Shown here piece after piece: positions 1-64,000 of a DNA stretch of 64,000 bases. The DNA is from Pelagibacteraceae bacterium AG-430-E20. GTDB lineage: Bacteria > Pseudomonadota > Alphaproteobacteria > Pelagibacterales > Pelagibacteraceae. Every line of letters starts with the position of its first letter. Position 1 is the stretch's first letter. Under the pieces are notes generated by a model, which saw nothing but the letters and a program-made list of their open reading frames with translations, was not told where the DNA came from and made no database searches. The translations under genes and the position numbers were made by a program. The stretch lies in assembly GCA_003209915.1 (NCBI GenBank), contig QCOF01000001.1, forward strand, positions 1 to 64,000, in the 5' to 3' direction.

Positions 1-482
1 ATTGTCTGAACTTTTTTTTCGTGAGTTTTTTCCTCATCCTCACCAATATCTTTTGATTTTAAAAGTTTTTTTAAATCTTCATTAGCCTCTCTTCTAATGT
101 TTCTAATAGATACTTTGCATTTTTCACCAACAGACTTAATTATTTTTTTTAGCTCAGTTCTTCTCTCTTCGTTAAGTTCAGGGACAGGTAATCTGATCAA
201 CTGTCCATCGATTTGTGGATTTAATCCTAAATCAGATTTTTTAATAGCTGCATCAATTAGTGGAACATTATTTGCATCCCAAACTTGAATATTTATCATT
301 CTAGGTTCAGGGGTGGTTATGCTTCCTACTTGATTAATTGGCATTTGTTGACCATAAACATCTACTTTAATTAAATCTAGCATGGCGGCATTTGCTCTGC
401 CTGTTCTTAAAGATGACAGTTCTTTGGAAAACACCTCTATGGCTTTATCCATCTTAAGGCTGTAAGATTTTTCATCAAACAT
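1..482 (-). CDS. frr: Ribosome recycling factor (3' end outside the window)
   Basis: Splits post-termination ribosomes together with EF-G. About 160 residues are present out of the usual ~185; the C-terminal helix runs off the left edge. The RRF signature is clear: the N-terminal helix contains SLRTGRANAAML, followed by the beta domain with TTPEPRM and the C-terminal helical stretch VRRE-like IRNIRREAN. The ATG sits directly after the tsf stop, and GGAG inside the last tsf codons serves as its ribosome binding site, so it is translated from the rpsB-tsf transcript. The usual pyrH gene between tsf and frr is absent here. Confidence 0.95.
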   Translation of the reverse strand, partial: MFDEKSYSLKMDKAIEVFSKELSSLRTGRANAAMLDLIKVDVYGQQMPINQVGSITTPEPRMINIQVWDANNVPLIDAAIKKSDLGLNPQIDGQLIRLPVPELNEERRTELKKIIKSVGEKCKVSIRNIRREANEDLKKLLKSKDIGEDEEKTHEKKVQT

Positions 483-1334
483 TTATTCTCCAATTTTAAT
501 TCTATAAAATTCTTTTATTTTAAGATCTGCTACAGAAAGTTCTTTTAATATATCTTTCACTTTTTTTTTTGGTTCCATAACCCAGGCTTGTGTCAAAAGA
601 GCATTTTCTTCTTTAAACTTGTTCATCTTCCCTAAACTTATTTTATTTGCAATCTCCTCAGGTTTCCCAGAATTTTTTAATTCCTCTTTAACAAGCTCTT
701 GCTCTTTATCGATAATCGCTTGATCAATTAAATTAGATTCTAAAGCTAAAGGGTTTGAAGCAGCAATATGCATTGACAACTGTTTACTAAAAGTTTTTAC
801 TTCCTCGGAGTTTACACTTGTTTCTAATGATACTAATACAGCTAACTTAGCTACATTATCCTGAACTACAGTGTGAAGATAATGATTATTTACGCCATTT
901 GAATTTTCAATTGTTTTAGATTTACCAATTGTTATTTTTTCTCCAATTTTTGCAATCAAAGCAACTAAGTTTTCATCAACTGTTTGACCATTTTTCATCT
1001 TTGAGTTTTTTAATTCTTCGGGATTAGAATTTTTTTGGTTGTTTAATTCACTAAGTTCTTTGACAAAATTAATAAAGTCCTCATTTTTAGCAACAAAATC
1101 AGTCTCACAATTTACCTCAATTATGGAAGTTTTTGTTTCATTTCCACTAACAACAACAACACCTTCTTTAGCATCTCTAGACATTTTTTTTGAAGCCTTG
1201 GAAATTCCTTTCACTCTAAGGATTTCAATAGCCTTATCTATATCACCGTTAGCTTCTTTTATTGCTAAATTACAATCTTTGAAACCTGCACCAGTTACCT
1301 CTCTTAACTTCTTTACGTTCTCTATATCGCTCAT
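483..1334 (-). CDS. tsf: Translation elongation factor Ts
   Basis: Nucleotide exchange factor that regenerates EF-Tu-GTP in the cytoplasm. Residues 1-45 form the UBA-like N-terminal domain ([16 protein letters not shown]). The TDFV motif that enters EF-Tu lies at residues 78-81 within [10 protein letters not shown]. The remainder is the core and coiled-coil region; 283 aa is normal for the family. It follows rpsB with one base between, and precedes frr with no gap, so the three are evidently one transcript headed by the rpsB leader. Confidence 0.97.
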
Positions 1335-1335
1335 A

Positions 1336-2157
1336 TTAATTTAAAGTCTCCTTAGTTTCCTTGGAAAACTTCTGATCTAATTTTTCTCTATCAAGTTGTT
1401 GAATAGTTTTTGATTTATCTTCATCTTTTTTATTATCTTTAATAGTATCTTTTTTTGTTTCTTGAGCTGGAATAGAGTTTTTAGCGCTATTAATTGTTTC
1501 CTTTATAAGATTGCAATAAAGATCAATTGCTCTTCTAGCATCATCATTACCAGGAATTGGAAAATCAATATTTTCGGGGTTTGAATTACTATCTAAAATA
1601 GCAATTATTGGTATTCCAAGTTTAGCAGATTCTGCAATTGCTAAAGATTCGTAGTTTGTATCTATTACAAAAACAAGATCAGGAACTTTTTTCATTTCAG
1701 CAATTCCACCTAAAGATCTTTGAAGCTTATCTTTTTTAACACTCATTTTTAAAAGTTCTTTTTTGGTAAATCCTCTATTTTCAGCAGAAATATCAATTTC
1801 TAATTTTTTTAATTTTTTAATTGAATTTGAAATGGTTCCCCAGTTAGTTAGCATTCCACCTAACCATCTATAATTGACAAAATATTGATCGGTTTCTTTT
1901 GCAACTTCTGCTATTGCTTCTGAAGCTTGTTTTTTAGTAGAAACAAATAAAATTTTTCCATTATTGGCTATTGTATTATAGACCTTTTCTAAAGCCACTT
2001 TAGTTAGCTCTAGTGTTTGCGTTAAATCTATAATATGAATTGAGTCTCTTTTCCCAAAAATATATTTCTTCATTTTCGGATTCCACCTTAAGGTCTTATG
2101 ACCAAGGTGTACACCTGCTTCTAATAATTGTTGAATTGTAACGTTAGGTATTTTCAT
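1336..2157 (-). CDS. rpsB: 30S ribosomal protein S2
   Basis: Small-subunit protein needed for S1 docking. The family signature [16 protein letters not shown] is at residues 14-29, and the body of the protein matches S2 ([33 protein letters not shown]). The last ~45 residues are a lysine/glutamate-rich extension, common in alphaproteobacteria. It is first in the rpsB-tsf-frr unit and preceded by a 129-base gap holding a structured leader that can pair over its ribosome binding region, which suggests autoregulation by S2. Confidence 0.97.
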
Positions 2158-2159
2158 AT

Positions 2160-2230
2160 TTATTCCCGGTTAAGCCACCACAGTAATTTCCAATTAAGGA
2201 CCGGAGGTATAAAACCAACAACTGTGTGCG
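2160..2230 (-). ncRNA. Candidate rpsB leader RNA (S2 autoregulatory element)
   Basis: The 129-base gap upstream of rpsB is notably richer in G+C than its surroundings near the start codon. In the transcript, CACAGU (2226-2221) can pair with ACUGUG (2184-2179). CCGGU (2204-2200), which lies inside that loop, can pair with ACCGG (2170-2166) just before the start codon, giving a pseudoknot that covers the GGGA ribosome binding region. A cis-regulatory motif ahead of the S2 gene in Pelagibacter is known from comparative genomics; assigning this sequence to it is my inference from position and pairing. Boundaries are approximate. Confidence 0.65.
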
Positions 2231-2286
2231 TGTTAATTTAATTTATGAAGTATTTACAAATTTTTTATGAATTTAACAAGTTTAAT

Positions 2287-5200
2287 TTATGAAATAGTGG
2301 CTTGTATTTGTTGTTTTCTTAATAAATTTAGCGATTTTCTGTCTAAATTTTTTGAATTTCTAAGTTTAAAATGAAGAATATTATCTTCTGTAACTAGATT
2401 AATATTAACCAGTGTTTTGCCATTTTCTTTTAGAATTTTTGATATCACTTGAACTTGGTCTTTAGATCTAACCTCAAAAGAAACTTCATTAATTGGACTG
2501 TTGAACAATTCTTTTAATGAAGATATTTTTTGAACATTAATTCTTTTAAACCTGTTTTCATCATCAGTTATATTTTTAACTAAATTTAATATCAAAGAAT
2601 TACCCTCTTTCAAAATCTCTCTATTTAATTCCAAAACATCAGAAAATATAAAAAGTTCAAATACACTTGATAAATCTGTTAATTTCAAGACAGCATAAGA
2701 ATTTCCTTTAGCTGTTTTTCTCTCCTGCAATTTTAATAAAGTAGCAGCTATATTTGAATTTTTAATCTCATCATCTAAAATAAATTTTGTATATTCATTT
2801 ATTTTATAATCATTAAATATTTCAGTAAATTGGTTTAATGGATGATCGGAAATAAAAAAACCTACTGCTTCAAATTCTTTTGCTAGTCTTTCTTCGAATT
2901 TCCAGTCTTCAATATTATTTATTATATCGTCTTTGGTATTTTCATCCTCTGAAAATAAATCGATTTGATTTACTGACTTATTCTCAAAAATATTTTTACT
3001 TTTTGTTATAATATTTGGAATTGAGTCAAATAGTGCTTGTCTATTAGAATTAATATTATCAAAAGCACCTGCCTTCACTAATCCTTCTAGTTGAAGTTTA
3101 TTAATATCTTTTGGGTTTACTCTATTTAAAAAATCATCAATTGATGAAAATTTTCCATTAGCACTTCTTTCCTTAATAATATTTGAAATTGCTTCATACC
3201 CTACAGCTTTTATTCCTCCTAAAGCATAGTAAAACTTTCCATCAATAGTTCTAAAGTCAGCAAAGCATTCGTTTATATCTGGTCGAACAACTTCTACATC
3301 TAATCTGTTCAATTCTTCATAGAACTCACTTAGTTTATTTTGATTAGATATATCCATCGTCATTGATGCTGCAATGAACTCTTTTGGATAATAAGTTTTT
3401 AAAAAAGCTGTTTGATAAGAAATTATTGCATAAGCAGCTGCATGACTTTTGTTAAATCCATATTCTGCAAAAGGTTCTATTTTTAAAAAAATTCCAGCCG
3501 CAACATCTTTTGCAATACCATTTTTTATCGCACCTTCGATGAAACCTTGTTTTTGCTTTTCAAGTTCAGCCCTCTTCTTTTTGCCCATTGCTCTTCGAAG
3601 TAAGTCTGCTTGACCGGCAGTAAATCCAGATAATTTTTGTGCTATTTGCATTACTTGTTCTTGATAAATAATTACTCCATATGTTGGTTTTAAAATATCT
3701 TCTAAAAGTGGATGTAAATAATCAGGTTTTTGCTTTCCATGTTTACAATCATTATAAGTTGGAATGTTGCTCATTGGTCCTGGTCGATATAAAGCTACAA
3801 GAGCAATAATATCTTCTATATGATTTGGTTTCATTTGTAACAAGGCTTCTCTCATTCCAGCACTTTCAATCTGGAATAACCCAACCGTTTTTCCGCTTGA
3901 TAATAAATCAAAAACCTTTTGGTCCTCAAAATCAATTTTTTCTATGTCAAAATCCTTATTAATTTTTTTAATTAACTTTTGTTTGTTATTAATTACAGTC
4001 AGAGTTTTCAAACCCAAAAAATCAAATTTTATTAACCCTGCATTTTCAGCTGAATACATGTCAAATTGAGTTGAAGGTAATAACAAATCTGCAGAACTGT
4101 CTTTATATAGTGGAACTACTTCAGTCAGTTTTCTATCCGCAATAACTACCCCTGCTGCATGTGTTGCAACATTTCTATTCAAACCTTCAAGTTTAAGAGA
4201 TAAGTCAGTTAATTTTTTAACTTTTGGATCTTCATTAATTAGTTTTTGAAGCCTTGGTTCTCCAGCGATACATTGTATTAAGTTTTGTGGTCTAGAAGGA
4301 TCAAAAGGTATCATTTTAGAAATACTATCTACAAAACCATAGGATAATCCCAAAACCCTACCAACATCGCGGATGACCATTCTAGCTTTTAATTTTCCAA
4401 AGGTAATTATGTGAGCAACACTATCTTTGTACTTTTTTGTTAAATATTCAAAAACAAGATCTCTTTTATCCTCACAAAAATCGATATCAAAGTCAGGCAT
4501 AGATATTCGATCTGGATTTAAAAATCTTTCAAATATTAAATTAAATTTAATTGGGTCTACATCTGTAATAGATAAACACCAGGCGACTAAAGATCCTGCA
4601 CCTGAACCTCTACCAGGACCAACTGGTATGTCATTATTTTTAGCCCACTTGATATAATCTGATACTATAAGAAAGTAACTAGCATATTTCATTTCAATAA
4701 TTATCGAGAGCTCGTGATCTAATCTTTTTTTGTAATCTAAATAATTTTTTTCTTTCTCAATGTCATTCGCACTGATGTTAAATACCTTTTTAAATTTAGT
4801 TTTAAGCCCTTCTAAAGATTCTTTTTTTAAAATTTCATCAGCATCTCCACCTTTTTCTTGGCTTATATTAGGTAAAATTGGATTTGAAAACAAAGGCCTA
4901 AAATTGCATCTTAAAGGAAAATTATAATTATTTTCTAATGCTTCAGGTAAATCAGCAAATAATTCCGACATTTCTGAATTATTTTTAAAATAATGTTGAT
5001 CACTTAATTTTAATCTATTTTTTTCGTTAACATAAGTTTTGTTACCTATACAAATCAATGCATCATGGGCTTCATGCATATTTTTATTTAAATAATATAC
5101 CTCGTTCGTTGCAATTATTGGTATCTCTAAATCTGAGGATTTCCCTAAATTAAATTTTTCAAAGCCAGTTTCATTAAGATCTTTGTGCCTTTGTATTTCT

Positions 5201-5703
5201 ATATAAAAACAATCACCAAATTTTAATTTAATTTTATTATATAAATCATGTATTTCAGTAAATTTTCCCTTGTCGAATAATTTTCCAAACAAACCAAAAA
5301 CAGTTCCAGAAAACAATGCAACGCCATCAGAATTATTTAATAAATAATCAAATCTTACATGAGGATCAGAAAGTTCATCGTTGTTCAGATAGGATGCTGA
5401 TGACAAATCAATAATATTTTTATAACCTGTTTCATTAAGAGCGTATAAAGGTAGTAATCCAATTGTATCATGAATTTTAAAGTTAATTTGCGTTCCAATG
5501 ATAGGTTGAGTTCCAGATTTTGATATTTTTTCTGCAAATTCTAATGCTCCACAAAGATTAGAGGTATCACAAAGACCTAATGATTTTATTTTATTACTTT
5601 TTGAATACTCTTGAAGATCATCAATTTTAACAGCACCTTCACATATAGAGTATTGTGTATGAATTTTAAGATGATTAAAGTTTTGTAGTAAAGACTCAGC
5701 CAT
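2287..5703 (-). CDS. dnaE: DNA polymerase III alpha subunit
   Basis: Replicative polymerase catalytic subunit, 1138 aa. The N-terminal PHP domain starts with HLKIHTQYSICEGA. The polymerase palm includes GPGRGSGAGSLVAW and, near residues 401-407, PDFDIDF with the catalytic aspartates. The fingers carry RPGPMSNIP and LRRAMGKKK; a helix-hairpin-helix/OB region follows near the C terminus. No proofreading exonuclease domain is present, as expected for DnaE. It is the last gene of the 22-gene run that begins with nuoA, and its start overlaps the end of lolD by 8 bases. Confidence 0.97.
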   Translation of the reverse strand: MAESLLQNFNHLKIHTQYSICEGAVKIDDLQEYSKSNKIKSLGLCDTSNLCGALEFAEKISKSGTQPIIGTQINFKIHDTIGLLPLYALNETGYKNIIDLSSASYLNNDELSDPHVRFDYLLNNSDGVALFSGTVFGLFGKLFDKGKFTEIHDLYNKIKLKFGDCFYIEIQRHKDLNETGFEKFNLGKSSDLEIPIIATNEVYYLNKNMHEAHDALICIGNKTYVNEKNRLKLSDQHYFKNNSEMSELFADLPEALENNYNFPLRCNFRPLFSNPILPNISQEKGGDADEILKKESLEGLKTKFKKVFNISANDIEKEKNYLDYKKRLDHELSIIIEMKYASYFLIVSDYIKWAKNNDIPVGPGRGSGAGSLVAWCLSITDVDPIKFNLIFERFLNPDRISMPDFDIDFCEDKRDLVFEYLTKKYKDSVAHIITFGKLKARMVIRDVGRVLGLSYGFVDSISKMIPFDPSRPQNLIQCIAGEPRLQKLINEDPKVKKLTDLSLKLEGLNRNVATHAAGVVIADRKLTEVVPLYKDSSADLLLPSTQFDMYSAENAGLIKFDFLGLKTLTVINNKQKLIKKINKDFDIEKIDFEDQKVFDLLSSGKTVGLFQIESAGMREALLQMKPNHIEDIIALVALYRPGPMSNIPTYNDCKHGKQKPDYLHPLLEDILKPTYGVIIYQEQVMQIAQKLSGFTAGQADLLRRAMGKKKRAELEKQKQGFIEGAIKNGIAKDVAAGIFLKIEPFAEYGFNKSHAAAYAIISYQTAFLKTYYPKEFIAASMTMDISNQNKLSEFYEELNRLDVEVVRPDINECFADFRTIDGKFYYALGGIKAVGYEAISNIIKERSANGKFSSIDDFLNRVNPKDINKLQLEGLVKAGAFDNINSNRQALFDSIPNIITKSKNIFENKSVNQIDLFSEDENTKDDIINNIEDWKFEERLAKEFEAVGFFISDHPLNQFTEIFNDYKINEYTKFILDDEIKNSNIAATLLKLQERKTAKGNSYAVLKLTDLSSVFELFIFSDVLELNREILKEGNSLILNLVKNITDDENRFKRINVQKISSLKELFNSPINEVSFEVRSKDQVQVISKILKENGKTLVNINLVTEDNILHFKLRNSKNLDRKSLNLLRKQQIQATIS

Positions 5704-6373
5704 TAGATGACTTTATATTACCATCTAATATCTCCAATAGGCAATCCGCCTTATTTCCAAAAAATCTATTATGAGTTGCAAATATAATTAATCTGTCTGA
5801 TCTCTTTTGATCCTTTAATAAATTAAATATTACTTTTGCTGTTCTCATATCTAAACTACCCGTTGGCTCATCAGCTAAAATTATCTCTGGATCATTAATT
5901 ATTGCCCTTGCTATAGCTATCCTTTGTGCTTCTCCACCAGATAATTGAGAAGGATAATGATCAGCTCTGTTAGATAAGCCTATTTTTTTTAACAATTGTT
6001 TTGCTTTTGAAATAGCTACATCTTTATCATTGTTAATTGATAAACTTGCTAAATAAATATTTTCCAAAGATGTAAAGTCAGGCAATAAATTATTTTGTTG
6101 ATAAACAATTCCAATTTTTTTTGCTCTAAATTTATCATTTTCCTCTTTTTCAGCATAATTAATTTCATGATCATTAAATTTAATCGAACCATTAGAGGGA
6201 TGATCTATCAAAGAGATTAGATTTAACAAAGTGGACTTGCCTGAGCCCGAAGGACCCATCAAAGAGTAAATTTTACCTTTATTAAAACTATATGACAAAT
6301 TTTTTATAACTTTTAGCTTTTTACTAGTTTCAAAAGTTTTTGAGATATTGTGTAATTTTAAAAGTTTACTCAT
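5696..6373 (-). CDS. lolD: LolD-type ABC transporter ATP-binding protein
   Basis: ATPase that would power release of outer-membrane lipoproteins from the inner membrane. Walker A GPSGSGKST is at residues 40-48, the signature LSGGEAQR at 144-151, Walker B with ILADEP around 165-170, and the switch histidine in FATHN near the end. 225 aa is the usual length. It overlaps the permease gene upstream and dnaE downstream by 8 bases each. The lolC-lolD pair points to lipoprotein export; the MacB-like branch of the same ATPase family is the alternative. Confidence 0.9.
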   Translation of the reverse strand: MSKLLKLHNISKTFETSKKLKVIKNLSYSFNKGKIYSLMGPSGSGKSTLLNLISLIDHPSNGSIKFNDHEINYAEKEENDKFRAKKIGIVYQQNNLLPDFTSLENIYLASLSINNDKDVAISKAKQLLKKIGLSNRADHYPSQLSGGEAQRIAIARAIINDPEIILADEPTGSLDMRTAKVIFNLLKDQKRSDRLIIFATHNRFFGNKADCLLEILDGNIKSSNG

Positions 6374-7598
6374 ATTTTAAGGCTTTGATTGGATCAAGTT
6401 TAGCAGCTTTTAGTGCAGGAAATATTGAAACTACTATTGTTATAAATATTGAACAGATCGATATAATTAATATTGAGTTTAAATTTATTTCTGAAGGCAT
6501 TTTACTTAAAAAATAAATTTCCTCTGGAAATAAGCTAATGTTAAAAGTAGAGCTTAAAAATTGTCTTAAATTTTCAACATAGAGTGAAAATGTTACCCCT
6601 AAAAAAATTCCAAAAATAGTAGCAGAGGTTCCTATAATTATTCCAATTAAAAAGAAAATTTTTACTATTGATTTATTTAATACTCCAATTGATTTTAAAA
6701 TAGCAATATCTTTAGTTTTATTTTTAACTAAGATTGTTAAACCTGAAATAATATTGAAAGCAGCAACAATAATAATTAAAGATAAAATTATAAACATAAC
6801 ATTTCTTTCAACTTTTAATGCTGAAAATAAAGAACTATTCATATCCGCCCAGCTATAAATAAGTTCTTGATCATAAACCTTTTGAAATACGAATTTTTGT
6901 TTTTCTATGTTTTTTGGATTTTTTAAATAAATTTCTAAATTTCTTTGCTCTTGCTTAAAGCCAAAAAAATCCTCAAGAGTGGATAAATTAATTAATGCAA
7001 TATTATTATCAAATTCTGCTAAACCACTATTAAATATTGATGTAACTATAAACGTTTTTTGTTTTGGCATGCTTCCAATTATAGTTTGCACACCACTAGG
7101 GGATAAAATTGTTATCTCATCTCCAATTTTAAGATTTAAGGAAAAACTAAGTTCATTACCAATCGAGATATTATTCTTTTCTAAATTGATTTTATTCCCT
7201 TTAAAATTTTTATTTTTTATAATTTCTAATTTAGAAAAATCATCACTTTGATAACCTCTTAAAACAATTCCTTTCGAGGTTTCATTTTTTAAAATTATAG
7301 CCTCTCCAGAATTGCTAAATAGAGCGTATTGCGAAATTAATTTTAAATCATTGCTTTCAATTTTACTCTTATCGATCAATTGATCATAGGATTTAATAGT
7401 TAGATGAGAGTTAAATCCTACAATTTTGTTAATTAGTTCTGTTCTGAATCCATTCATTACTGACATGACTATTATAAGAACAGCAACTCCTAAACTAATA
7501 CCGATAAATGAAAAAATAGATATCACGTTTAAAAACCCATCATTTTTACGAGCCTTTAAAAACCTAAGTGTAATTTCTTTTTCTAAATTAGAAATCAA
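6366..7598 (-). CDS. lolC: LolC/LolE-family lipoprotein-releasing permease
   Basis: Inner-membrane permease of 410 aa with the FtsX-like topology: one membrane segment near residues 20-45, a large periplasmic domain, then three segments near 265-290, 310-340 and 370-400. The C terminus LKAAKLDPIKALKYE matches the family ending (P-A-x-xA-xxDPxxALRxE). One permease gene is present next to lolD, so the transporter probably works as a homodimer instead of a LolC/LolE pair. It lies 2 bases after proS in the same transcript. Confidence 0.9.
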   Translation of the reverse strand: MISNLEKEITLRFLKARKNDGFLNVISIFSFIGISLGVAVLIIVMSVMNGFRTELINKIVGFNSHLTIKSYDQLIDKSKIESNDLKLISQYALFSNSGEAIILKNETSKGIVLRGYQSDDFSKLEIIKNKNFKGNKINLEKNNISIGNELSFSLNLKIGDEITILSPSGVQTIIGSMPKQKTFIVTSIFNSGLAEFDNNIALINLSTLEDFFGFKQEQRNLEIYLKNPKNIEKQKFVFQKVYDQELIYSWADMNSSLFSALKVERNVMFIILSLIIIVAAFNIISGLTILVKNKTKDIAILKSIGVLNKSIVKIFFLIGIIIGTSATIFGIFLGVTFSLYVENLRQFLSSTFNISLFPEEIYFLSKMPSEINLNSILIISICSIFITIVVSIFPALKAAKLDPIKALKYE

Positions 7599-7600
7599 TT

Positions 7601-8929
7601 TTAATTTTTTTGTTTTTTAATAGTTTCTATAATTTTGGTTAAAGATAAATTTTGAGTTTCTTCACCTATTTCTTTAAACTCTAATAAATCACCCTCTGAT
7701 TTTTTACCAATAATGATTTGATAAGGCGCACCTATTAAATTCATTTTTTTTATCTTTGATGAATAATTTTCATCAGTATCATCAATCAAAGCATCAATAT
7801 TATTTTTAATTAATTCTTTGTTTATATTAACTGCTTTATCTAGAGCTGATGTATCATTTTTGTTTATCATGGGTACTAACGCAATATCATAAGGAGCAAC
7901 AGACAATGGCCATTTCATGATTTCATTTTTGTCATCAAATTTAGCCTCTATAATTGCTCCAACTAGCCTGGATACACCAATTCCGTATGAGCCCATTTTA
8001 ACAAAATCTTTCTTACCGCCTGGTAAATCAACTGATGCCCCCATTGCTTTTGAATATTTGTCACCAAAATAAAAAATGTGTCCTACTTCAATACCTTTTG
8101 TGATCAATCTATTTTCTTCAGATACAACTTTTTCAAATTCATCCTTATTGAATTTTTCATCAGTCACAGAATAATACTGTTCATATTTTTTTCTCATCTG
8201 TTGTAAGGAATTTTTTTCCAATTCTGTGTCATTACTATTTAAATCAAAAATCCTTTTATCTGTAAAAATTTTACTTTCACCGGTGTCAGCTAATATAATA
8301 AATTCATGAGATAAATTTCCTCCAATAGGTCCTGTGTCTGCAGCCATTGGGATTGCAGTTAAAGCTAATCTTTTAAAAGTTCTTAAATAAGATAAAAAAA
8401 ATTTATTATAAGAATAAAATGCTTCTTCATCAGAAACATCAAATGAATAAGCATCTTTCATATAAAATTCTCTACCTCTCATAATTCCAAACCTTGGTCT
8501 AATTTCGTCTCTAAATTTCCACTGAATATGATAAAGAAGTTGTGGGAGTGATTTATATGATTTTAAAGAGGATCTAAAAATTTCTGTTACCTGCTCTTCA
8601 TTGGTTGGACCATAAAGCATCTCACGGTTTTGACGATCTTTAATTCTAAGCATTTCCTCACCATAATCCTCATACCTACCACTTTCTTTCCAAATTTCGC
8701 TTGATTGAATTGTGGGCATTAAAATTTCTTGTGCACCAATTTTATTTTGTTCCTGTCTTACTATCTCTTCAATTTTTTTCATTATTTTGAAACCTAAAGG
8801 CAACCAAGAGTAAATTCCTGCTGAAGCTTGTTTGATCATCCCTACCCGCAACATTAACTGGTGGGATTTAATTTTAGCTTCTGAAGGATTATTTTTTAGT
8901 ATGGGTACAAATGATTTAGATAATAACAT
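7601..8929 (-). CDS. proS: Prolyl-tRNA synthetase, short alphaproteobacterial form
   Basis: Charges tRNA-Pro. Class II motifs are visible: motif 2 around PRFGIMRGREFYMKDAYSF, the ATP loop GPTNEEQVTEIF just before it, and motif 3 GSYGIGVSRLVGA. At 442 aa it lacks the ~180-residue editing insertion between motifs 2 and 3 found in the E. coli-type enzyme, which is the usual alphaproteobacterial form. The C-terminal anticodon-binding domain follows. It sits between a DUF1467 gene and lolC with 1-2 base gaps. Confidence 0.96.
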   Translation of the reverse strand: MLLSKSFVPILKNNPSEAKIKSHQLMLRVGMIKQASAGIYSWLPLGFKIMKKIEEIVRQEQNKIGAQEILMPTIQSSEIWKESGRYEDYGEEMLRIKDRQNREMLYGPTNEEQVTEIFRSSLKSYKSLPQLLYHIQWKFRDEIRPRFGIMRGREFYMKDAYSFDVSDEEAFYSYNKFFLSYLRTFKRLALTAIPMAADTGPIGGNLSHEFIILADTGESKIFTDKRIFDLNSNDTELEKNSLQQMRKKYEQYYSVTDEKFNKDEFEKVVSEENRLITKGIEVGHIFYFGDKYSKAMGASVDLPGGKKDFVKMGSYGIGVSRLVGAIIEAKFDDKNEIMKWPLSVAPYDIALVPMINKNDTSALDKAVNINKELIKNNIDALIDDTDENYSSKIKKMNLIGAPYQIIIGKKSEGDLLEFKEIGEETQNLSLTKIIETIKKQKN

Positions 8930-8930
8930 C

Positions 8931-9176
8931 TTATGTGATCATATTTCTTAAATTTAAATATTCAAATTTTATTAACAAATAAATTAAAATAAAAATAACA
9001 GTAGTTATTCCTGTACAATATAGGAATTTTTTAACCATTTTTGGATTTTCTGGGGATCCAGGATCTTCGCCATCAATTTTAACAGTTTTTGTTCTGTTCA
9101 CATCTATTGGTAGAATTGCAAAAAAGATGATCCACCAAATAATAACATAGATTATAGCTAAGCCTGTTCCGCTCAT
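8931..9176 (-). CDS. DUF1467-family small membrane protein
   Basis: 81 aa with two predicted membrane segments (about residues 5-25 and 51-70). Between them is the family pattern of a short loop with FFAILPIDVN and a GSPENPKMVKKF stretch. The family is nearly confined to alphaproteobacteria and is commonly encoded next to proS and rnj, as here. Its function is unknown. Its start codon overlaps the stop of rnj, so translation is probably coupled. Confidence 0.85.
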   Translation of the reverse strand: MSGTGLAIIYVIIWWIIFFAILPIDVNRTKTVKIDGEDPGSPENPKMVKKFLYCTGITTVIFILIYLLIKFEYLNLRNMIT

Positions 9177-10834
9177 TAAATTCGAACTAGATTAATATTC
9201 GTGAATGGTTTTTTTCCAGTTTTTTCTTTTGAAAATTTTCTACAAGCAATTTTAAGGGCATCAATAAGATTGTGCTCCTGTTGTCTACTTCCAACCCTAA
9301 AAGATCTTGAGGTTTTTTCAATCTCATCTTCTAAACCGTAAACAAATTCGTCCCTATCATTAACGGGTAAACCTCTAAAAGATAATACAGGATTACTGTG
9401 AATGTTGCCCTTTGGTGTAATCATTAAAGTAACTTCCAAATAACCATTTGCGCTAAGATTTTTCCTATCTTTGATTGACTGTGATTCAGGGTCGACACTT
9501 ACATTACCATCAAGATATAACCTTCCACTAGGAGCCTTGTCATAAACTTCAGGTTTTTCACCAGGGAAAAGTTTAACAATATCGCCATTTTCAACTTGTA
9601 CTGGGTGCGGAACTTGCATTTCTTTTGCGAAATTGATGTGCTCAATCATATGTCTGTGTTCACCATGGACTGGAATAACACACTTTGGTTTTACCCAATG
9701 ATACATATCTTTAAGATCTTCTCGATTAGGGTGCCCTGAGACATGAACGAATTCAGTCTCCTCTGATATTACTTCTATACCATCTTTAACTAATTGATTA
9801 TGAAGCTTGTAAAGCTTTTTTTCATTACCAGGAATAATTTTTGATGAAAATATCACAGCATCTCCATTTTCAATATAAACATCTGGATGAATATAGCTCG
9901 AAATTCTCATCATAGCTCCCATAGGTTCACCTTGGCTTCCTGTACATAAATAAACAATTTTTTCTCTAGAAAAATTTTTAGCTTCACGAGGATCAATTGG
10001 ATCAATCGTATTTTTTAAATATCCACATTGGCGAGCTGCCTTGTAAATACGATGCATGGATCTTCCTACAAGAGAAATTTGTCTTCCTGTTTGTTCTGCA
10101 CAGTAAAATGCAGTTTCCATTCTTGCAACATTCGATGCAAATGATGTAATTATTATTCTTTTTTTTAATCTAGACATAACATTTAGCATATTTTTTCTAA
10201 CATCTAATTCTGATCCAGATCTACCTGCACTGAAAACATTAGTAGAGTCGCATATCATTGCTAATACACCTTCGTTTCCAATTTCTTTTAATCTTTTTTC
10301 ATTTATATTTTCCCCAATCAATGGATTAGGGTCGACCTTCCAATCACCAGTGTGTAAAATTACACCTGCCGGCGTTTTAATTCTGAGCCCATTAGGTTCT
10401 AATATAGAGTGAGTGAGTGTTATGTATTCAATTTCAAATGGATCTAAATTTACAGATCCATTCAGTTCAACAATCTGCAAATCATTAGTTATGTCTATTT
10501 GTTTTTCCTTGAATTTTTCTCTTATTAATACTGCTGTAAATGGTGTTGCAAAAATTTTGCATTTTAATTTAGGCCATAGGTGAGCAATTGCTCCAATATG
10601 ATCTTCATGAGCATGAGTAAGAACGATACCAAGCAAATTATCTTTTCTCTCAACTATAAAACCTGGATCAGGATAAATTAAATCAACACCTGGAATGGTA
10701 TCATCTGCAAAAGTAACGCCTATATCAACCATTATCCATTTATGATTACTTGGTTGGCCGTAACCAAACAAATTCATGTTCATGCCTATCTCACCAGATC
10801 CACCTAATGGACAGAATAGTAGTTCATCTTTCAT
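9176..10834 (-). CDS. rnj: Ribonuclease J
   Basis: Metallo-beta-lactamase-fold RNase with 5'-3' exonuclease and endonuclease activity in RNA maturation and decay. The zinc motif HAHEDH is at residues 74-79, with further ligands in LTHSIL and HTGDWK. The beta-CASP domain includes TSFASNVARM and a SGHPNREDL motif, and the C-terminal domain ends around FTNINLVRI. 552 aa is normal. In this lineage it sits inside the nuo-dnaE run between coaX and the DUF1467 gene. Confidence 0.95.
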   Translation of the reverse strand: MKDELLFCPLGGSGEIGMNMNLFGYGQPSNHKWIMVDIGVTFADDTIPGVDLIYPDPGFIVERKDNLLGIVLTHAHEDHIGAIAHLWPKLKCKIFATPFTAVLIREKFKEKQIDITNDLQIVELNGSVNLDPFEIEYITLTHSILEPNGLRIKTPAGVILHTGDWKVDPNPLIGENINEKRLKEIGNEGVLAMICDSTNVFSAGRSGSELDVRKNMLNVMSRLKKRIIITSFASNVARMETAFYCAEQTGRQISLVGRSMHRIYKAARQCGYLKNTIDPIDPREAKNFSREKIVYLCTGSQGEPMGAMMRISSYIHPDVYIENGDAVIFSSKIIPGNEKKLYKLHNQLVKDGIEVISEETEFVHVSGHPNREDLKDMYHWVKPKCVIPVHGEHRHMIEHINFAKEMQVPHPVQVENGDIVKLFPGEKPEVYDKAPSGRLYLDGNVSVDPESQSIKDRKNLSANGYLEVTLMITPKGNIHSNPVLSFRGLPVNDRDEFVYGLEDEIEKTSRSFRVGSRQQEHNLIDALKIACRKFSKEKTGKKPFTNINLVRI

Positions 10835-10835
10835 A

Positions 10836-11582
10836 TTATTTAATTAACCTTGAAATTTTAATTAGACCTTTAATTGTAATATCTTGATTTTGACTAACTT
10901 TCGTTTTTATTGAGTTTTTAAATAAATCAGAAAATCCCCCAGTGATAATTACTTTAAAGGTTTTTCTAGTTTCTTTCTTAATTAAATAAATAATATTGTC
11001 AATTAAACCTGCATATCCCCAGAAAAAACCTGACCTTACCGCTGAAATTGTATTATTTCCAATAACTTTGTTTATTTTTTTTAAATTAATCCTAGGAATA
11101 AGCGTTGCTTTGTCTGATAAAGAATTAAGTGATAATTTTACACCTGGCGCAATAATTCCACCGTAATAAGTATTTTGAACCAAAACATCAAATGTAGTTG
11201 CTGTACCAAAATCTAAAATAATAAAATTATTTTTATTATTCATTAAGCTAATTGCATTAGTTATTCTATCAGAGCCTACTTGCTTATAATCAACTTTAAT
11301 TTTAATTAAAGATTTTAAACTTAAACTTTTTACTTCGTAACATTTATTATTAGTTTTTTTAGACAAAAATTTTTTTATTAAATTAAAAGTAGGTGGAACA
11401 ACACTACAGAAAAGAATTTTTTCAATATCTTTAAATTTGAAATTATATTTTTTAAATATTTTGGATAATTTATAATTTGTTACTTCTTTTGATGAAAAAT
11501 TTATTTTTTTTATGATATGATTTTTTTTTGAAACTAACCAAATTTTGGTTTCAGTATTTCCAATATCACCTAAAATATACAT
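10836..11582 (-). CDS. coaX: Type III pantothenate kinase
   Basis: First step of coenzyme A synthesis, phosphorylating pantothenate. The ASKHA-fold phosphate loop GDIGNTETKIW is at residues 5-15, the second phosphate motif ILDFGTATTFDV is central, and VIITGGFSDLF is near the C terminus. 248 aa is the usual length. Next to birA, as in many bacteria. Its start codon overlaps the birA stop by one base. Confidence 0.93.
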   Translation of the reverse strand: MYILGDIGNTETKIWLVSKKNHIIKKINFSSKEVTNYKLSKIFKKYNFKFKDIEKILFCSVVPPTFNLIKKFLSKKTNNKCYEVKSLSLKSLIKIKVDYKQVGSDRITNAISLMNNKNNFIILDFGTATTFDVLVQNTYYGGIIAPGVKLSLNSLSDKATLIPRINLKKINKVIGNNTISAVRSGFFWGYAGLIDNIIYLIKKETRKTFKVIITGGFSDLFKNSIKTKVSQNQDITIKGLIKISRLIK

Positions 11583-12127
11583 TAATTATTAGTTTTAAGA
11601 TTATACATTTTTAATAAATTATTTTCAAAAATTTGTTTTAAAGATTTTTCTATTTCGTCAATTTTAATATTTTTATTCGTTATCTCATTTAAATTAGTTG
11701 TTGGACAATTTCTGATGTATGGGCTTTTGTTTATATTGATACCTATTCCTGTAATAAGGTACTTCTTATTTGATAAAAAAATTATTTCTTGCAAGATTCC
11801 ACAAATTTTTTTCTTTTCAATTAAAAGATCATTTGGTTTTTTATAAAAGATTTTTTTAGTTGTATATTTTGATATTAATTTTTTTATCAATAAACAATTT
11901 AATTTTGTAATTGTTGAAATTGATAATTTAATTTTATTTAATTCATGAAAAAATGTCACAAATAAATTTCCTTTATATGAAATCCATTTTCGACCATATT
12001 GACCTTTACCATTTGTTTGCAATTTTGAAATTACCATTCCATATTTACAATGAGTTTTTTTAATAATTCTAATAGCAGTATTGTTAGTGCTTCTGACTTT
12101 TTTAAAATTGAATTTTTTAAATTTCAT
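11582..12127 (-). CDS. birA: Biotin--[acetyl-CoA-carboxylase] ligase, short form
   Basis: Attaches biotin to the carboxylase carrier protein. Only the catalytic core is present (181 aa): STNNTA at residues 13-18 and the biotinyl-AMP loop at 40-48 (GKGQYGRKW, in place of the usual GRGRxGRxW), then GIGININ in the centre. It lacks the N-terminal DNA-binding helix-turn-helix of E. coli BirA and appears to lack the small C-terminal domain. It therefore should not repress biotin genes. Its start codon shares one base with the nuoN stop. Confidence 0.88.
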   Translation of the reverse strand: MKFKKFNFKKVRSTNNTAIRIIKKTHCKYGMVISKLQTNGKGQYGRKWISYKGNLFVTFFHELNKIKLSISTITKLNCLLIKKLISKYTTKKIFYKKPNDLLIEKKKICGILQEIIFLSNKKYLITGIGININKSPYIRNCPTTNLNEITNKNIKIDEIEKSLKQIFENNLLKMYNLKTNN

Positions 12128-13545
12128 TAAATAATATTAATTCTTGAAACTACCTCAATCAATTGACTTGGGAATATAAAGTACAAAAGAATTAATATTG
12201 TGGAAAAAGTAAGTGAAAATTTTAACCATATTCCATGATCTGTGTCGTATTTTTCTTTTTCTTTATCAAAATAAATTATTTTAATTATTCTTAGGTAATA
12301 AAAAGCTGCAATTACAGTCGATAGTAAACCAACTATTGCCAAGAAATACATTGATTGTTCAATTACAGCCTTAAATACATAAAACTTAGCGAAGAAACCA
12401 GCTAGGGGTGGAATTCCAGCAAGTGAAAATAGTATTATCAGTAAACACAATGACAATAGTGGATGATTTTTTGAAAGACCCGAAAGATCATCAATATCCT
12501 CATAATATTGCTCATTCCTTTTTAACATCAATAAACATGAAAATAGAGCCAGATTCATTACTACGTAAATAGAAATATAAATTATTGAACTTTGAATTCC
12601 GTCGTTAGATCCCGTTGCTAAGCCCGCTAAAGTATATCCGATATGTCCTATTGAGCTGTAAGCTACCAGCCTCTTAATATTAGTTTGTCCTATTGCTGCA
12701 ATCGCACCAAATATCATTGATGCAATGGACAAGAAAATAATAATCATTTGCCATTGATCTATTAGATTTATAAATGGAACATATAAAAATCTAATGAAGA
12801 CAGTCAGTGCAGCAATTTTTGGAACCATAGTGAAGAAAAGTGTTACTGATGTTGGAGATCCTTCATAGACATCTGGAGCCCACATATGAAATGGAACTGC
12901 AGAAATTTTAAACGCTAAACCAACTAAAATAAATACTATTCCAAAAGTAAGAGCATACTCATTCGAATTTAGCTGATTTGCTATAACATCAAAATTAGTA
13001 GATCCTGAAAAACCATAAATTAGTGAGCAACCATATAGTAGCAAACCAGAAGATAATGCACTCAACACAAAATATTTTAATCCTGCTTCAGATGACTTTA
13101 ATTGATCTCTGTTAAAAGTTGCCAAAACATAAAGAGCTAGGGATTGTAATTCCAGCCCCATATAAAAAACCATAAGATCATTAGAGCTGATCATAACCAT
13201 CATTCCCAAGATAGAGCTTAAAATTAATATAGGATATTCAATTTTGAAAATTTTAAATACTCTAAGATAATTAGATGAAATTACTAAAACTAAAAAACCT
13301 CCAATTAACGTTATAACTTTCATAAGTGAAGCCATAGGGTCAATGACAACACTATCTTTAAATAAAGTAACTCTACTTATTGAATAAGTTTCATTTATAG
13401 TAATAATTGCTGAAATTAAAATTGTGAATAATGAAAGATTAAAAATTAACTTTGAACTATCTTTCTTAAAAACTCCCAGTATTAATAGAAACATAACTGA
13501 TAGCGATATAAAAATCTCAGGTAATATTAAATTAAGATTTTCCAT
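12127..13545 (-). CDS. nuoN: NADH-quinone oxidoreductase subunit N
   Basis: Antiporter-like proton-pumping subunit in the membrane arm of complex I. 472 aa with about 14 hydrophobic segments. Family patterns include FYMGLELQSLALYVL, AGLKYFVLSALSSG, VPFHMWAPDVYEGSP and RLVAYSSIGHIGY. It is the last of the 14 nuo genes, and birA, coaX and rnj follow with no spacing. Confidence 0.96.
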   Translation of the reverse strand: MENLNLILPEIFISLSVMFLLILGVFKKDSSKLIFNLSLFTILISAIITINETYSISRVTLFKDSVVIDPMASLMKVITLIGGFLVLVISSNYLRVFKIFKIEYPILILSSILGMMVMISSNDLMVFYMGLELQSLALYVLATFNRDQLKSSEAGLKYFVLSALSSGLLLYGCSLIYGFSGSTNFDVIANQLNSNEYALTFGIVFILVGLAFKISAVPFHMWAPDVYEGSPTSVTLFFTMVPKIAALTVFIRFLYVPFINLIDQWQMIIIFLSIASMIFGAIAAIGQTNIKRLVAYSSIGHIGYTLAGLATGSNDGIQSSIIYISIYVVMNLALFSCLLMLKRNEQYYEDIDDLSGLSKNHPLLSLCLLIILFSLAGIPPLAGFFAKFYVFKAVIEQSMYFLAIVGLLSTVIAAFYYLRIIKIIYFDKEKEKYDTDHGIWLKFSLTFSTILILLYFIFPSQLIEVVSRINII

Positions 13546-13546
13546 A

Positions 13547-15028
13547 TTACTTGCTCGCTATATTTAAGTTATGCATATTAATTAAATCTGATACTGAAAC
13601 TTCAATTGTGTTAAATAATGGCTCTGGATAAAATCCAAAGAATAATGTTGGCACCGCAAGACATGTTAATATTAAATACTCAGATCTATTTAAATCTACC
13701 ATTTGTTTTAAATCTTCATTGACTAATTTTCCAAACACAACTCTCTTATAAAGCCATAACATGTAAGCTGCGCCTAGAATTACTCCAAAACTTGCAATAA
13801 CGGCTACCAAAAAATTATCTTTAAATGCACCCATTAAAATTAAGAATTCACCAATAAATCCACTAGTTCCTGGTAAACCTAAGGCTGCTAAGGTAAATAG
13901 CATAAATAAAATTGAGTATTTAGGTATTATCGTAACTATTCCGCCATATGATTTAATCAATCTTGAGTGCATTCTGTCATATACAACACCAACACATAAA
14001 AATAGAGCTGCAGAAACTAATCCGTGACTTATCATTTGGATTATACTGCCCTCAATTCCCTGTTGTTGTAATGTAAAAATTCCAAGAGTAACAAAACCCA
14101 TGTGTGCGACGGAAGAATAGGCAATAAGTTTTTTCATATCTTCTTGCATCAACGCTATGAAGGATGTGAAAATGATTGCTATTACACTTAAAGTATAAAT
14201 TAAAGGTGTGAAAACTTCTGATGCAACTGGAAAAAGTCCCAAAGAAAACCTAATAAAACCGTAGCCTGCCATCTTTAGTAATATTGCAGCCAGAAGCACT
14301 GATCCTGCCGTTGGTGCCTCAACGTGAGCATCTGGAAGCCATGTATGCACAGGCCACATCGGGGTTTTAACAGCAAAAGAGCTAAAAAATGCTAACCATA
14401 AAAGGTTTTGGTATTTTGCATCAATCCCTAATTCATAAAGCTTAATTACATCTGTAGTTCCTGATATCCAATATATAGATATTATTGCCACCAACATCAA
14501 AACTGATCCTAGTAAAGTGTATAGAAAGAATTTGAATGCTGAGTAAACTCTTTTGGGACCACCCCAAATACCAATTATTAAAAACATTGGAATTAATCCA
14601 GCCTCAAAGAATAAATAGAAGACAATCAAATCAAGAGCGCAGAAAACACCTATCATGAAACTTTCCATTATTAAAATTGCAATTAAGAAGTCTCTTAATC
14701 TATTTTTAACAGTGTTATTTACAGAAACTATACAAAGAGGTGTTATAAAAGTTGTTAATAAAATAAATAAGATTGAAATTCCATCTACTCCGACTTTATA
14801 ATTAATAAAATCTTTTATCCATATTCTCTCCTCAACAAATTGAAAAGCTGAAGTTGTTGGATCAAATAATAACCACAAATAAATTGAAATTAAAAAATTT
14901 ACAATTGTGGTAAATAAAGCAACATATTTTGCAGTCAAATTATTTCCATCTTTATCTTTAGTAAAAAATAGAAAAAGTGCTCCAACTATTGGTAATAATA
15001 TAAGTGATGATAAAATTGGAAAATTCAT
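13547..15028 (-). CDS. nuoM: NADH-quinone oxidoreductase subunit M
   Basis: Antiporter-like proton channel subunit, 493 aa with about 14 membrane segments. The ND4 signature is clear: YLFFEAGLIPMFLIIGIWGG with its conserved glutamate, PVHTWLPDAHVEAPTAGSV, and KLIAYSSVAHMGF. Its start shares one base with the nuoL stop and it precedes nuoN by one base, as in the common bacterial order. Confidence 0.97.
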   Translation of the reverse strand: MNFPILSSLILLPIVGALFLFFTKDKDGNNLTAKYVALFTTIVNFLISIYLWLLFDPTTSAFQFVEERIWIKDFINYKVGVDGISILFILLTTFITPLCIVSVNNTVKNRLRDFLIAILIMESFMIGVFCALDLIVFYLFFEAGLIPMFLIIGIWGGPKRVYSAFKFFLYTLLGSVLMLVAIISIYWISGTTDVIKLYELGIDAKYQNLLWLAFFSSFAVKTPMWPVHTWLPDAHVEAPTAGSVLLAAILLKMAGYGFIRFSLGLFPVASEVFTPLIYTLSVIAIIFTSFIALMQEDMKKLIAYSSVAHMGFVTLGIFTLQQQGIEGSIIQMISHGLVSAALFLCVGVVYDRMHSRLIKSYGGIVTIIPKYSILFMLFTLAALGLPGTSGFIGEFLILMGAFKDNFLVAVIASFGVILGAAYMLWLYKRVVFGKLVNEDLKQMVDLNRSEYLILTCLAVPTLFFGFYPEPLFNTIEVSVSDLINMHNLNIASK

Positions 15029-16941
15029 TATCTAACAATTAAAAAGGTTAAAAAAGCTGAAAAACCAACTAACATAACAAATGCATATTGATAAATAAAA
15101 CCACTTTGAAATTTATTCGCTTTAATAGAACATTTTTTTATAAAAGAAGAGATTCCATCTGGGCCAAAACCATCAATTACAGTTCCATCAAAAAATTTCC
15201 ACAAAAATAAACCTAAACGTTTAGAAGATTTAATAAATAAAACTTCATACAATTCATCAAAGTACCATTTGTTAACTAAAAATTTATATAAAGGCTTATT
15301 CATTGAAACAATTTCATTTGGAATTGCTTTGTTTTTTACAAACAAATAATAGGCAATAGGAATTGAAATAAGCACTAAACAAGGTGTTAGAAGTAAAAAC
15401 CATGTAGGTGGATGGTCAGTGCTAAGCGGTTCTAAAAATTTTATTGACTCTGCCCAAAAATAGTTTTCGCCTCCGTATCCAATAAAAAGTCCCTTAAATA
15501 AGACCCCTGCAAAAATTGCACCAATAGAAAGAATAAATAATGGTATTAGCATTACCAATGGAGACTCGTGGGTTTCTTCTATTTTGATTTCTTTATTATT
15601 ATACTCTCCATGGAAAGTTTTAAATATTAATCTCCAAGAATATATTGAAGTTAAAAACGCTGTTAGTATCCCTATACCGGCTGCGTAATAGCCTGTTGTA
15701 TTACCCTTTAGATAAGCAAACTCAATAATTGCATCTTTTGAGTAAAAACCAGATAAAAATGGAAAGCCAGTTAATGCAAGCGTTCCAATGATCATCAATG
15801 CATAGGTGTATGGCAATTTTTTCCAAACACCTCCCATTTTATTTATATCTTGTTCATCTTTAAAGGCATGAATGACTGAGCCAGAACCTAAAAATAACAA
15901 TGCTTTAAAGAATGCATGAGTAAACAAATGAAACATTGCAACGTTATAAGCACCAACACCTGCTGCAAAAAACATATACCCCAATTGACTACATGTAGAA
16001 TAGGCAATTATTTTTTTTATATCTGTTTGAACCAAAGCTACAGTTGCTGCAAAAAATGCAGTAGTCATACCAACAATAGTTATTAAATTTAAGATCAATG
16101 GTGAGTATTCGTAAATAGGTGAACATCTAACAACTAGAAATACACCAGCTGTTACCATTGTAGCTGCATGGATTAATGCTGAAACAGGTGTCGGCCCTTC
16201 CATTGCATCTGGTAACCACGTATGAAGTAAAATTTGTGCAGATTTGCCCATAGCACCAATGAATAAAAGTAAACAAATTAGATCAATAGCTTTTATTTCA
16301 AAGCCTAAAAACAATAAATTTTTATCAACTACTGTTGGTATTTGTTGAAAAACCTCAGAGTAATTTACTGTACCAAATAAATAAAAAATTAAAAAAATAC
16401 CTAATGCGAAACCAAAATCACCTACTCTATTTACCACGAAAGCTTTTATTGCTGCAGCATTAGCACTTTCTTTCTTAAACCAAAAACCTATTAGGAAATA
16501 TGAGCATAAACCTACCCCCTCCCAGCCGAAAAATAATTGAACAAAATTATCTGAAGTTACAAGCATTAACATTGCAAATGTAAATAATGATAAATAAGCC
16601 ATAAATCTTGGCTTGTGTGGATCGTGGGACATATACCCAATTGAGTAAATATGAACTAAAGAAGAAACTGAAGTTACCACTACTAGCATGACTGCTGATA
16701 AGGGATCTATTAACATCGACCAATTTACGTTCAATGAACCTGAATTGATCCATGTAGCAATTACAATATTTTCCTCGTATTGATTAACTATTACTTGATA
16801 TAAAACAAAAATTGACAATAAAGCAGAAATTGAAACTAAAGCACTAGTAACTATTTCTGAATTTCTATCCCCAATATATTTGCCAAAAAAGCCTGATATA
16901 ATTGATGCAATTAATGGAAGGAAAATAATTGAAAGTTCCAT
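15028..16941 (-). CDS. nuoL: NADH-quinone oxidoreductase subunit L
   Basis: Largest antiporter-like subunit of complex I, 637 aa. Patterns include LFFGWEGVGLCSYFLIGFWF, LHTWLPDAMEGPTPVSALIH and KIIAYSTCSQLGYM, followed by the long amphipathic lateral-helix region and a last membrane segment near the C terminus. It lies 2 bases after nuoK. A 68-residue open frame inside it on the same strand is only a shadow. Confidence 0.97.
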   Translation of the reverse strand: MELSIIFLPLIASIISGFFGKYIGDRNSEIVTSALVSISALLSIFVLYQVIVNQYEENIVIATWINSGSLNVNWSMLIDPLSAVMLVVVTSVSSLVHIYSIGYMSHDPHKPRFMAYLSLFTFAMLMLVTSDNFVQLFFGWEGVGLCSYFLIGFWFKKESANAAAIKAFVVNRVGDFGFALGIFLIFYLFGTVNYSEVFQQIPTVVDKNLLFLGFEIKAIDLICLLLFIGAMGKSAQILLHTWLPDAMEGPTPVSALIHAATMVTAGVFLVVRCSPIYEYSPLILNLITIVGMTTAFFAATVALVQTDIKKIIAYSTCSQLGYMFFAAGVGAYNVAMFHLFTHAFFKALLFLGSGSVIHAFKDEQDINKMGGVWKKLPYTYALMIIGTLALTGFPFLSGFYSKDAIIEFAYLKGNTTGYYAAGIGILTAFLTSIYSWRLIFKTFHGEYNNKEIKIEETHESPLVMLIPLFILSIGAIFAGVLFKGLFIGYGGENYFWAESIKFLEPLSTDHPPTWFLLLTPCLVLISIPIAYYLFVKNKAIPNEIVSMNKPLYKFLVNKWYFDELYEVLFIKSSKRLGLFLWKFFDGTVIDGFGPDGISSFIKKCSIKANKFQSGFIYQYAFVMLVGFSAFLTFLIVR

Positions 16942-16943
16942 TA

Positions 16944-17258
16944 TTATCCTTTCAACTCATCTATTTGCTCAACTCTAATTGTTCCTGAATTACGGTAATA
17001 AACTACAATGATAGCAAGTCCTATTGCAGCCTCAGCCGCTGCTACTGTGAGGATAAACAAGGTAAATACCTGTCCAGTTAAATCTCCTAGAAAGATAGAG
17101 AAAGCGACTAAATTAATATTTACTGCCAATAATATTAATTCGATACTCATTAAGATGACAATGATATTTTTTCTATTTAAAAATATTCCAATAATTCCTA
17201 TAGAGAATATTATTGCGCCTAAAGTTAAGTAATGTCCTAGTCCTATTTCAGTCATCAA
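16944..17258 (-). CDS. nuoK: NADH-quinone oxidoreductase subunit K
   Basis: Small three-helix membrane subunit, 104 aa. The ND4L pattern is clear: [19 protein letters not shown] at the N terminus, [10 protein letters not shown] with the conserved glutamate in the second helix, and [17 protein letters not shown] in the third. It overlaps nuoJ by 11 bases, implying coupled translation. Confidence 0.96.
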
Positions 17259-17880
17259 TCTTAACTCCCTTATTTGACTCTACGTTTAAAACACTAACAC
17301 CTTCTGATCTTTCTCTAGAGATTTGTTTTAAATAGCTTTGTGTTTTTACACCTGTTCTTTTTCTAAAAGTCAGAACAATTGCTCCAATCATTGCAACCAA
17401 TAAAATCATACCACTGATTTGAAAAACATGAATATAATCAGTGTACAATACTTGTCCTAATGAATGAGTGTTGCTTACTTTAGACAACTCTACTGAATTA
17501 TTTATATCAAACAAATCTGGTTTATATTTCCATCCACCTATTACAATAATTAACTCGACAAATATAAGTGTACTTATTATTAGGCCCACAGGTATATGTT
17601 TGGAACTATCTTCAGATGAAAACCATTGATTTTTTTGTTGAGCAACATTTAGCATCATTACAACAAACAAAAATAAGACCGCTACAGCACCAACATAAAC
17701 AATCAGCATAATCATTCCTAAAAACTCTGCACCAATCATTATAAAAAGACATGAAATGCTTATAAAATCTAAGATAAGAAAAAATACAGAGTGAACTGTA
17801 TTTTTAGATGTAGTTACCATTATTGCAGAGATAATAGCTATGATTGAAAAGGTATAAAAAAATATAGAATGTGCAATCAT
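17248..17880 (-). CDS. nuoJ: NADH-quinone oxidoreductase subunit J
   Basis: Membrane subunit corresponding to mitochondrial ND6, 210 aa with five membrane segments. The conserved third helix region [22 protein letters not shown] includes the pi-bulge segment. The last ~45 residues are a hydrophilic tail of the kind seen in alphaproteobacteria. The ATG is 2 bases after the nuoI stop. Confidence 0.95.
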
Positions 17881-17882
17881 TT

Positions 17883-18368
17883 CTATCTGTGGGAACTGTC
17901 AGCTTTAATATTAGCCTCTAAAATATTTTCCCATCTGTCACCATTATCTAAAAGTTTCTCTTTCGTGTAATAAAGTTCTTCTCTTGTTTCAGTAGAAAAT
18001 TCAAAATTTGGTCCTTGAACAATTGCATCTACAGGACAAGACTCCTCACACAATCCACAATAAATACATTTCATCATGTCAATATCATAACGAGTTGTTT
18101 TTCTACTTCCATCTTCTCTTTCAGATGACTCGATCGTAATAGCTTGAGCAGGACAAACAGCTTCACACAATTTGCAGGCAATACATCTTTCCTCTCCATT
18201 AGGATATCGTCTTAATGCATGCTCACCTCTAAAACGTGGACTTATCTTCCCTTTTTCAAATGGATAATTTATTGTTTTTTTTGATTTAAATAATTCTTTA
18301 ATAGCAATAGCTAGACCACTTACAAAGTCAGCCATAAATATTGTTTTAAAAAATCTGGATATTTTCAT
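17883..18368 (-). CDS. nuoI: NADH-quinone oxidoreductase subunit I
   Basis: Peripheral-arm subunit carrying two [4Fe-4S] clusters (N6a and N6b) on the path to quinone. Two ferredoxin motifs are present: [12 protein letters not shown] and [12 protein letters not shown]. 161 aa matches the alphaproteobacterial and mitochondrial TYKY length. It sits between nuoH and nuoJ with 2-base gaps. Confidence 0.97.
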
Positions 18369-18370
18369 GA

Positions 18371-19369
18371 TTAGTTCACTGGTAAAAGATTAAAATAAAA
18401 TAAAAAGCTGGCAGTTAATACAACCCATATTAAAGACATTGGAAGAAATACTTTCCAACCCAACTTCATTAATTGATCATATCGATATCTTGGAACAATT
18501 GCTTTAACTAAGGCAAATAAGAAAAATAATAATAATATTTTTAAAATTAGCCATACTGCTCCAGGCACTAGCGTGAAGGGATAAATTTCAATTGGAGATA
18601 ACCAACCACCTAAAAATAAAATTGCACCCATTGCACACATTAAGAGAATATTTGCATATTCACCAAGCCAGAACATTGCATACATCATTCCAGAATATTC
18701 AGTTTGATATCCCGCTACTAATTCAGCTTCTGCCTCTGGTAAATCAAATGGAGGTCTATTTGTTTCAGCTAATGCTGAAATAAAAAAAATCACAAACATT
18801 GGAAATAAAGGAATAACAAACCATAAATTTTGTTGAGCTATAACTATGTCGTTTAAATTAAGTGAACCTACACACAATAAAACATTAATAATAATTACTC
18901 CAATTGATACCTCGTAAGAGACCATTTGAGCAGCTGACCGGATTGCTCCAAGGAATGGATATTTTGAATTTGATGCCCATCCTCCCATTATTATTCCATA
19001 AACTCCAAGTGATGAAACAGCAAATAAATAGAGAATTCCAACATTAATATCAGCTAACACCTGAGTTGCACTAAATGGAATTACCGCCCAAGAAATTAAT
19101 GCAAGTGTCATTGTAACGATTGGTGCAAGAATAAAAATTACCTTGTTGGAACTAGAAGGGATAATAATTTCTTTAAATATGTATTTTAACGCATCAGCAA
19201 GAGATTGAAGTAAACCAAAGGGGCCTACAACGTTAGGTCCTTGTCTTTTTTGAACAAAAGCCCATACCCTTCTATCCAGCCATACAACCATAGCAACTGA
19301 TACTAAAACAGGAACTAGCAAAAAAAGAATTTTATAAACTTGATCAAACAATATAGTCAAAGTTTCCAT
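18371..19369 (-). CDS. nuoH: NADH-quinone oxidoreductase subunit H
   Basis: Membrane subunit that forms the quinone chamber with NuoB and NuoD; 332 aa with about eight membrane segments. Signature elements are [20 protein letters not shown] and the acidic quinone loop [20 protein letters not shown]. It follows nuoG immediately, with no base between. Confidence 0.97.
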
Positions 19370-21400
19370 CTATCCTTCTGTTCCTGTTGATTTTAGATTT
19401 AATTTAGAATTATCGCACTCAATCATAGTTTTTGAAGATCTAGCAATAACATTTGAAAAATAATAATCTTTTACTTGAATATTTAATTTTTCATTTTGAA
19501 AATTTGAATTTAGCTGTTCTTTACTATCAACAATTTCCTTCTCTTTTTGCAGTTTAAGAAAATTAAACATGCTACTTTCTAATTCATCTTTGTCATTAAA
19601 CAATTTTCTATTATTCATTACCTCAGCAAGTTCATTTATTATTTGCCAGTCTTCTTTAGCATCACCTGGAGGATAAGATGCTTTATATGCTTTTTGTATT
19701 TTTCCTTCTAGATTTGTAAAATGACCATCCTGTTCTGTATAAGCTGCTCCTGGTAAAATTATGTCAGCAATCTCAGCCCCTTTATCGCCATGACTCCCTT
19801 GATAAATTATAAATTCATCTTTTTTATCAAATTCTAAATTATCTTGTCCAACTAAATAAACAATTTCAAATTTATTAGACTTTAAATCTTTAATTAAATT
19901 AATATCATTATTGATTATTCCTAAATCAAAATTACCAACTGTTGAAGCATCACAAGATAAAATATTTAATGGGTTCCAGTTATCAGTAAATTTATTTTTT
20001 TTATTTAAAAAATCCTTTATCAAATTAAACAAATAATCTGCTGAATTTAATTTTAGTAATGACTCACCAATTATAATCATTGGGTGTTTAGCATCGAGGA
20101 TTTTTTTGGATATTTCATCTGATCCCTCAAAAATATTTTTTATTGATTGGGTTTGACCATCTAAACTCTCATATGGATAAGTTAAATCTCCAACATCATT
20201 AAGTGAGATTATTTTGGTATTATTATTTACAAAAGCTTTCCTTATTCGCGCGTTTAAAATTGTAGCTTCATATCTAGGATTTGTTCCAAGTAAAAATATC
20301 AAATCTGCATCTTCAATTCCATTTATAGAGGAGTTGAATATATAATTTTCCCTCTCTTTGATATTTATGTATCTGTTATCAGATCTAGAGTCGTAGTTAT
20401 GATTATTTAAAGTTCGATCAAAAAACTCTTTAAAAATGTAGCCTGTTTCCATGTTAGTTAAATCTCCAACAAATCCACAAATCTTTTCTTTTGATGAGTT
20501 TTCAAATTTTGATTTAATAATTTTAAAAACTTCATCCCATGAAGCTTTTTCAAATTTGCCATTGTATTTGATAAAAGGTGTATCTAATCTTTGATTTAAT
20601 AAACCATCACATGCATATCTTGTCTTGTCTGAAATCCATTCCTCATTAATGTCCTCATTGATTAAAGGTAAAACTCTTTTGACTTCCCAATCGTAGGTAT
20701 CCACTCTGACATTTGACCCAACAGCATCCATTACATCTACAGTCTCTGTTTTTTTAAGTTCCCAAGGTCTTGCCTCGAATACGTAAGGTTTTGAAGTTAA
20801 AGCACCAACAGGACAAAGATCGATTACGTTTGCTGACAGTTCGGATTGCATTGATTGTTCCAAATATGTAGTAATTTGCATATCCTCACCTCTCCCGATT
20901 GCACCTAATTCAGATACTCCAGCAACTTCAGTGGCAAATCTAACACATCGTGTACAATGTATACATCTCGTCATTTGAGTTTTTATGAGTGGTCCCATAT
21001 ATTTTTCTGAAACAGATCTTTTATTTTCTTTAAATCTTGATTTGTCTACTCCATAAAACATAGATTGATCCTGAAGATCACATTCACCTCCTTGATCACA
21101 CACTGGACAATCTAAAGGATGGTTAGCTAGAAGAAATTCCATAACTCCTTTTCTAGCTTTTTCAACAAAAGCAGTATTAGTTTTAATATTCATTCCCTCT
21201 GCTGCGGGCATTGCACAAGAAGCAATTGGTTTAGGAGATTTTTCCATTTCAACTAAACACATTCTACAATTACCTGCGATAGATAATTTTTCGTGATAAC
21301 AAAATCTAGGAATTTCTGCTCCAGCTTTTTCACACGCTTGTAAGACTGTTAGACCGTCTTCTACTTCTACCTCAATGTCATTTACTTTTAATTTAGGCAT
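19370..21400 (-). CDS. nuoG: NADH-quinone oxidoreductase subunit G
   Basis: Largest peripheral-arm subunit, carrying several iron-sulfur clusters. The N-terminal [2Fe-2S] cysteines are at residues 34, 45 and 48 plus C62. [15 protein letters not shown] segment (His/Cys-ligated cluster) follows, then CIHCTRC and a later cysteine. After this comes a molybdopterin-oxidoreductase-like domain without cofactor function. 676 aa is the short alphaproteobacterial/mitochondrial type. It overlaps nuoF by 8 bases. Confidence 0.96.
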
Positions 21401-22724
21401 TTTTTTTATCTAATAAATGTTGGTCAACTAAGTAAGGAATATTATTTTTTTTCTGTACAATTGGATCTAAATTGTTTCTTTCCTCAATTTCTTTTTTAAA
21501 ATGTCTTAACAATCCCTGTACTGGCCAAGAAGATCCTTCTCCAAATGCACAAATTGTATGTCCAGCAATTTGGTTTGTTACATCACCTAACATTTCTACC
21601 TCATCTTTAGTAGCGTCTCCTTTTGCCATTCTTTCTAACATTCTCCACATCCAACCAGAACCTTCTCTACATGGAGTGCATTGACCACAACTTTCATGTT
21701 TGTAAAATCTGGCTATTCTTGCCATACATTTAATAATGTCTTGATCTTTGTTAATAACAACAATTCCTGCAGTGCCTAATCCACTTTTTTCAGCCATTAG
21801 CGAGTCAAAGTCCATTGTTAACGTTTCACATTTTTCTTTTGGTATTAAAGGCATTGATGATCCACCTGGAATTACTGCTTGTAAGTTTTCCCATCCACCA
21901 ATTACTCCACCAGCATGAACTTCTATTAACTCTTTTAGTGGTATGTTCATCTCTTCCTCTACATTGCATGGGTTATTTACGTTACCTGATATACAAAAAA
22001 TTTTTGTACCAGTATTTTTTTCTCTTCCTAATGAGGAAAACCACTTTCCACCTCTTCTAAGAATTGTTGGCACAACAGCAATAGTTTCAACATTGTTAAT
22101 AATTGTTGGACATCCATAAAGTCCAATCAATGCCGGAAAAGGAGGTTTTAATCTTGGTTGCCCTTTTTTGCCTTCTATACTTTCAAGTAAAGCTGTTTCT
22201 TCACCACAAATATAAGCACCTGCTCCATAGTGAATGTAGATATCCAAATCCCATCCTGTTCCAGCAGCATCTTTACCTAACAACTTCTTTGCGTAAGCCT
22301 CATCAATGGCTGTTTGTAATTTTTGACCCTCTATAAAATATTCACCTCTGATATAAATATAACAAACATGTGCTTGAACAGCGTATGAGGCTATCAAACA
22401 TCCCTCAATTAATTTATGAGGTTCAAATCTTAAAATATCTCTATCTTTACACGTACCTGGTTCTGACTCGTCAGCATTAATGACTAAATAATGAGGTCTA
22501 GAACCAACTTCTTTTGGAGCAAAAGACCATTTCAAACCTGTAGGGAAACCTGCACCACCTCTACCTCTTAATTGAGAGTCTTTTATTTCGTTAATTATCC
22601 AATCTCTGCCTTTTGCGGTTAAATCTGAAGTTTTTACCCAATCCCCTCTTGTTTGAGCAGCAGCAACATCTGAGCCCATGTCATTATATAAATTTTTAAA
22701 TATTCTATCCTGATCTTTAAGCAT
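21393..22724 (-). CDS. nuoF: NADH-quinone oxidoreductase subunit F
   Basis: NADH- and FMN-binding subunit, 443 aa. The NADH site has [13 protein letters not shown], the FMN site contains [15 protein letters not shown], and the [4Fe-4S] N3 motif is [12 protein letters not shown] with a later cysteine in HTICAFG. It oxidises NADH and passes electrons to NuoG and NuoE. It overlaps the nuoE and nuoG genes by 8 bases each. Confidence 0.97.
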
Positions 22725-23325
22725 TTTTAATATCCATAAGTGTTTTTCTATTATTTTCTGGTTCAGTATTTAATCGTCCTCGATAAGATCCTGGTTTAGG
22801 AGTTTCACCTTTAGAAATTTTATCAAATATTTCTAATGTTTTTTCTTTATCTAAGTCTTCATAATAATCATCATTAATTTGCATCATTGGTGCATTTACA
22901 CAAGCACCCAAACATTCAACTTCCATCCAAGAACAGTTTTTATCAGTTGATAACTGATTTTCGTTTTCTGAAATTTTTTCTTTGCAAGCTTCAACTAATT
23001 GATTTGCACCCCTAATCATACATGGTGTAGTTGTGCAAACTTGAACAAAATATTTTCCAACAGGAGCTAGGTTATACATGGTATAGAAGGTTGCGACCTC
23101 ATAAACTTTTATGTAGGGCATATCTAAAAATTTTGCGATATATTTCATTGCTACTAGAGGTATCCAATTTTCGTTCTGTTTTTGAGCAATATATAAAAGA
23201 GCCATAACTGCACTTTGTTGTTTACCTTTAGGATATTTAGAAACGATTTTATTCGCTTCCTCCAATGAAGAGGTATTAAATTCAAAAACTTCTGGTTGAT
23301 TTTTCGAAGGTCTTCTTAAATTCAT
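22717..23325 (-). CDS. nuoE: NADH-quinone oxidoreductase subunit E
   Basis: Thioredoxin-fold subunit with the [2Fe-2S] cluster N1a, 202 aa. The cluster cysteines lie in [10 protein letters not shown] and CLGACVNAP. The N-terminal helical part contains [13 protein letters not shown] and [12 protein letters not shown] as in the family. The start overlaps the nuoD stop by 4 bases (ATGA type). Confidence 0.96.
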
Positions 23326-24497
23326 CTATCCACCTCTCCAAATACTATATCCAAGGAACCCAAAACTGCTGGAACATCTGCTAACATATGACCTTTAATT
23401 AAATAATCCATTGACTGAAGATGTGAAAATCCTGGAGCTCTTATTTTACATTTGTATGGCTTATTAGATCCATCTGAAATCAAATAAACACCAAATTCAC
23501 CTTTAGGAGCTTCAACAGCAGTGTAAATTTCGTCTTTAGGGACACGGTAGCCTTCAGTAAAAAGTTTAAAATGATGAATAAGGGCTTCCATTGATTGTTT
23601 AATTTCTTTTTTTGATGGTGGACTTATTTTTCCATCTGATGATTTAATTGGCCCTTTTTCCATTTTTGATAGACATTGTTTTATGATTGAAACACTTTCT
23701 TTCATTTCTTCTATTCTACATAAGTATCTATCATAGCAATCTCCATTTTTACCAATTGGTATTTTGAATTCTAATTTTTCATAGCCATCATATGGTTGAG
23801 ATTTTCTTAAATCCCATGGAACTCCAGATCCTCTAATCATAACGCCAGAGAAAGAATAGTCTAAAGCATCCTCTTTTGTAACAACGCCTATATCCACATT
23901 TCTTTGTTTAAAAATTCTATTATCAGTTAATAAACTTTCCAAATCATTAATAATTTTTGGAAATGTCTCACAAAATTTTGCAATATCTTCTTCTAGTCCT
24001 TGAGGTAAATCTTGATGAACACCACCAGCTCTAAAATAATTTGCATGAAGTCTAGAACCTGATGCTCTCTCATAAAAAGTCATTAATGTCTCCCGTTCTT
24101 CAAAACCCCATAAAGATGGAGTTAATGCCCCTACATCAAGGGCTTGTGTAGTAACATTTAAAATATGACTTAATATTCTTCCTATCTCACAAAAGATTAC
24201 TCTTATGTACTGAGCTCTGATTGGGACATCAATTTTAAGAACCTTCTCAGTTGCTAAAGCAAAAGCATGCTCTTGGTTCATTGGAGCGACATAGTCTAAT
24301 CGATCAAAATATGGAACAGCCTGCATGTAAGTCTTATTCTCAATTAATTTTTCAGTACCTCTGTGTAATAATCCAATATGAGGATCTGCTTTTTCAACTA
24401 CTTCACCGTCAAGCTCTAAAATTAATCTTAATACTCCATGAGCAGCAGGATGTTGAGGACCAAAATTTAAATTTAAATTTTTAATTTTTTTTGTCAT
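23322..24497 (-). CDS. nuoD: NADH-quinone oxidoreductase subunit D
   Basis: 49-kDa quinone-binding subunit, 391 aa. Family patterns are [15 protein letters not shown] at the N terminus, [26 protein letters not shown], and the C-terminal end [12 protein letters not shown]. Its first residues overlap the nuoC end by 17 bases. With NuoB and NuoH it forms the ubiquinone site. Confidence 0.97.
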
Positions 24498-25086
24498 TAT
24501 TATCTAATTCTTCTTTTATATATTTTGTACCTTCCCATGGACTTTCATAATCAAAATTTCTGTAATTTTGTTCAAGTTTAACAGGTTCGCTAATTACTTT
24601 TTTTTGATCTTCACTATATCTAACTTCGGTGTGTCCTGTTAAAGGAAAATCTTTTCTAAGTGGGTGACCTTCAAATCCATAATCTGTTAGTATTCTTCTT
24701 AAATCTGGATGATCCTTGAAAGATACACCATACATGTCAAATACTTCTCTTTCCATCCAGTTAGCCGAAGGAAAAATACTGGTTACAGAGGGTATTATTT
24801 CATTTTCTGCAATTGAATATTTTAAAATTAATCGTTGATTAAATTCGTGACTTAAGAATAAATAAATTACTTCAAATCTTTGACTATTTTCTGGATAATC
24901 AATAACAGTTATATCTATAAGTTGCCTAAATTTTGTATCTGAATTTGTTTTTAAAAATAAAATTACGTCAATTAAATCATCTTTGTCAGTCTCAATATAA
25001 ATCTGATTATGTTTAATTTCAGTTTTATTTATTTTTGTTGTTAATTCAGAATTAATTTTTTTTTCCAAATCAATTAACGTTTGCAT
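24481..25086 (-). CDS. nuoC: NADH-quinone oxidoreductase subunit C
   Basis: 30-kDa peripheral-arm subunit, 201 aa. The signature [26 protein letters not shown] appears in the centre, followed by [12 protein letters not shown]. NuoC and NuoD are separate genes here, in contrast to the fused form of E. coli. It is 2 bases downstream of nuoB. Confidence 0.96.
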
Positions 25087-25088
25087 GA

Positions 25089-25604
25089 TTACCTTGTAAT
25101 TGAACCTTTGTTTCTAATCTTTTTTTGAAGTTGTAATATTCCATACAGTAAGGCTTCTGCGGAAGGAGGACATCCAGGAACATAAATATCCACAGGTACA
25201 ATTCTATCACAGCCTCTTACAACCGAATATGAGTAATGATAATATCCACCTCCATTCGCACAGCTACCCATGGAAATAACATATCTAGGTTCTGGCATTT
25301 GATCATAAACTTTTCTTAAAGCTGGAGCCATTTTATTAGTTAAAGTTCCAGCTACTATCATAACGTCTGATTGTCTAGGCGATCCTCTGGGAGCGGCACC
25401 AAAACGTTCTAAATCATATCTTGGCATAGCTGTTTGCATCATTTCAACTGCACAGCATGCAAGTCCAAATGTCATCCAATGTAATGATCCTGATCTAGAC
25501 CAATTAATTAAATTATCTAGAGAAGTTGTAATAAATCCATTCTTACTAAAGTCATCAGCAAGTTGTTTAAATTCATCAGGTACCTGATCTATTTTATTAT
25601 TCAT
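25089..25604 (-). CDS. nuoB: NADH-quinone oxidoreductase subunit B
   Basis: Carries the terminal [4Fe-4S] cluster N2 next to the quinone site, 171 aa. The adjacent cysteines are in LACCAVEMM, with the others in [10 protein letters not shown] and [11 protein letters not shown]. The spacing to nuoA is 12 bases, the widest gap in the nuoA-dnaE run. Confidence 0.97.
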
Positions 25605-25616
25605 AATATTCTTATT

Positions 25617-25985
25617 TTATTCCCAGTCTAAAGCACCTTTTTTCCACTCATAAATAAAACCAATTGTAAGTATGAATAAAAAAATCATCATTGAAGAAAA
25701 ACCTAACAAACCAATATTACCTAAAGAGATTGCCCAAGGAAAAAGGAAAGCAATTTCTAAATCAAAAATAATAAATAAAATTGCAACCAGATAAAATCTT
25801 ACATCAAACTCCATTCTAGAGTCTTCAAATGGTTCAAATCCACACTCATAAGCAGAAAGTTTTTCAGGATCAGGTTTTTTTGGCGAAAGAACAAAATTAA
25901 CAACCACAAAAGCGCAACTCAAACCTAAAGCTAGGACTAAGAAAATTATTATAGAAAGGTAATCTTGCAAAAAATCAGATAACAT
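25617..25985 (-). CDS. nuoA: NADH-quinone oxidoreductase subunit A
   Basis: Three-helix membrane subunit at the junction with the peripheral arm. Signature elements are [14 protein letters not shown] with the quinone-loop cysteine, and [22 protein letters not shown] chose the ATG at 25985 (122 aa, MLSDFLQDY), which matches the family length. An in-frame ATG at 26057 would add 24 residues without family resemblance and would leave only about 8 bases of leader after the predicted promoter. Neither start has a strong ribosome binding site. First gene of the nuo run. Confidence 0.9.
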
Positions 25986-26071
25986 TGAGGTCTGTATATC
26001 ATTTTTTAATTGTTCGTGAAGCGCTGATACGTCACATTTTTTAATAAAAAAAAACATAACAATTTCAATTG

Positions 26072-26099
26072 TTTATAAGGAGTAGCCAAAATAAGACAA
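26072..26099 (-). promoter_or_regulatory. Candidate nuo operon promoter
   Basis: On the minus strand, TTGTCT (26099-26094) and TATAAA (26077-26072) are separated by 16 bases, close to the sigma-70 consensus. Transcription would begin near 26065, giving a leader of about 80 bases to the preferred nuoA start. It lies between the tRNA-Asp gene and nuoA, so read-through from the tRNA promoter is also possible. Confidence 0.45.
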
Positions 26100-26143
26100 C
26101 AATATCAATGTTTTATGAATTGATAGAAATTTTTTGAAAAAAG

Positions 26144-26220
26144 TGGCGGGAGTGAAGGGACTCGAACCCTCGACCTATCGCGTGACAGGCGATCGCTCTA
26201 ACCAACTGAGCTACACCCCC
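26144..26220 (-). tRNA. tRNA-Asp (GTC)
   Basis: A 77-base cloverleaf with encoded CCA. The acceptor stem GGGGGTG pairs with CACTCCC (one G-U pair), the D arm is GCTC/GAGC, the anticodon stem ATCGC/GCGAT surrounds loop CTGTCAC with anticodon GTC, and the T arm has TTCGAGT. It lies 11 bases downstream of tRNA-Val in the direction of transcription. Confidence 0.97.
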
Positions 26221-26231
26221 ACTTTAACTTT

Positions 26232-26307
26232 TGGTGGGCAGTATAGGACTCGAACCTATGACCCCCTCGGTGTAAACGAGATGCTCTACCAACTGAGCTA
26301 ACCGCCC
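26232..26307 (-). tRNA. tRNA-Val (TAC)
   Basis: A 76-base cloverleaf with encoded CCA. The acceptor stem GGGCGGT pairs with ACTGCCC, the D arm is GCTC/GAGC, the anticodon loop TTTACAC holds anticodon TAC, and the T loop is TTCGAGT. It is first in a two-tRNA unit with tRNA-Asp and preceded by a good promoter match. Confidence 0.97.
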
Positions 26308-26327
26308 ATAACCCAAAAGTATCGTGA

Positions 26328-26355
26328 TTTATATCTTCTACAATAATAACGTCAA
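26328..26355 (-). promoter_or_regulatory. Candidate promoter of the tRNA-Val/tRNA-Asp unit
   Basis: Minus-strand TTGACG (26355-26350), a 16-base spacer and TATAAA (26333-26328), about 20 bases upstream of the tRNA-Val 5' end. This is one of the best sigma-70-like matches in the window. Confidence 0.6.
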
Positions 26356-26389
26356 GATTTATTAATTACTATAAAATAGAGGTAAATTA

Positions 26390-26509
26390 TTAAAATCCAC
26401 CTCTCCAATTTGACTTATTTTCAAAATTATCTTTCTCTTGTTTGGAAATAGGTCTTAACAAATAAAAAGCTAAAAATATAAATATCAAAAAGCCTAATAT
26501 TAATTCCAT
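26390..26509 (-). CDS. 39-aa single-pass membrane peptide
   Basis: An ATG-started frame of 39 residues. Residues 2-18 are one hydrophobic segment (ELILGFLIFIFLAFYLL), followed by RPISKQEKDN and a tail rich in N, S, W and G. It lies between lon (start of transcription side) and the tRNA-Val promoter, filling what would otherwise be a 220-base gap. The composition of a helix plus polar tail is typical of a real small membrane protein. Family and function are not recognised. Confidence 0.5.
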   Translation of the reverse strand: MELILGFLIFIFLAFYLLRPISKQEKDNFENKSNWRGGF

Positions 26510-26526
26510 TTTAAATAGTTTGATTA

Positions 26527-28905
26527 TTACTGAATACTAGCTTGTGATTTATCGTCTTTTTTAGTTATGTCTACTTCAACCCATTCAGTGGGTTTCAATT
26601 CTTTTGTTAAAGCTATTTTAAGTACTTGATCTGCATGCTCTACTGGAGTGATTTTAATATCATCCATTATTTTTTTCGGCATATCCACAAGATCTTTTTC
26701 ATTTTCTTTTGGTATTAAGACTTCTTTAATTCCAGCTCTATGTGCTGCTAATAATTTTTCTTTTAATCCACCAATTTGTAAAACCTGACCTGTTAAAGTA
26801 ACTTCTCCAGTCATAGCCAAATCTTTTCTTACAGGGATATTTGTAATTGAAGATACAATTGACGTAACCATTCCAACACCCGCTGATGGACCATCTTTAG
26901 GAGTGGCACCTTCAGGAACATGAATGTGAAAATCTTTCTTCTCAAATAATGGAGGAATAATTCCATATTCAAGACATTTAGATCTAACAAAAGATTTTGC
27001 AGCTTTAACTGACTCTTGCATTACATCACCAAGCTTACCTGTAATTTGCATTCTACCTTTACCAGGCATAGTTACTGTTTCAATTTTAAGTATCTCCCCA
27101 CCATACTCTGTCCAAGCAAGTCCAACAACAATACCAACTTTATCATCAGTCTCTAATTCACCAAAATTAAATTTTGCAACTCCAAGAAAGTCAGACAAAT
27201 TTTTATTATTTACATTGACTTCCTTTTCTTCTCCAGCAACAATTTTCTTAACGACTTTTCGTGCTATTTTCGAAATTTCTCTTTCTAGATTTCTTACTCC
27301 AGACTCTTTAGTGTAACCTCTTATTACTTCTTTAATAACATCATCACTTAAATTCATTTCTTTATCTTTAACACCGTTATCTTTAACTTGTTTAGGTAAC
27401 AAATATTTATTAGCAATATTTATTTTTTCATCCTCTGTATAACCAGCTAGTCTAATGACTTCCATTCTATCTAATAATGGCGGAAGAATATTTAATGTAT
27501 TTGCAGTTGTAACGAACATTACATCTGAAAGATCATAATCTACTTCTAAGTAATGGTCATTAAAGGTTGTGTTTTGTTCAGGATCTAAAGCTTCCAATAA
27601 AGCAGATGAAGGATCTCCTCTATAATCATTTCCTATTTTATCAATTTCATCTAATAAAATTAATGGATTTTTTGTTCCAGCTTTTTTCATCATCTGAATA
27701 ATTTTGCCTGGTAGTGAGCCTATATAGGTTCTTCTATGGCCTCTGATTTCAGCTTCATCTCTCATGCCTCCAACAGACATTCTCACGAATTCTCGATTAG
27801 TTGCTTTAGCAATTGACTTTCCTAATGAAGTTTTACCAACACCTGGTGGCCCAACTAAACATAAAATTGGTCCTTTAATTTTTTCCATTCTTTTTTGAAC
27901 TGCAAGGAACTCAACTATTCTCTCTTTAATTTTTTCTAAGCCGAAATGGTCCTTGTCTAAAGTATTTTGTGCCTTCGCCAAATCAATATCAACTTCACTT
28001 TTTTTATACCATGGAAGTTCTGTCATCCAATCTAAATAATTTCTTACTACAGTAGCTTCAGCTGACATAGGACTCATGTTTTTTAATTTTTTTAATTCCT
28101 GAAGACATTTTTTTTCCACATCTTTAGGCATCTTAGCTTTAGTGATCGCTTTGTTTATGCTTGTAGTTTCATCTTTCCCATCTTCAATTTCTCCAAGTTC
28201 TTTTTGGATTGCTTTCAGTTGCTCATTTAAATAATACTCACGTTGAGTTTTTTCCATTTGAGTTTTAACTCTTCCTCTAATTCTTTTCTCAACACCAATT
28301 ATACTAGTTTCATTTTCCATAATTTTAATTATGGCGTTTAACCTTTTTTTAACATCATTGGTTTCAAAAATTTGTTGTTTTTCAGAAATCGAAGCCGCTA
28401 TATGTGATGCAATATTGTCTGCAATTTGAGATGGGTCTTTTAGTTGCTTAATTGTATTTATTGTTTCGTTAGAAATTTTTTTATTAATAGATGTTAACTT
28501 TTCTAGTCTTCTTAAAGCGGTTGCTGCTAATGGAAACAGATCTTCATCCTTAGAGAGGACATCGTTAAAATAAGTATAGTCACAAGTAATAAATTTTTCA
28601 TTATCTTTAAAATCTAAAATTTTAACTCTTTTTATTCCTTCTACTAAGACCTTAACAGTACCATCTGGTAATTTTAATAGTTGTAAAATATTTCCTTCAC
28701 ATCCATACATAAAAACATCAGTTTTACTTGGGTCATCAATTTCAGAATTTTTTTGAGTTACTAGTATGATTTTTTTGTCTTTCTTCATTACTTCGTTTAA
28801 TGCAGAAATTGATTTATCCCTGCCTACAAATAATGGAATAACCATACTTGGAAAGACTACGATATCTCTTAAAGGAAGTAACGGTAGTGAGATTTTAACA
28901 TCCAT
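26527..28905 (-). CDS. lon: ATP-dependent protease Lon
   Basis: Cytoplasmic AAA+ protease that degrades misfolded and regulatory proteins. 792 aa: the N-terminal substrate domain begins LPLLPLRDIVVFPSMVIPL, Walker A GPPGVGKT lies near residue 351, Walker B in LILLDEIDKIG, and the proteolytic dyad serine in DGPSAGVGM near residue 674 with the lysine in GGLKEKLLAAHRAG. It follows clpX on the same strand after a 60-base gap, forming a tig-clpP-clpX-lon chaperone/protease cluster. Confidence 0.97.
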   Translation of the reverse strand: MDVKISLPLLPLRDIVVFPSMVIPLFVGRDKSISALNEVMKKDKKIILVTQKNSEIDDPSKTDVFMYGCEGNILQLLKLPDGTVKVLVEGIKRVKILDFKDNEKFITCDYTYFNDVLSKDEDLFPLAATALRRLEKLTSINKKISNETINTIKQLKDPSQIADNIASHIAASISEKQQIFETNDVKKRLNAIIKIMENETSIIGVEKRIRGRVKTQMEKTQREYYLNEQLKAIQKELGEIEDGKDETTSINKAITKAKMPKDVEKKCLQELKKLKNMSPMSAEATVVRNYLDWMTELPWYKKSEVDIDLAKAQNTLDKDHFGLEKIKERIVEFLAVQKRMEKIKGPILCLVGPPGVGKTSLGKSIAKATNREFVRMSVGGMRDEAEIRGHRRTYIGSLPGKIIQMMKKAGTKNPLILLDEIDKIGNDYRGDPSSALLEALDPEQNTTFNDHYLEVDYDLSDVMFVTTANTLNILPPLLDRMEVIRLAGYTEDEKINIANKYLLPKQVKDNGVKDKEMNLSDDVIKEVIRGYTKESGVRNLEREISKIARKVVKKIVAGEEKEVNVNNKNLSDFLGVAKFNFGELETDDKVGIVVGLAWTEYGGEILKIETVTMPGKGRMQITGKLGDVMQESVKAAKSFVRSKCLEYGIIPPLFEKKDFHIHVPEGATPKDGPSAGVGMVTSIVSSITNIPVRKDLAMTGEVTLTGQVLQIGGLKEKLLAAHRAGIKEVLIPKENEKDLVDMPKKIMDDIKITPVEHADQVLKIALTKELKPTEWVEVDITKKDDKSQASIQ

Positions 28906-28965
28906 GATGATAATATGGATATTATAATTTATTTTGCAATAGGTTTTTGCTAGTTATTAAGGATA

Positions 28966-30234
28966 TTAAGCCGCTGTAGTCTTATTAGACTTAGATTTAT
29001 TGTCACCTTTTGAATGAACCAAAATAGGTTGGGATTGACCTTTTGCTGCACTTGCATCAACAATTACTTCATCAATATCTTCTCGACTTGGTAAGTCGTA
29101 CATTGTTTTTAACAAAATATTTTCCAAGATCGATCTTAATCCTCTTGCGCCAGTTTTTTTCTTTATAGCTTTTTGAGCTATTTCTTTTAGAGCATTTTCT
29201 TTAAATATTAATTTAGCTCCATCTAATTTAAATAATTCTTGATATTGTTTTGTTAAAGAATTTTTTGGTTCTTGTAATATTTTTATTAAAGATTTTTCAT
29301 CTAGATCTTCAAGTGTAGCAATCATGGGTAGTCTGCCAATGAATTCAGGGATCAATCCAAATTTTAATAGATCCTCAGGCTCAAGTCCTTTCATCCACTC
29401 ACCGGTTTTTTTATCTTGAGTATTTTTTACATCAGCACCAAATCCAATTGAGGTTCCTTTGTCTCTTTGAGAAATTATTTTATCTAATCCAGCAAAGGCA
29501 CCTCCACAAATAAATAATATATTTGTTGTATCAACTTGTAAAAATTCTTGTTGTGGATGTTTTCTTCCACCCTGAGGAGGTACGCTAGCAACAGTACCTT
29601 CCATAATTTTTAGTAAAGCTTGTTGCACACCTTCACCTGAGACATCTCTTGTTATCGATGGATTTTCAGATTTTCTACTTATTTTGTCAACTTCGTCGAT
29701 ATATACGATTCCTCTTTGGGCTTTCTCTACATTGTAATCTGAGGCTTGTAATAATTTTAAAATAATATTTTCTACATCTTCACCAACATAACCTGCTTCA
29801 GTTAATGTGGTTGCATCAGCCATCGTAAACGGAACATCTAAAATTCTTGCCAAAGTTTGTGCTAATAAAGTTTTACCACAGCCTGTAGGACCAACTAAAA
29901 GTATATTAGATTTGGAGAGCTCAACGTTTTTACTTGTTTTGCTCTCATAATTTAATCTTTTGTAATGATTATGAACCGCAACCGACAAAACTTTTTTTGC
30001 ATGAGCTTGTCCAATTACATAATCATCTAAAACTGTGCAAATTTCTTTTGGAGAAGGAAGACCATCTTGATGTTTAACAAAAGTGTCTTTACTTTCTTCT
30101 TTAATAATATCCATACATAGCTCAACGCACTCATCACAAATAAACACAGTTGGGCCAGCAATCAATTTTCTAACTTCATGTTGACTCTTTCCGCAGAAAG
30201 AACAGTAAAGAATATTTTTATTATTTGTACTCAT
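28966..30234 (-). CDS. clpX: ATP-dependent Clp protease ATP-binding subunit ClpX
   Basis: Hexameric unfoldase feeding ClpP. The zinc-binding domain has cysteines at residues 11, 14, 33 and 36. Walker A GPTGCGKT is at 115-122, Walker B in [11 protein letters not shown], and the pore and sensor regions follow. The ClpP-docking loop is seen as [10 protein letters not shown]. 422 aa is standard. It is downstream of clpP and upstream of lon. Confidence 0.97.
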
Positions 30235-30265
30235 AAATTTTTAAACGAATCAATTGTAATACTTT

Positions 30266-30271
30266 ATTATA
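30266..30271 (-). promoter_or_regulatory. Possible clpX promoter -10 element
   Basis: The 88-base gap between clpP and clpX contains a perfect minus-strand TATAAT at 30271-30266, about 32 bases before the clpX ATG. The -35 position 17 bases upstream reads AAACTT, which is a weak match, so this may be a promoter of low strength or one that depends on another sigma factor or activator. Confidence 0.35.
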
Positions 30272-30322
30272 GAAGACTCCTACTAATCAAGTTTGGAATA
30301 TTCTAAAACAACATGTAGTGTA

Positions 30323-30934
30323 TTAAGATCTTTTTTCTACAACTTCGTCAATAAGACCAAATGACTTTGCAACATCAGCAGTCATGAAATTGTCTCTTTC
30401 AAGCGCAGATTTCACTTCATCAACACTCTTACCTGTATGTTTTGAGTAAATTTCATTTAATCTTTTTTTCAATGATAAAACTTCATTTGCATGAATCTCT
30501 ATATCAGTTGCTTGACCTTGAAAACCGGCAGATGGTTGGTGTACCATTATCCTTGAATTTGGTAATGAAAATCTTTTTCCTTTAGTTCCAGCTGCCAATA
30601 AAAATGACCCCATCGATGCAGCTTGTCCAATACATAAAGTTGAGATATCAGGTTTTACATATTGCATAGTATCATAAATACCAAGTCCAGCAGTTACTAA
30701 TCCTCCAGGGCTATTGACATATAAATAAATTTCTTTTTTAGGATCCTCTGCTTCTAAAAATAATAACTGGGCTGTAACAAGTGAAGCCACATTATCATTA
30801 ATCTGACCAGTTAAAAAAATTATTCTTTCTTTTAATAATCGTGAGTAAATATCATAAGCTCTTTCACCTTTGCTAGATTGCTCCACCACCATAGGCACTA
30901 GGTTACTCATATGTTCAAATAAATTTGTTGTCAT
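30323..30934 (-). CDS. clpP: ATP-dependent Clp protease proteolytic subunit
   Basis: Serine protease that forms the barrel of ClpXP. The catalytic triad is visible: Ser107 in GQAASMGS, His132 in MVHQPSAG and Asp181 in ERDNFM. 203 aa is the usual length. It lies 33 bases after the trigger factor gene and before clpX, the classical tig-clpP-clpX-lon order. Confidence 0.97.
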
Positions 30935-30967
30935 AAATTGATTCGAGTTCTTTTATACAACTTGAGA

Positions 30968-32410
30968 TTACTTTTTGCTAACTTTTTTTGCTTTTTTTGG
31001 TGCTGGCTTTGTTTTTACTATTTTTGTTGAAGGTTTTTTTACTTTAGCAGTTTTTACATCAGTTTTTTTCTTTATGTCTTTTTTTTCATCACCATGATTG
31101 TGGTTGTGGTCATGGTCATGTTGATGAGCTTCTTTTAATATTTTCTCTGCTTCAGATTTTGATATTTCTTTTTTATTGGCTTTGCCTTTTTCTTTAATCA
31201 AATTTAAAATTTTTTCCTCATATACTGTTCCCCTTAGACTAGCGACCGCAGAAGGATTTTTTTGATAAAAGTCCATTACCATTTTTTCTTGTCCTGGCAT
31301 CATTCTCAGCTGTTTCTGAACCTCATTTTGAATTTCTACCTCGCTAACTTTAATTTGGTTTTTCTCACCAAATTCATTTAAAATTAAACCTGTTTTTATT
31401 CTTGTCTTAGCTTTTTCTTGAAAACTTTTTTTATTTTTCTTTGCTTCTTCTTCAGGCATTCCTTGAGAAAGTATTTTAACTTCTTCTTCAATTAAATTTT
31501 CAGGGACTTCTTCTACTTTAATTTTTTCAATTTCTTTTAAAATTTGATTTTTTGACAATTGATCCAATGAGTTTTTAAACTCATCATTTATTTGTCTAGA
31601 AATTAGGTTTTTAAGATCTTTTAAATCTTTTGCGCCTAGATTTTTTGCAAAACTATCATCAATTTTAACTTCTTCTGGTTGTTTTACACTTAAAATTTTA
31701 CAATTAAATTTAGCTTTTTTATTTACCAAATCTTTTTCAGGAAAATTTTCAGGTAATATAGCTTCAACTATTTTTTCATCGTCTTTCTTAGCTCCAATTA
31801 ACTGCTTATCAAATCCTTTCAGAAATAAATCTTTTCCCAGAGTTAATTGAGTATTTTTTCCTTCATTCCCTTTGAATTCCTTACCATCTACTGTTGCCTT
31901 GTAATCTAAAGTGATCAGATCACCCTCTTTAGCTTTTGTTTCAGGTTTTGTGTCTTTAAAATTAGGTTGGTTTTTCGCTATTTCTTTTATTCTTTTTTCA
32001 GTTTCACTTTCATCTATCTTAACTGAGTATTGATCAAACTTTATATTTTCTAAGGATTTAATATCAACTTTAGGTAATTCAGTAACTGATAACACATATT
32101 CCAATTCTTTATCTTCACCATAAGTTTTTAAATCTAATTTTGGTTGGCCAGCTGGTTTTATTTTTTTTTCTTCTAAAGCTTTTGTTGAAGTATCTTTTAA
32201 AACTTTGTCTAATACTTCGCCAAATATCGCCTTACCAAACTGTCTTTTTAAAACTTCTTTTGGAACTTTTCCTGGTCGAAAACCTTTAAGATTTACAGTA
32301 CCTTTTATTTCTTCATACTTTTCATCCATATAAGAGCTCATAGTCTCTTTGTCGATTAAAATTTTAAGATTTTTGTTTAAACCTTTTTTATTTTCTACAG
32401 TGACTTTCAT
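30968..32410 (-). CDS. tig: Trigger factor with a histidine-rich C-terminal tail
   Basis: Ribosome-bound chaperone and prolyl isomerase, 480 aa. The ribosome-binding signature is GFRPGKVPKEVLKRQFG (about residues 41-57), then the FKBP-like domain with LITLDYKATVDGKEF and the C-terminal helical chaperone domain. Unusually, residues 429-440 alternate histidine with polar residues (six histidines in HQHDHDHNHNHG), followed by a 40-residue lysine-rich tail. The tail may bind metal or nucleic acid. First gene of the tig-clpP-clpX-lon cluster, just downstream of tRNA-Leu. Confidence 0.95.
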   Translation of the reverse strand: MKVTVENKKGLNKNLKILIDKETMSSYMDEKYEEIKGTVNLKGFRPGKVPKEVLKRQFGKAIFGEVLDKVLKDTSTKALEEKKIKPAGQPKLDLKTYGEDKELEYVLSVTELPKVDIKSLENIKFDQYSVKIDESETEKRIKEIAKNQPNFKDTKPETKAKEGDLITLDYKATVDGKEFKGNEGKNTQLTLGKDLFLKGFDKQLIGAKKDDEKIVEAILPENFPEKDLVNKKAKFNCKILSVKQPEEVKIDDSFAKNLGAKDLKDLKNLISRQINDEFKNSLDQLSKNQILKEIEKIKVEEVPENLIEEEVKILSQGMPEEEAKKNKKSFQEKAKTRIKTGLILNEFGEKNQIKVSEVEIQNEVQKQLRMMPGQEKMVMDFYQKNPSAVASLRGTVYEEKILNLIKEKGKANKKEISKSEAEKILKEAHQHDHDHNHNHGDEKKDIKKKTDVKTAKVKKPSTKIVKTKPAPKKAKKVSKK

Positions 32411-32420
32411 AATAATTTAA

Positions 32421-32505
32421 TGGTAGGGCGAAAAGGACTCGAACCTTCACATCCGAAAATATTGGTTCCTAAGACCAACGCGTCTACCAATTCCGCCATC
32501 GCCCC
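32421..32505 (-). tRNA. tRNA-Leu (TAG)
   Basis: An 85-base class II tRNA with a long variable arm and encoded CCA. The acceptor stem GGGGCGA pairs with TCGCCCT (one G-T pair at the end), the anticodon stem TTGGT/ACCAA encloses CTTAGGA with anticodon TAG, and the T loop is TTCGAGT. It lies 10 bases upstream of tig on the same strand, so the two may be cotranscribed. Confidence 0.96.
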
Positions 32506-32519
32506 ACAAATTACGAAGT

Positions 32520-32548
32520 TTTATATATTATTGAAACTATTTGTCCAA
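32520..32548 (-). promoter_or_regulatory. Candidate promoter of tRNA-Leu (and perhaps tig)
   Basis: Minus-strand TTGGAC (32548-32543), a 17-base spacer and TATAAA (32525-32520), 14 bases before the tRNA. The -35 hexamer is overlapped by an inverted repeat, ATTTGTC-caat-GACAAAT, at 32539-32556, which could be an operator or a terminator remnant. Confidence 0.5.
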
Positions 32549-32605
32549 TGACAAATAATAAAAAATTATCTATTTATTTAATTAATTTTATATAAACTTA
32601 AAAAA

Positions 32606-32854
32606 ATGATTGTTTCACCATGTATAAGTATTTGTAAAACTGATCCTTCTACAGGGTATTGTTATGGGTGTGGGAGAAGCAATGAAGAAAAACAAGTATG
32701 GAAGAAAGAGGATACATCTGATGATTGGAAAAAAAATAATTTAGAGTCCATAAAGAAAAGATTGTCCGGCTGGCAACTTGAAAGCTTCAATGAGTCCTAT
32801 GAATACAAGATAAACAATGGAATGTCTTTATTTAAAAAAAATCAAATTAAATAA
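32606..32854 (+). CDS. DUF1289-family cysteine-rich small protein
   Basis: 82 aa. The DUF1289 pattern is present: SPCISICKTDPSTGYCYGCGRS with cysteines at residues 6, 10, 19 and 22, followed by a WKK...W helical region. The four cysteines look like a metal or iron-sulfur site, but the biochemical role of this widespread proteobacterial family is not established. First of three short plus-strand genes. Confidence 0.85.
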   Translation: MIVSPCISICKTDPSTGYCYGCGRSNEEKQVWKKEDTSDDWKKNNLESIKKRLSGWQLESFNESYEYKINNGMSLFKKNQIK

Positions 32855-32865
32855 TAAAGATCTAA

Positions 32866-33039
32866 ATGAGTAAAGTAAAATTAATTAGTATTATTTATGC
32901 TATAGGAATAATTATTGGTGCTCTTTTTTTTGAGGTATGGGCTGCAGAGACATCATTCATTAAAACTATTGGTGTTTTTATATGGACAATCATATTTTTA
33001 ATCGCATTATTTTTTGCTGATAAAAATGAAAAAAAGTAA
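32866..33039 (+). CDS. 57-aa small membrane protein
   Basis: An ATG-started frame encoding MSKVKLISIIYAIG... with two hydrophobic segments (about residues 5-22 and 33-50) separated by EVWAAETSF and ending in the charged tail DKNEKK. It begins 11 bases after the DUF1289 gene, and its last 14 bases overlap the start of the next gene, so the three look like one transcript. Family not recognised. Confidence 0.6.
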   Translation: MSKVKLISIIYAIGIIIGALFFEVWAAETSFIKTIGVFIWTIIFLIALFFADKNEKK

Positions 33040-33457
33040 TTTAAGAATATTTCTTTTAATATTTTCAATTTTAATATTAAGTCATACCAAAACTTATTCT
33101 GAAATAATTGTATTAAGTAAGTGCGATCATAAAGAGGATGAATTTTTAAAAAATGAATACATCTTAAATCTTAATGAATTACTTATGACTAGAAATTATG
33201 TTTACACTGAAAAAACTTATCAGAAATATAGAATTACTGATCTTAGTGTTAAAAAATCCAACACTTATGTAAGAAATATTTACGAAGAAAATGGTAAAAT
33301 TTTTACCTTAAAGCATGGCTATCCTCAATTCTATACTCAAATATTATTTTACAAAGAAAAACCAGAAATATTTATCAAATCTGTTTTAAATGATATTGAA
33401 GGTATTTCAAAAATATCAACTTGTAAAAAAATTGAAAAATTTGATAATCAAAGCTAG
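33026..33457 (+). CDS. Secreted hypothetical protein
   Basis: 143 aa from the ATG at 33026; a TTG at 33014 would add MLIK ahead of it and is less likely. MKKSNLRIFLLIFSILILS is a typical signal peptide with a cut expected near residue 25. The mature part has two cysteines (SKCDHK and STCKKI) that could form a disulfide. No family is recognised. It overlaps the preceding small membrane protein gene by 14 bases and the convergent basic-protein gene by 4. Confidence 0.7.
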   Translation: MKKSNLRIFLLIFSILILSHTKTYSEIIVLSKCDHKEDEFLKNEYILNLNELLMTRNYVYTEKTYQKYRITDLSVKKSNTYVRNIYEENGKIFTLKHGYPQFYTQILFYKEKPEIFIKSVLNDIEGISKISTCKKIEKFDNQS

Positions 33458-33591
33458 TCTTTCAATTTATCGTTATTTTTTTTATTTATTGAATTTTTTT
33501 TCTTTAAGTTAAATCTACTATTAGCGATATTAGACCGATGTTTAGCAAATGCTTTTTTTTGTGCTTGTCGCATTGCTCTTTTGGAGGACAT
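33454..33591 (-). CDS. 45-aa highly basic protein
   Basis: An ATG-started minus-strand frame with GGAGG close upstream on the coding strand unlikely (the start has weak spacing), encoding MSSKRAMRQAQKKAFAKHRS and a lysine/asparagine-rich tail. Nearly a third of the residues are K or R, and there is no hydrophobic core. It fills the 143 bases between two longer genes and overlaps the convergent gene by 4 bases. It might bind RNA or the ribosome, but this is inferred only from composition. Confidence 0.5.
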   Translation of the reverse strand: MSSKRAMRQAQKKAFAKHRSNIANSRFNLKKKNSINKKNNDKLKD

Positions 33592-33600
33592 AAGATTAAT

Positions 33601-34158
33601 TTAATACTCTATTTCTAAAGTATCAATGATTTTTAAATTTTTATCTGAAATTACTATTTCGCCTGAAGAAGAAGGGTAATCAAATATCTCAGATATTACA
33701 ACATAATGAGTTACAAAAACTATATTAGTTTTTTTATCCCAATCAGATAAAAATTTTTGAAAATCTTTCATTTGTGAATTTTTATTATGTGCAAATTTAG
33801 AACTAAAAAAAGAGTTTAAAAAACTTTTTGTTTTGAAATTTTTGAATGCTAAAGAGGCTGTTTCTTTGCACCTACACCATTCACTTGAATACACTTTTTT
33901 TATTTTAATGCTATTTTCTTTAAAAAAATTACCAATTTTTCTAGACTGAATTCTTCCACTTTCACTGAGATTTCTTTGAGTTGAGCAGTCATAAATATTA
34001 AAATTTTCAGGGTCGCCCCCTCCAGGTGCATAAGCATGCCTTATAAATATCAACTTCCCTCCTGCTTTTAAGTTTTCAATTATATTTTTTTTTGAATCTG
34101 CTTTAACAGGCGTGGTTAAAGATATAAATAATATTAAAATAATTTTTAAAAATTTCAT
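33601..34158 (-). CDS. Secreted histidine phosphatase superfamily protein
   Basis: 185 aa. Residues 1-20 are a signal peptide ending PVKA. The phosphatase signature follows: FIRHAYAPGGGDP with Arg40 and nucleophile His41, SEWCRCKETA with the second arginine, and VFVTHYVV with the second histidine. This is the branch 1 (phosphoglycerate mutase-like) fold in a periplasmic form; the substrate is unknown. Its ATG lies 2 bases from the divergent glycosylase ATG. Confidence 0.85.
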   Translation of the reverse strand: MKFLKIILILFISLTTPVKADSKKNIIENLKAGGKLIFIRHAYAPGGGDPENFNIYDCSTQRNLSESGRIQSRKIGNFFKENSIKIKKVYSSEWCRCKETASLAFKNFKTKSFLNSFFSSKFAHNKNSQMKDFQKFLSDWDKKTNIVFVTHYVVISEIFDYPSSSGEIVISDKNLKIIDTLEIEY

Positions 34159-34160
34159 TA

Positions 34161-34841
34161 ATGAATATTAAATTTAAAAAACTTAATAAGACAATTATAA
34201 ATTGCAAAAAATGCGGGAGATTGACTGATTTTATCAAAAAAATTTCCATAGAAAAAAGAAAACAAAATATAAATGAAAACTATTGGGGAAAGCCTGTAAC
34301 AGGATTTGGGGATGTAAATGCTAAACTTTTGATTTTAGGATTAGCTCCAGCAGCTAATGGAGGAACTAGAACCGGTAGAGCATTTACTGGGGATAAATCT
34401 AGTGATTTTTTATTTAGATGCTTGTATAAAACAAAAATTTCTAATCATCCATATTCAATTAATTTAAAAGATGGGTTAATATTAAAATCAACATACATTA
34501 CTAATATCCTTAAATGTGTGCCACCAGGTGATAAACCAACAGCAGAGGAATTAAATAATTGTTCAGGATATTTTAATTCAGAAGTGTCAAATCTTAAAAG
34601 TTTAAAAACAATAGTAACACTCGGTAAAGTTGCTTTTGATAATTGTATAAAATTTTACCAAAAAAATTATAATTTTTCTGAAAGATTAAAATTTATTCAT
34701 GGTAAAATTCACCTTTTGCCAAATGATATTAAATTAATTTCCTGCTACCATCCTAGTCCAAGAAATGTAAATACTAAGTTAATTTCGGAAAAAATGATGA
34801 TTGTATTATTTAAAAAAGCAAAAAAAATTGCTGCTATTTAA
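34161..34841 (+). CDS. Family 5 uracil-DNA glycosylase (UDGb-type)
   Basis: DNA repair enzyme that removes uracil and other deaminated bases. 226 aa. The family 5 motif GLAPAANGGTRTGRAFTGD is near residues 65-83, and the second active-site motif is CYHPSPRNVNT near the C terminus. Four cysteines (CKKC near residue 15, then LKCVPP and NNCSGY) fit the family's [4Fe-4S] site. It starts 2 bases from a divergent gene and overlaps the convergent thioesterase by 4 bases. Confidence 0.9.
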   Translation: MNIKFKKLNKTIINCKKCGRLTDFIKKISIEKRKQNINENYWGKPVTGFGDVNAKLLILGLAPAANGGTRTGRAFTGDKSSDFLFRCLYKTKISNHPYSINLKDGLILKSTYITNILKCVPPGDKPTAEELNNCSGYFNSEVSNLKSLKTIVTLGKVAFDNCIKFYQKNYNFSERLKFIHGKIHLLPNDIKLISCYHPSPRNVNTKLISEKMMIVLFKKAKKIAAI

Positions 34842-35251
34842 TTTTTAGAGTTAAATGGTTCAAATTTATCAATTATTAATTGGGGAATTTTTACAGGTTT
34901 TACTTTTTCATTTACGAAAACTAAATGTACCTTTGCCTCAACTATCATAATCTTATTCTTGATAATTACTTGTTTCATTATAAAAGAAGTTTTTGTAATC
35001 GAAATAATATGTGACTTAATATTTAATATGTCTTCTAAATATGCAGATTTTTTATAATCAATATTACATGATTTAACAATAATCAGTGCTCCAAAGTCAT
35101 CTTTAATTTTTTGATTACTTAAACCTATTCTTACCAGAGCCTCTGTTCTGGCTCTTTCTAGATATTTCAAATAGTTTGCATAATACACAATACCTCCTGC
35201 ATCAGTATCTTCATAATATACTTTGATGTTATGATTAAAAATTTTTGTCAT
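34838..35251 (-). CDS. ybgC: YbgC-family acyl-CoA thioesterase
   Basis: Hot-dog-fold thioesterase of 137 aa. The family signature YYEDTDAGGIVYYANYLKYLERARTE starts at residue 12, with Asp17 as the expected catalytic residue. In other proteobacteria ybgC heads the tol-pal operon; no tol or pal gene is next to it here. Substrate specificity cannot be read from the sequence. Confidence 0.9.
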   Translation of the reverse strand: MTKIFNHNIKVYYEDTDAGGIVYYANYLKYLERARTEALVRIGLSNQKIKDDFGALIIVKSCNIDYKKSAYLEDILNIKSHIISITKTSFIMKQVIIKNKIMIVEAKVHLVFVNEKVKPVKIPQLIIDKFEPFNSKN

Positions 35252-35309
35252 TAAAATATATTATCAAAAAAATTTAGAATTAAATACAAACTAAGATATA
35301 AGTGTAGCA

Positions 35310-35450
35310 ATGAAAGTATACATTATCTGGTTAATTGGGGTTGTTGTTTGGAATTTTGGTTTCCCAAAAGCTCTGCCAATAGAAGATGTAATAGCAGCTA
35401 TCTTGTTATCTTTTCTAAGTATGGGTTTAAATAAATATTTAAAACTTTAA
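35310..35450 (+). CDS. 46-aa small membrane protein
   Basis: An ATG-started frame encoding MKVYIIWLIGVVVWNFGFPKALP, then IEDVIAAILLSFLSMGLNKYLKL. Two hydrophobic stretches separated by a proline-containing turn suggest a hairpin membrane peptide. It overlaps the end of the convergent DUF3047 gene by 4 bases, the same tight packing seen for real genes here. Family not recognised. Confidence 0.6.
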   Translation: MKVYIIWLIGVVVWNFGFPKALPIEDVIAAILLSFLSMGLNKYLKL

Positions 35451-36097
35451 TCCTCTGAAAAATAAATATTTTGATAAAATGCAACAGATGTTAATTTTGA
35501 ATTATCTGTATCAGACATTATAGCTAAACCATCAAGCTCATCAACATTTAAGTCATGAAATTTTTTAAAATCTTCTTTTACATTTGCTTTTACAGTAACC
35601 CATTTATTTAAATTTTCTTTTGTGGTAGATAGCACATTGTCTATTGATTTTTTAGTATAGGGACTTGGCCAATTTTCACCAACCTCAACATTACTAGAAA
35701 AAACATAATTTATGGCTCGGTTTGACAATGGTGTTGCTCCTGTTTTTTTAACAGCAAAAACTCTTGCAGCAAAATCGTGACCTTTTTTAGTTTTTTCGTT
35801 AATACCTGATAAATCTTGCTCAATTTTCCACGTAATATTGATAAATGGGGTTTTGTTTAAATCAATTTTAATTTCTTTTCCTAAACCAGATCCAGCATTT
35901 TCTGCAACTGCTTTTAAATAGTTACCATTTTCATTAGATCCAATAGAATAAACTGTTTTATTGTCTGCCCCTCTTACTTTTCTTACTTTCAATTGTGATA
36001 GTTCGGTTTTACTAAACTCAAATACTTTTACCGACTCTGCAAAAGAGAATTTAGAAAATATTAGAAGACTGAATAATAAAACTATAAATTTAAACAC
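35447..36097 (-). CDS. DUF3047-family secreted protein
   Basis: 216 aa with a signal peptide (residues 1-20, ending SFAES). The mature protein has the DUF3047 pattern: a beta-rich jelly-roll-like body with ITWKIEQDL, GHDFAARVFAV, NRAINYVFSS and LDGLAIMSDTDNS. The family is periplasmic and of unknown function. It is divergent from the 38-aa frame at 36188 and has no obvious partner gene. Confidence 0.85.
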   Translation of the reverse strand: MFKFIVLLFSLLIFSKFSFAESVKVFEFSKTELSQLKVRKVRGADNKTVYSIGSNENGNYLKAVAENAGSGLGKEIKIDLNKTPFINITWKIEQDLSGINEKTKKGHDFAARVFAVKKTGATPLSNRAINYVFSSNVEVGENWPSPYTKKSIDNVLSTTKENLNKWVTVKANVKEDFKKFHDLNVDELDGLAIMSDTDNSKLTSVAFYQNIYFSED

Positions 36098-36187
36098 AAC
36101 TGTTTTTATAATTATTTTTTTTGTAAATACAATATTCAGTCACATTTTAAACACTCTTGTTACAATATTTAATCTTATATCTAATAC

Positions 36188-36304
36188 ATGAGAACAATTT
36201 CAATTTTTATACTTCTAATTTATTGGTCAGTAATAATCCTAGCGCCAGTAATGGGTAAGAATTTAAAAAATACCAGCAATAATTATCAAGTATCTAAGCA
36301 ATAG
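36188..36304 (+). CDS. 38-aa small membrane peptide (tentative)
   Basis: An ATG-started frame with one hydrophobic segment (ISIFILLIYWSVIILAPVMG) and a polar tail NLKNTSNNYQVSKQ. It occupies the gap between the DUF3047 gene and the convergent SDR gene. No ribosome binding site is evident, and a promoter-like pair sits so close to the ATG that it would start downstream of it, which makes this call uncertain. Confidence 0.35.
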   Translation: MRTISIFILLIYWSVIILAPVMGKNLKNTSNNYQVSKQ

Positions 36305-36309
36305 ACCTA

Positions 36310-37056
36310 TTAATACGTTGATCTGCCACCACTGATGTCAAAGACAGCGGCAGTAGAAAAAGTATTTTCAGCTGAAGAAAGCCAACAAATCAGTGATGTA
36401 AACTCATGTATTTCGAGAAATCTACCTCTTGGAACCTTTGAAAGCATTCTTTGAACATGTTCTTTGCTCATTTGATCTAAAATTCTTGTTTTAGCTCCAG
36501 CAGGAGTTACAGCATTAACTGCAATATTTTTATCCGCCAATTCCTTTCCTAAAGATTTAGTGAGCCCAATAGCACCTGCTTTTCCTGCACTGTAAGCACT
36601 AGCATTTGCATTTCCATCTTTTCCTGCTACTGAGGCAACATTGACTATTCTGCCATAATTATTGCTGATCATACTCGGCACAATTGCTCTGCAACAATTG
36701 AAGGTTCCCATTAAGTTAATTTGAATAATTTTATTCCACATTTCAACGTCATATTTCCAAAGAGGATCCGTTGGGCCTGTAATTCCTGCATTATTAATTA
36801 AAATATCAATTTTATTTTTTGTTGTTATTTCATCAACAATTTTTTCAATCTCAGCATAATTTGAAACATCAATTATACAATATTTTAAATTAGGGTTATT
36901 TATTTTGTCAGCAACAATTTTGAGAAGTTTTTCGTCTATATCCCAAATATAAACTTTACATCCAGAGTCTAAAAATCTTTTTGCAATGTCTAAACCAAAG
37001 CCTTGGGCTCCACCTGTAATTACAGCAGTTTGATCTTTAAAATCAAATTTGTGCAT
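36310..37056 (-). CDS. Short-chain dehydrogenase/reductase (FabG-like)
   Basis: 248 aa with the classical SDR fold: TGGAQGFGLDIA cofactor loop at about residues 15-26, NNAG in the centre, catalytic serine in VASVAG, and YSAGKAG with the Tyr and Lys. The aspartate in WDIDEK after the second strand suggests NAD(H) preference. It lies 5 bases after the NCS1 permease gene, so it probably oxidises a substrate imported by that permease or by the TRAP system upstream. Confidence 0.85.
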   Translation of the reverse strand: MHKFDFKDQTAVITGGAQGFGLDIAKRFLDSGCKVYIWDIDEKLLKIVADKINNPNLKYCIIDVSNYAEIEKIVDEITTKNKIDILINNAGITGPTDPLWKYDVEMWNKIIQINLMGTFNCCRAIVPSMISNNYGRIVNVASVAGKDGNANASAYSAGKAGAIGLTKSLGKELADKNIAVNAVTPAGAKTRILDQMSKEHVQRMLSKVPRGRFLEIHEFTSLICWLSSAENTFSTAAVFDISGGRSTY

Positions 37057-37061
37057 AAAAA

Positions 37062-38519
37062 TTATTTTTTAGCTAATAAATAGTACGTTACCCAGGAACT
37101 AAATGCACCAATAATCCATGCATAAGATTGGAGGAACATCAAATTACCATTCCATATTGTCGAAGCTGAAAAAATAAATCCTAAAATTATTGAATAAGTC
37201 CCTTTAATATGCCATCCACGTGAGTAATAATAAATACTTTGAGTTTCTACCGAGTAAAGATCTTTATTACTCAAAGTTTGATTTTTTATCAAATAGTAGT
37301 CAGCAATTATAACTCCAAATAAAGGTCCAAAAAAACAACTGAATGTATCTATAAAAGATAAAACACCAATTTGACTTAAAACTGTTAGCCAAAATATCCC
37401 AACGATTAATCCTAGTATAGAAATGGTATAACTTGAACTTTTTAAATTTAACTTATTTGGAAGAAAATTAATAAGCGAATATTGAGAAGGAATATAATTT
37501 GCCACTAAATTAGTCGATGCTGAGGCAATTATTATAAAGAAGAGAACAACTATTGTAATTTGTAGATTATTAAATTTACCAATTATATCCGTTGGATTTG
37601 TAAAAATCCTATCCATATCTTGAAATTTTTGATTTAAAAAAACATCTGAACCAACAACAATTGCAATAGAAAAGAACGAAAAAATAATTAAGTTCAGAAT
37701 TAAGCTTAAGTTTCCTTTTTTTAAGTCTTCTTTATTTTTCACATATCTTGAAAAATCTCCAAAACTTACAATGATAATTGAAAAGTAGGCAAAAATTGTG
37801 CCTGCAACTGTTAAAAGTGGTAAAATATTATTTTTGTTTAACAGGTTTTCAAAATTTAGAATATTTGAAAATGCTTGAGTAGTAGTTTTAACGTCACTAA
37901 GAAAAACTGTTAGGAAGAATATTACCATTCCCACATATACTATTATTGCTGAATAATTGATTAGTTTTTTATTATATTGAATACCAATACTAAAAAGCAT
38001 TGTTTGAAAAATTATCACCACTATAATTGAGAACCAATCAATTAAATTTAATCCAAGTAAAAAAGTTAAGAAAATTTCTTGATCAAGTAAAGTATTATCT
38101 ATTGAAAAGATTAATATTCTAATCAGGTAAACTACTAATTTTGATAAAAAATATGTTTGAATACCAAAAAGAAAAATTCCAACTAAACTTCTTAATAATC
38201 CAAAAAACTTTGCACCATTGAAGCCTAAAGAGGATCTTAAAAGTACCGCAAAAGGCAAGCCAAATTTTTGAGAAGGTCTACCTATCAAATTCGAAAAAAT
38301 ATAAACTAAAAAAGATCCTAAAATTGTACCAAAAAATACAACGAAGGTATTAAGACTATATAATATATATAAAGAAGCAATCAGAGAGAAACCGATTACA
38401 CTTTGTATGTTTACCGCCCAAAAACAAAAAAGATCTTTCCAATTCCAAGTTTTATAATTTGGATTTACTGTAACCAGATCCCAATTAGAGAGAGAATATT
38501 TAACTTTTGGTTGATTCAC
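37062..38519 (-). CDS. NCS1-family permease (nucleobase/hydantoin/vitamin type)
   Basis: 485 aa with about 12 membrane segments. The N-terminal NCS1 pattern is seen: LSNWDLVTVNPNYKTWNW (like the family's NxDLxP region) and WAVNIQSVIGFSLIASLY, then the LIGRPSQKFGLPFAVLLRSSLG segment. The family moves nucleobases, hydantoins, allantoin or thiamine precursors with a cation; I cannot fix the substrate. It sits between the TRAP operon and an SDR gene on the same strand. Confidence 0.85.
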   Translation of the reverse strand: MNQPKVKYSLSNWDLVTVNPNYKTWNWKDLFCFWAVNIQSVIGFSLIASLYILYSLNTFVVFFGTILGSFLVYIFSNLIGRPSQKFGLPFAVLLRSSLGFNGAKFFGLLRSLVGIFLFGIQTYFLSKLVVYLIRILIFSIDNTLLDQEIFLTFLLGLNLIDWFSIIVVIIFQTMLFSIGIQYNKKLINYSAIIVYVGMVIFFLTVFLSDVKTTTQAFSNILNFENLLNKNNILPLLTVAGTIFAYFSIIIVSFGDFSRYVKNKEDLKKGNLSLILNLIIFSFFSIAIVVGSDVFLNQKFQDMDRIFTNPTDIIGKFNNLQITIVVLFFIIIASASTNLVANYIPSQYSLINFLPNKLNLKSSSYTISILGLIVGIFWLTVLSQIGVLSFIDTFSCFFGPLFGVIIADYYLIKNQTLSNKDLYSVETQSIYYYSRGWHIKGTYSIILGFIFSASTIWNGNLMFLQSYAWIIGAFSSWVTYYLLAKK

Positions 38520-38544
38520 TAAATTTATCTTAAACTAATAAATT

Positions 38545-39879
38545 CTACTGTCCATATAAGAGAGTTGGTAACCAGAGTGCAATTTTAGGGAAAATAATAA
38601 TTAAAACTAAACCTATTACTTGAAGAACCATAAATTGCATCATGCCGTAGTAAATATCTTTTAAATCCCATTCAGGGACTACGCCTTTAAGAAAATAAGC
38701 CGACAGGGCTACAGGCGGGGATAGCCAGGCGGTTTGTAAATTAACAGCAACCAAAATTGCAAACCAAGTTAAATTAAACCCTAATGCCTCAACTAAAGGT
38801 AATATAATTGGCACTATAATCATCACAATTGGCACCCATTCCAATGGCCATCCTAACAAAAAAATCATAACCATTATCATGGCCAAAATTAAGTACTTAT
38901 TCATTTCTAAGCCTAATAGAAACTCTGTTAATAGTGTAGGGGTACCTAATCTTGCAAACACTGCTCCAAAAAAGTTTGATGCAGCAACTAAAACCATTAT
39001 CAATGCTGTAATTTCAAGAGTTTTAACTAAAGCATCTTGTAATTTTGGTAGGGTTAGCTTCCTGTAAGCTATTGAGAGAAGTAAAGCACCCATTGCACCA
39101 CAACCTGCCGCTTCTGTGGGCGTAGCAAATCCAAATAAAATACTTCCTAAAGCTGCAAAAACTAAAGCTGCAGGCGGAACTAATCCTAAGAAAAATTCAA
39201 CCCATACTTCTTTCATGCTAGCAGCTCGCATTTCCTCTGGAAGAACAGGACCTAATTTTGGATTAATCATACATCTAATTGTAGTGTAACCAGCATATAA
39301 ACTTGCAAGAAGAATTCCCGGAATTATAGCTGCAGCAAATAAATCAATTACTGGAATTTCCATGATGGGTCCCATCACAACAAGCATAATACTCGGGGGT
39401 ATTAATATACCTAAAGTCCCCCCAGCAGTTATAGTCCCTGCTGCTAACCTTACATCATATCCTGATCTATTCATTGACTTAGCAGCCATAATTCCCAAAA
39501 TTGTAACTGAAGCACCAACAATACCTGTTGCAGCAGCAAAAATCACAGAAACAAATAATACTGCATAATATAAAGATCCTTTTACTTTTGCTAACATCAT
39601 TTGAAATGAAGAAAATAATCTCTCCATCAAACCTGCTTGCTCCATCATTATCCCCATAAAGACAAAGAGCGGCACAGCGGCGAGTGTTTGTTCGGTCATG
39701 ACCATAGAGAATTGGAGGGTCATTAGATAAAATACTAGCTTACCAAATCCTAAATAACCAAAAACAAAACCTAAAAAAATTAACGTAAAAGAAATAGGGA
39801 AACCAACGAAGATAGCAAAGAGCATTACCCCTACAAGAATAAAACCTAAAATAGCTGGATCTATAAGTTCAGCAATCAT
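38545..39879 (-). CDS. dctM: TRAP transporter large membrane subunit DctM
   Basis: 444 aa with about 12-13 membrane segments; cation-coupled permease of the TRAP system. Patterns include VPLFVFMGIMMEQAGL, ATGIVGASVTILGIMA and GGTLGILIPPSIMLVVMG. I chose the ATG at 39879, overlapping the dctQ stop as ATGA and preceded by GGAGAAG; an in-frame ATG six codons earlier lacks such a site. Confidence 0.93.
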   Translation of the reverse strand: MIAELIDPAILGFILVGVMLFAIFVGFPISFTLIFLGFVFGYLGFGKLVFYLMTLQFSMVMTEQTLAAVPLFVFMGIMMEQAGLMERLFSSFQMMLAKVKGSLYYAVLFVSVIFAAATGIVGASVTILGIMAAKSMNRSGYDVRLAAGTITAGGTLGILIPPSIMLVVMGPIMEIPVIDLFAAAIIPGILLASLYAGYTTIRCMINPKLGPVLPEEMRAASMKEVWVEFFLGLVPPAALVFAALGSILFGFATPTEAAGCGAMGALLLSIAYRKLTLPKLQDALVKTLEITALIMVLVAASNFFGAVFARLGTPTLLTEFLLGLEMNKYLILAMIMVMIFLLGWPLEWVPIVMIIVPIILPLVEALGFNLTWFAILVAVNLQTAWLSPPVALSAYFLKGVVPEWDLKDIYYGMMQFMVLQVIGLVLIIIFPKIALWLPTLLYGQ

Positions 39880-40490
39880 TTTTCTTCTCCAGGCCACTCA
39901 CCTTTAGTGGCAGCCCAATAACTTTTAAATAACTCTGAAATTCCTTGAATTAATAAAAAAATAATTCCAATTAATAAACAGGATTTGATAGGCCACATGT
40001 ACGGCATCCATGTAGTATCCATACCTTTCTCACCTCTTTGAATAGACTCTCCAACAAATCCAATTGTCATATAAAGAAAAACTAATAAACCTGGAAAATA
40101 AAATAAAAGATATAACCAAAAATCTATCTTACCTTGATTTTTAGTTTTAAAATTTCTGTATAAAAAGTCGGCTCTTATATGTACACCTTTAGAAAGGGCA
40201 TATGCAGCACCTAGCATAAATAATGCTCCATACAAAAAACGACTTATGTCATAAGCCCAAATTGTAGGAGCTAAAAATAATTTTCTAGCAAAAACTTCAT
40301 AAGTCATCGCAAAAATTAATGGCATTAAAATCCAGCAAACAACATTACCAACCCATTTACTAAATTTATCAATGTTAACTATAGAGCTTGCCATCCATGA
40401 TGGCATATCTTCTGGCATTTTACCTGAACCACCTCGCCTTTCGGCAATCATTTCATCAGATATATCTAATTTAGTTGGTTCGTCTGCCAT
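39876..40490 (-). CDS. dctQ: TRAP transporter small membrane subunit DctQ
   Basis: 204 aa with four predicted membrane segments. An N-terminal hydrophilic stretch of about 40 residues (RRGGSGKMPEDMPSWMAS) precedes the first segment. The family motif MTYEVFARKLFLAPTIWAYD is in the centre. The stop overlaps the dctM start by 4 bases. A strong hairpin separates it from dctP. Confidence 0.92.
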   Translation of the reverse strand: MADEPTKLDISDEMIAERRGGSGKMPEDMPSWMASSIVNIDKFSKWVGNVVCWILMPLIFAMTYEVFARKLFLAPTIWAYDISRFLYGALFMLGAAYALSKGVHIRADFLYRNFKTKNQGKIDFWLYLLFYFPGLLVFLYMTIGFVGESIQRGEKGMDTTWMPYMWPIKSCLLIGIIFLLIQGISELFKSYWAATKGEWPGEEK

Positions 40491-40509
40491 ATAAATTCTA
40501 TTAAAAAAA

Positions 40510-40537
40510 TTAGAGCGGACAATTAAGTCCGCTCTAA
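40510..40537 (-). terminator. Hairpin between dctP and dctQ (attenuator or mRNA stabiliser)
   Basis: A perfect 11-bp stem (40510-40520 with 40527-40537; arm TTAGAGCGGAC) with a 6-base loop. Read in the dctP direction it is followed by a run of U (AATTTTTTT on the coding strand). It has the form of an intrinsic terminator yet lies inside the transporter operon, so it probably limits dctQM expression relative to the periplasmic binding protein. Confidence 0.85.
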
Positions 40538-40565
40538 AATTATATAATTTATGATTAATTACTGA

Positions 40566-41660
40566 TTACTTTAATGTTGCTGCGTGAGCCATTCCTAGCT
40601 TCGCATTAGACATTTGAGCACCACTCCAGAATGGAACAGCAATATCAGCAAAGTTTTTCATTGAAGTATAAACTTCATTGAAAAATTTATTTTCTGCAGC
40701 ATTTTTATTCAAAGATGCTTTTGCAGCAGCCATATATTCTGTGAAATAATCAGAAGGTGTATCTTCCAAAATTACTCCGTGTTGAGTAGTTAACTCTCTT
40801 AAAGCTTTACCGTTTTCATAGATTCTGTAACTTAAAGATTTTGCTAATGACGCATTAGCAGCTACTTCAAGAGACTTCTTCTCATGATCAGACATTGCAT
40901 TGTAAGTTTTTCCAGTAATATAGAAGTCAGCATTTACGACTACTTGGTGTAAACCTTGTAAGTAGTAGTGCTTTAATACTTTTTGGAAACCAAAAGTTAA
41001 GTCTGGTTTTGGACAACACCATTCAGCAGCGTCAATTGTGCCTGCTTCTAAAGCTGGAAGAATGTCTCCACCACCCATAGCTACAGATGCAATACCGATG
41101 TCTTTGTAAGTTTGTCCTGGAATTCCTGGAGGAGTTCTGAATTTATATTTTCTAAAGTCAGCCATGTCTTTAATTGGTTTAGGAAACCAACCTAAAGCTT
41201 CTGGTCCAACTGGTTGAATCATAAATCCTTTAATGTCTCTTCCCATTTCTTTCCATAATTGGTCATATAGTTCTTTACCACCACCGTATTGGAACCAAGA
41301 TAAGAATGCGATATTATCAATACCTACTCCACCACCAGCTACTGGCGAACCAAATAACATAGCTGCAGGGTGATCTCCTGACCAATAGTGAGTCCATGCG
41401 AAACCACAATCGATTAGACCTTTATCAACTGCATCTAAAGTTTCTTTTACACCAACAACAGCTCCTGCAGGTAAAATTTCAAACTTTAGAGATCCAGCTG
41501 TTAACGTTGTAACAGTGTCAGTAAAATCCTTTAACATCTTAACTTCATCAGCTTTAGTGTTAAGAACTGTCTGACATTTTAGTGTTTTTGCAGCATTAGC
41601 ATTTGAAATAAATCCAAATACCATTGCAACTGCAAATAACATTGAAATGATTTTTTTCAT
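40566..41660 (-). CDS. dctP: TRAP transporter periplasmic substrate-binding protein DctP
   Basis: 364 aa from the ATG at 41660, chosen because AGAGAGGG lies just upstream and MKKIISMLFAVAMVF begins a typical signal peptide ending NANAA; an upstream in-frame ATG would add 20 residues ahead of it. The conserved arginine is in RKYKFRTPPG, and the pattern AAEWCCPKPDL followed by a HYYLQGLHQ stretch resembles the 2-oxo acid-binding (TakP-like) branch. A carboxylate ligand is likely; the exact one is unknown. First gene of the TRAP operon, divergent from the GMC oxidoreductase. Confidence 0.92.
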   Translation of the reverse strand: MKKIISMLFAVAMVFGFISNANAAKTLKCQTVLNTKADEVKMLKDFTDTVTTLTAGSLKFEILPAGAVVGVKETLDAVDKGLIDCGFAWTHYWSGDHPAAMLFGSPVAGGGVGIDNIAFLSWFQYGGGKELYDQLWKEMGRDIKGFMIQPVGPEALGWFPKPIKDMADFRKYKFRTPPGIPGQTYKDIGIASVAMGGGDILPALEAGTIDAAEWCCPKPDLTFGFQKVLKHYYLQGLHQVVVNADFYITGKTYNAMSDHEKKSLEVAANASLAKSLSYRIYENGKALRELTTQHGVILEDTPSDYFTEYMAAAKASLNKNAAENKFFNEVYTSMKNFADIAVPFWSGAQMSNAKLGMAHAATLK

Positions 41661-41800
41661 TTTTTTCCCTCTCTTTATTTTTAAAAAAATTAGCTTCTCA
41701 AATATTGAAATCCAAAACAAGTGCTAATATTGATATTTACAATTTTTTTGCACAGATTTATTACAAAAAAAAAAATTTTCACTTATAAAGGTTCTAAAAT

Positions 41801-43396
41801 ATGGATAATTTTGATTTTATAATTCTTGGAGCTGGATCTGCGGGTTGCGTGCTTGCAAATAGGCTGTCAGCAAATCCTAAAAATAAAGTTCTTCTTTTAG
41901 AGGCAGGCGGTAAAGATAACTATCCATGGATACACATACCAGTAGGTTATTTTAAAACTATGCACAACCCAAAAACTGACTGGTGTTACAAAACTGAGCC
42001 TGATGAAAGTATGAACAATATTTCTATTAGATATCCAAGAGGGAAAACGCTAGGGGGAAGTTCATCTATAAATGGATTGCTTTATATACGTGGTCAAAAT
42101 AGAGATTATGATGTTTGGAGACAATTAGGAAATACTGGTTGGGGATGGGACGATGTATTACCCTATTTTATTAAAGCTGAAAACCAGGAACGAGGAGAAA
42201 ATGAATTTCATGGGATTGATGGACCATTATCCGTTTCTGATCAAAGAATTCATCTTCCACTTTTAGATGAGTTTCAAAATGCAGCTGAAGAATTTGGTAT
42301 ACCAAAAACTAAAGATTTTAATACAGGAAATAATCATGGATGTGGTTATTTCCAAGTTACAGAAAAAGATGGTTTTAGATGTAGTACATCAGTTGGATAT
42401 TTAAATCCTATAAAAAACAGAAAAAATTTAAAAATTATCACTCATGCACACGTCAAAAAAATAATTTTTGAAAATAAAATAGCTAAAGAAGTTGAATTTT
42501 GGCAAGGAGATGAGTTAAAAAAAGTAGAAGCTAATAAAGAAATAATATTATCCTCAGGTGCTATTGGTTCACCACAAATTTTACAAGTATCAGGGATTGG
42601 AAATATGGAAAAATTAAAAAATCTTGGAATAGAAACAGTGCAAAATTTAAATGGTGTTGGTGAAAATTTGCATGATCATCTTATGTTAAGACCTATTTAT
42701 AAAATAAATGGTCTTAAATCTTTGAATAAAAAAATTAATAGTCTTTTTGGAAATTTGCTGATTGGACTAGAGTATATTTTTAAAAGAACGGGTCCAATGA
42801 CTATGGGGGCAAGTCAACTTTGTATGTTTGCTAAAAGTGATTCTTCACTAGAGTTACCTGATTTACAATGGCATGTTCAGCCAATGAGTATGGATACATT
42901 AGGTGCAACTAAAAATCATGACTTTCATGCTTTTACTCCCACGGTGTCTAATATAAAACCTACTAGTAGAGGTCATGTCAGTATAGTTGATAAAGATTCA
43001 AGGACTTATGCAAAAATAAAACAAAACTACCTATCAACTGATAATGATAGAATGATTGCAGCTAAAGGTCTAAAATTAACTAGAAAAATAATAATGGAGT
43101 CTGAAACTTTTAAAAAGTATTCACCAGAAGAATATAGACCAGGAATAAGTATAAATGATGATGAAGAGCTTGTAAAAGAAGCATCAAATTATGCTCAAAC
43201 AATTTTTCATCCTGTTGGTACTTGTAAAATGGGTCAAGACGAAATGTCGGTTGTTGACGAAAAGCTAAGGGTCAGAGGAGTAAAGAATTTAAGAGTAATC
43301 GATGCCTCCATAATGCCAAATATAACTTCTGGTAATACTAATGCTCCAACAATAATGATTGCAGAAAAAGGTGCAGACATGATACTACAGCAATAA
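41801..43396 (+). CDS. GMC-family FAD-dependent oxidoreductase (choline dehydrogenase-like)
   Basis: 531 aa. The FAD-binding GAGSAGCVLANRL motif is at residues 10-22, followed by the GMC signature GKTLGGSSSINGLLYIRG and a second signature GAIGSPQILQVSGIG. The catalytic histidine is in HPVGTCKMG near the C terminus, and the last segment contains GNTNAPTIMIAEK. It oxidises an alcohol; homology to choline dehydrogenase does not prove choline as substrate. It is divergent from dctP (140 bases between) and overlaps the next gene as TAATG. Confidence 0.88.
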   Translation: MDNFDFIILGAGSAGCVLANRLSANPKNKVLLLEAGGKDNYPWIHIPVGYFKTMHNPKTDWCYKTEPDESMNNISIRYPRGKTLGGSSSINGLLYIRGQNRDYDVWRQLGNTGWGWDDVLPYFIKAENQERGENEFHGIDGPLSVSDQRIHLPLLDEFQNAAEEFGIPKTKDFNTGNNHGCGYFQVTEKDGFRCSTSVGYLNPIKNRKNLKIITHAHVKKIIFENKIAKEVEFWQGDELKKVEANKEIILSSGAIGSPQILQVSGIGNMEKLKNLGIETVQNLNGVGENLHDHLMLRPIYKINGLKSLNKKINSLFGNLLIGLEYIFKRTGPMTMGASQLCMFAKSDSSLELPDLQWHVQPMSMDTLGATKNHDFHAFTPTVSNIKPTSRGHVSIVDKDSRTYAKIKQNYLSTDNDRMIAAKGLKLTRKIIMESETFKKYSPEEYRPGISINDDEELVKEASNYAQTIFHPVGTCKMGQDEMSVVDEKLRVRGVKNLRVIDASIMPNITSGNTNAPTIMIAEKGADMILQQ

Positions 43397-43989
43397 TGTT
43401 TGCTGAATTATTTGCTCCTGAACAAATAGCAATCTTAACACAAATAATTTTCATTGATCTAGTTTTAGCTGGAGATAACGCAATCATCATCGGTATGGTT
43501 GCATCTAAATTTCCACCGGAACAAAGAAAGAAAGTTATTTTTTGGGGAATCGGTGGTGCTGTAATCTTAAGAATAATATTAACACTTCTTACAGCTTATC
43601 TTTTACAGATCACGGGTTTAAGACTTATTGGCGGACTATTACTGCTTTATATCGTTTACAAACTATACGTAGATGTAATCAAAGGATCTGAAAACGAGGA
43701 AGACATTAAAGTAGATAATTCCAATTTTTTAAAAGCAATTTGGACAGTGCTGTTAGCTGATTTCACAATGAGTTTAGATAATGTTTTGGGTGTGGCTGGT
43801 GCAGCAGGAGACCATTATGGCCTTCTTGTATTTGGTTTAGTTTTGTCAATTATATTGATGGCAACTGCAGCAACTTTAATATCTGGATGGATAAAAAAAT
43901 ACAGATGGATAGCTTGGATAGGATTATTAGCTATATTATTAGTAGCAGTTGAGTTGATTTATACAGATATTAAAATATTGTTCTTGTGA
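43396..43989 (+). CDS. TerC-family integral membrane protein
   Basis: 197 aa with about seven membrane segments. The two TerC motifs with acidic residues in the membrane are DLVLAGDNAIIIG near residue 21 and DFTMSLDNVLGVAG near 120. The family includes metal (manganese) exporters and tellurite-resistance proteins; in this context metal homeostasis is a guess. The start codon overlaps the stop of the GMC gene, indicating coupled translation. Confidence 0.9.
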   Translation: MFAELFAPEQIAILTQIIFIDLVLAGDNAIIIGMVASKFPPEQRKKVIFWGIGGAVILRIILTLLTAYLLQITGLRLIGGLLLLYIVYKLYVDVIKGSENEEDIKVDNSNFLKAIWTVLLADFTMSLDNVLGVAGAAGDHYGLLVFGLVLSIILMATAATLISGWIKKYRWIAWIGLLAILLVAVELIYTDIKILFL

Positions 43990-44747
43990 TGTATCTTCAA
44001 AAAATAAATCTTAAAAATAAGTATGCATTAGTAACTGGTGCTGGAAAAGGTCTTGGAAGAGCATGCTCTATTGCTTTAGCTGAAGCAGGAGCAACTGTAA
44101 TTGCGCTAAGCAGAACTCAATCTGATTTAAATAAATTAGAAAAAGATATTAAAAAAGTTAAAGGTAAGATCATAAAAATTAAATGTGATGTAATGAACTA
44201 CCAAGATTTAAAGCAAAAATTAAATAAAATTAAGATTATTGATATTTTAGTTAATAACGCTGGAACAAATATTCCAGAACCTTTTGAAAAAATAAAACAA
44301 ACTAGTATGAACTATTTAGTAGATTTAAATCTTAAAGCGGCCTTCAATGTAGCTCAGTTAGTTGTAAAAATAATGCTTAAAAATAAAAAAAGACCTGGTT
44401 CAATTATTAATATGTCCTCTCAACTTGGTCACGTAGGGATGATTGGAAGAAATGTTTACAATATGACTAAATTTGGAATTGAAGGTTTAACAAAAGGCAT
44501 GGGTGTTGAGTTGGCAAAAAAAAATATACGAGTAAACTCTGTTGCTCCCACATTTGTTGAAACCCCAATGGTAAAAAAATTTTTTAAAAATAGTAAGTTT
44601 AAAAAACTAGTTTTAGGAAAAATTCCAATAGGAAAAGTTGCTACAGAAAGTGATATAGCTACTTCGGTATGCTTTTTAGCTTCCTCAGCAGCGTCAATGA
44701 TTACAGGTACATCAATAATAATAGATGGTGGATGGACAGCTCAATAA
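43989..44747 (+). CDS. Short-chain dehydrogenase/reductase
   Basis: 252 aa from the ATG at 43989, which overlaps the TerC stop by one base; the codon before it is a GTG. The SDR motifs are VTGAGKGLGRACSIAL, NNAGTN, catalytic serine in MSSQLGHVG, and YNMTKFG with Tyr and Lys. Cofactor residues (ALSRTQ after the second strand) favour NADP(H). Placed after a GMC oxidoreductase, it may act on the same sugar- or polyol-like substrate. Confidence 0.85.
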   Translation: MYLQKINLKNKYALVTGAGKGLGRACSIALAEAGATVIALSRTQSDLNKLEKDIKKVKGKIIKIKCDVMNYQDLKQKLNKIKIIDILVNNAGTNIPEPFEKIKQTSMNYLVDLNLKAAFNVAQLVVKIMLKNKKRPGSIINMSSQLGHVGMIGRNVYNMTKFGIEGLTKGMGVELAKKNIRVNSVAPTFVETPMVKKFFKNSKFKKLVLGKIPIGKVATESDIATSVCFLASSAASMITGTSIIIDGGWTAQ

Positions 44748-45532
44748 TTTATAGAATTTTATTAATCTTTTTATTCTTAATTTCACCAGCTCATACAATT
44801 GAATTTCAGGGAAAATTTTTACAAGGTCATTATATACTTGGAAAAACTAACCCTAAAGCAAGAATTTTTGTTGGAAAAAAAGAAGTAAAAGTTTCAAAAG
44901 ATGGAGATTTCGTTTTTGGAATTGATAGAGATCAAAAATATGATCTTACTTTCACAGAAATCGTAGAAGGAAGAAAAATAACAATTACTAAAAAAGTTCT
45001 TAAGCGAAAATATAATATTCAAAGAATTGATGGACTAGCAGAAAGTAAGGTTACCCCGCCTGAATCTGTGTATAAAAGAATTAAAAAAGAAAATAATGCT
45101 ATTGGGGAAGCAAGGGCAACTAATTCCAATTTACAATTCTTTAAAGAAAAATTTATTATGCCTGTCGAAGGAATTATAAGTGGTGTATATGGTAGTCAAA
45201 GAATTTTAAATGGTAAACCTCGATGGCCCCATTATGGAATTGATATTGCTGCTAAAAAAGGAACAATGATTAAATCTACAGCATCTGGAACAGTTACCAT
45301 GGCGGAAGATGATTTATATTATACAGGAGGAACTGTTATTATGGATCATGGACATGGTATTTCCTCAATATATTCTCATCTAGAGAATGTTCTTGTCTCA
45401 GTAGGTGATCAAATAAATCAAGGTGATATTATTGGAACTGTAGGCTCAACAGGTAGATCAACAGGACCTCATTTAGACTTTCGAATTAATTGGTTCCAAA
45501 CACGTTTAGATCCAATGTCTGTACTAGAATAA
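44732..45532 (+). CDS. M23-family (LytM-like) secreted peptidase domain protein
   Basis: 266 aa from ATG 44732, giving a signal peptide (IIYRILLIFLFLISPAHT); longer in-frame starts lie inside the SDR gene. The N-terminal part is a beta-domain with FVGKKEVKVSKDGDFVFG. The C-terminal LytM domain carries HYGIDIAAKKGT, MDHGHGISSIYSHLENV and GPHLDFRINW. In the last motif the usual HxH is HLD, so a zinc ligand is aspartate. It probably trims peptidoglycan or is a regulator of a trimming enzyme. It overlaps the SDR gene by 16 bases. Confidence 0.85.
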   Translation: MDSSIIYRILLIFLFLISPAHTIEFQGKFLQGHYILGKTNPKARIFVGKKEVKVSKDGDFVFGIDRDQKYDLTFTEIVEGRKITITKKVLKRKYNIQRIDGLAESKVTPPESVYKRIKKENNAIGEARATNSNLQFFKEKFIMPVEGIISGVYGSQRILNGKPRWPHYGIDIAAKKGTMIKSTASGTVTMAEDDLYYTGGTVIMDHGHGISSIYSHLENVLVSVGDQINQGDIIGTVGSTGRSTGPHLDFRINWFQTRLDPMSVLE

Positions 45533-45533
45533 A

Positions 45534-45564
45534 CTTTGACTAATTAAATATTAGTTATTCAAAG
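45534..45564. terminator. Possible bidirectional terminator between the M23 gene and xsc
   Basis: An imperfect hairpin, CTTTGA-CTAAT-taaat-ATTAG-ttat-TCAAAG, lies where the two genes converge and overlaps the xsc stop codon. The U-run is weak on both sides (GTTTATT on the xsc side), so termination efficiency is doubtful. Confidence 0.4.
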
Positions 45565-47335
45565 AAGGTTGTTTTCTCATGTCTTCTTTATTAATACCAG
45601 CAACCTTTACAGGTTTTTTCATTGCATCTCTTCTAAATGGTTCACCAAGTTCTTGGTTTAAAATTACCTCAATAAATGTAGTAATTCCCTTTTTTTGGTC
45701 CTCGCAAGATTGCTTGATAGCATTAGTAGTTTCTTCCATTGATTTGACTGTTATCCCTTTTAAACCACAAGCATCAGCTACTTTTGCATAACTTAGTTCT
45801 GGATCAAGTTCAGTACCGACGAAATTATCATCAAACCACAAAATAGAATTTCGTTTTTCTGCTCCCCATTGATAGTTTCTAAAAATAACCATTGTAATTG
45901 AAGGCCATTCTTCTCTAGCACATGAGCTCATTTCATTCATGCTGATACCAAATGCTCCATCACCTGCAAAACCAATTACAGGTGTATCTGGACAGCCAAT
46001 TTTTGCACCCAAAATTGATGGAAAGCCATATCCACAAGGACCAAACAATCCTGGAGCTAAATACTTTCTTCCTTTTTCAAATGTTGGATAAGCGTTTCCA
46101 ATTGCACAATTGTTTCCGATGTCACTTGAAATAATTACATCATCAGGCATACCAGCTTGTATTGCTCTCCAAGCTTGTCTAGGAGACATTCTATCTGCGT
46201 CTCTTTCTCTTGCCTCTTTGTTCCAAACTGTTCCTTCATCGTCTTCTTCATGATCTAAACTTGATAATTTTTGTAACCATGCTGATTTAGTTTGATGAAT
46301 TATATCTTTTCTTTTTTGTCTATCTGTATCACCTGCAGTGGGTGAAAGTTGGGCTAATAATTGTTGTGCAACTAGTTTTGCGTCTCCACAAATACCTACT
46401 GAAACTTTTTTTGTTAAACCAATACGATCTGAATTCATGTCAACTTGGATAATACTTGCATCTTTTGGCCAATAATCCATGCCATAACCTGGTAAAGTTG
46501 AAAAAGGATTTAACCTAGTTCCCAATGCCAAAACAACATCAGCTTGTTTAATTAATTCCATTCCAGCTTTTGAACCATTATAACCTAAAGGTCCTGCTGC
46601 TAAAGGATGACTTCCTGGGAAACTATCATTATGTTGATAACCAGAACAAACCGGGGCGTCTAATTTTTCTGCAAGTTTTTTACAATCCTCAATAGCACCT
46701 CCAATAACAACACCTGCTCCAGATAAAATTACTGGAAATTTTGCATTAGATAACAAGTCTGCAGCTTTTTTAATTGCATCAACACCTCCTGCTTGTCGTT
46801 CCAATCTAACAATTGGAGGAAGGTCAATATCAATGACTTGTGTCCAGTAATCTCTTGGTACGTTGATTTGAGCTGGAGCTGATCCTCGTATAGCTTTTTC
46901 TATAACTCTATTTAATACCTCGGCCATTCTAGATGGATCTCTAACTTCCTCTTGATAACAAACCATGTCTTTAAACAAATTCATTTGTTCAACTTCTTGG
47001 AAACCACCTTGTCCCATAGTTTTGTTAGCAGCTTGTGGGGTAACTAATAAAAGTGGTGTATGATTCCAATAAGCAGTTTTAATTGGTGTTACTAATCCTG
47101 TAATTCCTGGACCATTCTGAGCTATAACCATTGACATTTTTCCTGTAGCTCTTGTGTAACCGTCTGCAATTAATCCACCATTAGTTTCATGAGCAACATC
47201 CCAGAATGTAATACCAGCATCTGGAAAAATATCTGAAATTGGCATAAAAGCAGAACCAATAATTCCAAAGGCGTGTTCAATTCCGTGCATTTGTAAAACT
47301 TTTACAAAAGCTTCTTCTGTTGTCATTTTTGTCAT
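45551..47335 (-). CDS. xsc: Sulfoacetaldehyde acetyltransferase
   Basis: Thiamine-diphosphate enzyme converting sulfoacetaldehyde and phosphate to acetyl phosphate plus sulfite, the desulfonation step of taurine degradation. 594 aa. The N terminus TTEEAFVKVLQMHGIEHAFGIIGSAFMPISD and the stretch GPGITGLVTPIKTAYWNHTPLL agree with Xsc and not with acetolactate synthase. The ThDP motif GFAGDGAFGISMNEM is near residue 450. It is divergent from suyAB and shares a 113-base intergenic region with it. AGAGAGG precedes the start. Confidence 0.93.
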   Translation of the reverse strand: MTKMTTEEAFVKVLQMHGIEHAFGIIGSAFMPISDIFPDAGITFWDVAHETNGGLIADGYTRATGKMSMVIAQNGPGITGLVTPIKTAYWNHTPLLLVTPQAANKTMGQGGFQEVEQMNLFKDMVCYQEEVRDPSRMAEVLNRVIEKAIRGSAPAQINVPRDYWTQVIDIDLPPIVRLERQAGGVDAIKKAADLLSNAKFPVILSGAGVVIGGAIEDCKKLAEKLDAPVCSGYQHNDSFPGSHPLAAGPLGYNGSKAGMELIKQADVVLALGTRLNPFSTLPGYGMDYWPKDASIIQVDMNSDRIGLTKKVSVGICGDAKLVAQQLLAQLSPTAGDTDRQKRKDIIHQTKSAWLQKLSSLDHEEDDEGTVWNKEARERDADRMSPRQAWRAIQAGMPDDVIISSDIGNNCAIGNAYPTFEKGRKYLAPGLFGPCGYGFPSILGAKIGCPDTPVIGFAGDGAFGISMNEMSSCAREEWPSITMVIFRNYQWGAEKRNSILWFDDNFVGTELDPELSYAKVADACGLKGITVKSMEETTNAIKQSCEDQKKGITTFIEVILNQELGEPFRRDAMKKPVKVAGINKEDMRKQPSLNN

Positions 47336-47383
47336 AAAAATAGAACCTCTCTAATGTGTAAATTTAATACTGTTAAAATTCGT

Positions 47384-47411
47384 TTGTTAATTTTAGCGAT
47401 TAATATATAAG
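47384..47411 (+). promoter_or_regulatory. Candidate suyAB promoter with inverted repeats
   Basis: TTGTTA (47384-47389), a 16-base spacer and TATAAG (47406-47411), 38 bases before suyA. A palindrome TTTGAA-AAA-TTCAAA follows at 47414-47428, and GTTTGTT (47382-47388) is repeated in inverted form as AACAAAC (47427-47433). These could be operator sites for a regulator shared with divergent xsc; no regulator gene is encoded nearby. Confidence 0.45.
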
Positions 47412-47448
47412 ATTTTGAAAAATTCAAACAAACAAATCGACACTATAT

Positions 47449-47733
47449 ATGGCCACAGACATTATAATTCATGACAAAAAAGATAATGTGGGAGTAGTAG
47501 TAATAGAAAAAATCACTCCAAAGCAAGTTTGTTCTTGTTGGATAATGGAAGATGATAGTACAGTAGATATACAATCTTTGGATGAAATTCCTCTAGGACA
47601 TAAAATTGCGATGGTTGATCTTAATGAAGGTGATACAATTTTAAAATATGGTCACGATATTGGTAAAGTAGTAAAATCAACAAAAAAGGGTGAACATGTG
47701 CATGTTCATAATGTAAAAACTAAGAAGTGGTAA
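47449..47733 (+). CDS. suyA: Sulfolactate sulfo-lyase small subunit (SAF domain)
   Basis: 94 aa, one SAF domain (UxaA N-terminal type): [16 protein letters not shown] at the N terminus, [27 protein letters not shown] in the centre. With the next gene it forms a two-subunit lyase releasing sulfite from (R)-sulfolactate to give pyruvate. The family also contains altronate and galactarate dehydratases; I prefer SuyA because of xsc and the sulfite-handling neighbours. Confidence 0.8.
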
Positions 47734-47737
47734 TAAA

Positions 47738-48904
47738 ATGGAAATTCCAAAAAGTTTTTTAGGTTACAAAAGAGAAAATGGAAGAGCTGGAACAAGAAAC
47801 CATGTAATTATTCTTCCTGTTGATGACATTTCAAATGCATGTGCTGAAGCCGTTGCAAACAATATTAAAGGGACAATTGCACTCCCGCATTCTTATGGAA
47901 GACTTCAATTTGGAGCTGATTTAGAACTTCATTTTAGAACAATGATTGGTACTGGTTGTAACCCCAATGTGGCAGCAGTGATTGTTATTGGAATTGAACC
48001 TAAATGGACTAAAAAAATAGTTGATGGAATTGCAAAAACTGGAAAACCAGTTGAAGGATTTCACATTGAGAGAACTGGCGACATCGGTACAACAATGAAA
48101 GCCTCAAAAAAAGCGCAAGAATTTGTAATGTGGGCATCTGAAAAACAAAGAGAAGAATGTCCATTAAGTGATTTATGGATATCAGTAAAATGCGGAGAGT
48201 CTGATACTACATCAGGTTTAGCAGCTAATCCAACAGTTGGAAATTTGATGGATAAATTAGAACCATTGGGAGTTCATTTGTGCTTTGGTGAAACTTCAGA
48301 GCTTACTGGGGCTGAAAAAGTTTGTGCTACAAGAGGAGCTACCAAAGAAGCATCTGAAAAGTTTATGAATACATGGAATGCGTATAATGATTTCATATTA
48401 AAGGAAGCTACCGATGATTTATCTGAAAGTCAGCCTACAGCTGGAAACATCGCAGGTGGACTAACTACAATTGAAGAAAAAGCTTTTGGAAACTTTCAAA
48501 AAATTGGAAACTGTAAGTTTATTGACGTTCTAGAACCTGCTGAAGAACCAACTAAAGGAAAAGGTTTGTACTTTATGGATACTTCATCAGCCGCAGCTGA
48601 ATGTGTAACTTTACAAGCAGCCGCCGGTTTCAATATTCATTTATTTCCAACCGGTCAAGGTAATATTGTTGGAAATCCAATTGAACCCGTAGTTAAATTA
48701 ACAGCAAATCCTTTAACAGTTAAAGGTATGGGTGAACATATTGATTGTGATGTATCAAAAATTCTTTCAAGAGAAATGAATTTATCTGAAGCTGGAGATG
48801 AATTAATTAAAACTACTCTTAGAGTAGCCAATGGAAGATTAACGTGCGCTGAAGCTTTGGGTCATAAAGAATTTGTGATGACTAAACTTTATCGAAGTGC
48901 CTAA
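47738..48904 (+). CDS. suyB: Sulfolactate sulfo-lyase large subunit
   Basis: 388 aa, UxaA C-terminal family: [26 protein letters not shown] at the N terminus, [37 protein letters not shown] and [16 protein letters not shown]. The cysteines in TGCNPN and KCGESD are the expected iron-sulfur or metal ligands. It acts with SuyA to split sulfolactate into pyruvate and sulfite. It follows suyA by 4 bases. An altronate-dehydratase-like role is the alternative. Confidence 0.82.
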
Positions 48905-48918
48905 TTAGAATTAATTTA

Positions 48919-49992
48919 ATGAGTTATAAAAAGTACTTGGTATTTTTACCAGGTATAATTTTAGCTTTTGTTCTTTACACATTATCTCAAGGAATTAATA
49001 ACATTATTGGAATTGAGCTTCTGGGGTACGAAAAAAGTCCCATATCTACAGCCATGATTGCTATATTGTTTGGAATTCTATTAGGAAATATATTTCAAAT
49101 AAGAAATTTATTTCTTAAAGGTTTAAATTTTGCACAGTCAAATATACTTAAATTAGGAATTATTTGTTTAGGAATTCAACTTAAACCGTTTGAATTTTTA
49201 GAATTTGGTGCAATCGCAATCCCGTTAATAATTATCTGTATAGTCAGCGTTTTAATAGTAATAAAAGTTTTAGTAAAAAAATTAAATATACCAAGACGAA
49301 TGTCTTATCTAATTTCAATTGGAAGTACAGTTTGTGGTACTACAGCAATAATGGCAACAGCTCCTGTTATAGGTGCAAAGAAAAATGAAATTTCTTATGC
49401 GGTGGCAAATATTACAATATTTGGAATCCTTTCAATGCTTATTTATCCTTACTTTGCAAATTTTTACTTTAATGGAGAGTCTTTATTAGTTGGGTTGTTT
49501 TTAGGTACGTCCATACATGAAACTGCTCAAGTTGCTGCTGCAGGACTTATTTATGACCAGCAATTTAATAGTCCAGAAACTTTAAATATCGCAACAGTTA
49601 CTAAATTAATAAGAAATACCTTTTTAATCATTATGATCCCTTTATTTGCTTTTTTGTACAATCGAGGGCAAGTTAAAGAAAAAAAATACTCTATAATTAG
49701 TATTTTTCCATATTTTGTATTAGGTTTCGTTGGCATGATAATCATTAGAAATGTTGGGGATAATATATTTATAACCTCTCAAAATGAGATTTGGGCAAAC
49801 ACAGTGATAAATATAAAATTCTTATCTAAAATATTTTTAACAATGGCTATGGCTGCAATTGGTCTTTCAACAAACTTAAGAGATATAAAAAATATGGGCT
49901 ACAAACCTTTTGTAGTTGGCTTTGTAGCTATGGCTACAGTTGGATTAATATCGATTACCACAATAGAAGTTTATATAAATTTTTTTAATTAA
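48919..49992 (+). CDS. YeiH/TauZ-like putative sulfite (sulfate) exporter
   Basis: 357 aa with about ten membrane segments; UPF0324/PSE family. Signature segments: GLNFAQSNILKLGIICLGIQLKP, IGSTVCGTTAIMATAPVIGAK, LFLGTSIHETAQVAAAG. Family members are linked to sulfonate degradation and are thought to export sulfite or sulfate; the mechanism is not proven. It lies directly after suyAB, as expected for removing the sulfite they release. It ends 4 bases inside the convergent TauE-type gene. Confidence 0.82.
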   Translation: MSYKKYLVFLPGIILAFVLYTLSQGINNIIGIELLGYEKSPISTAMIAILFGILLGNIFQIRNLFLKGLNFAQSNILKLGIICLGIQLKPFEFLEFGAIAIPLIIICIVSVLIVIKVLVKKLNIPRRMSYLISIGSTVCGTTAIMATAPVIGAKKNEISYAVANITIFGILSMLIYPYFANFYFNGESLLVGLFLGTSIHETAQVAAAGLIYDQQFNSPETLNIATVTKLIRNTFLIIMIPLFAFLYNRGQVKEKKYSIISIFPYFVLGFVGMIIIRNVGDNIFITSQNEIWANTVINIKFLSKIFLTMAMAAIGLSTNLRDIKNMGYKPFVVGFVAMATVGLISITTIEVYINFFN

Positions 49993-51068
49993 GACTTAAT
50001 AAAAATTTTACTTTTTAAATTTGATGCAAAACGTCTTATTAAAGCTGCGCCCACCCCTAAAATAATAGCAAACATAATTGTAAACAAACCATAAAAGAAA
50101 GGCATCTCTTTTGAAAAATCAATTATGAATGATGAGAAAAAATTAAGTTCTGTATTTACTGTTGCTTGAATTTTAACTTGAACTTGTTCTGCAAAAAATG
50201 TGTCATAAGCAATTGCTATTCCAACAACTAATAATAAAATTGCTAGCAAAGCTCTTAGACCAGAGCTATCAATTCTTTCCCCTAGTTTTTGACCAATTTG
50301 AACTCCAATAATTGAACCAATGACCAACATAAGCACTAGAAGTAAATCTATCGATCCATAATTAAAGGAGTGTAAGAAAGTTACAATTACGCTTACAAAA
50401 ATAGTAACAAATAAAGAAGTTCCAGGAACTAATTTAGTTGGCATTTTAATTATATAAATCATTGCTGGAACTAATATAAAAGCACCACCTATCCCCATAA
50501 TTGCAGCAATAAAACCAACAATTAAACCAATAATTATGGGCGTAAAAATACTTTCATATAATTTAGATTTTGGAAATCTCATTCTTAGTGGAAGACCATG
50601 AATCCAATAATGAACATGTGCTTTTTTTTTTAAAAGAACATTTCTTTTAGCTTGGTCAATTTCTCTGAGACTTTCTACAAGCATTAGTGTTCCTATAATT
50701 GCTAAAATATACATATAGGCTAGAGAAATGACGGTATCTATTTTTCCAATACCTTTGAAATAAGAGAATGTAAAAATTCCCAATGAAGTGCCAATCGCAC
50801 CACCAATTACAATCATAAGTCCCATCTTATAATCAAGTGTATTTTTTAAATAATGTGTAGTGGATCCAGAAACAGATGTTGCTAAAATATTATTAGCTTC
50901 ATTTGCAACAGCATAAGCAGGAGGAATACCTAAAAAAATTAAAAAAGGGGTCATTAAAAAACCACCTCCGACTCCAAATAATCCTGAAAGAACTCCAACA
51001 ATTGCACTTAGTAAAAGTATTTCTATAGGATTAACAAATACTTGTGCTATCGGTAAAAAAACGTCCAT
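49989..51068 (-). CDS. TauE/SafE-family (TSUP) sulfite exporter
   Basis: 359 aa with eight or nine membrane segments. Family patterns appear twice: SGLFGVGGGFLMTPFLIFLGIPPAYAVA and VGFIAAIMGIGGAFILVPAMIYI, the two TSUP halves. Family members include TauE, which exports sulfite made from taurine. It is the downstream end of the apr gene group and converges on the YeiH-like exporter, so two unrelated exporters lie side by side. Confidence 0.88.
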   Translation of the reverse strand: MDVFLPIAQVFVNPIEILLLSAIVGVLSGLFGVGGGFLMTPFLIFLGIPPAYAVANEANNILATSVSGSTTHYLKNTLDYKMGLMIVIGGAIGTSLGIFTFSYFKGIGKIDTVISLAYMYILAIIGTLMLVESLREIDQAKRNVLLKKKAHVHYWIHGLPLRMRFPKSKLYESIFTPIIIGLIVGFIAAIMGIGGAFILVPAMIYIIKMPTKLVPGTSLFVTIFVSVIVTFLHSFNYGSIDLLLVLMLVIGSIIGVQIGQKLGERIDSSGLRALLAILLLVVGIAIAYDTFFAEQVQVKIQATVNTELNFFSSFIIDFSKEMPFFYGLFTIMFAIILGVGAALIRRFASNLKSKIFIKS

Positions 51069-51097
51069 ATAAACTTAAAATGCTGTTAAAAAACAAC

Positions 51098-51232
51098 TTA
51101 GTTAAAAGTAACAAAAGTTCCAACTAAAATTACACCCCAGTATGCAAGTAAACTCACTAAAATACCTGCTTTAATATATGATGTTTTAAATCTAGGGAGT
51201 TTATGAAAAATTTTTATTTCTGAAAGATGCAT
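51098..51232 (-). CDS. 44-aa single-pass membrane peptide
   Basis: A minus-strand frame started by ATG: an N-terminal basic stretch (MHLSEIKIFHKLPRFKTSYIK) and one hydrophobic segment (AGILVSLLAYWGVILVGTFV). It sits between the unknown 116-aa gene and the TauE-type gene on the same strand, filling most of a 230-base gap. No clear ribosome binding site. It may be a small partner of the exporter or an unrelated peptide; function unknown. Confidence 0.55.
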   Translation of the reverse strand: MHLSEIKIFHKLPRFKTSYIKAGILVSLLAYWGVILVGTFVTFN

Positions 51233-51300
51233 CTAACAAGTCCATACACCCAGTAAATAATTTGTCAAATAATTATTTAAATTAAGATAATTTTTTTTGA

Positions 51301-51651
51301 TTAGTAAATTGTTGCACCAAAAACTTTTATCAGATTATCTTCTACACCTAGTACCAATCTTCCTAAGAATTCTCCTGGAAGTTCTTTGTTTGTCTGTTTA
51401 ATCAAAACAGTGACGTGTTCCCCTCTTCTTAAACATCCAAATGGTTCAAATGTTTCCTGTAAATTAACAATAAGCTTATTATTTGCCCACTGTTTACCTA
51501 ATTCAACTTCATTTGCTCCAAAAAGCATCTGGGTAGAGAAGTCTCTTGTAAATCCACCATAATCTTTAAGATTAGATGACTTTACTAAGTTATCCCAAAT
51601 TGGTTTGGCTAATTCGTATATTTCATCATCCGATTTTGATAAAATATCCAT
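51301..51651 (-). CDS. Uncharacterised 116-aa protein next to aprA
   Basis: No family recognised. It is soluble, without signal peptide or membrane segment: helix-rich N-terminal part (SDDEIYELAKPIWDNLVKSS), then a FGANEVELGKQWANNKLIVNLQETFEPFGCLRRGEHVTV region and a beta-rich end FLGRLVLGVEDNLIKVFGA. One cysteine (FGCLRRGE) is present. Its ATG lies 21 bases after aprA on the same strand, so it is probably cotranscribed with aprMBA and may assist APS reductase or sulfite handling. Confidence 0.75.
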   Translation of the reverse strand: MDILSKSDDEIYELAKPIWDNLVKSSNLKDYGGFTRDFSTQMLFGANEVELGKQWANNKLIVNLQETFEPFGCLRRGEHVTVLIKQTNKELPGEFLGRLVLGVEDNLIKVFGATIY

Positions 51652-51672
51652 AATAATTAATTAGTATTGAAT

Positions 51673-53532
51673 TTAAGAGGCTTTTTTCTTCTCGTTCTCA
51701 TCAACCATATGGTAAACAGGAACTTTCTCAAGACTAAATTTTCCTGTTTTAGGATCTCTTCTAGAAACTGTTAGGCAATGCCAGTTTTCATCATCAAGTT
51801 TCATATGATCTCCTCTATAATAATAACCTGGCCATCTTGTTTCTTCTCTAAACATAGTGTGTTCTGTTACACATTGAGATGTTAGAGCTCTGTGTTTAAG
51901 CTCCCAGGCTCTCATAAGTTGATGATAATCTTCAGCCCCTACATTTTCTAGATCTTCTTCCAACCATGTCAAAAGTTCTAAACCTCTTTTTAACATATTA
52001 GCATTAGTCATGTAATTGGTAGCTATACCACCAACGTATTCATCCATAATTCGTTGTAAACGCTGTAATCCTTGAATAGGAGAAATATAACTCGGGGATA
52101 CTGTTCCACCAGTTATTTCATTTTGGGCAACTTTGTAAGTTTCTAGTGGTTTGTAAACTTTAGCTTTAAAATCATCACATTGTTTATCTGATACCTTTAA
52201 TCCCTCAGCTTTTTTATCCTCGATATATTTAACAGCAGCTTTTGCAGCCAATCTACCTTCTGTAAATGAGCCAGAAGAGAATTTATGTGCGCTTCCACCT
52301 ACAGTGTCTCCCGCACCAAATAGACCATCGATTGTAAGCATTCTGTTGTATCCCCAAAAATATTCTGGAGGAGATAAATCCTCAGGCCCACTAACCCAAG
52401 CTCCTGAACAAGTAGCATGAGAACCCATTACATATGGTTCTGAAGTAGTTAACTCTGGATTAGTATATTTTGGATCAATATTTTGGGATGCCCAAACTAC
52501 GGCTTGACCTACAGTCATTCCTAAAAAATTCTCCCAGCCTACAGTTTCTAAATGTGGATCTTGGAATGCCTCTGTTGTAACCATTTGAATTGGTCCGCCA
52601 CCTGCCATAGTTTCTTGAATAAACGCGTGATTTCTTAGACAAGTTGGAGTTGGATGATGATCAATGTATTCACCAACTAATTCTTTAGTTTGGTCATACC
52701 ATTTCTTCTCATAATTTTCGCCATTAGCATTTTGTGTATAAGTTTTTAAATGCAAGAAGTATGCTCCAACAGGACCATAACCATCTTTAAATCTGCATAA
52801 AACAATTCTATTTTCCATTTGTGTCATTTTAGCTCCAGCAGCAATAGGTAATGCATAAGCTGAACCATTACTCCACGGAGCATACCATGTTCTACCCATT
52901 CCCTCGCCAACGGCTCTAGGTTTGAATATATGTGAAGCGCCACCTGCTGAAACAATTACTGCTTTCGCTCTAAAAACGTGAAAATCTCCAGTTCTCATAT
53001 TAAATCCAACAGCACCACCTACTCTATTTTCTTGAGCTTCATCCATTAAAAGATGAGTAATCATAATTCTATTATAAATTTTATCTGCAGATTTTTTTGC
53101 TGCCTCTGCAACAATTGGTTTATAACTTTCACCATGTATCATGATCTGCCATTTTCCTTCTCTTAAATATCTTCCAGTTTCTTCGTTCTTCATCATAGGA
53201 AGACCCCATTCATCAAACATATGAACAGTGGAGTCTACGTGACGAGCCATGTCGTAACCTAAATCTTCTCTTACCATTCCCATTAAATCATTTCTTGCAT
53301 ATCGAACATGATCTTCGGGTTGATTTTCGCCCCACTGCATTCCCATATAACAATTGATTGCATAAAGACCTTGAGCAACAGCACCACTTCTATCTATGTT
53401 AGCTTTTTCAACACAAACAATTTTCATATCTCTACCCCAGTGTCTTGCTTCAAAAGTAGCACCTGTACCTGCCATTCCTCCACCAACGACTAAAATATCA
53501 CAATCTTCGTAATGTGTTTTATGCTTAGCCAT
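51673..53532 (-). CDS. aprA: Adenylylsulfate reductase alpha subunit
   Basis: FAD-containing catalytic subunit of APS reductase, here most likely working as a sulfite oxidase producing APS. 619 aa. The FAD motif VVGGGMAGTGATFEARHWG is near the N terminus; the body has LDTTG-like regions including ESYKPIVAEAAKKSADKIYN, GEGMGRTWYAPWSNGSAY and SSGSFTEGRLAAKAA. The end resembles the AprA C terminus (ETRWPGYYYRGDHMKLDDENW). Its start overlaps the aprB stop by one base (TAATG). Confidence 0.95.
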   Translation of the reverse strand: MAKHKTHYEDCDILVVGGGMAGTGATFEARHWGRDMKIVCVEKANIDRSGAVAQGLYAINCYMGMQWGENQPEDHVRYARNDLMGMVREDLGYDMARHVDSTVHMFDEWGLPMMKNEETGRYLREGKWQIMIHGESYKPIVAEAAKKSADKIYNRIMITHLLMDEAQENRVGGAVGFNMRTGDFHVFRAKAVIVSAGGASHIFKPRAVGEGMGRTWYAPWSNGSAYALPIAAGAKMTQMENRIVLCRFKDGYGPVGAYFLHLKTYTQNANGENYEKKWYDQTKELVGEYIDHHPTPTCLRNHAFIQETMAGGGPIQMVTTEAFQDPHLETVGWENFLGMTVGQAVVWASQNIDPKYTNPELTTSEPYVMGSHATCSGAWVSGPEDLSPPEYFWGYNRMLTIDGLFGAGDTVGGSAHKFSSGSFTEGRLAAKAAVKYIEDKKAEGLKVSDKQCDDFKAKVYKPLETYKVAQNEITGGTVSPSYISPIQGLQRLQRIMDEYVGGIATNYMTNANMLKRGLELLTWLEEDLENVGAEDYHQLMRAWELKHRALTSQCVTEHTMFREETRWPGYYYRGDHMKLDDENWHCLTVSRRDPKTGKFSLEKVPVYHMVDENEKKKAS

Positions 53533-54002
53533 TAATAGTAAACTCCTTTTTTAAAAGAATCTTTTGGAACGCTAGGCAGTTCACCGTCAATGTTAAGTCC
53601 CTCTGGCTCAGTATATAATCTTTGAGAATTAATCTCTCCTTGATTAGGTTTATCACCCTCTGCTAACTTAGGTATAAATTTACCCCAAGGCTTAGTTGTT
53701 ATAGGAGAAACGAAGTCTTTAGTAGTTCCATTCCTAAATTTAATTTTCCAAGAGATAGTCCCCTTTTCTTCTTCTCTTCTAACTCTTACGCTATGACCCA
53801 TTGGAGCAAAGTCAGCATAACCTCTAACATCAATAGCGTGATTAGGACAAGCTTTCACACATGAATAACACTCCCAACAAAAATTAGGTTCTATATTTTT
53901 GGCACGTCTAATATTTTCATCTATGTGCATTATATCTGATGGGCAAATATCTACACAATGACCACAGCCATCGCATCTCGTCATGTATACAAAAGTTGAC
54001 AT
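53532..54002 (-). CDS. aprB: Adenylylsulfate reductase beta subunit
   Basis: Electron-transfer subunit with two [4Fe-4S] clusters: CDGCGHCVDICP at residues 10-21 and CWECYSCVKACP following. A C-terminal extension of about 90 residues wraps the alpha subunit in the known structure. 156 aa is normal. AAGGAG stands a few bases upstream of its ATG. It passes electrons between AprA and the membrane anchor AprM encoded just upstream. Confidence 0.95.
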   Translation of the reverse strand: MSTFVYMTRCDGCGHCVDICPSDIMHIDENIRRAKNIEPNFCWECYSCVKACPNHAIDVRGYADFAPMGHSVRVRREEEKGTISWKIKFRNGTTKDFVSPITTKPWGKFIPKLAEGDKPNQGEINSQRLYTEPEGLNIDGELPSVPKDSFKKGVYY

Positions 54003-54035
54003 ATTATTTTTTCTCCTTATTTAAATTTATCATAA

Positions 54036-54830
54036 TTAATAATGTTTAGGTTGCTCTCTTTTTATCCCTAAACCGAATTGTTCAGGTGCATCAGCTGGGG
54101 GTGGTAGATTATCTCTTGATCCGTCAGCTTCTGCTAAATTTTTCTGAATTGCTGCTCCAGGTTTATAAAACATATGTGCAAATTTGGACCAATAAATCCC
54201 TCCAAATAAAATTAAATTTGCAACAACATATAATGTTAAAAATAAATATGATAATCCAGTTTGTCCGTTAAATTGAGTATAGGACCATACTAAACCAAAT
54301 GTGGCACAGGCTAACAAAGCCAACACAAATAAATCTGCTTTTATTATTCTATACCATGGATGCGCTTCTGCTGAAACGTCTACTCTTAAAAAAAACCAAA
54401 ACCAGTATCCTCCAACACAAGTCAGTATTGCACCCACATGCCATATCGTTGACCAAGTAGTTGAGGTTGGTTTGTTAGCACCAGTGTAACAAAAAACTAG
54501 TACAGCAGATGCAACCCAAAATAAAATAGTACCATACATACCTAAAACATGTGCCAATCTTCTTTTGCCAAATCCTAGTTCTGATGTAGTGCCGATATCG
54601 TATACTGTTGTTTTTGCAACGATAGATACTTTTTCTCCAACACCTAATTCTTTAGTTGCATTAAGTTTTGCTTTTTTTGCGTTATCAAAAAAATAAGTTA
54701 AATTTCTATGTGAAATCATTTGGATAATTGTTCCAGCTGCAATCAGAACTATCATAGCAATGATAAAGCCTTGCATTGCAAGGGGTGATATAGTTTCTGC
54801 TAAAATTGCAAATGGATTTGTATTTAACAT
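54036..54830 (-). CDS. aprM: APS reductase membrane anchor AprM
   Basis: 264 aa with five predicted membrane segments (about residues 17-37, 93-112, 125-148, 167-187 and 198-220). Histidines in RLAHVLGMYG, WHVGAIL and AEAHPWYR are placed as heme-type ligands would be. It is encoded directly upstream of aprBA, the arrangement in sulfur oxidisers that use AprM instead of QmoABC to link APS reductase to the quinone pool. Heme binding is inferred only. Confidence 0.85.
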   Translation of the reverse strand: MLNTNPFAILAETISPLAMQGFIIAMIVLIAAGTIIQMISHRNLTYFFDNAKKAKLNATKELGVGEKVSIVAKTTVYDIGTTSELGFGKRRLAHVLGMYGTILFWVASAVLVFCYTGANKPTSTTWSTIWHVGAILTCVGGYWFWFFLRVDVSAEAHPWYRIIKADLFVLALLACATFGLVWSYTQFNGQTGLSYLFLTLYVVANLILFGGIYWSKFAHMFYKPGAAIQKNLAEADGSRDNLPPPADAPEQFGLGIKREQPKHY

Positions 54831-54872
54831 TCTACCCTTAAATTAAATTATTTTGCTCTAATTTAAAAGATT

Positions 54873-54898
54873 TTCTAATCTAGTTAAATCTTCTAATC
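54873..54898 (-). repeat. Short direct repeat upstream of aprM
   Basis: GATTAGAA occurs twice on the minus strand (54898-54891 and 54880-54873), spaced 18 bases, in the 105-base gap before aprM. Such spacing puts both copies on a similar face of the helix, so they could be a tandem regulator site. The rest of the gap shows no clear promoter. Confidence 0.3.
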
Positions 54899-54935
54899 AA
54901 CCTAAACTATTGGTTATTTTGTCCTTAATAACAAC

Positions 54936-55343
54936 TCACAATTTATATTTTCGTTTGTAGTGTTGATTTTTAGGAATTACTGACCTTACGCCCCCTTGGG
55001 GATTCTCTACATCGCCTTGTCTTCTTGGTATAAGATGAATGTGACAATGCATAATTGATTGGCCTGAAATTTTTCCTGCATTTGTTCCAATATTAAAACC
55101 TCTAACAGTATTATCTTTTTCTAAGATATCTTTTTTAATAACTTTAATCAGATCGTTACATGCAACTAGTTCATCATTAGTTAAATCAAAATAATCACTA
55201 AGATGCCTTTTGGGTATAATCAAACAATGGAGATTGGATACAGGATAAGTGTCATAACTTGCATATGCTAATTCATTTTCATGAGCAATTCCGCTAATTT
55301 TAGAATTACAAAAAAGACAGGGGTTGTTTGGATCTTTAATCAT
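54936..55343 (-). CDS. HIT-family protein (histidine triad hydrolase)
   Basis: 135 aa. The triad is in SIMHCHIHLIPRRQGD near residues 95-110. The N-terminal CLFCNSKIS and AYASYDTYPVSNLHCLIIPKRH are typical of Hint/AP4A-hydrolase-like members, which cleave nucleotide phosphoramidates or dinucleoside polyphosphates. It is the last gene of the pab cluster on this strand, directly after the aminotransferase gene. Confidence 0.9.
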   Translation of the reverse strand: MIKDPNNPCLFCNSKISGIAHENELAYASYDTYPVSNLHCLIIPKRHLSDYFDLTNDELVACNDLIKVIKKDILEKDNTVRGFNIGTNAGKISGQSIMHCHIHLIPRRQGDVENPQGGVRSVIPKNQHYKRKYKL

Positions 55344-56114
55344 TTATCTATACCTTGGGTATTTTTTTACTGCCTTTAAATAATGATTATTTAGTAAATG
55401 AAATATTTTTAAACTTTTTCTTTTCCACTTAATTTTATCAACAGTCTTTACAGAAGCCACTCCTTTACCAGATCCTATCAGAATAATTTCATCATATTCA
55501 CTTAAAGTTTTAATTAATATTTCTTTTTTAATGACACTTTTAATTTTAGACTTAAAAAATTTGTAAGTAACTCCTTTATAACAATTGATAGGAGGAGAAT
55601 ATATTTTATTTTTTTTTATAAAAAATATATTTGACGTTCCTGTTTCAAAAATTTTTTTATCTGAACATAGCCCAATATCAGATCTAGAATTATCCATTTT
55701 GGATAGATATTTTAAAATCTCTTTATATTTTAAGTTTTTAAATTCTGGTTTTTCTCTTTTTAATTTTACAAGTTTTAAATTAAAATCTAGTTTTGGTTTA
55801 ACTCTTTTTCTTAAAGAAATTGAAATTATCTTTTTGTTTAATGCTACTCTCAATAGATGGTTATAATTTTTATTAAGATCTATATTTTTTTTAATTAATT
55901 TATTGATATCTTTTTTTATTGAGGGTTTATAAATTTTGTATTTTTTTATAGAATTTAACAAATTTTGAATATGCTCTTTAAAAAAAAGTATCTTAGGGGG
56001 GGAGTTATAAATCCACATTGTTGTGAATACTCCATAATCTCCCCAAAGATCTTGAAATTCGATTTCTTTAAGATCTTTAAGCCGATAAGATTTTTTTAAT
56101 AAGTAAGTTACCAT
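55344..56114 (-). CDS. Class IV aminotransferase, PabC-like (ADC lyase)
   Basis: 256 aa, PLP fold type IV. The conserved end motif TGTSNIFFIKKNKI is near residue 160; a candidate PLP lysine is in LKYKEIL. Placed behind pabB and pabA homologues it fits 4-amino-4-deoxychorismate lyase giving p-aminobenzoate for folate. Lys content is unusually high. Its ATG lies inside pabA and the two overlap by 38 bases. A branched-chain or D-amino-acid aminotransferase cannot be ruled out from sequence alone. Confidence 0.75.
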   Translation of the reverse strand: MVTYLLKKSYRLKDLKEIEFQDLWGDYGVFTTMWIYNSPPKILFFKEHIQNLLNSIKKYKIYKPSIKKDINKLIKKNIDLNKNYNHLLRVALNKKIISISLRKRVKPKLDFNLKLVKLKREKPEFKNLKYKEILKYLSKMDNSRSDIGLCSDKKIFETGTSNIFFIKKNKIYSPPINCYKGVTYKFFKSKIKSVIKKEILIKTLSEYDEIILIGSGKGVASVKTVDKIKWKRKSLKIFHLLNNHYLKAVKKYPRYR

Positions 56115-56634
56115 TTTCAGTTAAAAAAGATTCAGGATGAAATTGAAATCCATAGATTTTATCAGTGTTATTTTCTAGTGCCATTGCCGAACCTGAAATA
56201 GCACATCTCATTGTTATGTCAAAATTTTGCGAGTAAAAAGGTTCTTTCAACTTTAAAGAATGGTAACGACCTACTTTGTATTTATTATTATGTGGAAAAA
56301 TTGAATTTCTGCTGATAACTTTAATTACAGACTGGAAGCCATGATAAATTTGTTTTTGTTGTATTATTTTGGCACCTTCGGAATATAATATCTGCTGAAA
56401 TCCTAAGCAGATACCTAATATTCTTTTTCTTCCTTTATAATTATTATAAATTTGGCTAGTGATTGGATAATCTTTTGGTGAACCAGGTCCTGGAGATAAA
56501 ACAATTGTTGATGCTCTTTTTAAATATTGATTATTAATCTGATTATAATTTGTGCATTTTACTTTGTCGAACAAAGATAACTGATGGACAACGTTATGAG
56601 TAAAGGAGTCTTTATGATCGATCACATATATCAT
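56077..56634 (-). CDS. pabA: Glutamine amidotransferase, PabA/TrpG type
   Basis: 185 aa class I amidotransferase that supplies ammonia to PabB. The nucleophile Cys76 is in LGICLGFQQI, and the His-Glu pair is in GFQFHPESFL near the C terminus. The oxyanion motif SPGPGSPKD is at residues 47-55. Its start overlaps the stop of the PabB-like gene by 4 bases. Confidence 0.9.
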   Translation of the reverse strand: MIYVIDHKDSFTHNVVHQLSLFDKVKCTNYNQINNQYLKRASTIVLSPGPGSPKDYPITSQIYNNYKGRKRILGICLGFQQILYSEGAKIIQQKQIYHGFQSVIKVISRNSIFPHNNKYKVGRYHSLKLKEPFYSQNFDITMRCAISGSAMALENNTDKIYGFQFHPESFLTENGNLLIKKILSA

Positions 56635-57794
56635 TTAAACAAATCAATTAAGGCTTTTGCTTTTATAAAATTTTCATTAAACTCATGATTGGCGTTGCTA
56701 TCAATGACAACACCCGAGGCGACTGAAATTTCTGAAGTATTTTTAAAATTTAGTATTGAACGTATAATAATGTTAAACCTCATATCTCCATTAAATTTAA
56801 TGTAACCAAAACTGCCTGTATAAATATTTCTATTTTCTTTTTCTTGCTTATTTAGAAGATTAAGTGTGCTTATTTTAGGACACCCTATTACCGAACCACC
56901 AGGCATCATTGATTTAACTATATCAATAGTTTTAGCTTTTTCGTTCAATTTACCTTTTATCAAGCTCACATAGTGAAAAAGGTCCTTATATTCTTCCACA
57001 GTTTTTTCTTTTTTAATTTTAACTGATCCTGGAACACAAATACGTGATAAATCACTACGTTCCATATCAACAATCATATTATGTTCCTTAGTCTCCTTAA
57101 TATTTTTCCTGAAATATTGAAGAGCTTTGCTTTTATTTAAACTTTTATTTTTCGTTAGTGTGCCTGCAATTGGTTTAGTTACTATTGATCTTCCTTTTTT
57201 TTCAATTAAAGTTTCTGGAGAGCAGCTTATTACTGAATAATTTTTGTCTTTAATTAAAAAAGCCTCTGGTGCAAGATTGGATTTAGATAATCTACAGAAG
57301 AAATCTAAAGGATCTATTTTTGATTTATTTTTATATTTAGTACAAATTTTAATTTGATATGTTTCACCTTGTCTTATTTTTTTTTTAAACTTATTAAAAA
57401 TTTTTGTGTAATTTTTTCTATTTATATTTATTTTAAATTTTTTGTTTTTATTTTCTATCAGTGGAGCTTTGAAAGATAAAGTTTCATTTAAACTTAATAA
57501 AGTTTCAGGTTTATAAAAAATTCCCTTTGGAAAATGAATAGTTTTTTGTTTGGGAAATTTAATTCCAATTAGGTGATTTAATAATTCATAACCAAAAAAA
57601 CCAATATAAAGATCAGTTTTCTTGATTTTTTTTTTATTGGAAGAAATTGATTTAAAAAAATTAAGTATATTTTTATTAGACAAGATTATTTTTTTTGAAA
57701 AATCTGTAAATAAATCAAACCCTTTTGTTGTTTTGTAAATAACGTAAGGTTTTCCTGACGAATTAATATCGTTTAAAATTTTAAAAGTATTCAA
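56631..57794 (-). CDS. pabB: Chorismate-utilising synthase component I, PabB-like
   Basis: 387 aa chorismate-binding enzyme. The family core is present: QIKICTKYK, SPETLIEKKG, the KPIAGTLTK motif, HNMIVDMERSDLSRICVPGSV and MPGGSVIGCPK. The motif reads PIAGT as in anthranilate synthase, in place of PIKGT of the E. coli PabB with its nucleophilic lysine. Neighbouring pabA- and pabC-like genes support p-aminobenzoate synthesis. Start is 1 base from the MFS gene stop. Confidence 0.85.
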   Translation of the reverse strand: MNTFKILNDINSSGKPYVIYKTTKGFDLFTDFSKKIILSNKNILNFFKSISSNKKKIKKTDLYIGFFGYELLNHLIGIKFPKQKTIHFPKGIFYKPETLLSLNETLSFKAPLIENKNKKFKININRKNYTKIFNKFKKKIRQGETYQIKICTKYKNKSKIDPLDFFCRLSKSNLAPEAFLIKDKNYSVISCSPETLIEKKGRSIVTKPIAGTLTKNKSLNKSKALQYFRKNIKETKEHNMIVDMERSDLSRICVPGSVKIKKEKTVEEYKDLFHYVSLIKGKLNEKAKTIDIVKSMMPGGSVIGCPKISTLNLLNKQEKENRNIYTGSFGYIKFNGDMRFNIIIRSILNFKNTSEISVASGVVIDSNANHEFNENFIKAKALIDLFK

Positions 57795-57795
57795 T

Positions 57796-59016
57796 TTAAC
57801 TTGTTTTTAACCTTAATACTGCTTCTTCTTTTATTGGAAGATGAATTATTGCAGCGAAAACTGACAATGCAATTGCTAAATACCACGCATAATCATATGA
57901 ACCATAAAGATCATGAAATAAACCACCTAGATATGCTCCAAAAAATGAACCTACTTGATGACTTAAAAAGACAATCCCATAAAGTAGCCCTAAATATTTT
58001 GTTCCGAACATATGAGCAACTATTCCACTTGTAGCGGGTACCGTTGACAACCACAAGAAACCAAAGCTAGCACCAAAAATAAAAGCATTAATATTACTAG
58101 CTGGTAGAAATATGAAAAATATAATTGATAGCCCTCTTAAAGAATAAATTACACTCAAGATAATTTTTTTACTAATTTTAGTTGATAAGTAACCACTCAA
58201 AAGTGAACCGATTATATTAAATAATCCAATCAAAGATAATATTGCTGCTGCAGTCCAGCTTTCTAATCCTCTATCAATTACATAAGTTGGAACATGTGTT
58301 CCTACCAATGTAATATGAAAACCACAAACAAAAAAACCAGAGACTAAAAGAATATAACTTTTTGAAGCAAATGCCTCTTTAATTGCCTCTAAAGTACTTT
58401 GCGAATTTGGTGTTTCAATACTTTGTTCTAAAGATGGAGATCTTACAAAATAAGAAACTATTAAACCTATAAATAAGGCAACAAGAAAAGCAATTAATGT
58501 AATTTGCCATCCATTTTCACTTAATGAATACGTTGTTAAAAGTGGAGACAAAAAATATCCAAATGAACCTATTGCTGTGACTAAACTCATTGCAATTGTT
58601 CTATTAGATAATGGAAAATGTTTACCAACTATAGCCATAGGGATGCTAATAGCAGTTCCACCTAAACCAATTCCAACCAAAATGCCCATATCTATTTGAA
58701 AAAATATTCCTGTATTTGGACCTGCGTAAAGAAAATAAATCCCTGCAATAAAAAAAACAAACGCTAAGGCTATAGCCTTATGTCCACCATATTTATCTGC
58801 TATTGCACCAAATATAGGTCCAGTAAGTCCCCACATTAACATTTGTAATCCTATTGAAAGTCCAGCCTCTGTTAATGAAATTCCTAAATCTTCTTTAAAA
58901 TCCATAAAAAACAAACCAAAAGTTTGTCTAACCCCTAATGATATTAGAACTACCAGACAAGCAGCTATTAAAGTTACTAGAGCTGTTTTGTTTCTAAAGA
59001 ATTTTTCATTGGCCAT
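57796..59016 (-). CDS. Major facilitator superfamily transporter
   Basis: 406 aa with 12 predicted membrane segments. MFS features: GLQMLMWGLTGPIFGAIADKYGGHKA loop 2-3 motif at about residues 56-81 and a second-half repeat. The general pattern resembles the oxalate/formate and monocarboxylate antiporter groups, but the substrate is not recognisable. Encoded between a PLP-lyase gene and the pab group on the same strand. Confidence 0.8.
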   Translation of the reverse strand: MANEKFFRNKTALVTLIAACLVVLISLGVRQTFGLFFMDFKEDLGISLTEAGLSIGLQMLMWGLTGPIFGAIADKYGGHKAIALAFVFFIAGIYFLYAGPNTGIFFQIDMGILVGIGLGGTAISIPMAIVGKHFPLSNRTIAMSLVTAIGSFGYFLSPLLTTYSLSENGWQITLIAFLVALFIGLIVSYFVRSPSLEQSIETPNSQSTLEAIKEAFASKSYILLVSGFFVCGFHITLVGTHVPTYVIDRGLESWTAAAILSLIGLFNIIGSLLSGYLSTKISKKIILSVIYSLRGLSIIFFIFLPASNINAFIFGASFGFLWLSTVPATSGIVAHMFGTKYLGLLYGIVFLSHQVGSFFGAYLGGLFHDLYGSYDYAWYLAIALSVFAAIIHLPIKEEAVLRLKTS

Positions 59017-59022
59017 AACAAA

Positions 59023-60198
59023 TTATATTAAATGTTTGAGAGCTTGCTTTATATCTGCGATAAGGTCGCTAGGATCTTCTAATCCAATATGTAATCTCAC
59101 AAGATGTTCATCTTTTGCTAATTTTAAAAATTTTCGAGTTCCGGTTTCTCTATACTCTTGATGTAAAGCTAAACTTTCAAATCCACCCCAACTATAACCA
59201 TAACCAAATAATTTTAATGAATTAACAAATTTTCTAACAGAGTTAATATTTTTACATTTTATTTTTAAACCCATTAAACCTGAAGCTCCTGAATAATATT
59301 TCTTCCACATTTTAAAATTGTAAGAACCTTTTTTATAAGGATAAAGCAGTTTTATATTTTTAAATTTTGAGAGAAATTTTGCTACTTTCTTTGCATTTTC
59401 TCTGTGTCTATCTAGTCTGACATCTAAGGTTCTTAAACCTCTAGTAATCAAATAAGCATCATCAGGACCAAGTCTTAAACCAGTAATCTTCTCTGCAGCC
59501 TTGACTTTGGGAAATACTTTTTTATTTACTGCTAAAGATCCTCCCATAACATCAGAATGACCAGAATAATATTTAGTTGCAGAAACAATTGCCATATCAA
59601 ATCCAAGTTTTATTGGTTTTAAAAAGTATGGTGTTCCCCAAGTGTTATCCATAGCAGTTAAAATTTTATTTTTTTTGGCAATAGAAATTATTTTTCCTAG
59701 ATCTTGAAAATCAAATGAATTACTTCCTGGATTTTCTACGAAAATTAACTTTGTTTTTTTGGTAATATTTTTTTCTAAAGTTTTAAGATCATGAGGATTA
59801 TAAAAACTTGTTTTAATATTGAAATCTTTTAAATAATTTTCAGTCAATATTCTTGTTGGACTATAAACTGGATCTGCTGCAATAATTTCATCTCCAGGTC
59901 TAGTGACGCTAAAAATTGCCAAAAAAACTGCCCCGAAACCTGTTGGTGTTGTAAAAACATGATAACTTTCCTCAAGCTTAGTTAAAATTTTTTGTAAAAT
60001 ATAAGTAGTTGATGTGCCTTGCCTTGCATAATCATAATGACCACCAATTGGATTTTTTTGAGCTTTAGCCTGAGTTTTTCTTATATCTTTCATTGATTTA
60101 AAAATTATCGTGGACGCTCTAACTACCGGAGGGTTTACTGACTGATTATGAAAATCTTTAGCTGTATGCTTAAGAAAAGTCTTAAAAGAGCTACTCAT
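59023..60198 (-). CDS. metC: Cystathionine beta-lyase (Cys/Met metabolism PLP enzyme)
   Basis: 391 aa. The PLP lysine is in SATKYYSGHSDVMGG near residue 208, and NTWGTPYFLKPIKLGFD precedes it. The N terminus RASTIIFKSM and the closing GFESLALHQEY fit the trans-sulfuration family. The cystathionine beta-lyase branch is most likely, producing homocysteine; cystathionine gamma-synthase or methionine gamma-lyase are less likely alternatives. Its start faces a divergent 27-aa frame. Confidence 0.85.
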   Translation of the reverse strand: MSSSFKTFLKHTAKDFHNQSVNPPVVRASTIIFKSMKDIRKTQAKAQKNPIGGHYDYARQGTSTTYILQKILTKLEESYHVFTTPTGFGAVFLAIFSVTRPGDEIIAADPVYSPTRILTENYLKDFNIKTSFYNPHDLKTLEKNITKKTKLIFVENPGSNSFDFQDLGKIISIAKKNKILTAMDNTWGTPYFLKPIKLGFDMAIVSATKYYSGHSDVMGGSLAVNKKVFPKVKAAEKITGLRLGPDDAYLITRGLRTLDVRLDRHRENAKKVAKFLSKFKNIKLLYPYKKGSYNFKMWKKYYSGASGLMGLKIKCKNINSVRKFVNSLKLFGYGYSWGGFESLALHQEYRETGTRKFLKLAKDEHLVRLHIGLEDPSDLIADIKQALKHLI

Positions 60199-60271
60199 AA
60201 TAAAATTTGATATGTTTAAAAGACAATGCTATATCCCATGAAAAACGTCAATATAATTAAAATAGGATTGA

Positions 60272-60355
60272 ATGAGTTACCCAAAAAAACACAGAGGTCG
60301 AAGAAAACAAGGCTCAAAAAAAAGAAGAGCTAAAAGAAAAAATAAGAAGAAGTAA
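60272..60355 (+). CDS. 27-aa extremely basic peptide
   Basis: ATG-started frame, 27 residues of which more than half are K or R (MSYPKKHRGRRKQGSKKRRA...). AGGA stands upstream of the start. It lies in the 165-base gap between divergent metC and convergent mnmA. The composition resembles very small ribosomal or nucleic-acid-binding proteins, but no family is recognised and its reality rests on composition and ribosome binding site only. Confidence 0.45.
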   Translation: MSYPKKHRGRRKQGSKKRRAKRKNKKK

Positions 60356-60363
60356 ATCAGCTT

Positions 60364-61482
60364 CTATTCTTTAATCCACCCACCACCAAGAACTTTATAG
60401 CCAAACTGATCTTTGTTATAAAAAACACAAGCTTGTCCAGGTGAAATACCATCCTCTGGCAAAGTTAGATTAACAACACCTGTTTTATTATCTTTTAAAT
60501 TTATATTAGCTTCCAGTAAATCTCCTGTAGATCTTACTTTTACAAAAATTTTTTTTTCTAAATCTTTATTAGGGGCTAGTAAATTTATATTTTTTAATGA
60601 AATTGTTTGTTTTCCGAGTTTTTCTTTTGGACCTACAATGATTTCATTTTTATCAGAATTAATTTTAAGTACATAAAGAGGCTCTTTATCTGAAACCTTT
60701 ATCCCTTTTCGCTGACCTATTGTAAAATTAATTATACCATCATGAACACCTACAACTTCTCCATTTAAGTTTTTAATATTTCCTTTTTGAAATGAGTCAG
60801 GTCTAAATTTTTGTATAACTGATGCGTAATCTCCATTTGGAACAAAACAAATATCTTGGCTGTCTGGTTTATCAGCAACATTTAAATCTAAATTCTTTGC
60901 TATCTCTCTAGTTTTATCTTTCAACATTCCACCCAAGGGAAATCTTAAATAATCTAATTGCTCTCTAGTTGTATTGAATAAAAAATAGCTTTGATCTCTT
61001 TTCTCATCTATTGCTCTGTACATGTTTGTTGTATTTTTTTCTGTAATACTTTTTACATAGTGACCTGTTACTAAAGCATCAGCATTAAGATCTTTTGATA
61101 CCTCAAATAAATCTTTAAATTTTACAGTTTGATTACATTGCACACAAGGAATAGGAGTTTCACCTTTTAAATAACTTTCAACAAAATTATCTATTACCCC
61201 TTGTTTAAATTTGTCCTGATAATACAAAATTTTATGTTCAATATCTAATTTATTAGCCACTCGTTTTGCATCCATAATATCTTGGCCAGAGCAGCATTGT
61301 TTTGAGGCTGCTACTTCTTTACCATCATCGTATAACTTTAAGGTGATACCTATAACGTTATAACCTTCTTTCTTCATCATGCCTGCAACAGTAGAAGAGT
61401 CTACACCTCCAGACATAGCTACAACCACAGTAGTATCTGATGGTTTTTTATTAAAACCTAAAGAGTTTAATTCTTCGTTCAT
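60364..61482 (-). CDS. mnmA: tRNA-specific 2-thiouridylase
   Basis: Thiolates U34 of Lys, Glu and Gln tRNAs. 372 aa. The ATP-binding PP-loop SGGVDS is at residues 24-29. The catalytic cysteines are in PCVQCN (near 112) and DICFVP (near 208). The C-terminal domain ends with PGQACVFYN. It is transcribed away from the DUF3553 gene. Confidence 0.96.
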
Positions 61483-61523
61483 AAGGTGGTATTTATACTG
61501 ATTTACAATATAAGTTAAATTAA

Positions 61524-61694
61524 ATGATTTTAGATTATGAACCAGGCGACAAAGTCACTAATCCGAACAATAAAGAATGGGGAATAGGACAGGTACAATC
61601 AATAATAAATGACAAAGTCACTGTGAATTTTGAAAATGTAGGTAAAAAAGTAATTAATGCACATAACGTCGAACTAAGAAAGCTTGGTAAATAA
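61524..61694 (+). CDS. DUF3553-family small protein
   Basis: 56 aa. DUF3553 pattern: [22 protein letters not shown], then [20 protein letters not shown]. The SH3-like beta-barrel composition is seen in alphaproteobacteria, sometimes fused to or near DNA-repair proteins. Its stop is 4 bases before the CysQ-like start, so the two are probably cotranscribed. Function unknown. Confidence 0.85.
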
Positions 61695-61698
61695 AAAA

Positions 61699-62463
61699 AT
61701 GGATTTAAAAAAGATTGTTAAGGATTTAATCGAAAGTTTTTTAATTGCAGGAGACTTAGCTATTGAACTAAGAGCAAAAGGTTTAATTAAAGAAATTAAA
61801 TCAGACAACACACCTGTGAGCAATGGTGATATAGAGGTAAACAAGCTTATTACAAAAGAAATATCTAAGATAACACCAGAAATTCCCATAATTTCTGAAG
61901 AAAGTTTGGAAAATAAAGACAAATCAAATTTAAAAAATTTTTGGCTTATTGATCCAATCGATGGAACACACGATTACATAAATGATTTAGAAGAATTTAC
62001 AATTAATGCTGGATTAATAATGGATAATAAGCCAGTTGCAGGACTAATTAATGCTCCAGCTAAAAAAAGAATGTTTTACTCTTATGGAGAAGGTAATGCA
62101 TATGAACTTAAAAATGGGAAAGAATTAAATCTCAGTGACAAAATTATAAAAAATACGAGCCCAATTAAATTTATATCATACTCAAATAAAATTAAGCCTG
62201 AGATTCAAAAAATTTATGATGATCTGGGCGTGAAGAAAAATATTAAAATGAAAAGTTCCTTAAAATTTTGTGTAGTTGCAACAGGTGAATACGATGGTTA
62301 TGTTGCAGAACCAAGAGCTTATGAGTGGGATATTGCAGCTGGTCACGCAATTTTAACTCATGCTGGTGGAGAAGTTACCGATTTTAATGGAAATGAAATT
62401 TTATATGGCAAACCAAATTTAAAAAATACAAGTCTAATTTTAAAAAGCAAAACTATATTATAA
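61699..62463 (+). CDS. cysQ: CysQ-like 3'(2'),5'-bisphosphate nucleotidase / inositol monophosphatase family
   Basis: 254 aa from ATG 61699 (a TTG at 61684 lies inside the upstream gene). Metal-binding motifs are IISEESL, DPIDGTHDYI and EWDIAAGHAIL near the C terminus. The DGTHDYI/DGTKxFI and YVAEPRAYEWDIAAGHA pattern fits CysQ best. It would hydrolyse PAP from sulfur assimilation; a generic phosphatase of the same family is the alternative. It overlaps the next small gene by one base (TAATG). Confidence 0.85.
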   Translation: MDLKKIVKDLIESFLIAGDLAIELRAKGLIKEIKSDNTPVSNGDIEVNKLITKEISKITPEIPIISEESLENKDKSNLKNFWLIDPIDGTHDYINDLEEFTINAGLIMDNKPVAGLINAPAKKRMFYSYGEGNAYELKNGKELNLSDKIIKNTSPIKFISYSNKIKPEIQKIYDDLGVKKNIKMKSSLKFCVVATGEYDGYVAEPRAYEWDIAAGHAILTHAGGEVTDFNGNEILYGKPNLKNTSLILKSKTIL

Positions 62464-62606
62464 TGGATGAACAGTTAAGAATTATATTAATTATAATTGT
62501 GTCAGTCTCAATTTTTGGGTTATTAGTTTTTGTTTTTGTAAAAAATTATATTAGAAATAAAATTAATCGTCTTTTAGAAGATGAGGATAAAAACAATTTA
62601 GAGTAA
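62463..62606 (+). CDS. 47-aa single-pass membrane peptide
   Basis: Its ATG overlaps the cysQ stop (TAATG), so translation is probably coupled. One hydrophobic segment, residues 7-26 (IILIIIVSVSIFGLLVFVFV), is followed by a charged tail NYIRNKINRLLEDEDKNNLE. It ends 9 bases inside the convergent recX. Function unknown. Confidence 0.6.
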   Translation: MDEQLRIILIIIVSVSIFGLLVFVFVKNYIRNKINRLLEDEDKNNLE

Positions 62607-63161
62607 ATTAATAATTTTTAAAAATTCATCCTTTTCTATATCCATAACTTTTTTTGAGGTTTCAAAATCAAAACCATTTCTTGCCAATAGTGATATATCT
62701 TTTTTGTAAAATAAAGTTCTATTATCTTCAGCTCTTGCAGGTCCTATTCTTTTTTTTTTACAAATTTTAATTGCAGAAAAGAAATCTTGATCGCTATTGT
62801 CTTCTCTAATTTTATTTACTGTCTCCTTAATAAACTCTTGATTTATTCCTTTTCCCATTAAGTAGTTACGAATTTTATTCAGTGAATTTCCTCTTTGAAC
62901 CATACTTTTTGCTTTACTTTCAGAGTAAAATTGATCGTTAATAAATTTATTTTTTTCTAAGTCAGATAAAACAATATCGATTAGTTTGTTAACATCTTTT
63001 TTTCTTGTGTCAGATGCAGAAAGTTTCATGTATTTTTTTAACAGGTATGTTTTTAGCTGTTGTTTAGAGGGTGCATACTTTTCAACATATGATAATGCAA
63101 AACTTCTCATTTCATCTACTGTGACTTGAAGAGTTTTTTTTCTATTTCTTATAGGAATCAT
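62598..63161 (-). CDS. recX: RecX-family regulatory protein
   Basis: 187 aa, helical-repeat protein that modulates RecA filaments. Family pattern: AxxYxxKYAPSKQQLKTYLLKKY, FINDQFYSESKAKSMVQRGNSLNKIRNYLMGKGI. It lacks any recA neighbour here. The first residues (MIPIRNRKKTLQVT) are basic. It converges on the small membrane gene with a 9-base overlap. Confidence 0.85.
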   Translation of the reverse strand: MIPIRNRKKTLQVTVDEMRSFALSYVEKYAPSKQQLKTYLLKKYMKLSASDTRKKDVNKLIDIVLSDLEKNKFINDQFYSESKAKSMVQRGNSLNKIRNYLMGKGINQEFIKETVNKIREDNSDQDFFSAIKICKKKRIGPARAEDNRTLFYKKDISLLARNGFDFETSKKVMDIEKDEFLKIINLL

Positions 63162-63187
63162 GATTAGATTGAATATAATATACTTAA

Positions 63188-63661
63188 ATGATCGAACAAA
63201 TTTATACTTATTTTACTATTGAAACACTTTATATGTGGATTAATCTAGGAGTTGTACCCTTCTGGCTTATTTTAATCTTTTTTCCACAATCTTACTTATG
63301 TAGATTTTTTATAACCTCAATTTTCCCATTTATTTTACTAAGCGGTGCTTATATTTTTATTTTGTATAAATCTTTCCTTAATGGTTACGATTTTAATGGA
63401 AATTTTAGTCTTTATTTAGGTTTAAATGAATTATCAAGATTATTTGAAGACTCCTTGTACTTGATGATTTTCTGGACTCATTTCATTGCTATTAATTTAT
63501 TTGTTGGTGGATGGATTGTTAAAGACTCTCAAAAATTTTCCATTAATAAAATTCTCCTTGCCTTACCATTGATAATGACATATTTGGTGGGTCCGATTGG
63601 TATATTTATTTACTGGATAATCAGAATTTTTTACGCGAAAAGAATAAATCTGTATGAATGA
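63188..63661 (+). CDS. ABA4-like / DUF4281 membrane protein
   Basis: 157 aa with four predicted membrane segments. ABA4-like signature: MIFWTHFIAINLFVGGWIVKDS and the closing MTYLVGPIGIFIYWIIR. Plant ABA4 acts in neoxanthin formation; the bacterial role is unknown. Its stop overlaps the following isomerase-family start by 8 bases. Confidence 0.8.
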   Translation: MIEQIYTYFTIETLYMWINLGVVPFWLILIFFPQSYLCRFFITSIFPFILLSGAYIFILYKSFLNGYDFNGNFSLYLGLNELSRLFEDSLYLMIFWTHFIAINLFVGGWIVKDSQKFSINKILLALPLIMTYLVGPIGIFIYWIIRIFYAKRINLYE

Positions 63662-64000
63662 TCATGTAGATTTTTATTTTGATATAATCAGCCCCTACGC
63701 TTTCATTGCGTATAAAAATATTATTAATATTAAAAACATTAAATTTAACTTTAAACCAATTTTACTAGGTGGCCTACATAACTTAGTAGGGATAACAGCT
63801 CCAGCTTTCAATAAATTTAAATTAAAAAATATGAAAAATGATTGTGAATTAATTTCAAAAAAAAATAAAATAAATTTTATTTGGAACTCAAATTTTCCAA
63901 TTAATTCACTTTATATAATGAGGGGCTACTTGTTTGTAGAAGAAAATAAAAAAAATAAATATTTAGAAACTTTTTTTAATGCGTATTGGCAGGATGATAT
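63654..64000 (+). CDS. 2-hydroxychromene-2-carboxylate isomerase family (DsbA-fold), 3' end outside window
   Basis: About 115 residues are present, starting at the ATG 63654 that overlaps the previous stop. The family start is clear: VDFYFDIISPYAFIAY, and later KNDCELISKKNKINFIWNSNFP and RGYLFVEENKKN. These thioredoxin-fold enzymes bind glutathione; homologues act in aromatic degradation and elsewhere, so the substrate here is open. The gene is cut at the right edge. Confidence 0.85.
   Translation, partial: MNDHVDFYFDIISPYAFIAYKNIINIKNIKFNFKPILLGGLHNLVGITAPAFNKFKLKNMKNDCELISKKNKINFIWNSNFPINSLYIMRGYLFVEENKKNKYLETFFNAYWQDD

Follow-up and report, generated by a model that had tools for sequence, protein, structure and literature searches.

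A conserved 27-residue basic peptide of SAR11 bacteria with homologues on phage contigs, a candidate accessory ribosomal protein

The locus studied here raises the question whether a frame of only 27 codons, squeezed between two larger genes of a SAR11 genome, is a gene at all, and if it is, which partner so basic a product could serve. The frame was found in a 64-kb stretch of Pelagibacteraceae DNA (64,000 nucleotides, hereafter the window), where an earlier note, made from the letters alone, had pointed to it as a possible ribosomal or nucleoid-associated mini-protein.

The frame is situated on the plus strand at 60272..60355, encodes the peptide MSYPKKHRGRRKQGSKKRRAKRKNKKK and ends with TAA. 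Its start is pinned by an in-frame TGA (60269..60271, plus strand) directly 5' of the ATG, which sets the length of the open frame at 27 residues. Ten Lys and six Arg account for 16 of these (59% K/R), thus the position, the length and the more than half basic composition had been read correctly before. No other ATG frame of 20-60 amino acids in the window has at least 50% K+R, and dinucleotide-preserving shuffling of the window (n=60) produced on average 0.017 such frames.

The ribosome binding site claimed in the earlier note was found as a Shine-Dalgarno-like AGGA at 60264..60267 (plus strand), 4 nt 5' of the ATG; AGG or GGA is kept at this position in most, not all, of the in-genus leaders displayed. 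Alignment of 97 distinct in-genus upstream regions revealed a probable -35 element TTGATA (60207..60212, plus strand; six columns, each at least 95% identical) and, 17 nt after it, a probable extended -10 element TGC-TATATC (60227..60235, plus strand; columns likewise at least 95% identical). Between this promoter-like site and AGG(A) there is a conserved 5'-leader block, GTCAATATAATTA in the window (60247..60259, plus strand) with the in-genus consensus GTCAATAAAATTA; it is more strictly kept than AGG(A) and could be a regulatory site. A simple consensus promoter scan gave no plus-strand promoter and did not report the TTGATA/TATATC pair, since it demands T at position 6 of the -10 element and hence skips TATATC; the promoter at 60207-60235 is therefore assigned by conservation. 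It is probable from these sequence patterns that the gene is driven by its own extended -10 promoter.

The gene lies inside a 165-bp gap between two minus-strand genes, both named by eye: a divergent one for a PLP-dependent cystathionine beta-lyase-like enzyme (59023..60198) and a convergent one for an MnmA-like tRNA thiouridylase (60364..61482), which ends 8 nt past the peptide stop. The same PLP-enzyme neighbour was seen in L004, L011, L163 and L018, and different ones in L162, L165 and L166. We also observed, directly 3' of the peptide in several Pelagibacteraceae loci (L004, L011, L163, L166, L018), a co-directional, membrane-protein-like gene of about 210-250 amino acids, which separates the peptide from mnmA in L011, L163, L166 and L018. 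An Rfam search over 59900-60700 returned a sole, sub-threshold match (YrlB, E 0.17), situated on mnmA and not on the peptide gene. The idea of a riboswitch or leader of the divergent PLP-enzyme gene was discarded, having no Rfam match and facing a frame which is itself under coding selection.

This selection is evident from the variation among relatives. The 109 copies compared (108 of the first 110 loci and the window, a set in which some genomes may be counted twice) comprise 66 distinct DNA sequences and 6 distinct peptides. For a set of 98 distinct coding sequences from bacteria the true frame has a pN/pS of 0.150 and the two shifted sense frames have 2.8 and 1.3; the three opposite-strand frames have 1.4, 0.30 and 1.4, and the value of 0.30 is taken as low because the third positions of that frame overlap those of the 27-residue gene. 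It is mainly the third codon positions that vary (minor-allele frequency 0.22 vs 0.06). The peptide is more conserved than the neighbouring enzyme MnmA: between the window and genomes G306 and G436 it is 81% and 74% identical, MnmA 53% and 55%. All bacterial copies read have the constant length of 27 residues, and 14 of the 27 columns (M1, Y3-H7, G9-K12, G14, S15, R18, R19) are identical across 15 representative bacterial and phage sequences, the family core being M-x-YPKKH-[RK]-GRRK-x-GS-x-x-RR. Selection acts on the peptide, and 60272-60355 is a genuine protein-coding gene. By direct reading the longest full tryptic piece of the product has 5 residues, therefore it is probably invisible to tryptic proteomics.

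How regularly the gene occurs in the SAR11 order was followed in several ways. A search of relatives detected the peptide in 32 of 61 genomes, namely in 32 of the 37 of the same genus (own genome included) and in 0 of the 24 of f2, the other sampled family of the order. When 247 genomes of the order were searched with a profile, 180 matches were obtained, which by our own count are 177 of the 194 Pelagibacteraceae (f1) and three weak ones in f2, the 47 unlisted negatives being taken as outside f1 because they come after the listed f1 negatives in the table. Conservation across SAR11, the check proposed in the earlier note, is thus seen in these 177 genomes, one of which (G116) has its copy cut by the contig end after 14 residues. 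The three f2 matches (E 0.06-0.09) were all dropped; two of them gave E about 0.2 in another search, and the two which were read (L172, L173) proved to be one 39-residue frame without a start at the motif. No small basic frames were found near mnmA in three f2 genomes.

The absences in f1 are likely assembly gaps, since mnmA too went unmatched in 15 of the 16 peptide-negative f1 genomes tested, and in the remaining one (G156) a contig end cuts mnmA on the flank expected to carry the peptide. The control for this is thin, G116 being the sole peptide-bearing f1 genome in that test (mnmA found), and the mnmA match was also absent in the peptide-bearing G299 (f25, 71% complete) and the peptide-free G045 (f2). 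Three SAR11 genomes rated 97-99% complete (G069, G071, G101) matched neither mnmA nor the peptide, which could mean an assembly gap or a true loss. In a named collection (records titled Pelagibacteraceae/Pelagibacterales or Candidatus Pelagibacter ubique) 79 of the 80 mnmA loci kept, out of 348, carry the peptide, the copy of L038 without its first two residues; at L073, the sole exception, the contig ends 22 nt beyond the mnmA match. A frame broken in relatives, which would have spoken against the gene, was not encountered: it is intact in 108 of the first 110 loci, L038 and L073 being contig-end cuts. Nearly every peptide-bearing genome has one match.

The family reaches beyond SAR11 and into phages, which had been missed in the earlier note. 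Class-wide sampling yielded full-length 27-residue copies in three other alphaproteobacterial families (f32, f142 and f25). The first two belong to one second order, in which the peptide was found in 120 of 150 and 126 of 162 genomes (overlapping samples) and in 20 of 20 genomes with a completeness of at least 90%; the 36 genomes of the 162 that lack it are less complete than those 20. In f25 four genomes have it. In a sample of the phylum 2 of 398 genomes matched, both from f1, and all bacterial genome sampling was within Pseudomonadota. Matches at E <= 0.01 were obtained in 16 of 385 genomes, 13 of them full length; the permissive class-level search (E <= 10) gave matches in 87 of 190 genomes, full length in only 6. 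Partial matches in G356, G357 and G593, located inside longer frames, one with a stop, were dropped as chance. The lack of the peptide in f2, while a different order has it, may reflect loss, transfer or a misplaced phylogeny.

Outside f1 the gene neighbours, named by eye, differ: in f25 an rpoH-like gene precedes the peptide, in f32 an MFS-like gene adjoins it and in f142 it has a LysR-like and an SbmA-like gene on its two sides, as expected of an independent housekeeping gene. At f32 loci (L141, L157, L158 and some of L209-L238) a -10-like TATTAT or TATAGT has its end some 8 nt 5' of the ATG and no Shine-Dalgarno site was seen at those examined, which suggests a leaderless mRNA and leaderless translation of the peptide gene in f32, as opposed to the leader in SAR11. 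In the Pseudomonadota sampled the gene is clade-restricted and, within its clade, core, conserved and single-copy, as an accessory ribosomal protein should be.

Scanning IMG/VR twice yielded 27 rows, which come from 19 distinct viral contigs with versions of 31-40 amino acids that have the same core (M.YPKKH[RK]GRRK.GS..RR). Eleven contigs were grouped as type A (loci L187-L193, L198-L204; genes read on L187, L190 and L199, the others assigned by the same upstream sequence) and six as type B (loci L183, L185, L186, L195, L197, L205-L207; genes read on L183, L186, L205 and L207, the others assigned by upstream sequence), while L182 and L184 represent further phage contexts. The contigs carry phage hallmark genes: terminase, portal and major head protein on the type A representative L199, integrase on the type B contigs L205 and L207. 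In the three type A contigs read the peptide ATG overlaps the stop of the 154-residue gene preceding it, and a short way downstream comes a GroES-like gene; the peptide gene is positioned after the portal gene and before the major head protein gene. A holin gene was noted upstream of the type A peptide, and a hypothetical protein from Flavobacterium phage immuto matches the 154-residue protein at 33% identity over 62%. In type B the peptide is within an exonuclease/HNH gene region, and on L205 and L207 an integrase gene lies further downstream. Among the named relatives of the type B exonuclease, the one listed first (33% identity) comes from Pelagibacter phage Baldr; the peptide motif was absent from the 10 kb of Baldr that were read. 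A tblastn search of named phages with the consensus 27-mer gave no match, and the low-complexity filter may have masked this query. The first 25 residues of L195 (type B) are equal to those of the bacterial G436 with only 59 of 75 bases shared, therefore the protein was held while the DNA diverged.

The peptide falls outside the family models searched. For the window peptide no match was obtained in Pfam or NCBIfam (E up to 10) or in PHROGs (E up to 1); five further bacterial members had none in Pfam or NCBIfam, so that Pfam gave no family for the 6 distinct bacterial members, NCBIfam nothing for 15 of 15 bacterial and phage members, and PHROGs nothing for four phage versions. The PDB, searched by sequence and by profile, gave nothing up to E 10. 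Control sequences of the Thx, bS22 and bL37 type did match their own family models, Thx strongly; the curated cut-offs of Thx (PF17070/TIGR04560), bS22/COX24_C (PF08213/NF047430) and bL37 (NF047428) were reached by none of the peptides. The core motif was not found in open-access PMC full text, and among the matches listed (titles and abstract starts) the open-access PMC literature on SAR11 small proteins, phage ribosomal proteins and tiny ribosomal proteins did not describe the peptide. The lack of family matches, the SAR11 distribution and the pN/pS of 0.150 give good support to the suggestion of a mini-protein that is undescribed and conserved throughout SAR11.

The likeness to the tiniest ribosomal proteins, also suggested earlier, holds for composition; for sequence it does not exceed the shuffle level, alignments of the peptide to Thx, bS22 and bL37 scoring no better than those to shuffled versions. 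Thx/bTHX of the 30S subunit resembles it in having 27 codons (Thermus-type), an M-G start, abundant K/R and a KKK end, and 9 of 27 positions are identical without gaps to the G061 peptide, but for four family peptides 22-97% of Thx shuffles score as high. bS22/COX24_C (analogues eL41 and mS38) is likewise tiny with about 60% K/R; it is described as a bent helix, whereas residues 1-14 of the peptide hold Pro and Gly and are predicted to be irregular. bL37, a 24-residue actinobacterial 50S protein, is alike in size, charge and clade restriction, but consists of a helix followed by a loop, while for the peptide a loop followed by a helix is predicted. Judged by sequence the peptide belongs to none of the three families Thx, bS22 and bL37, although it may still work like them. 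The Thx site is in the 30S head, and that of bS22 is the 16S h27/h44/h45 pocket. Thx and bS22 models at E <= 0.1 matched none of 28 genomes (10 with the peptide, 18 without), therefore the peptide does not simply replace or alternate with either.

The protein bL37 was discovered from cryo-EM density (PMC5876184), and bS22 is poorly annotated and nearly invariant within a clade, that of Borrelia (61% K/R) having been unannotated and not identified by MS, with its authors expecting bS22 in further bacteria (PMC10618245). Phage-encoded bS21, bL12 and others offer a parallel as small bacterial genes also found on phages; in the passages available bS21 and bL12 of phages can enter E. coli ribosomes, and the same passages make no mention of the 27-residue peptide (PMC6375957).

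The explanation we favour is that the single-copy gene encodes a 27-residue basic, lineage-specific accessory ribosomal protein, which we regard as reasonably probable, with ribosomal RNA as the most likely binding partner. The residue-level invariance from bacteria to phages argues for a specific, deeply conserved partner, and rRNA fits this. An AlphaFold2 model of the 36-residue phage version, built with 12 relatives, left residues 1-14 without regular structure and predicted a helix at 15-34 (mean pLDDT 84.4, pTM 0.41). From promoter use and expression to rRNA binding in a pocket and the role in phages, we infer the following course. Transcription would begin at an extended -10 promoter belonging to the gene itself and translation at the AGGA-preceded ATG; an extended N-terminal hook (YPKKHRGRRK) and a Ser-capped basic C-terminal helix (from G14-S15) might then enter a structured rRNA pocket, where the inserted peptide would neutralise phosphate charge, as do Thx, bS22/eL41 and bL37. 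The tail-extended copy of some phages would presumably join the host ribosomes in the way that phage bS21 and bL12 can. A peptide of an rRNA pocket would explain the charge, the invariance of Tyr, Pro, His and Gly, the constant length, the core status, the promoter-like site and the presence in phages. There is also evidence against the ribosomal reading: no homology to known ribosomal proteins was detectable in the families, PDB and alignments searched, no ribosomal protein gene was recognised beside the peptide in 13 loci with ORFs read, f2 lives without the peptide (0 of 24), neither Thx nor bS22 is simply replaced by it in the 28 genomes, and the precedent E. coli ribosomes with viral bS21 were inactive (PMC6375957). 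The type A copies, set between the portal gene and those of the capsid, would fit a role in condensing DNA inside the phage head as well.

This last point belongs to the main rival, a protamine-like DNA-condensing or nucleoid-associated micro-protein, a non-specific polycation which would compact the nucleoid and in phages aid head packing. It draws on the 59% K/R and on the type A gene order, with the peptide between the 154-residue gene and GroES, after portal and before the major head protein. Polycations need charge, however, not sequence, and Y3, P4, H7, G9, G14 and S15 are invariant in the 15 representatives; since this conservation spans orders and phages, it speaks against a non-specific polycation, and the type B copies are in an exonuclease/HNH/integrase region instead of a head module. 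We consider this rival unlikely. Slightly less credit still is given to an RNA chaperone or a non-ribosomal RNA-binding cofactor (for instance in tRNA modification or the degradosome) or a translation regulator: an arginine-rich peptide with Gly, Pro and His could suit a specific RNA site, and the tRNA-modifying gene mnmA is near in 79 of 80 Pelagibacteraceae mnmA loci, but in L011, L163, L166 and L018 the membrane-protein-like gene intervenes. A function tied to mnmA itself was thought unlikely because the loci read from outside the family do not preserve the mnmA context.

Two further readings have very little weight. That the frame is spurious, kept open by A-rich sequence or an overlapping RNA element, could appeal to its A-richness and shortness, the promoter scan and the single antisense pN/pS of 0.30, yet it is already refuted by the in-frame pN/pS of 0.15 with changes concentrated at third codon positions, by the conservation of the peptide in phages with different flanks and by Rfam, whose only nearby match is sub-threshold (E 0.17) and off the gene; we hold it to be extremely improbable. 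A secreted antimicrobial or toxic peptide is more improbable still, for although the product is highly basic, and free bS22 and bL37 inhibit the growth of some bacteria in vitro (PMC10085706), it is a polar peptide with few hydrophobic residues and no secretion signal apparent by eye, encoded by a core gene of small genomes.

A wider and more tentative proposal, to which we give somewhat less than even weight, is that the peptide would be a ribosomal protein in SAR11 and at least two other alphaproteobacterial lineages, repeatedly captured and lengthened by phages for host ribosomes during infection, and that it could serve as a discrete character for SAR11 kinship or for phage-mediated transfer. 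Few groups of bacteria on Earth rival SAR11 in abundance, and a core protein that hardly varies and lies outside all the model libraries searched would be a component still lacking from the inventory of a much-studied streamlined cell. Were it ribosomal, it would be a new ribosomal protein in Alphaproteobacteria and a specific target in any SAR11 ribosome structure, and it would offer a way into the question how marine phages may change translation in their hosts.
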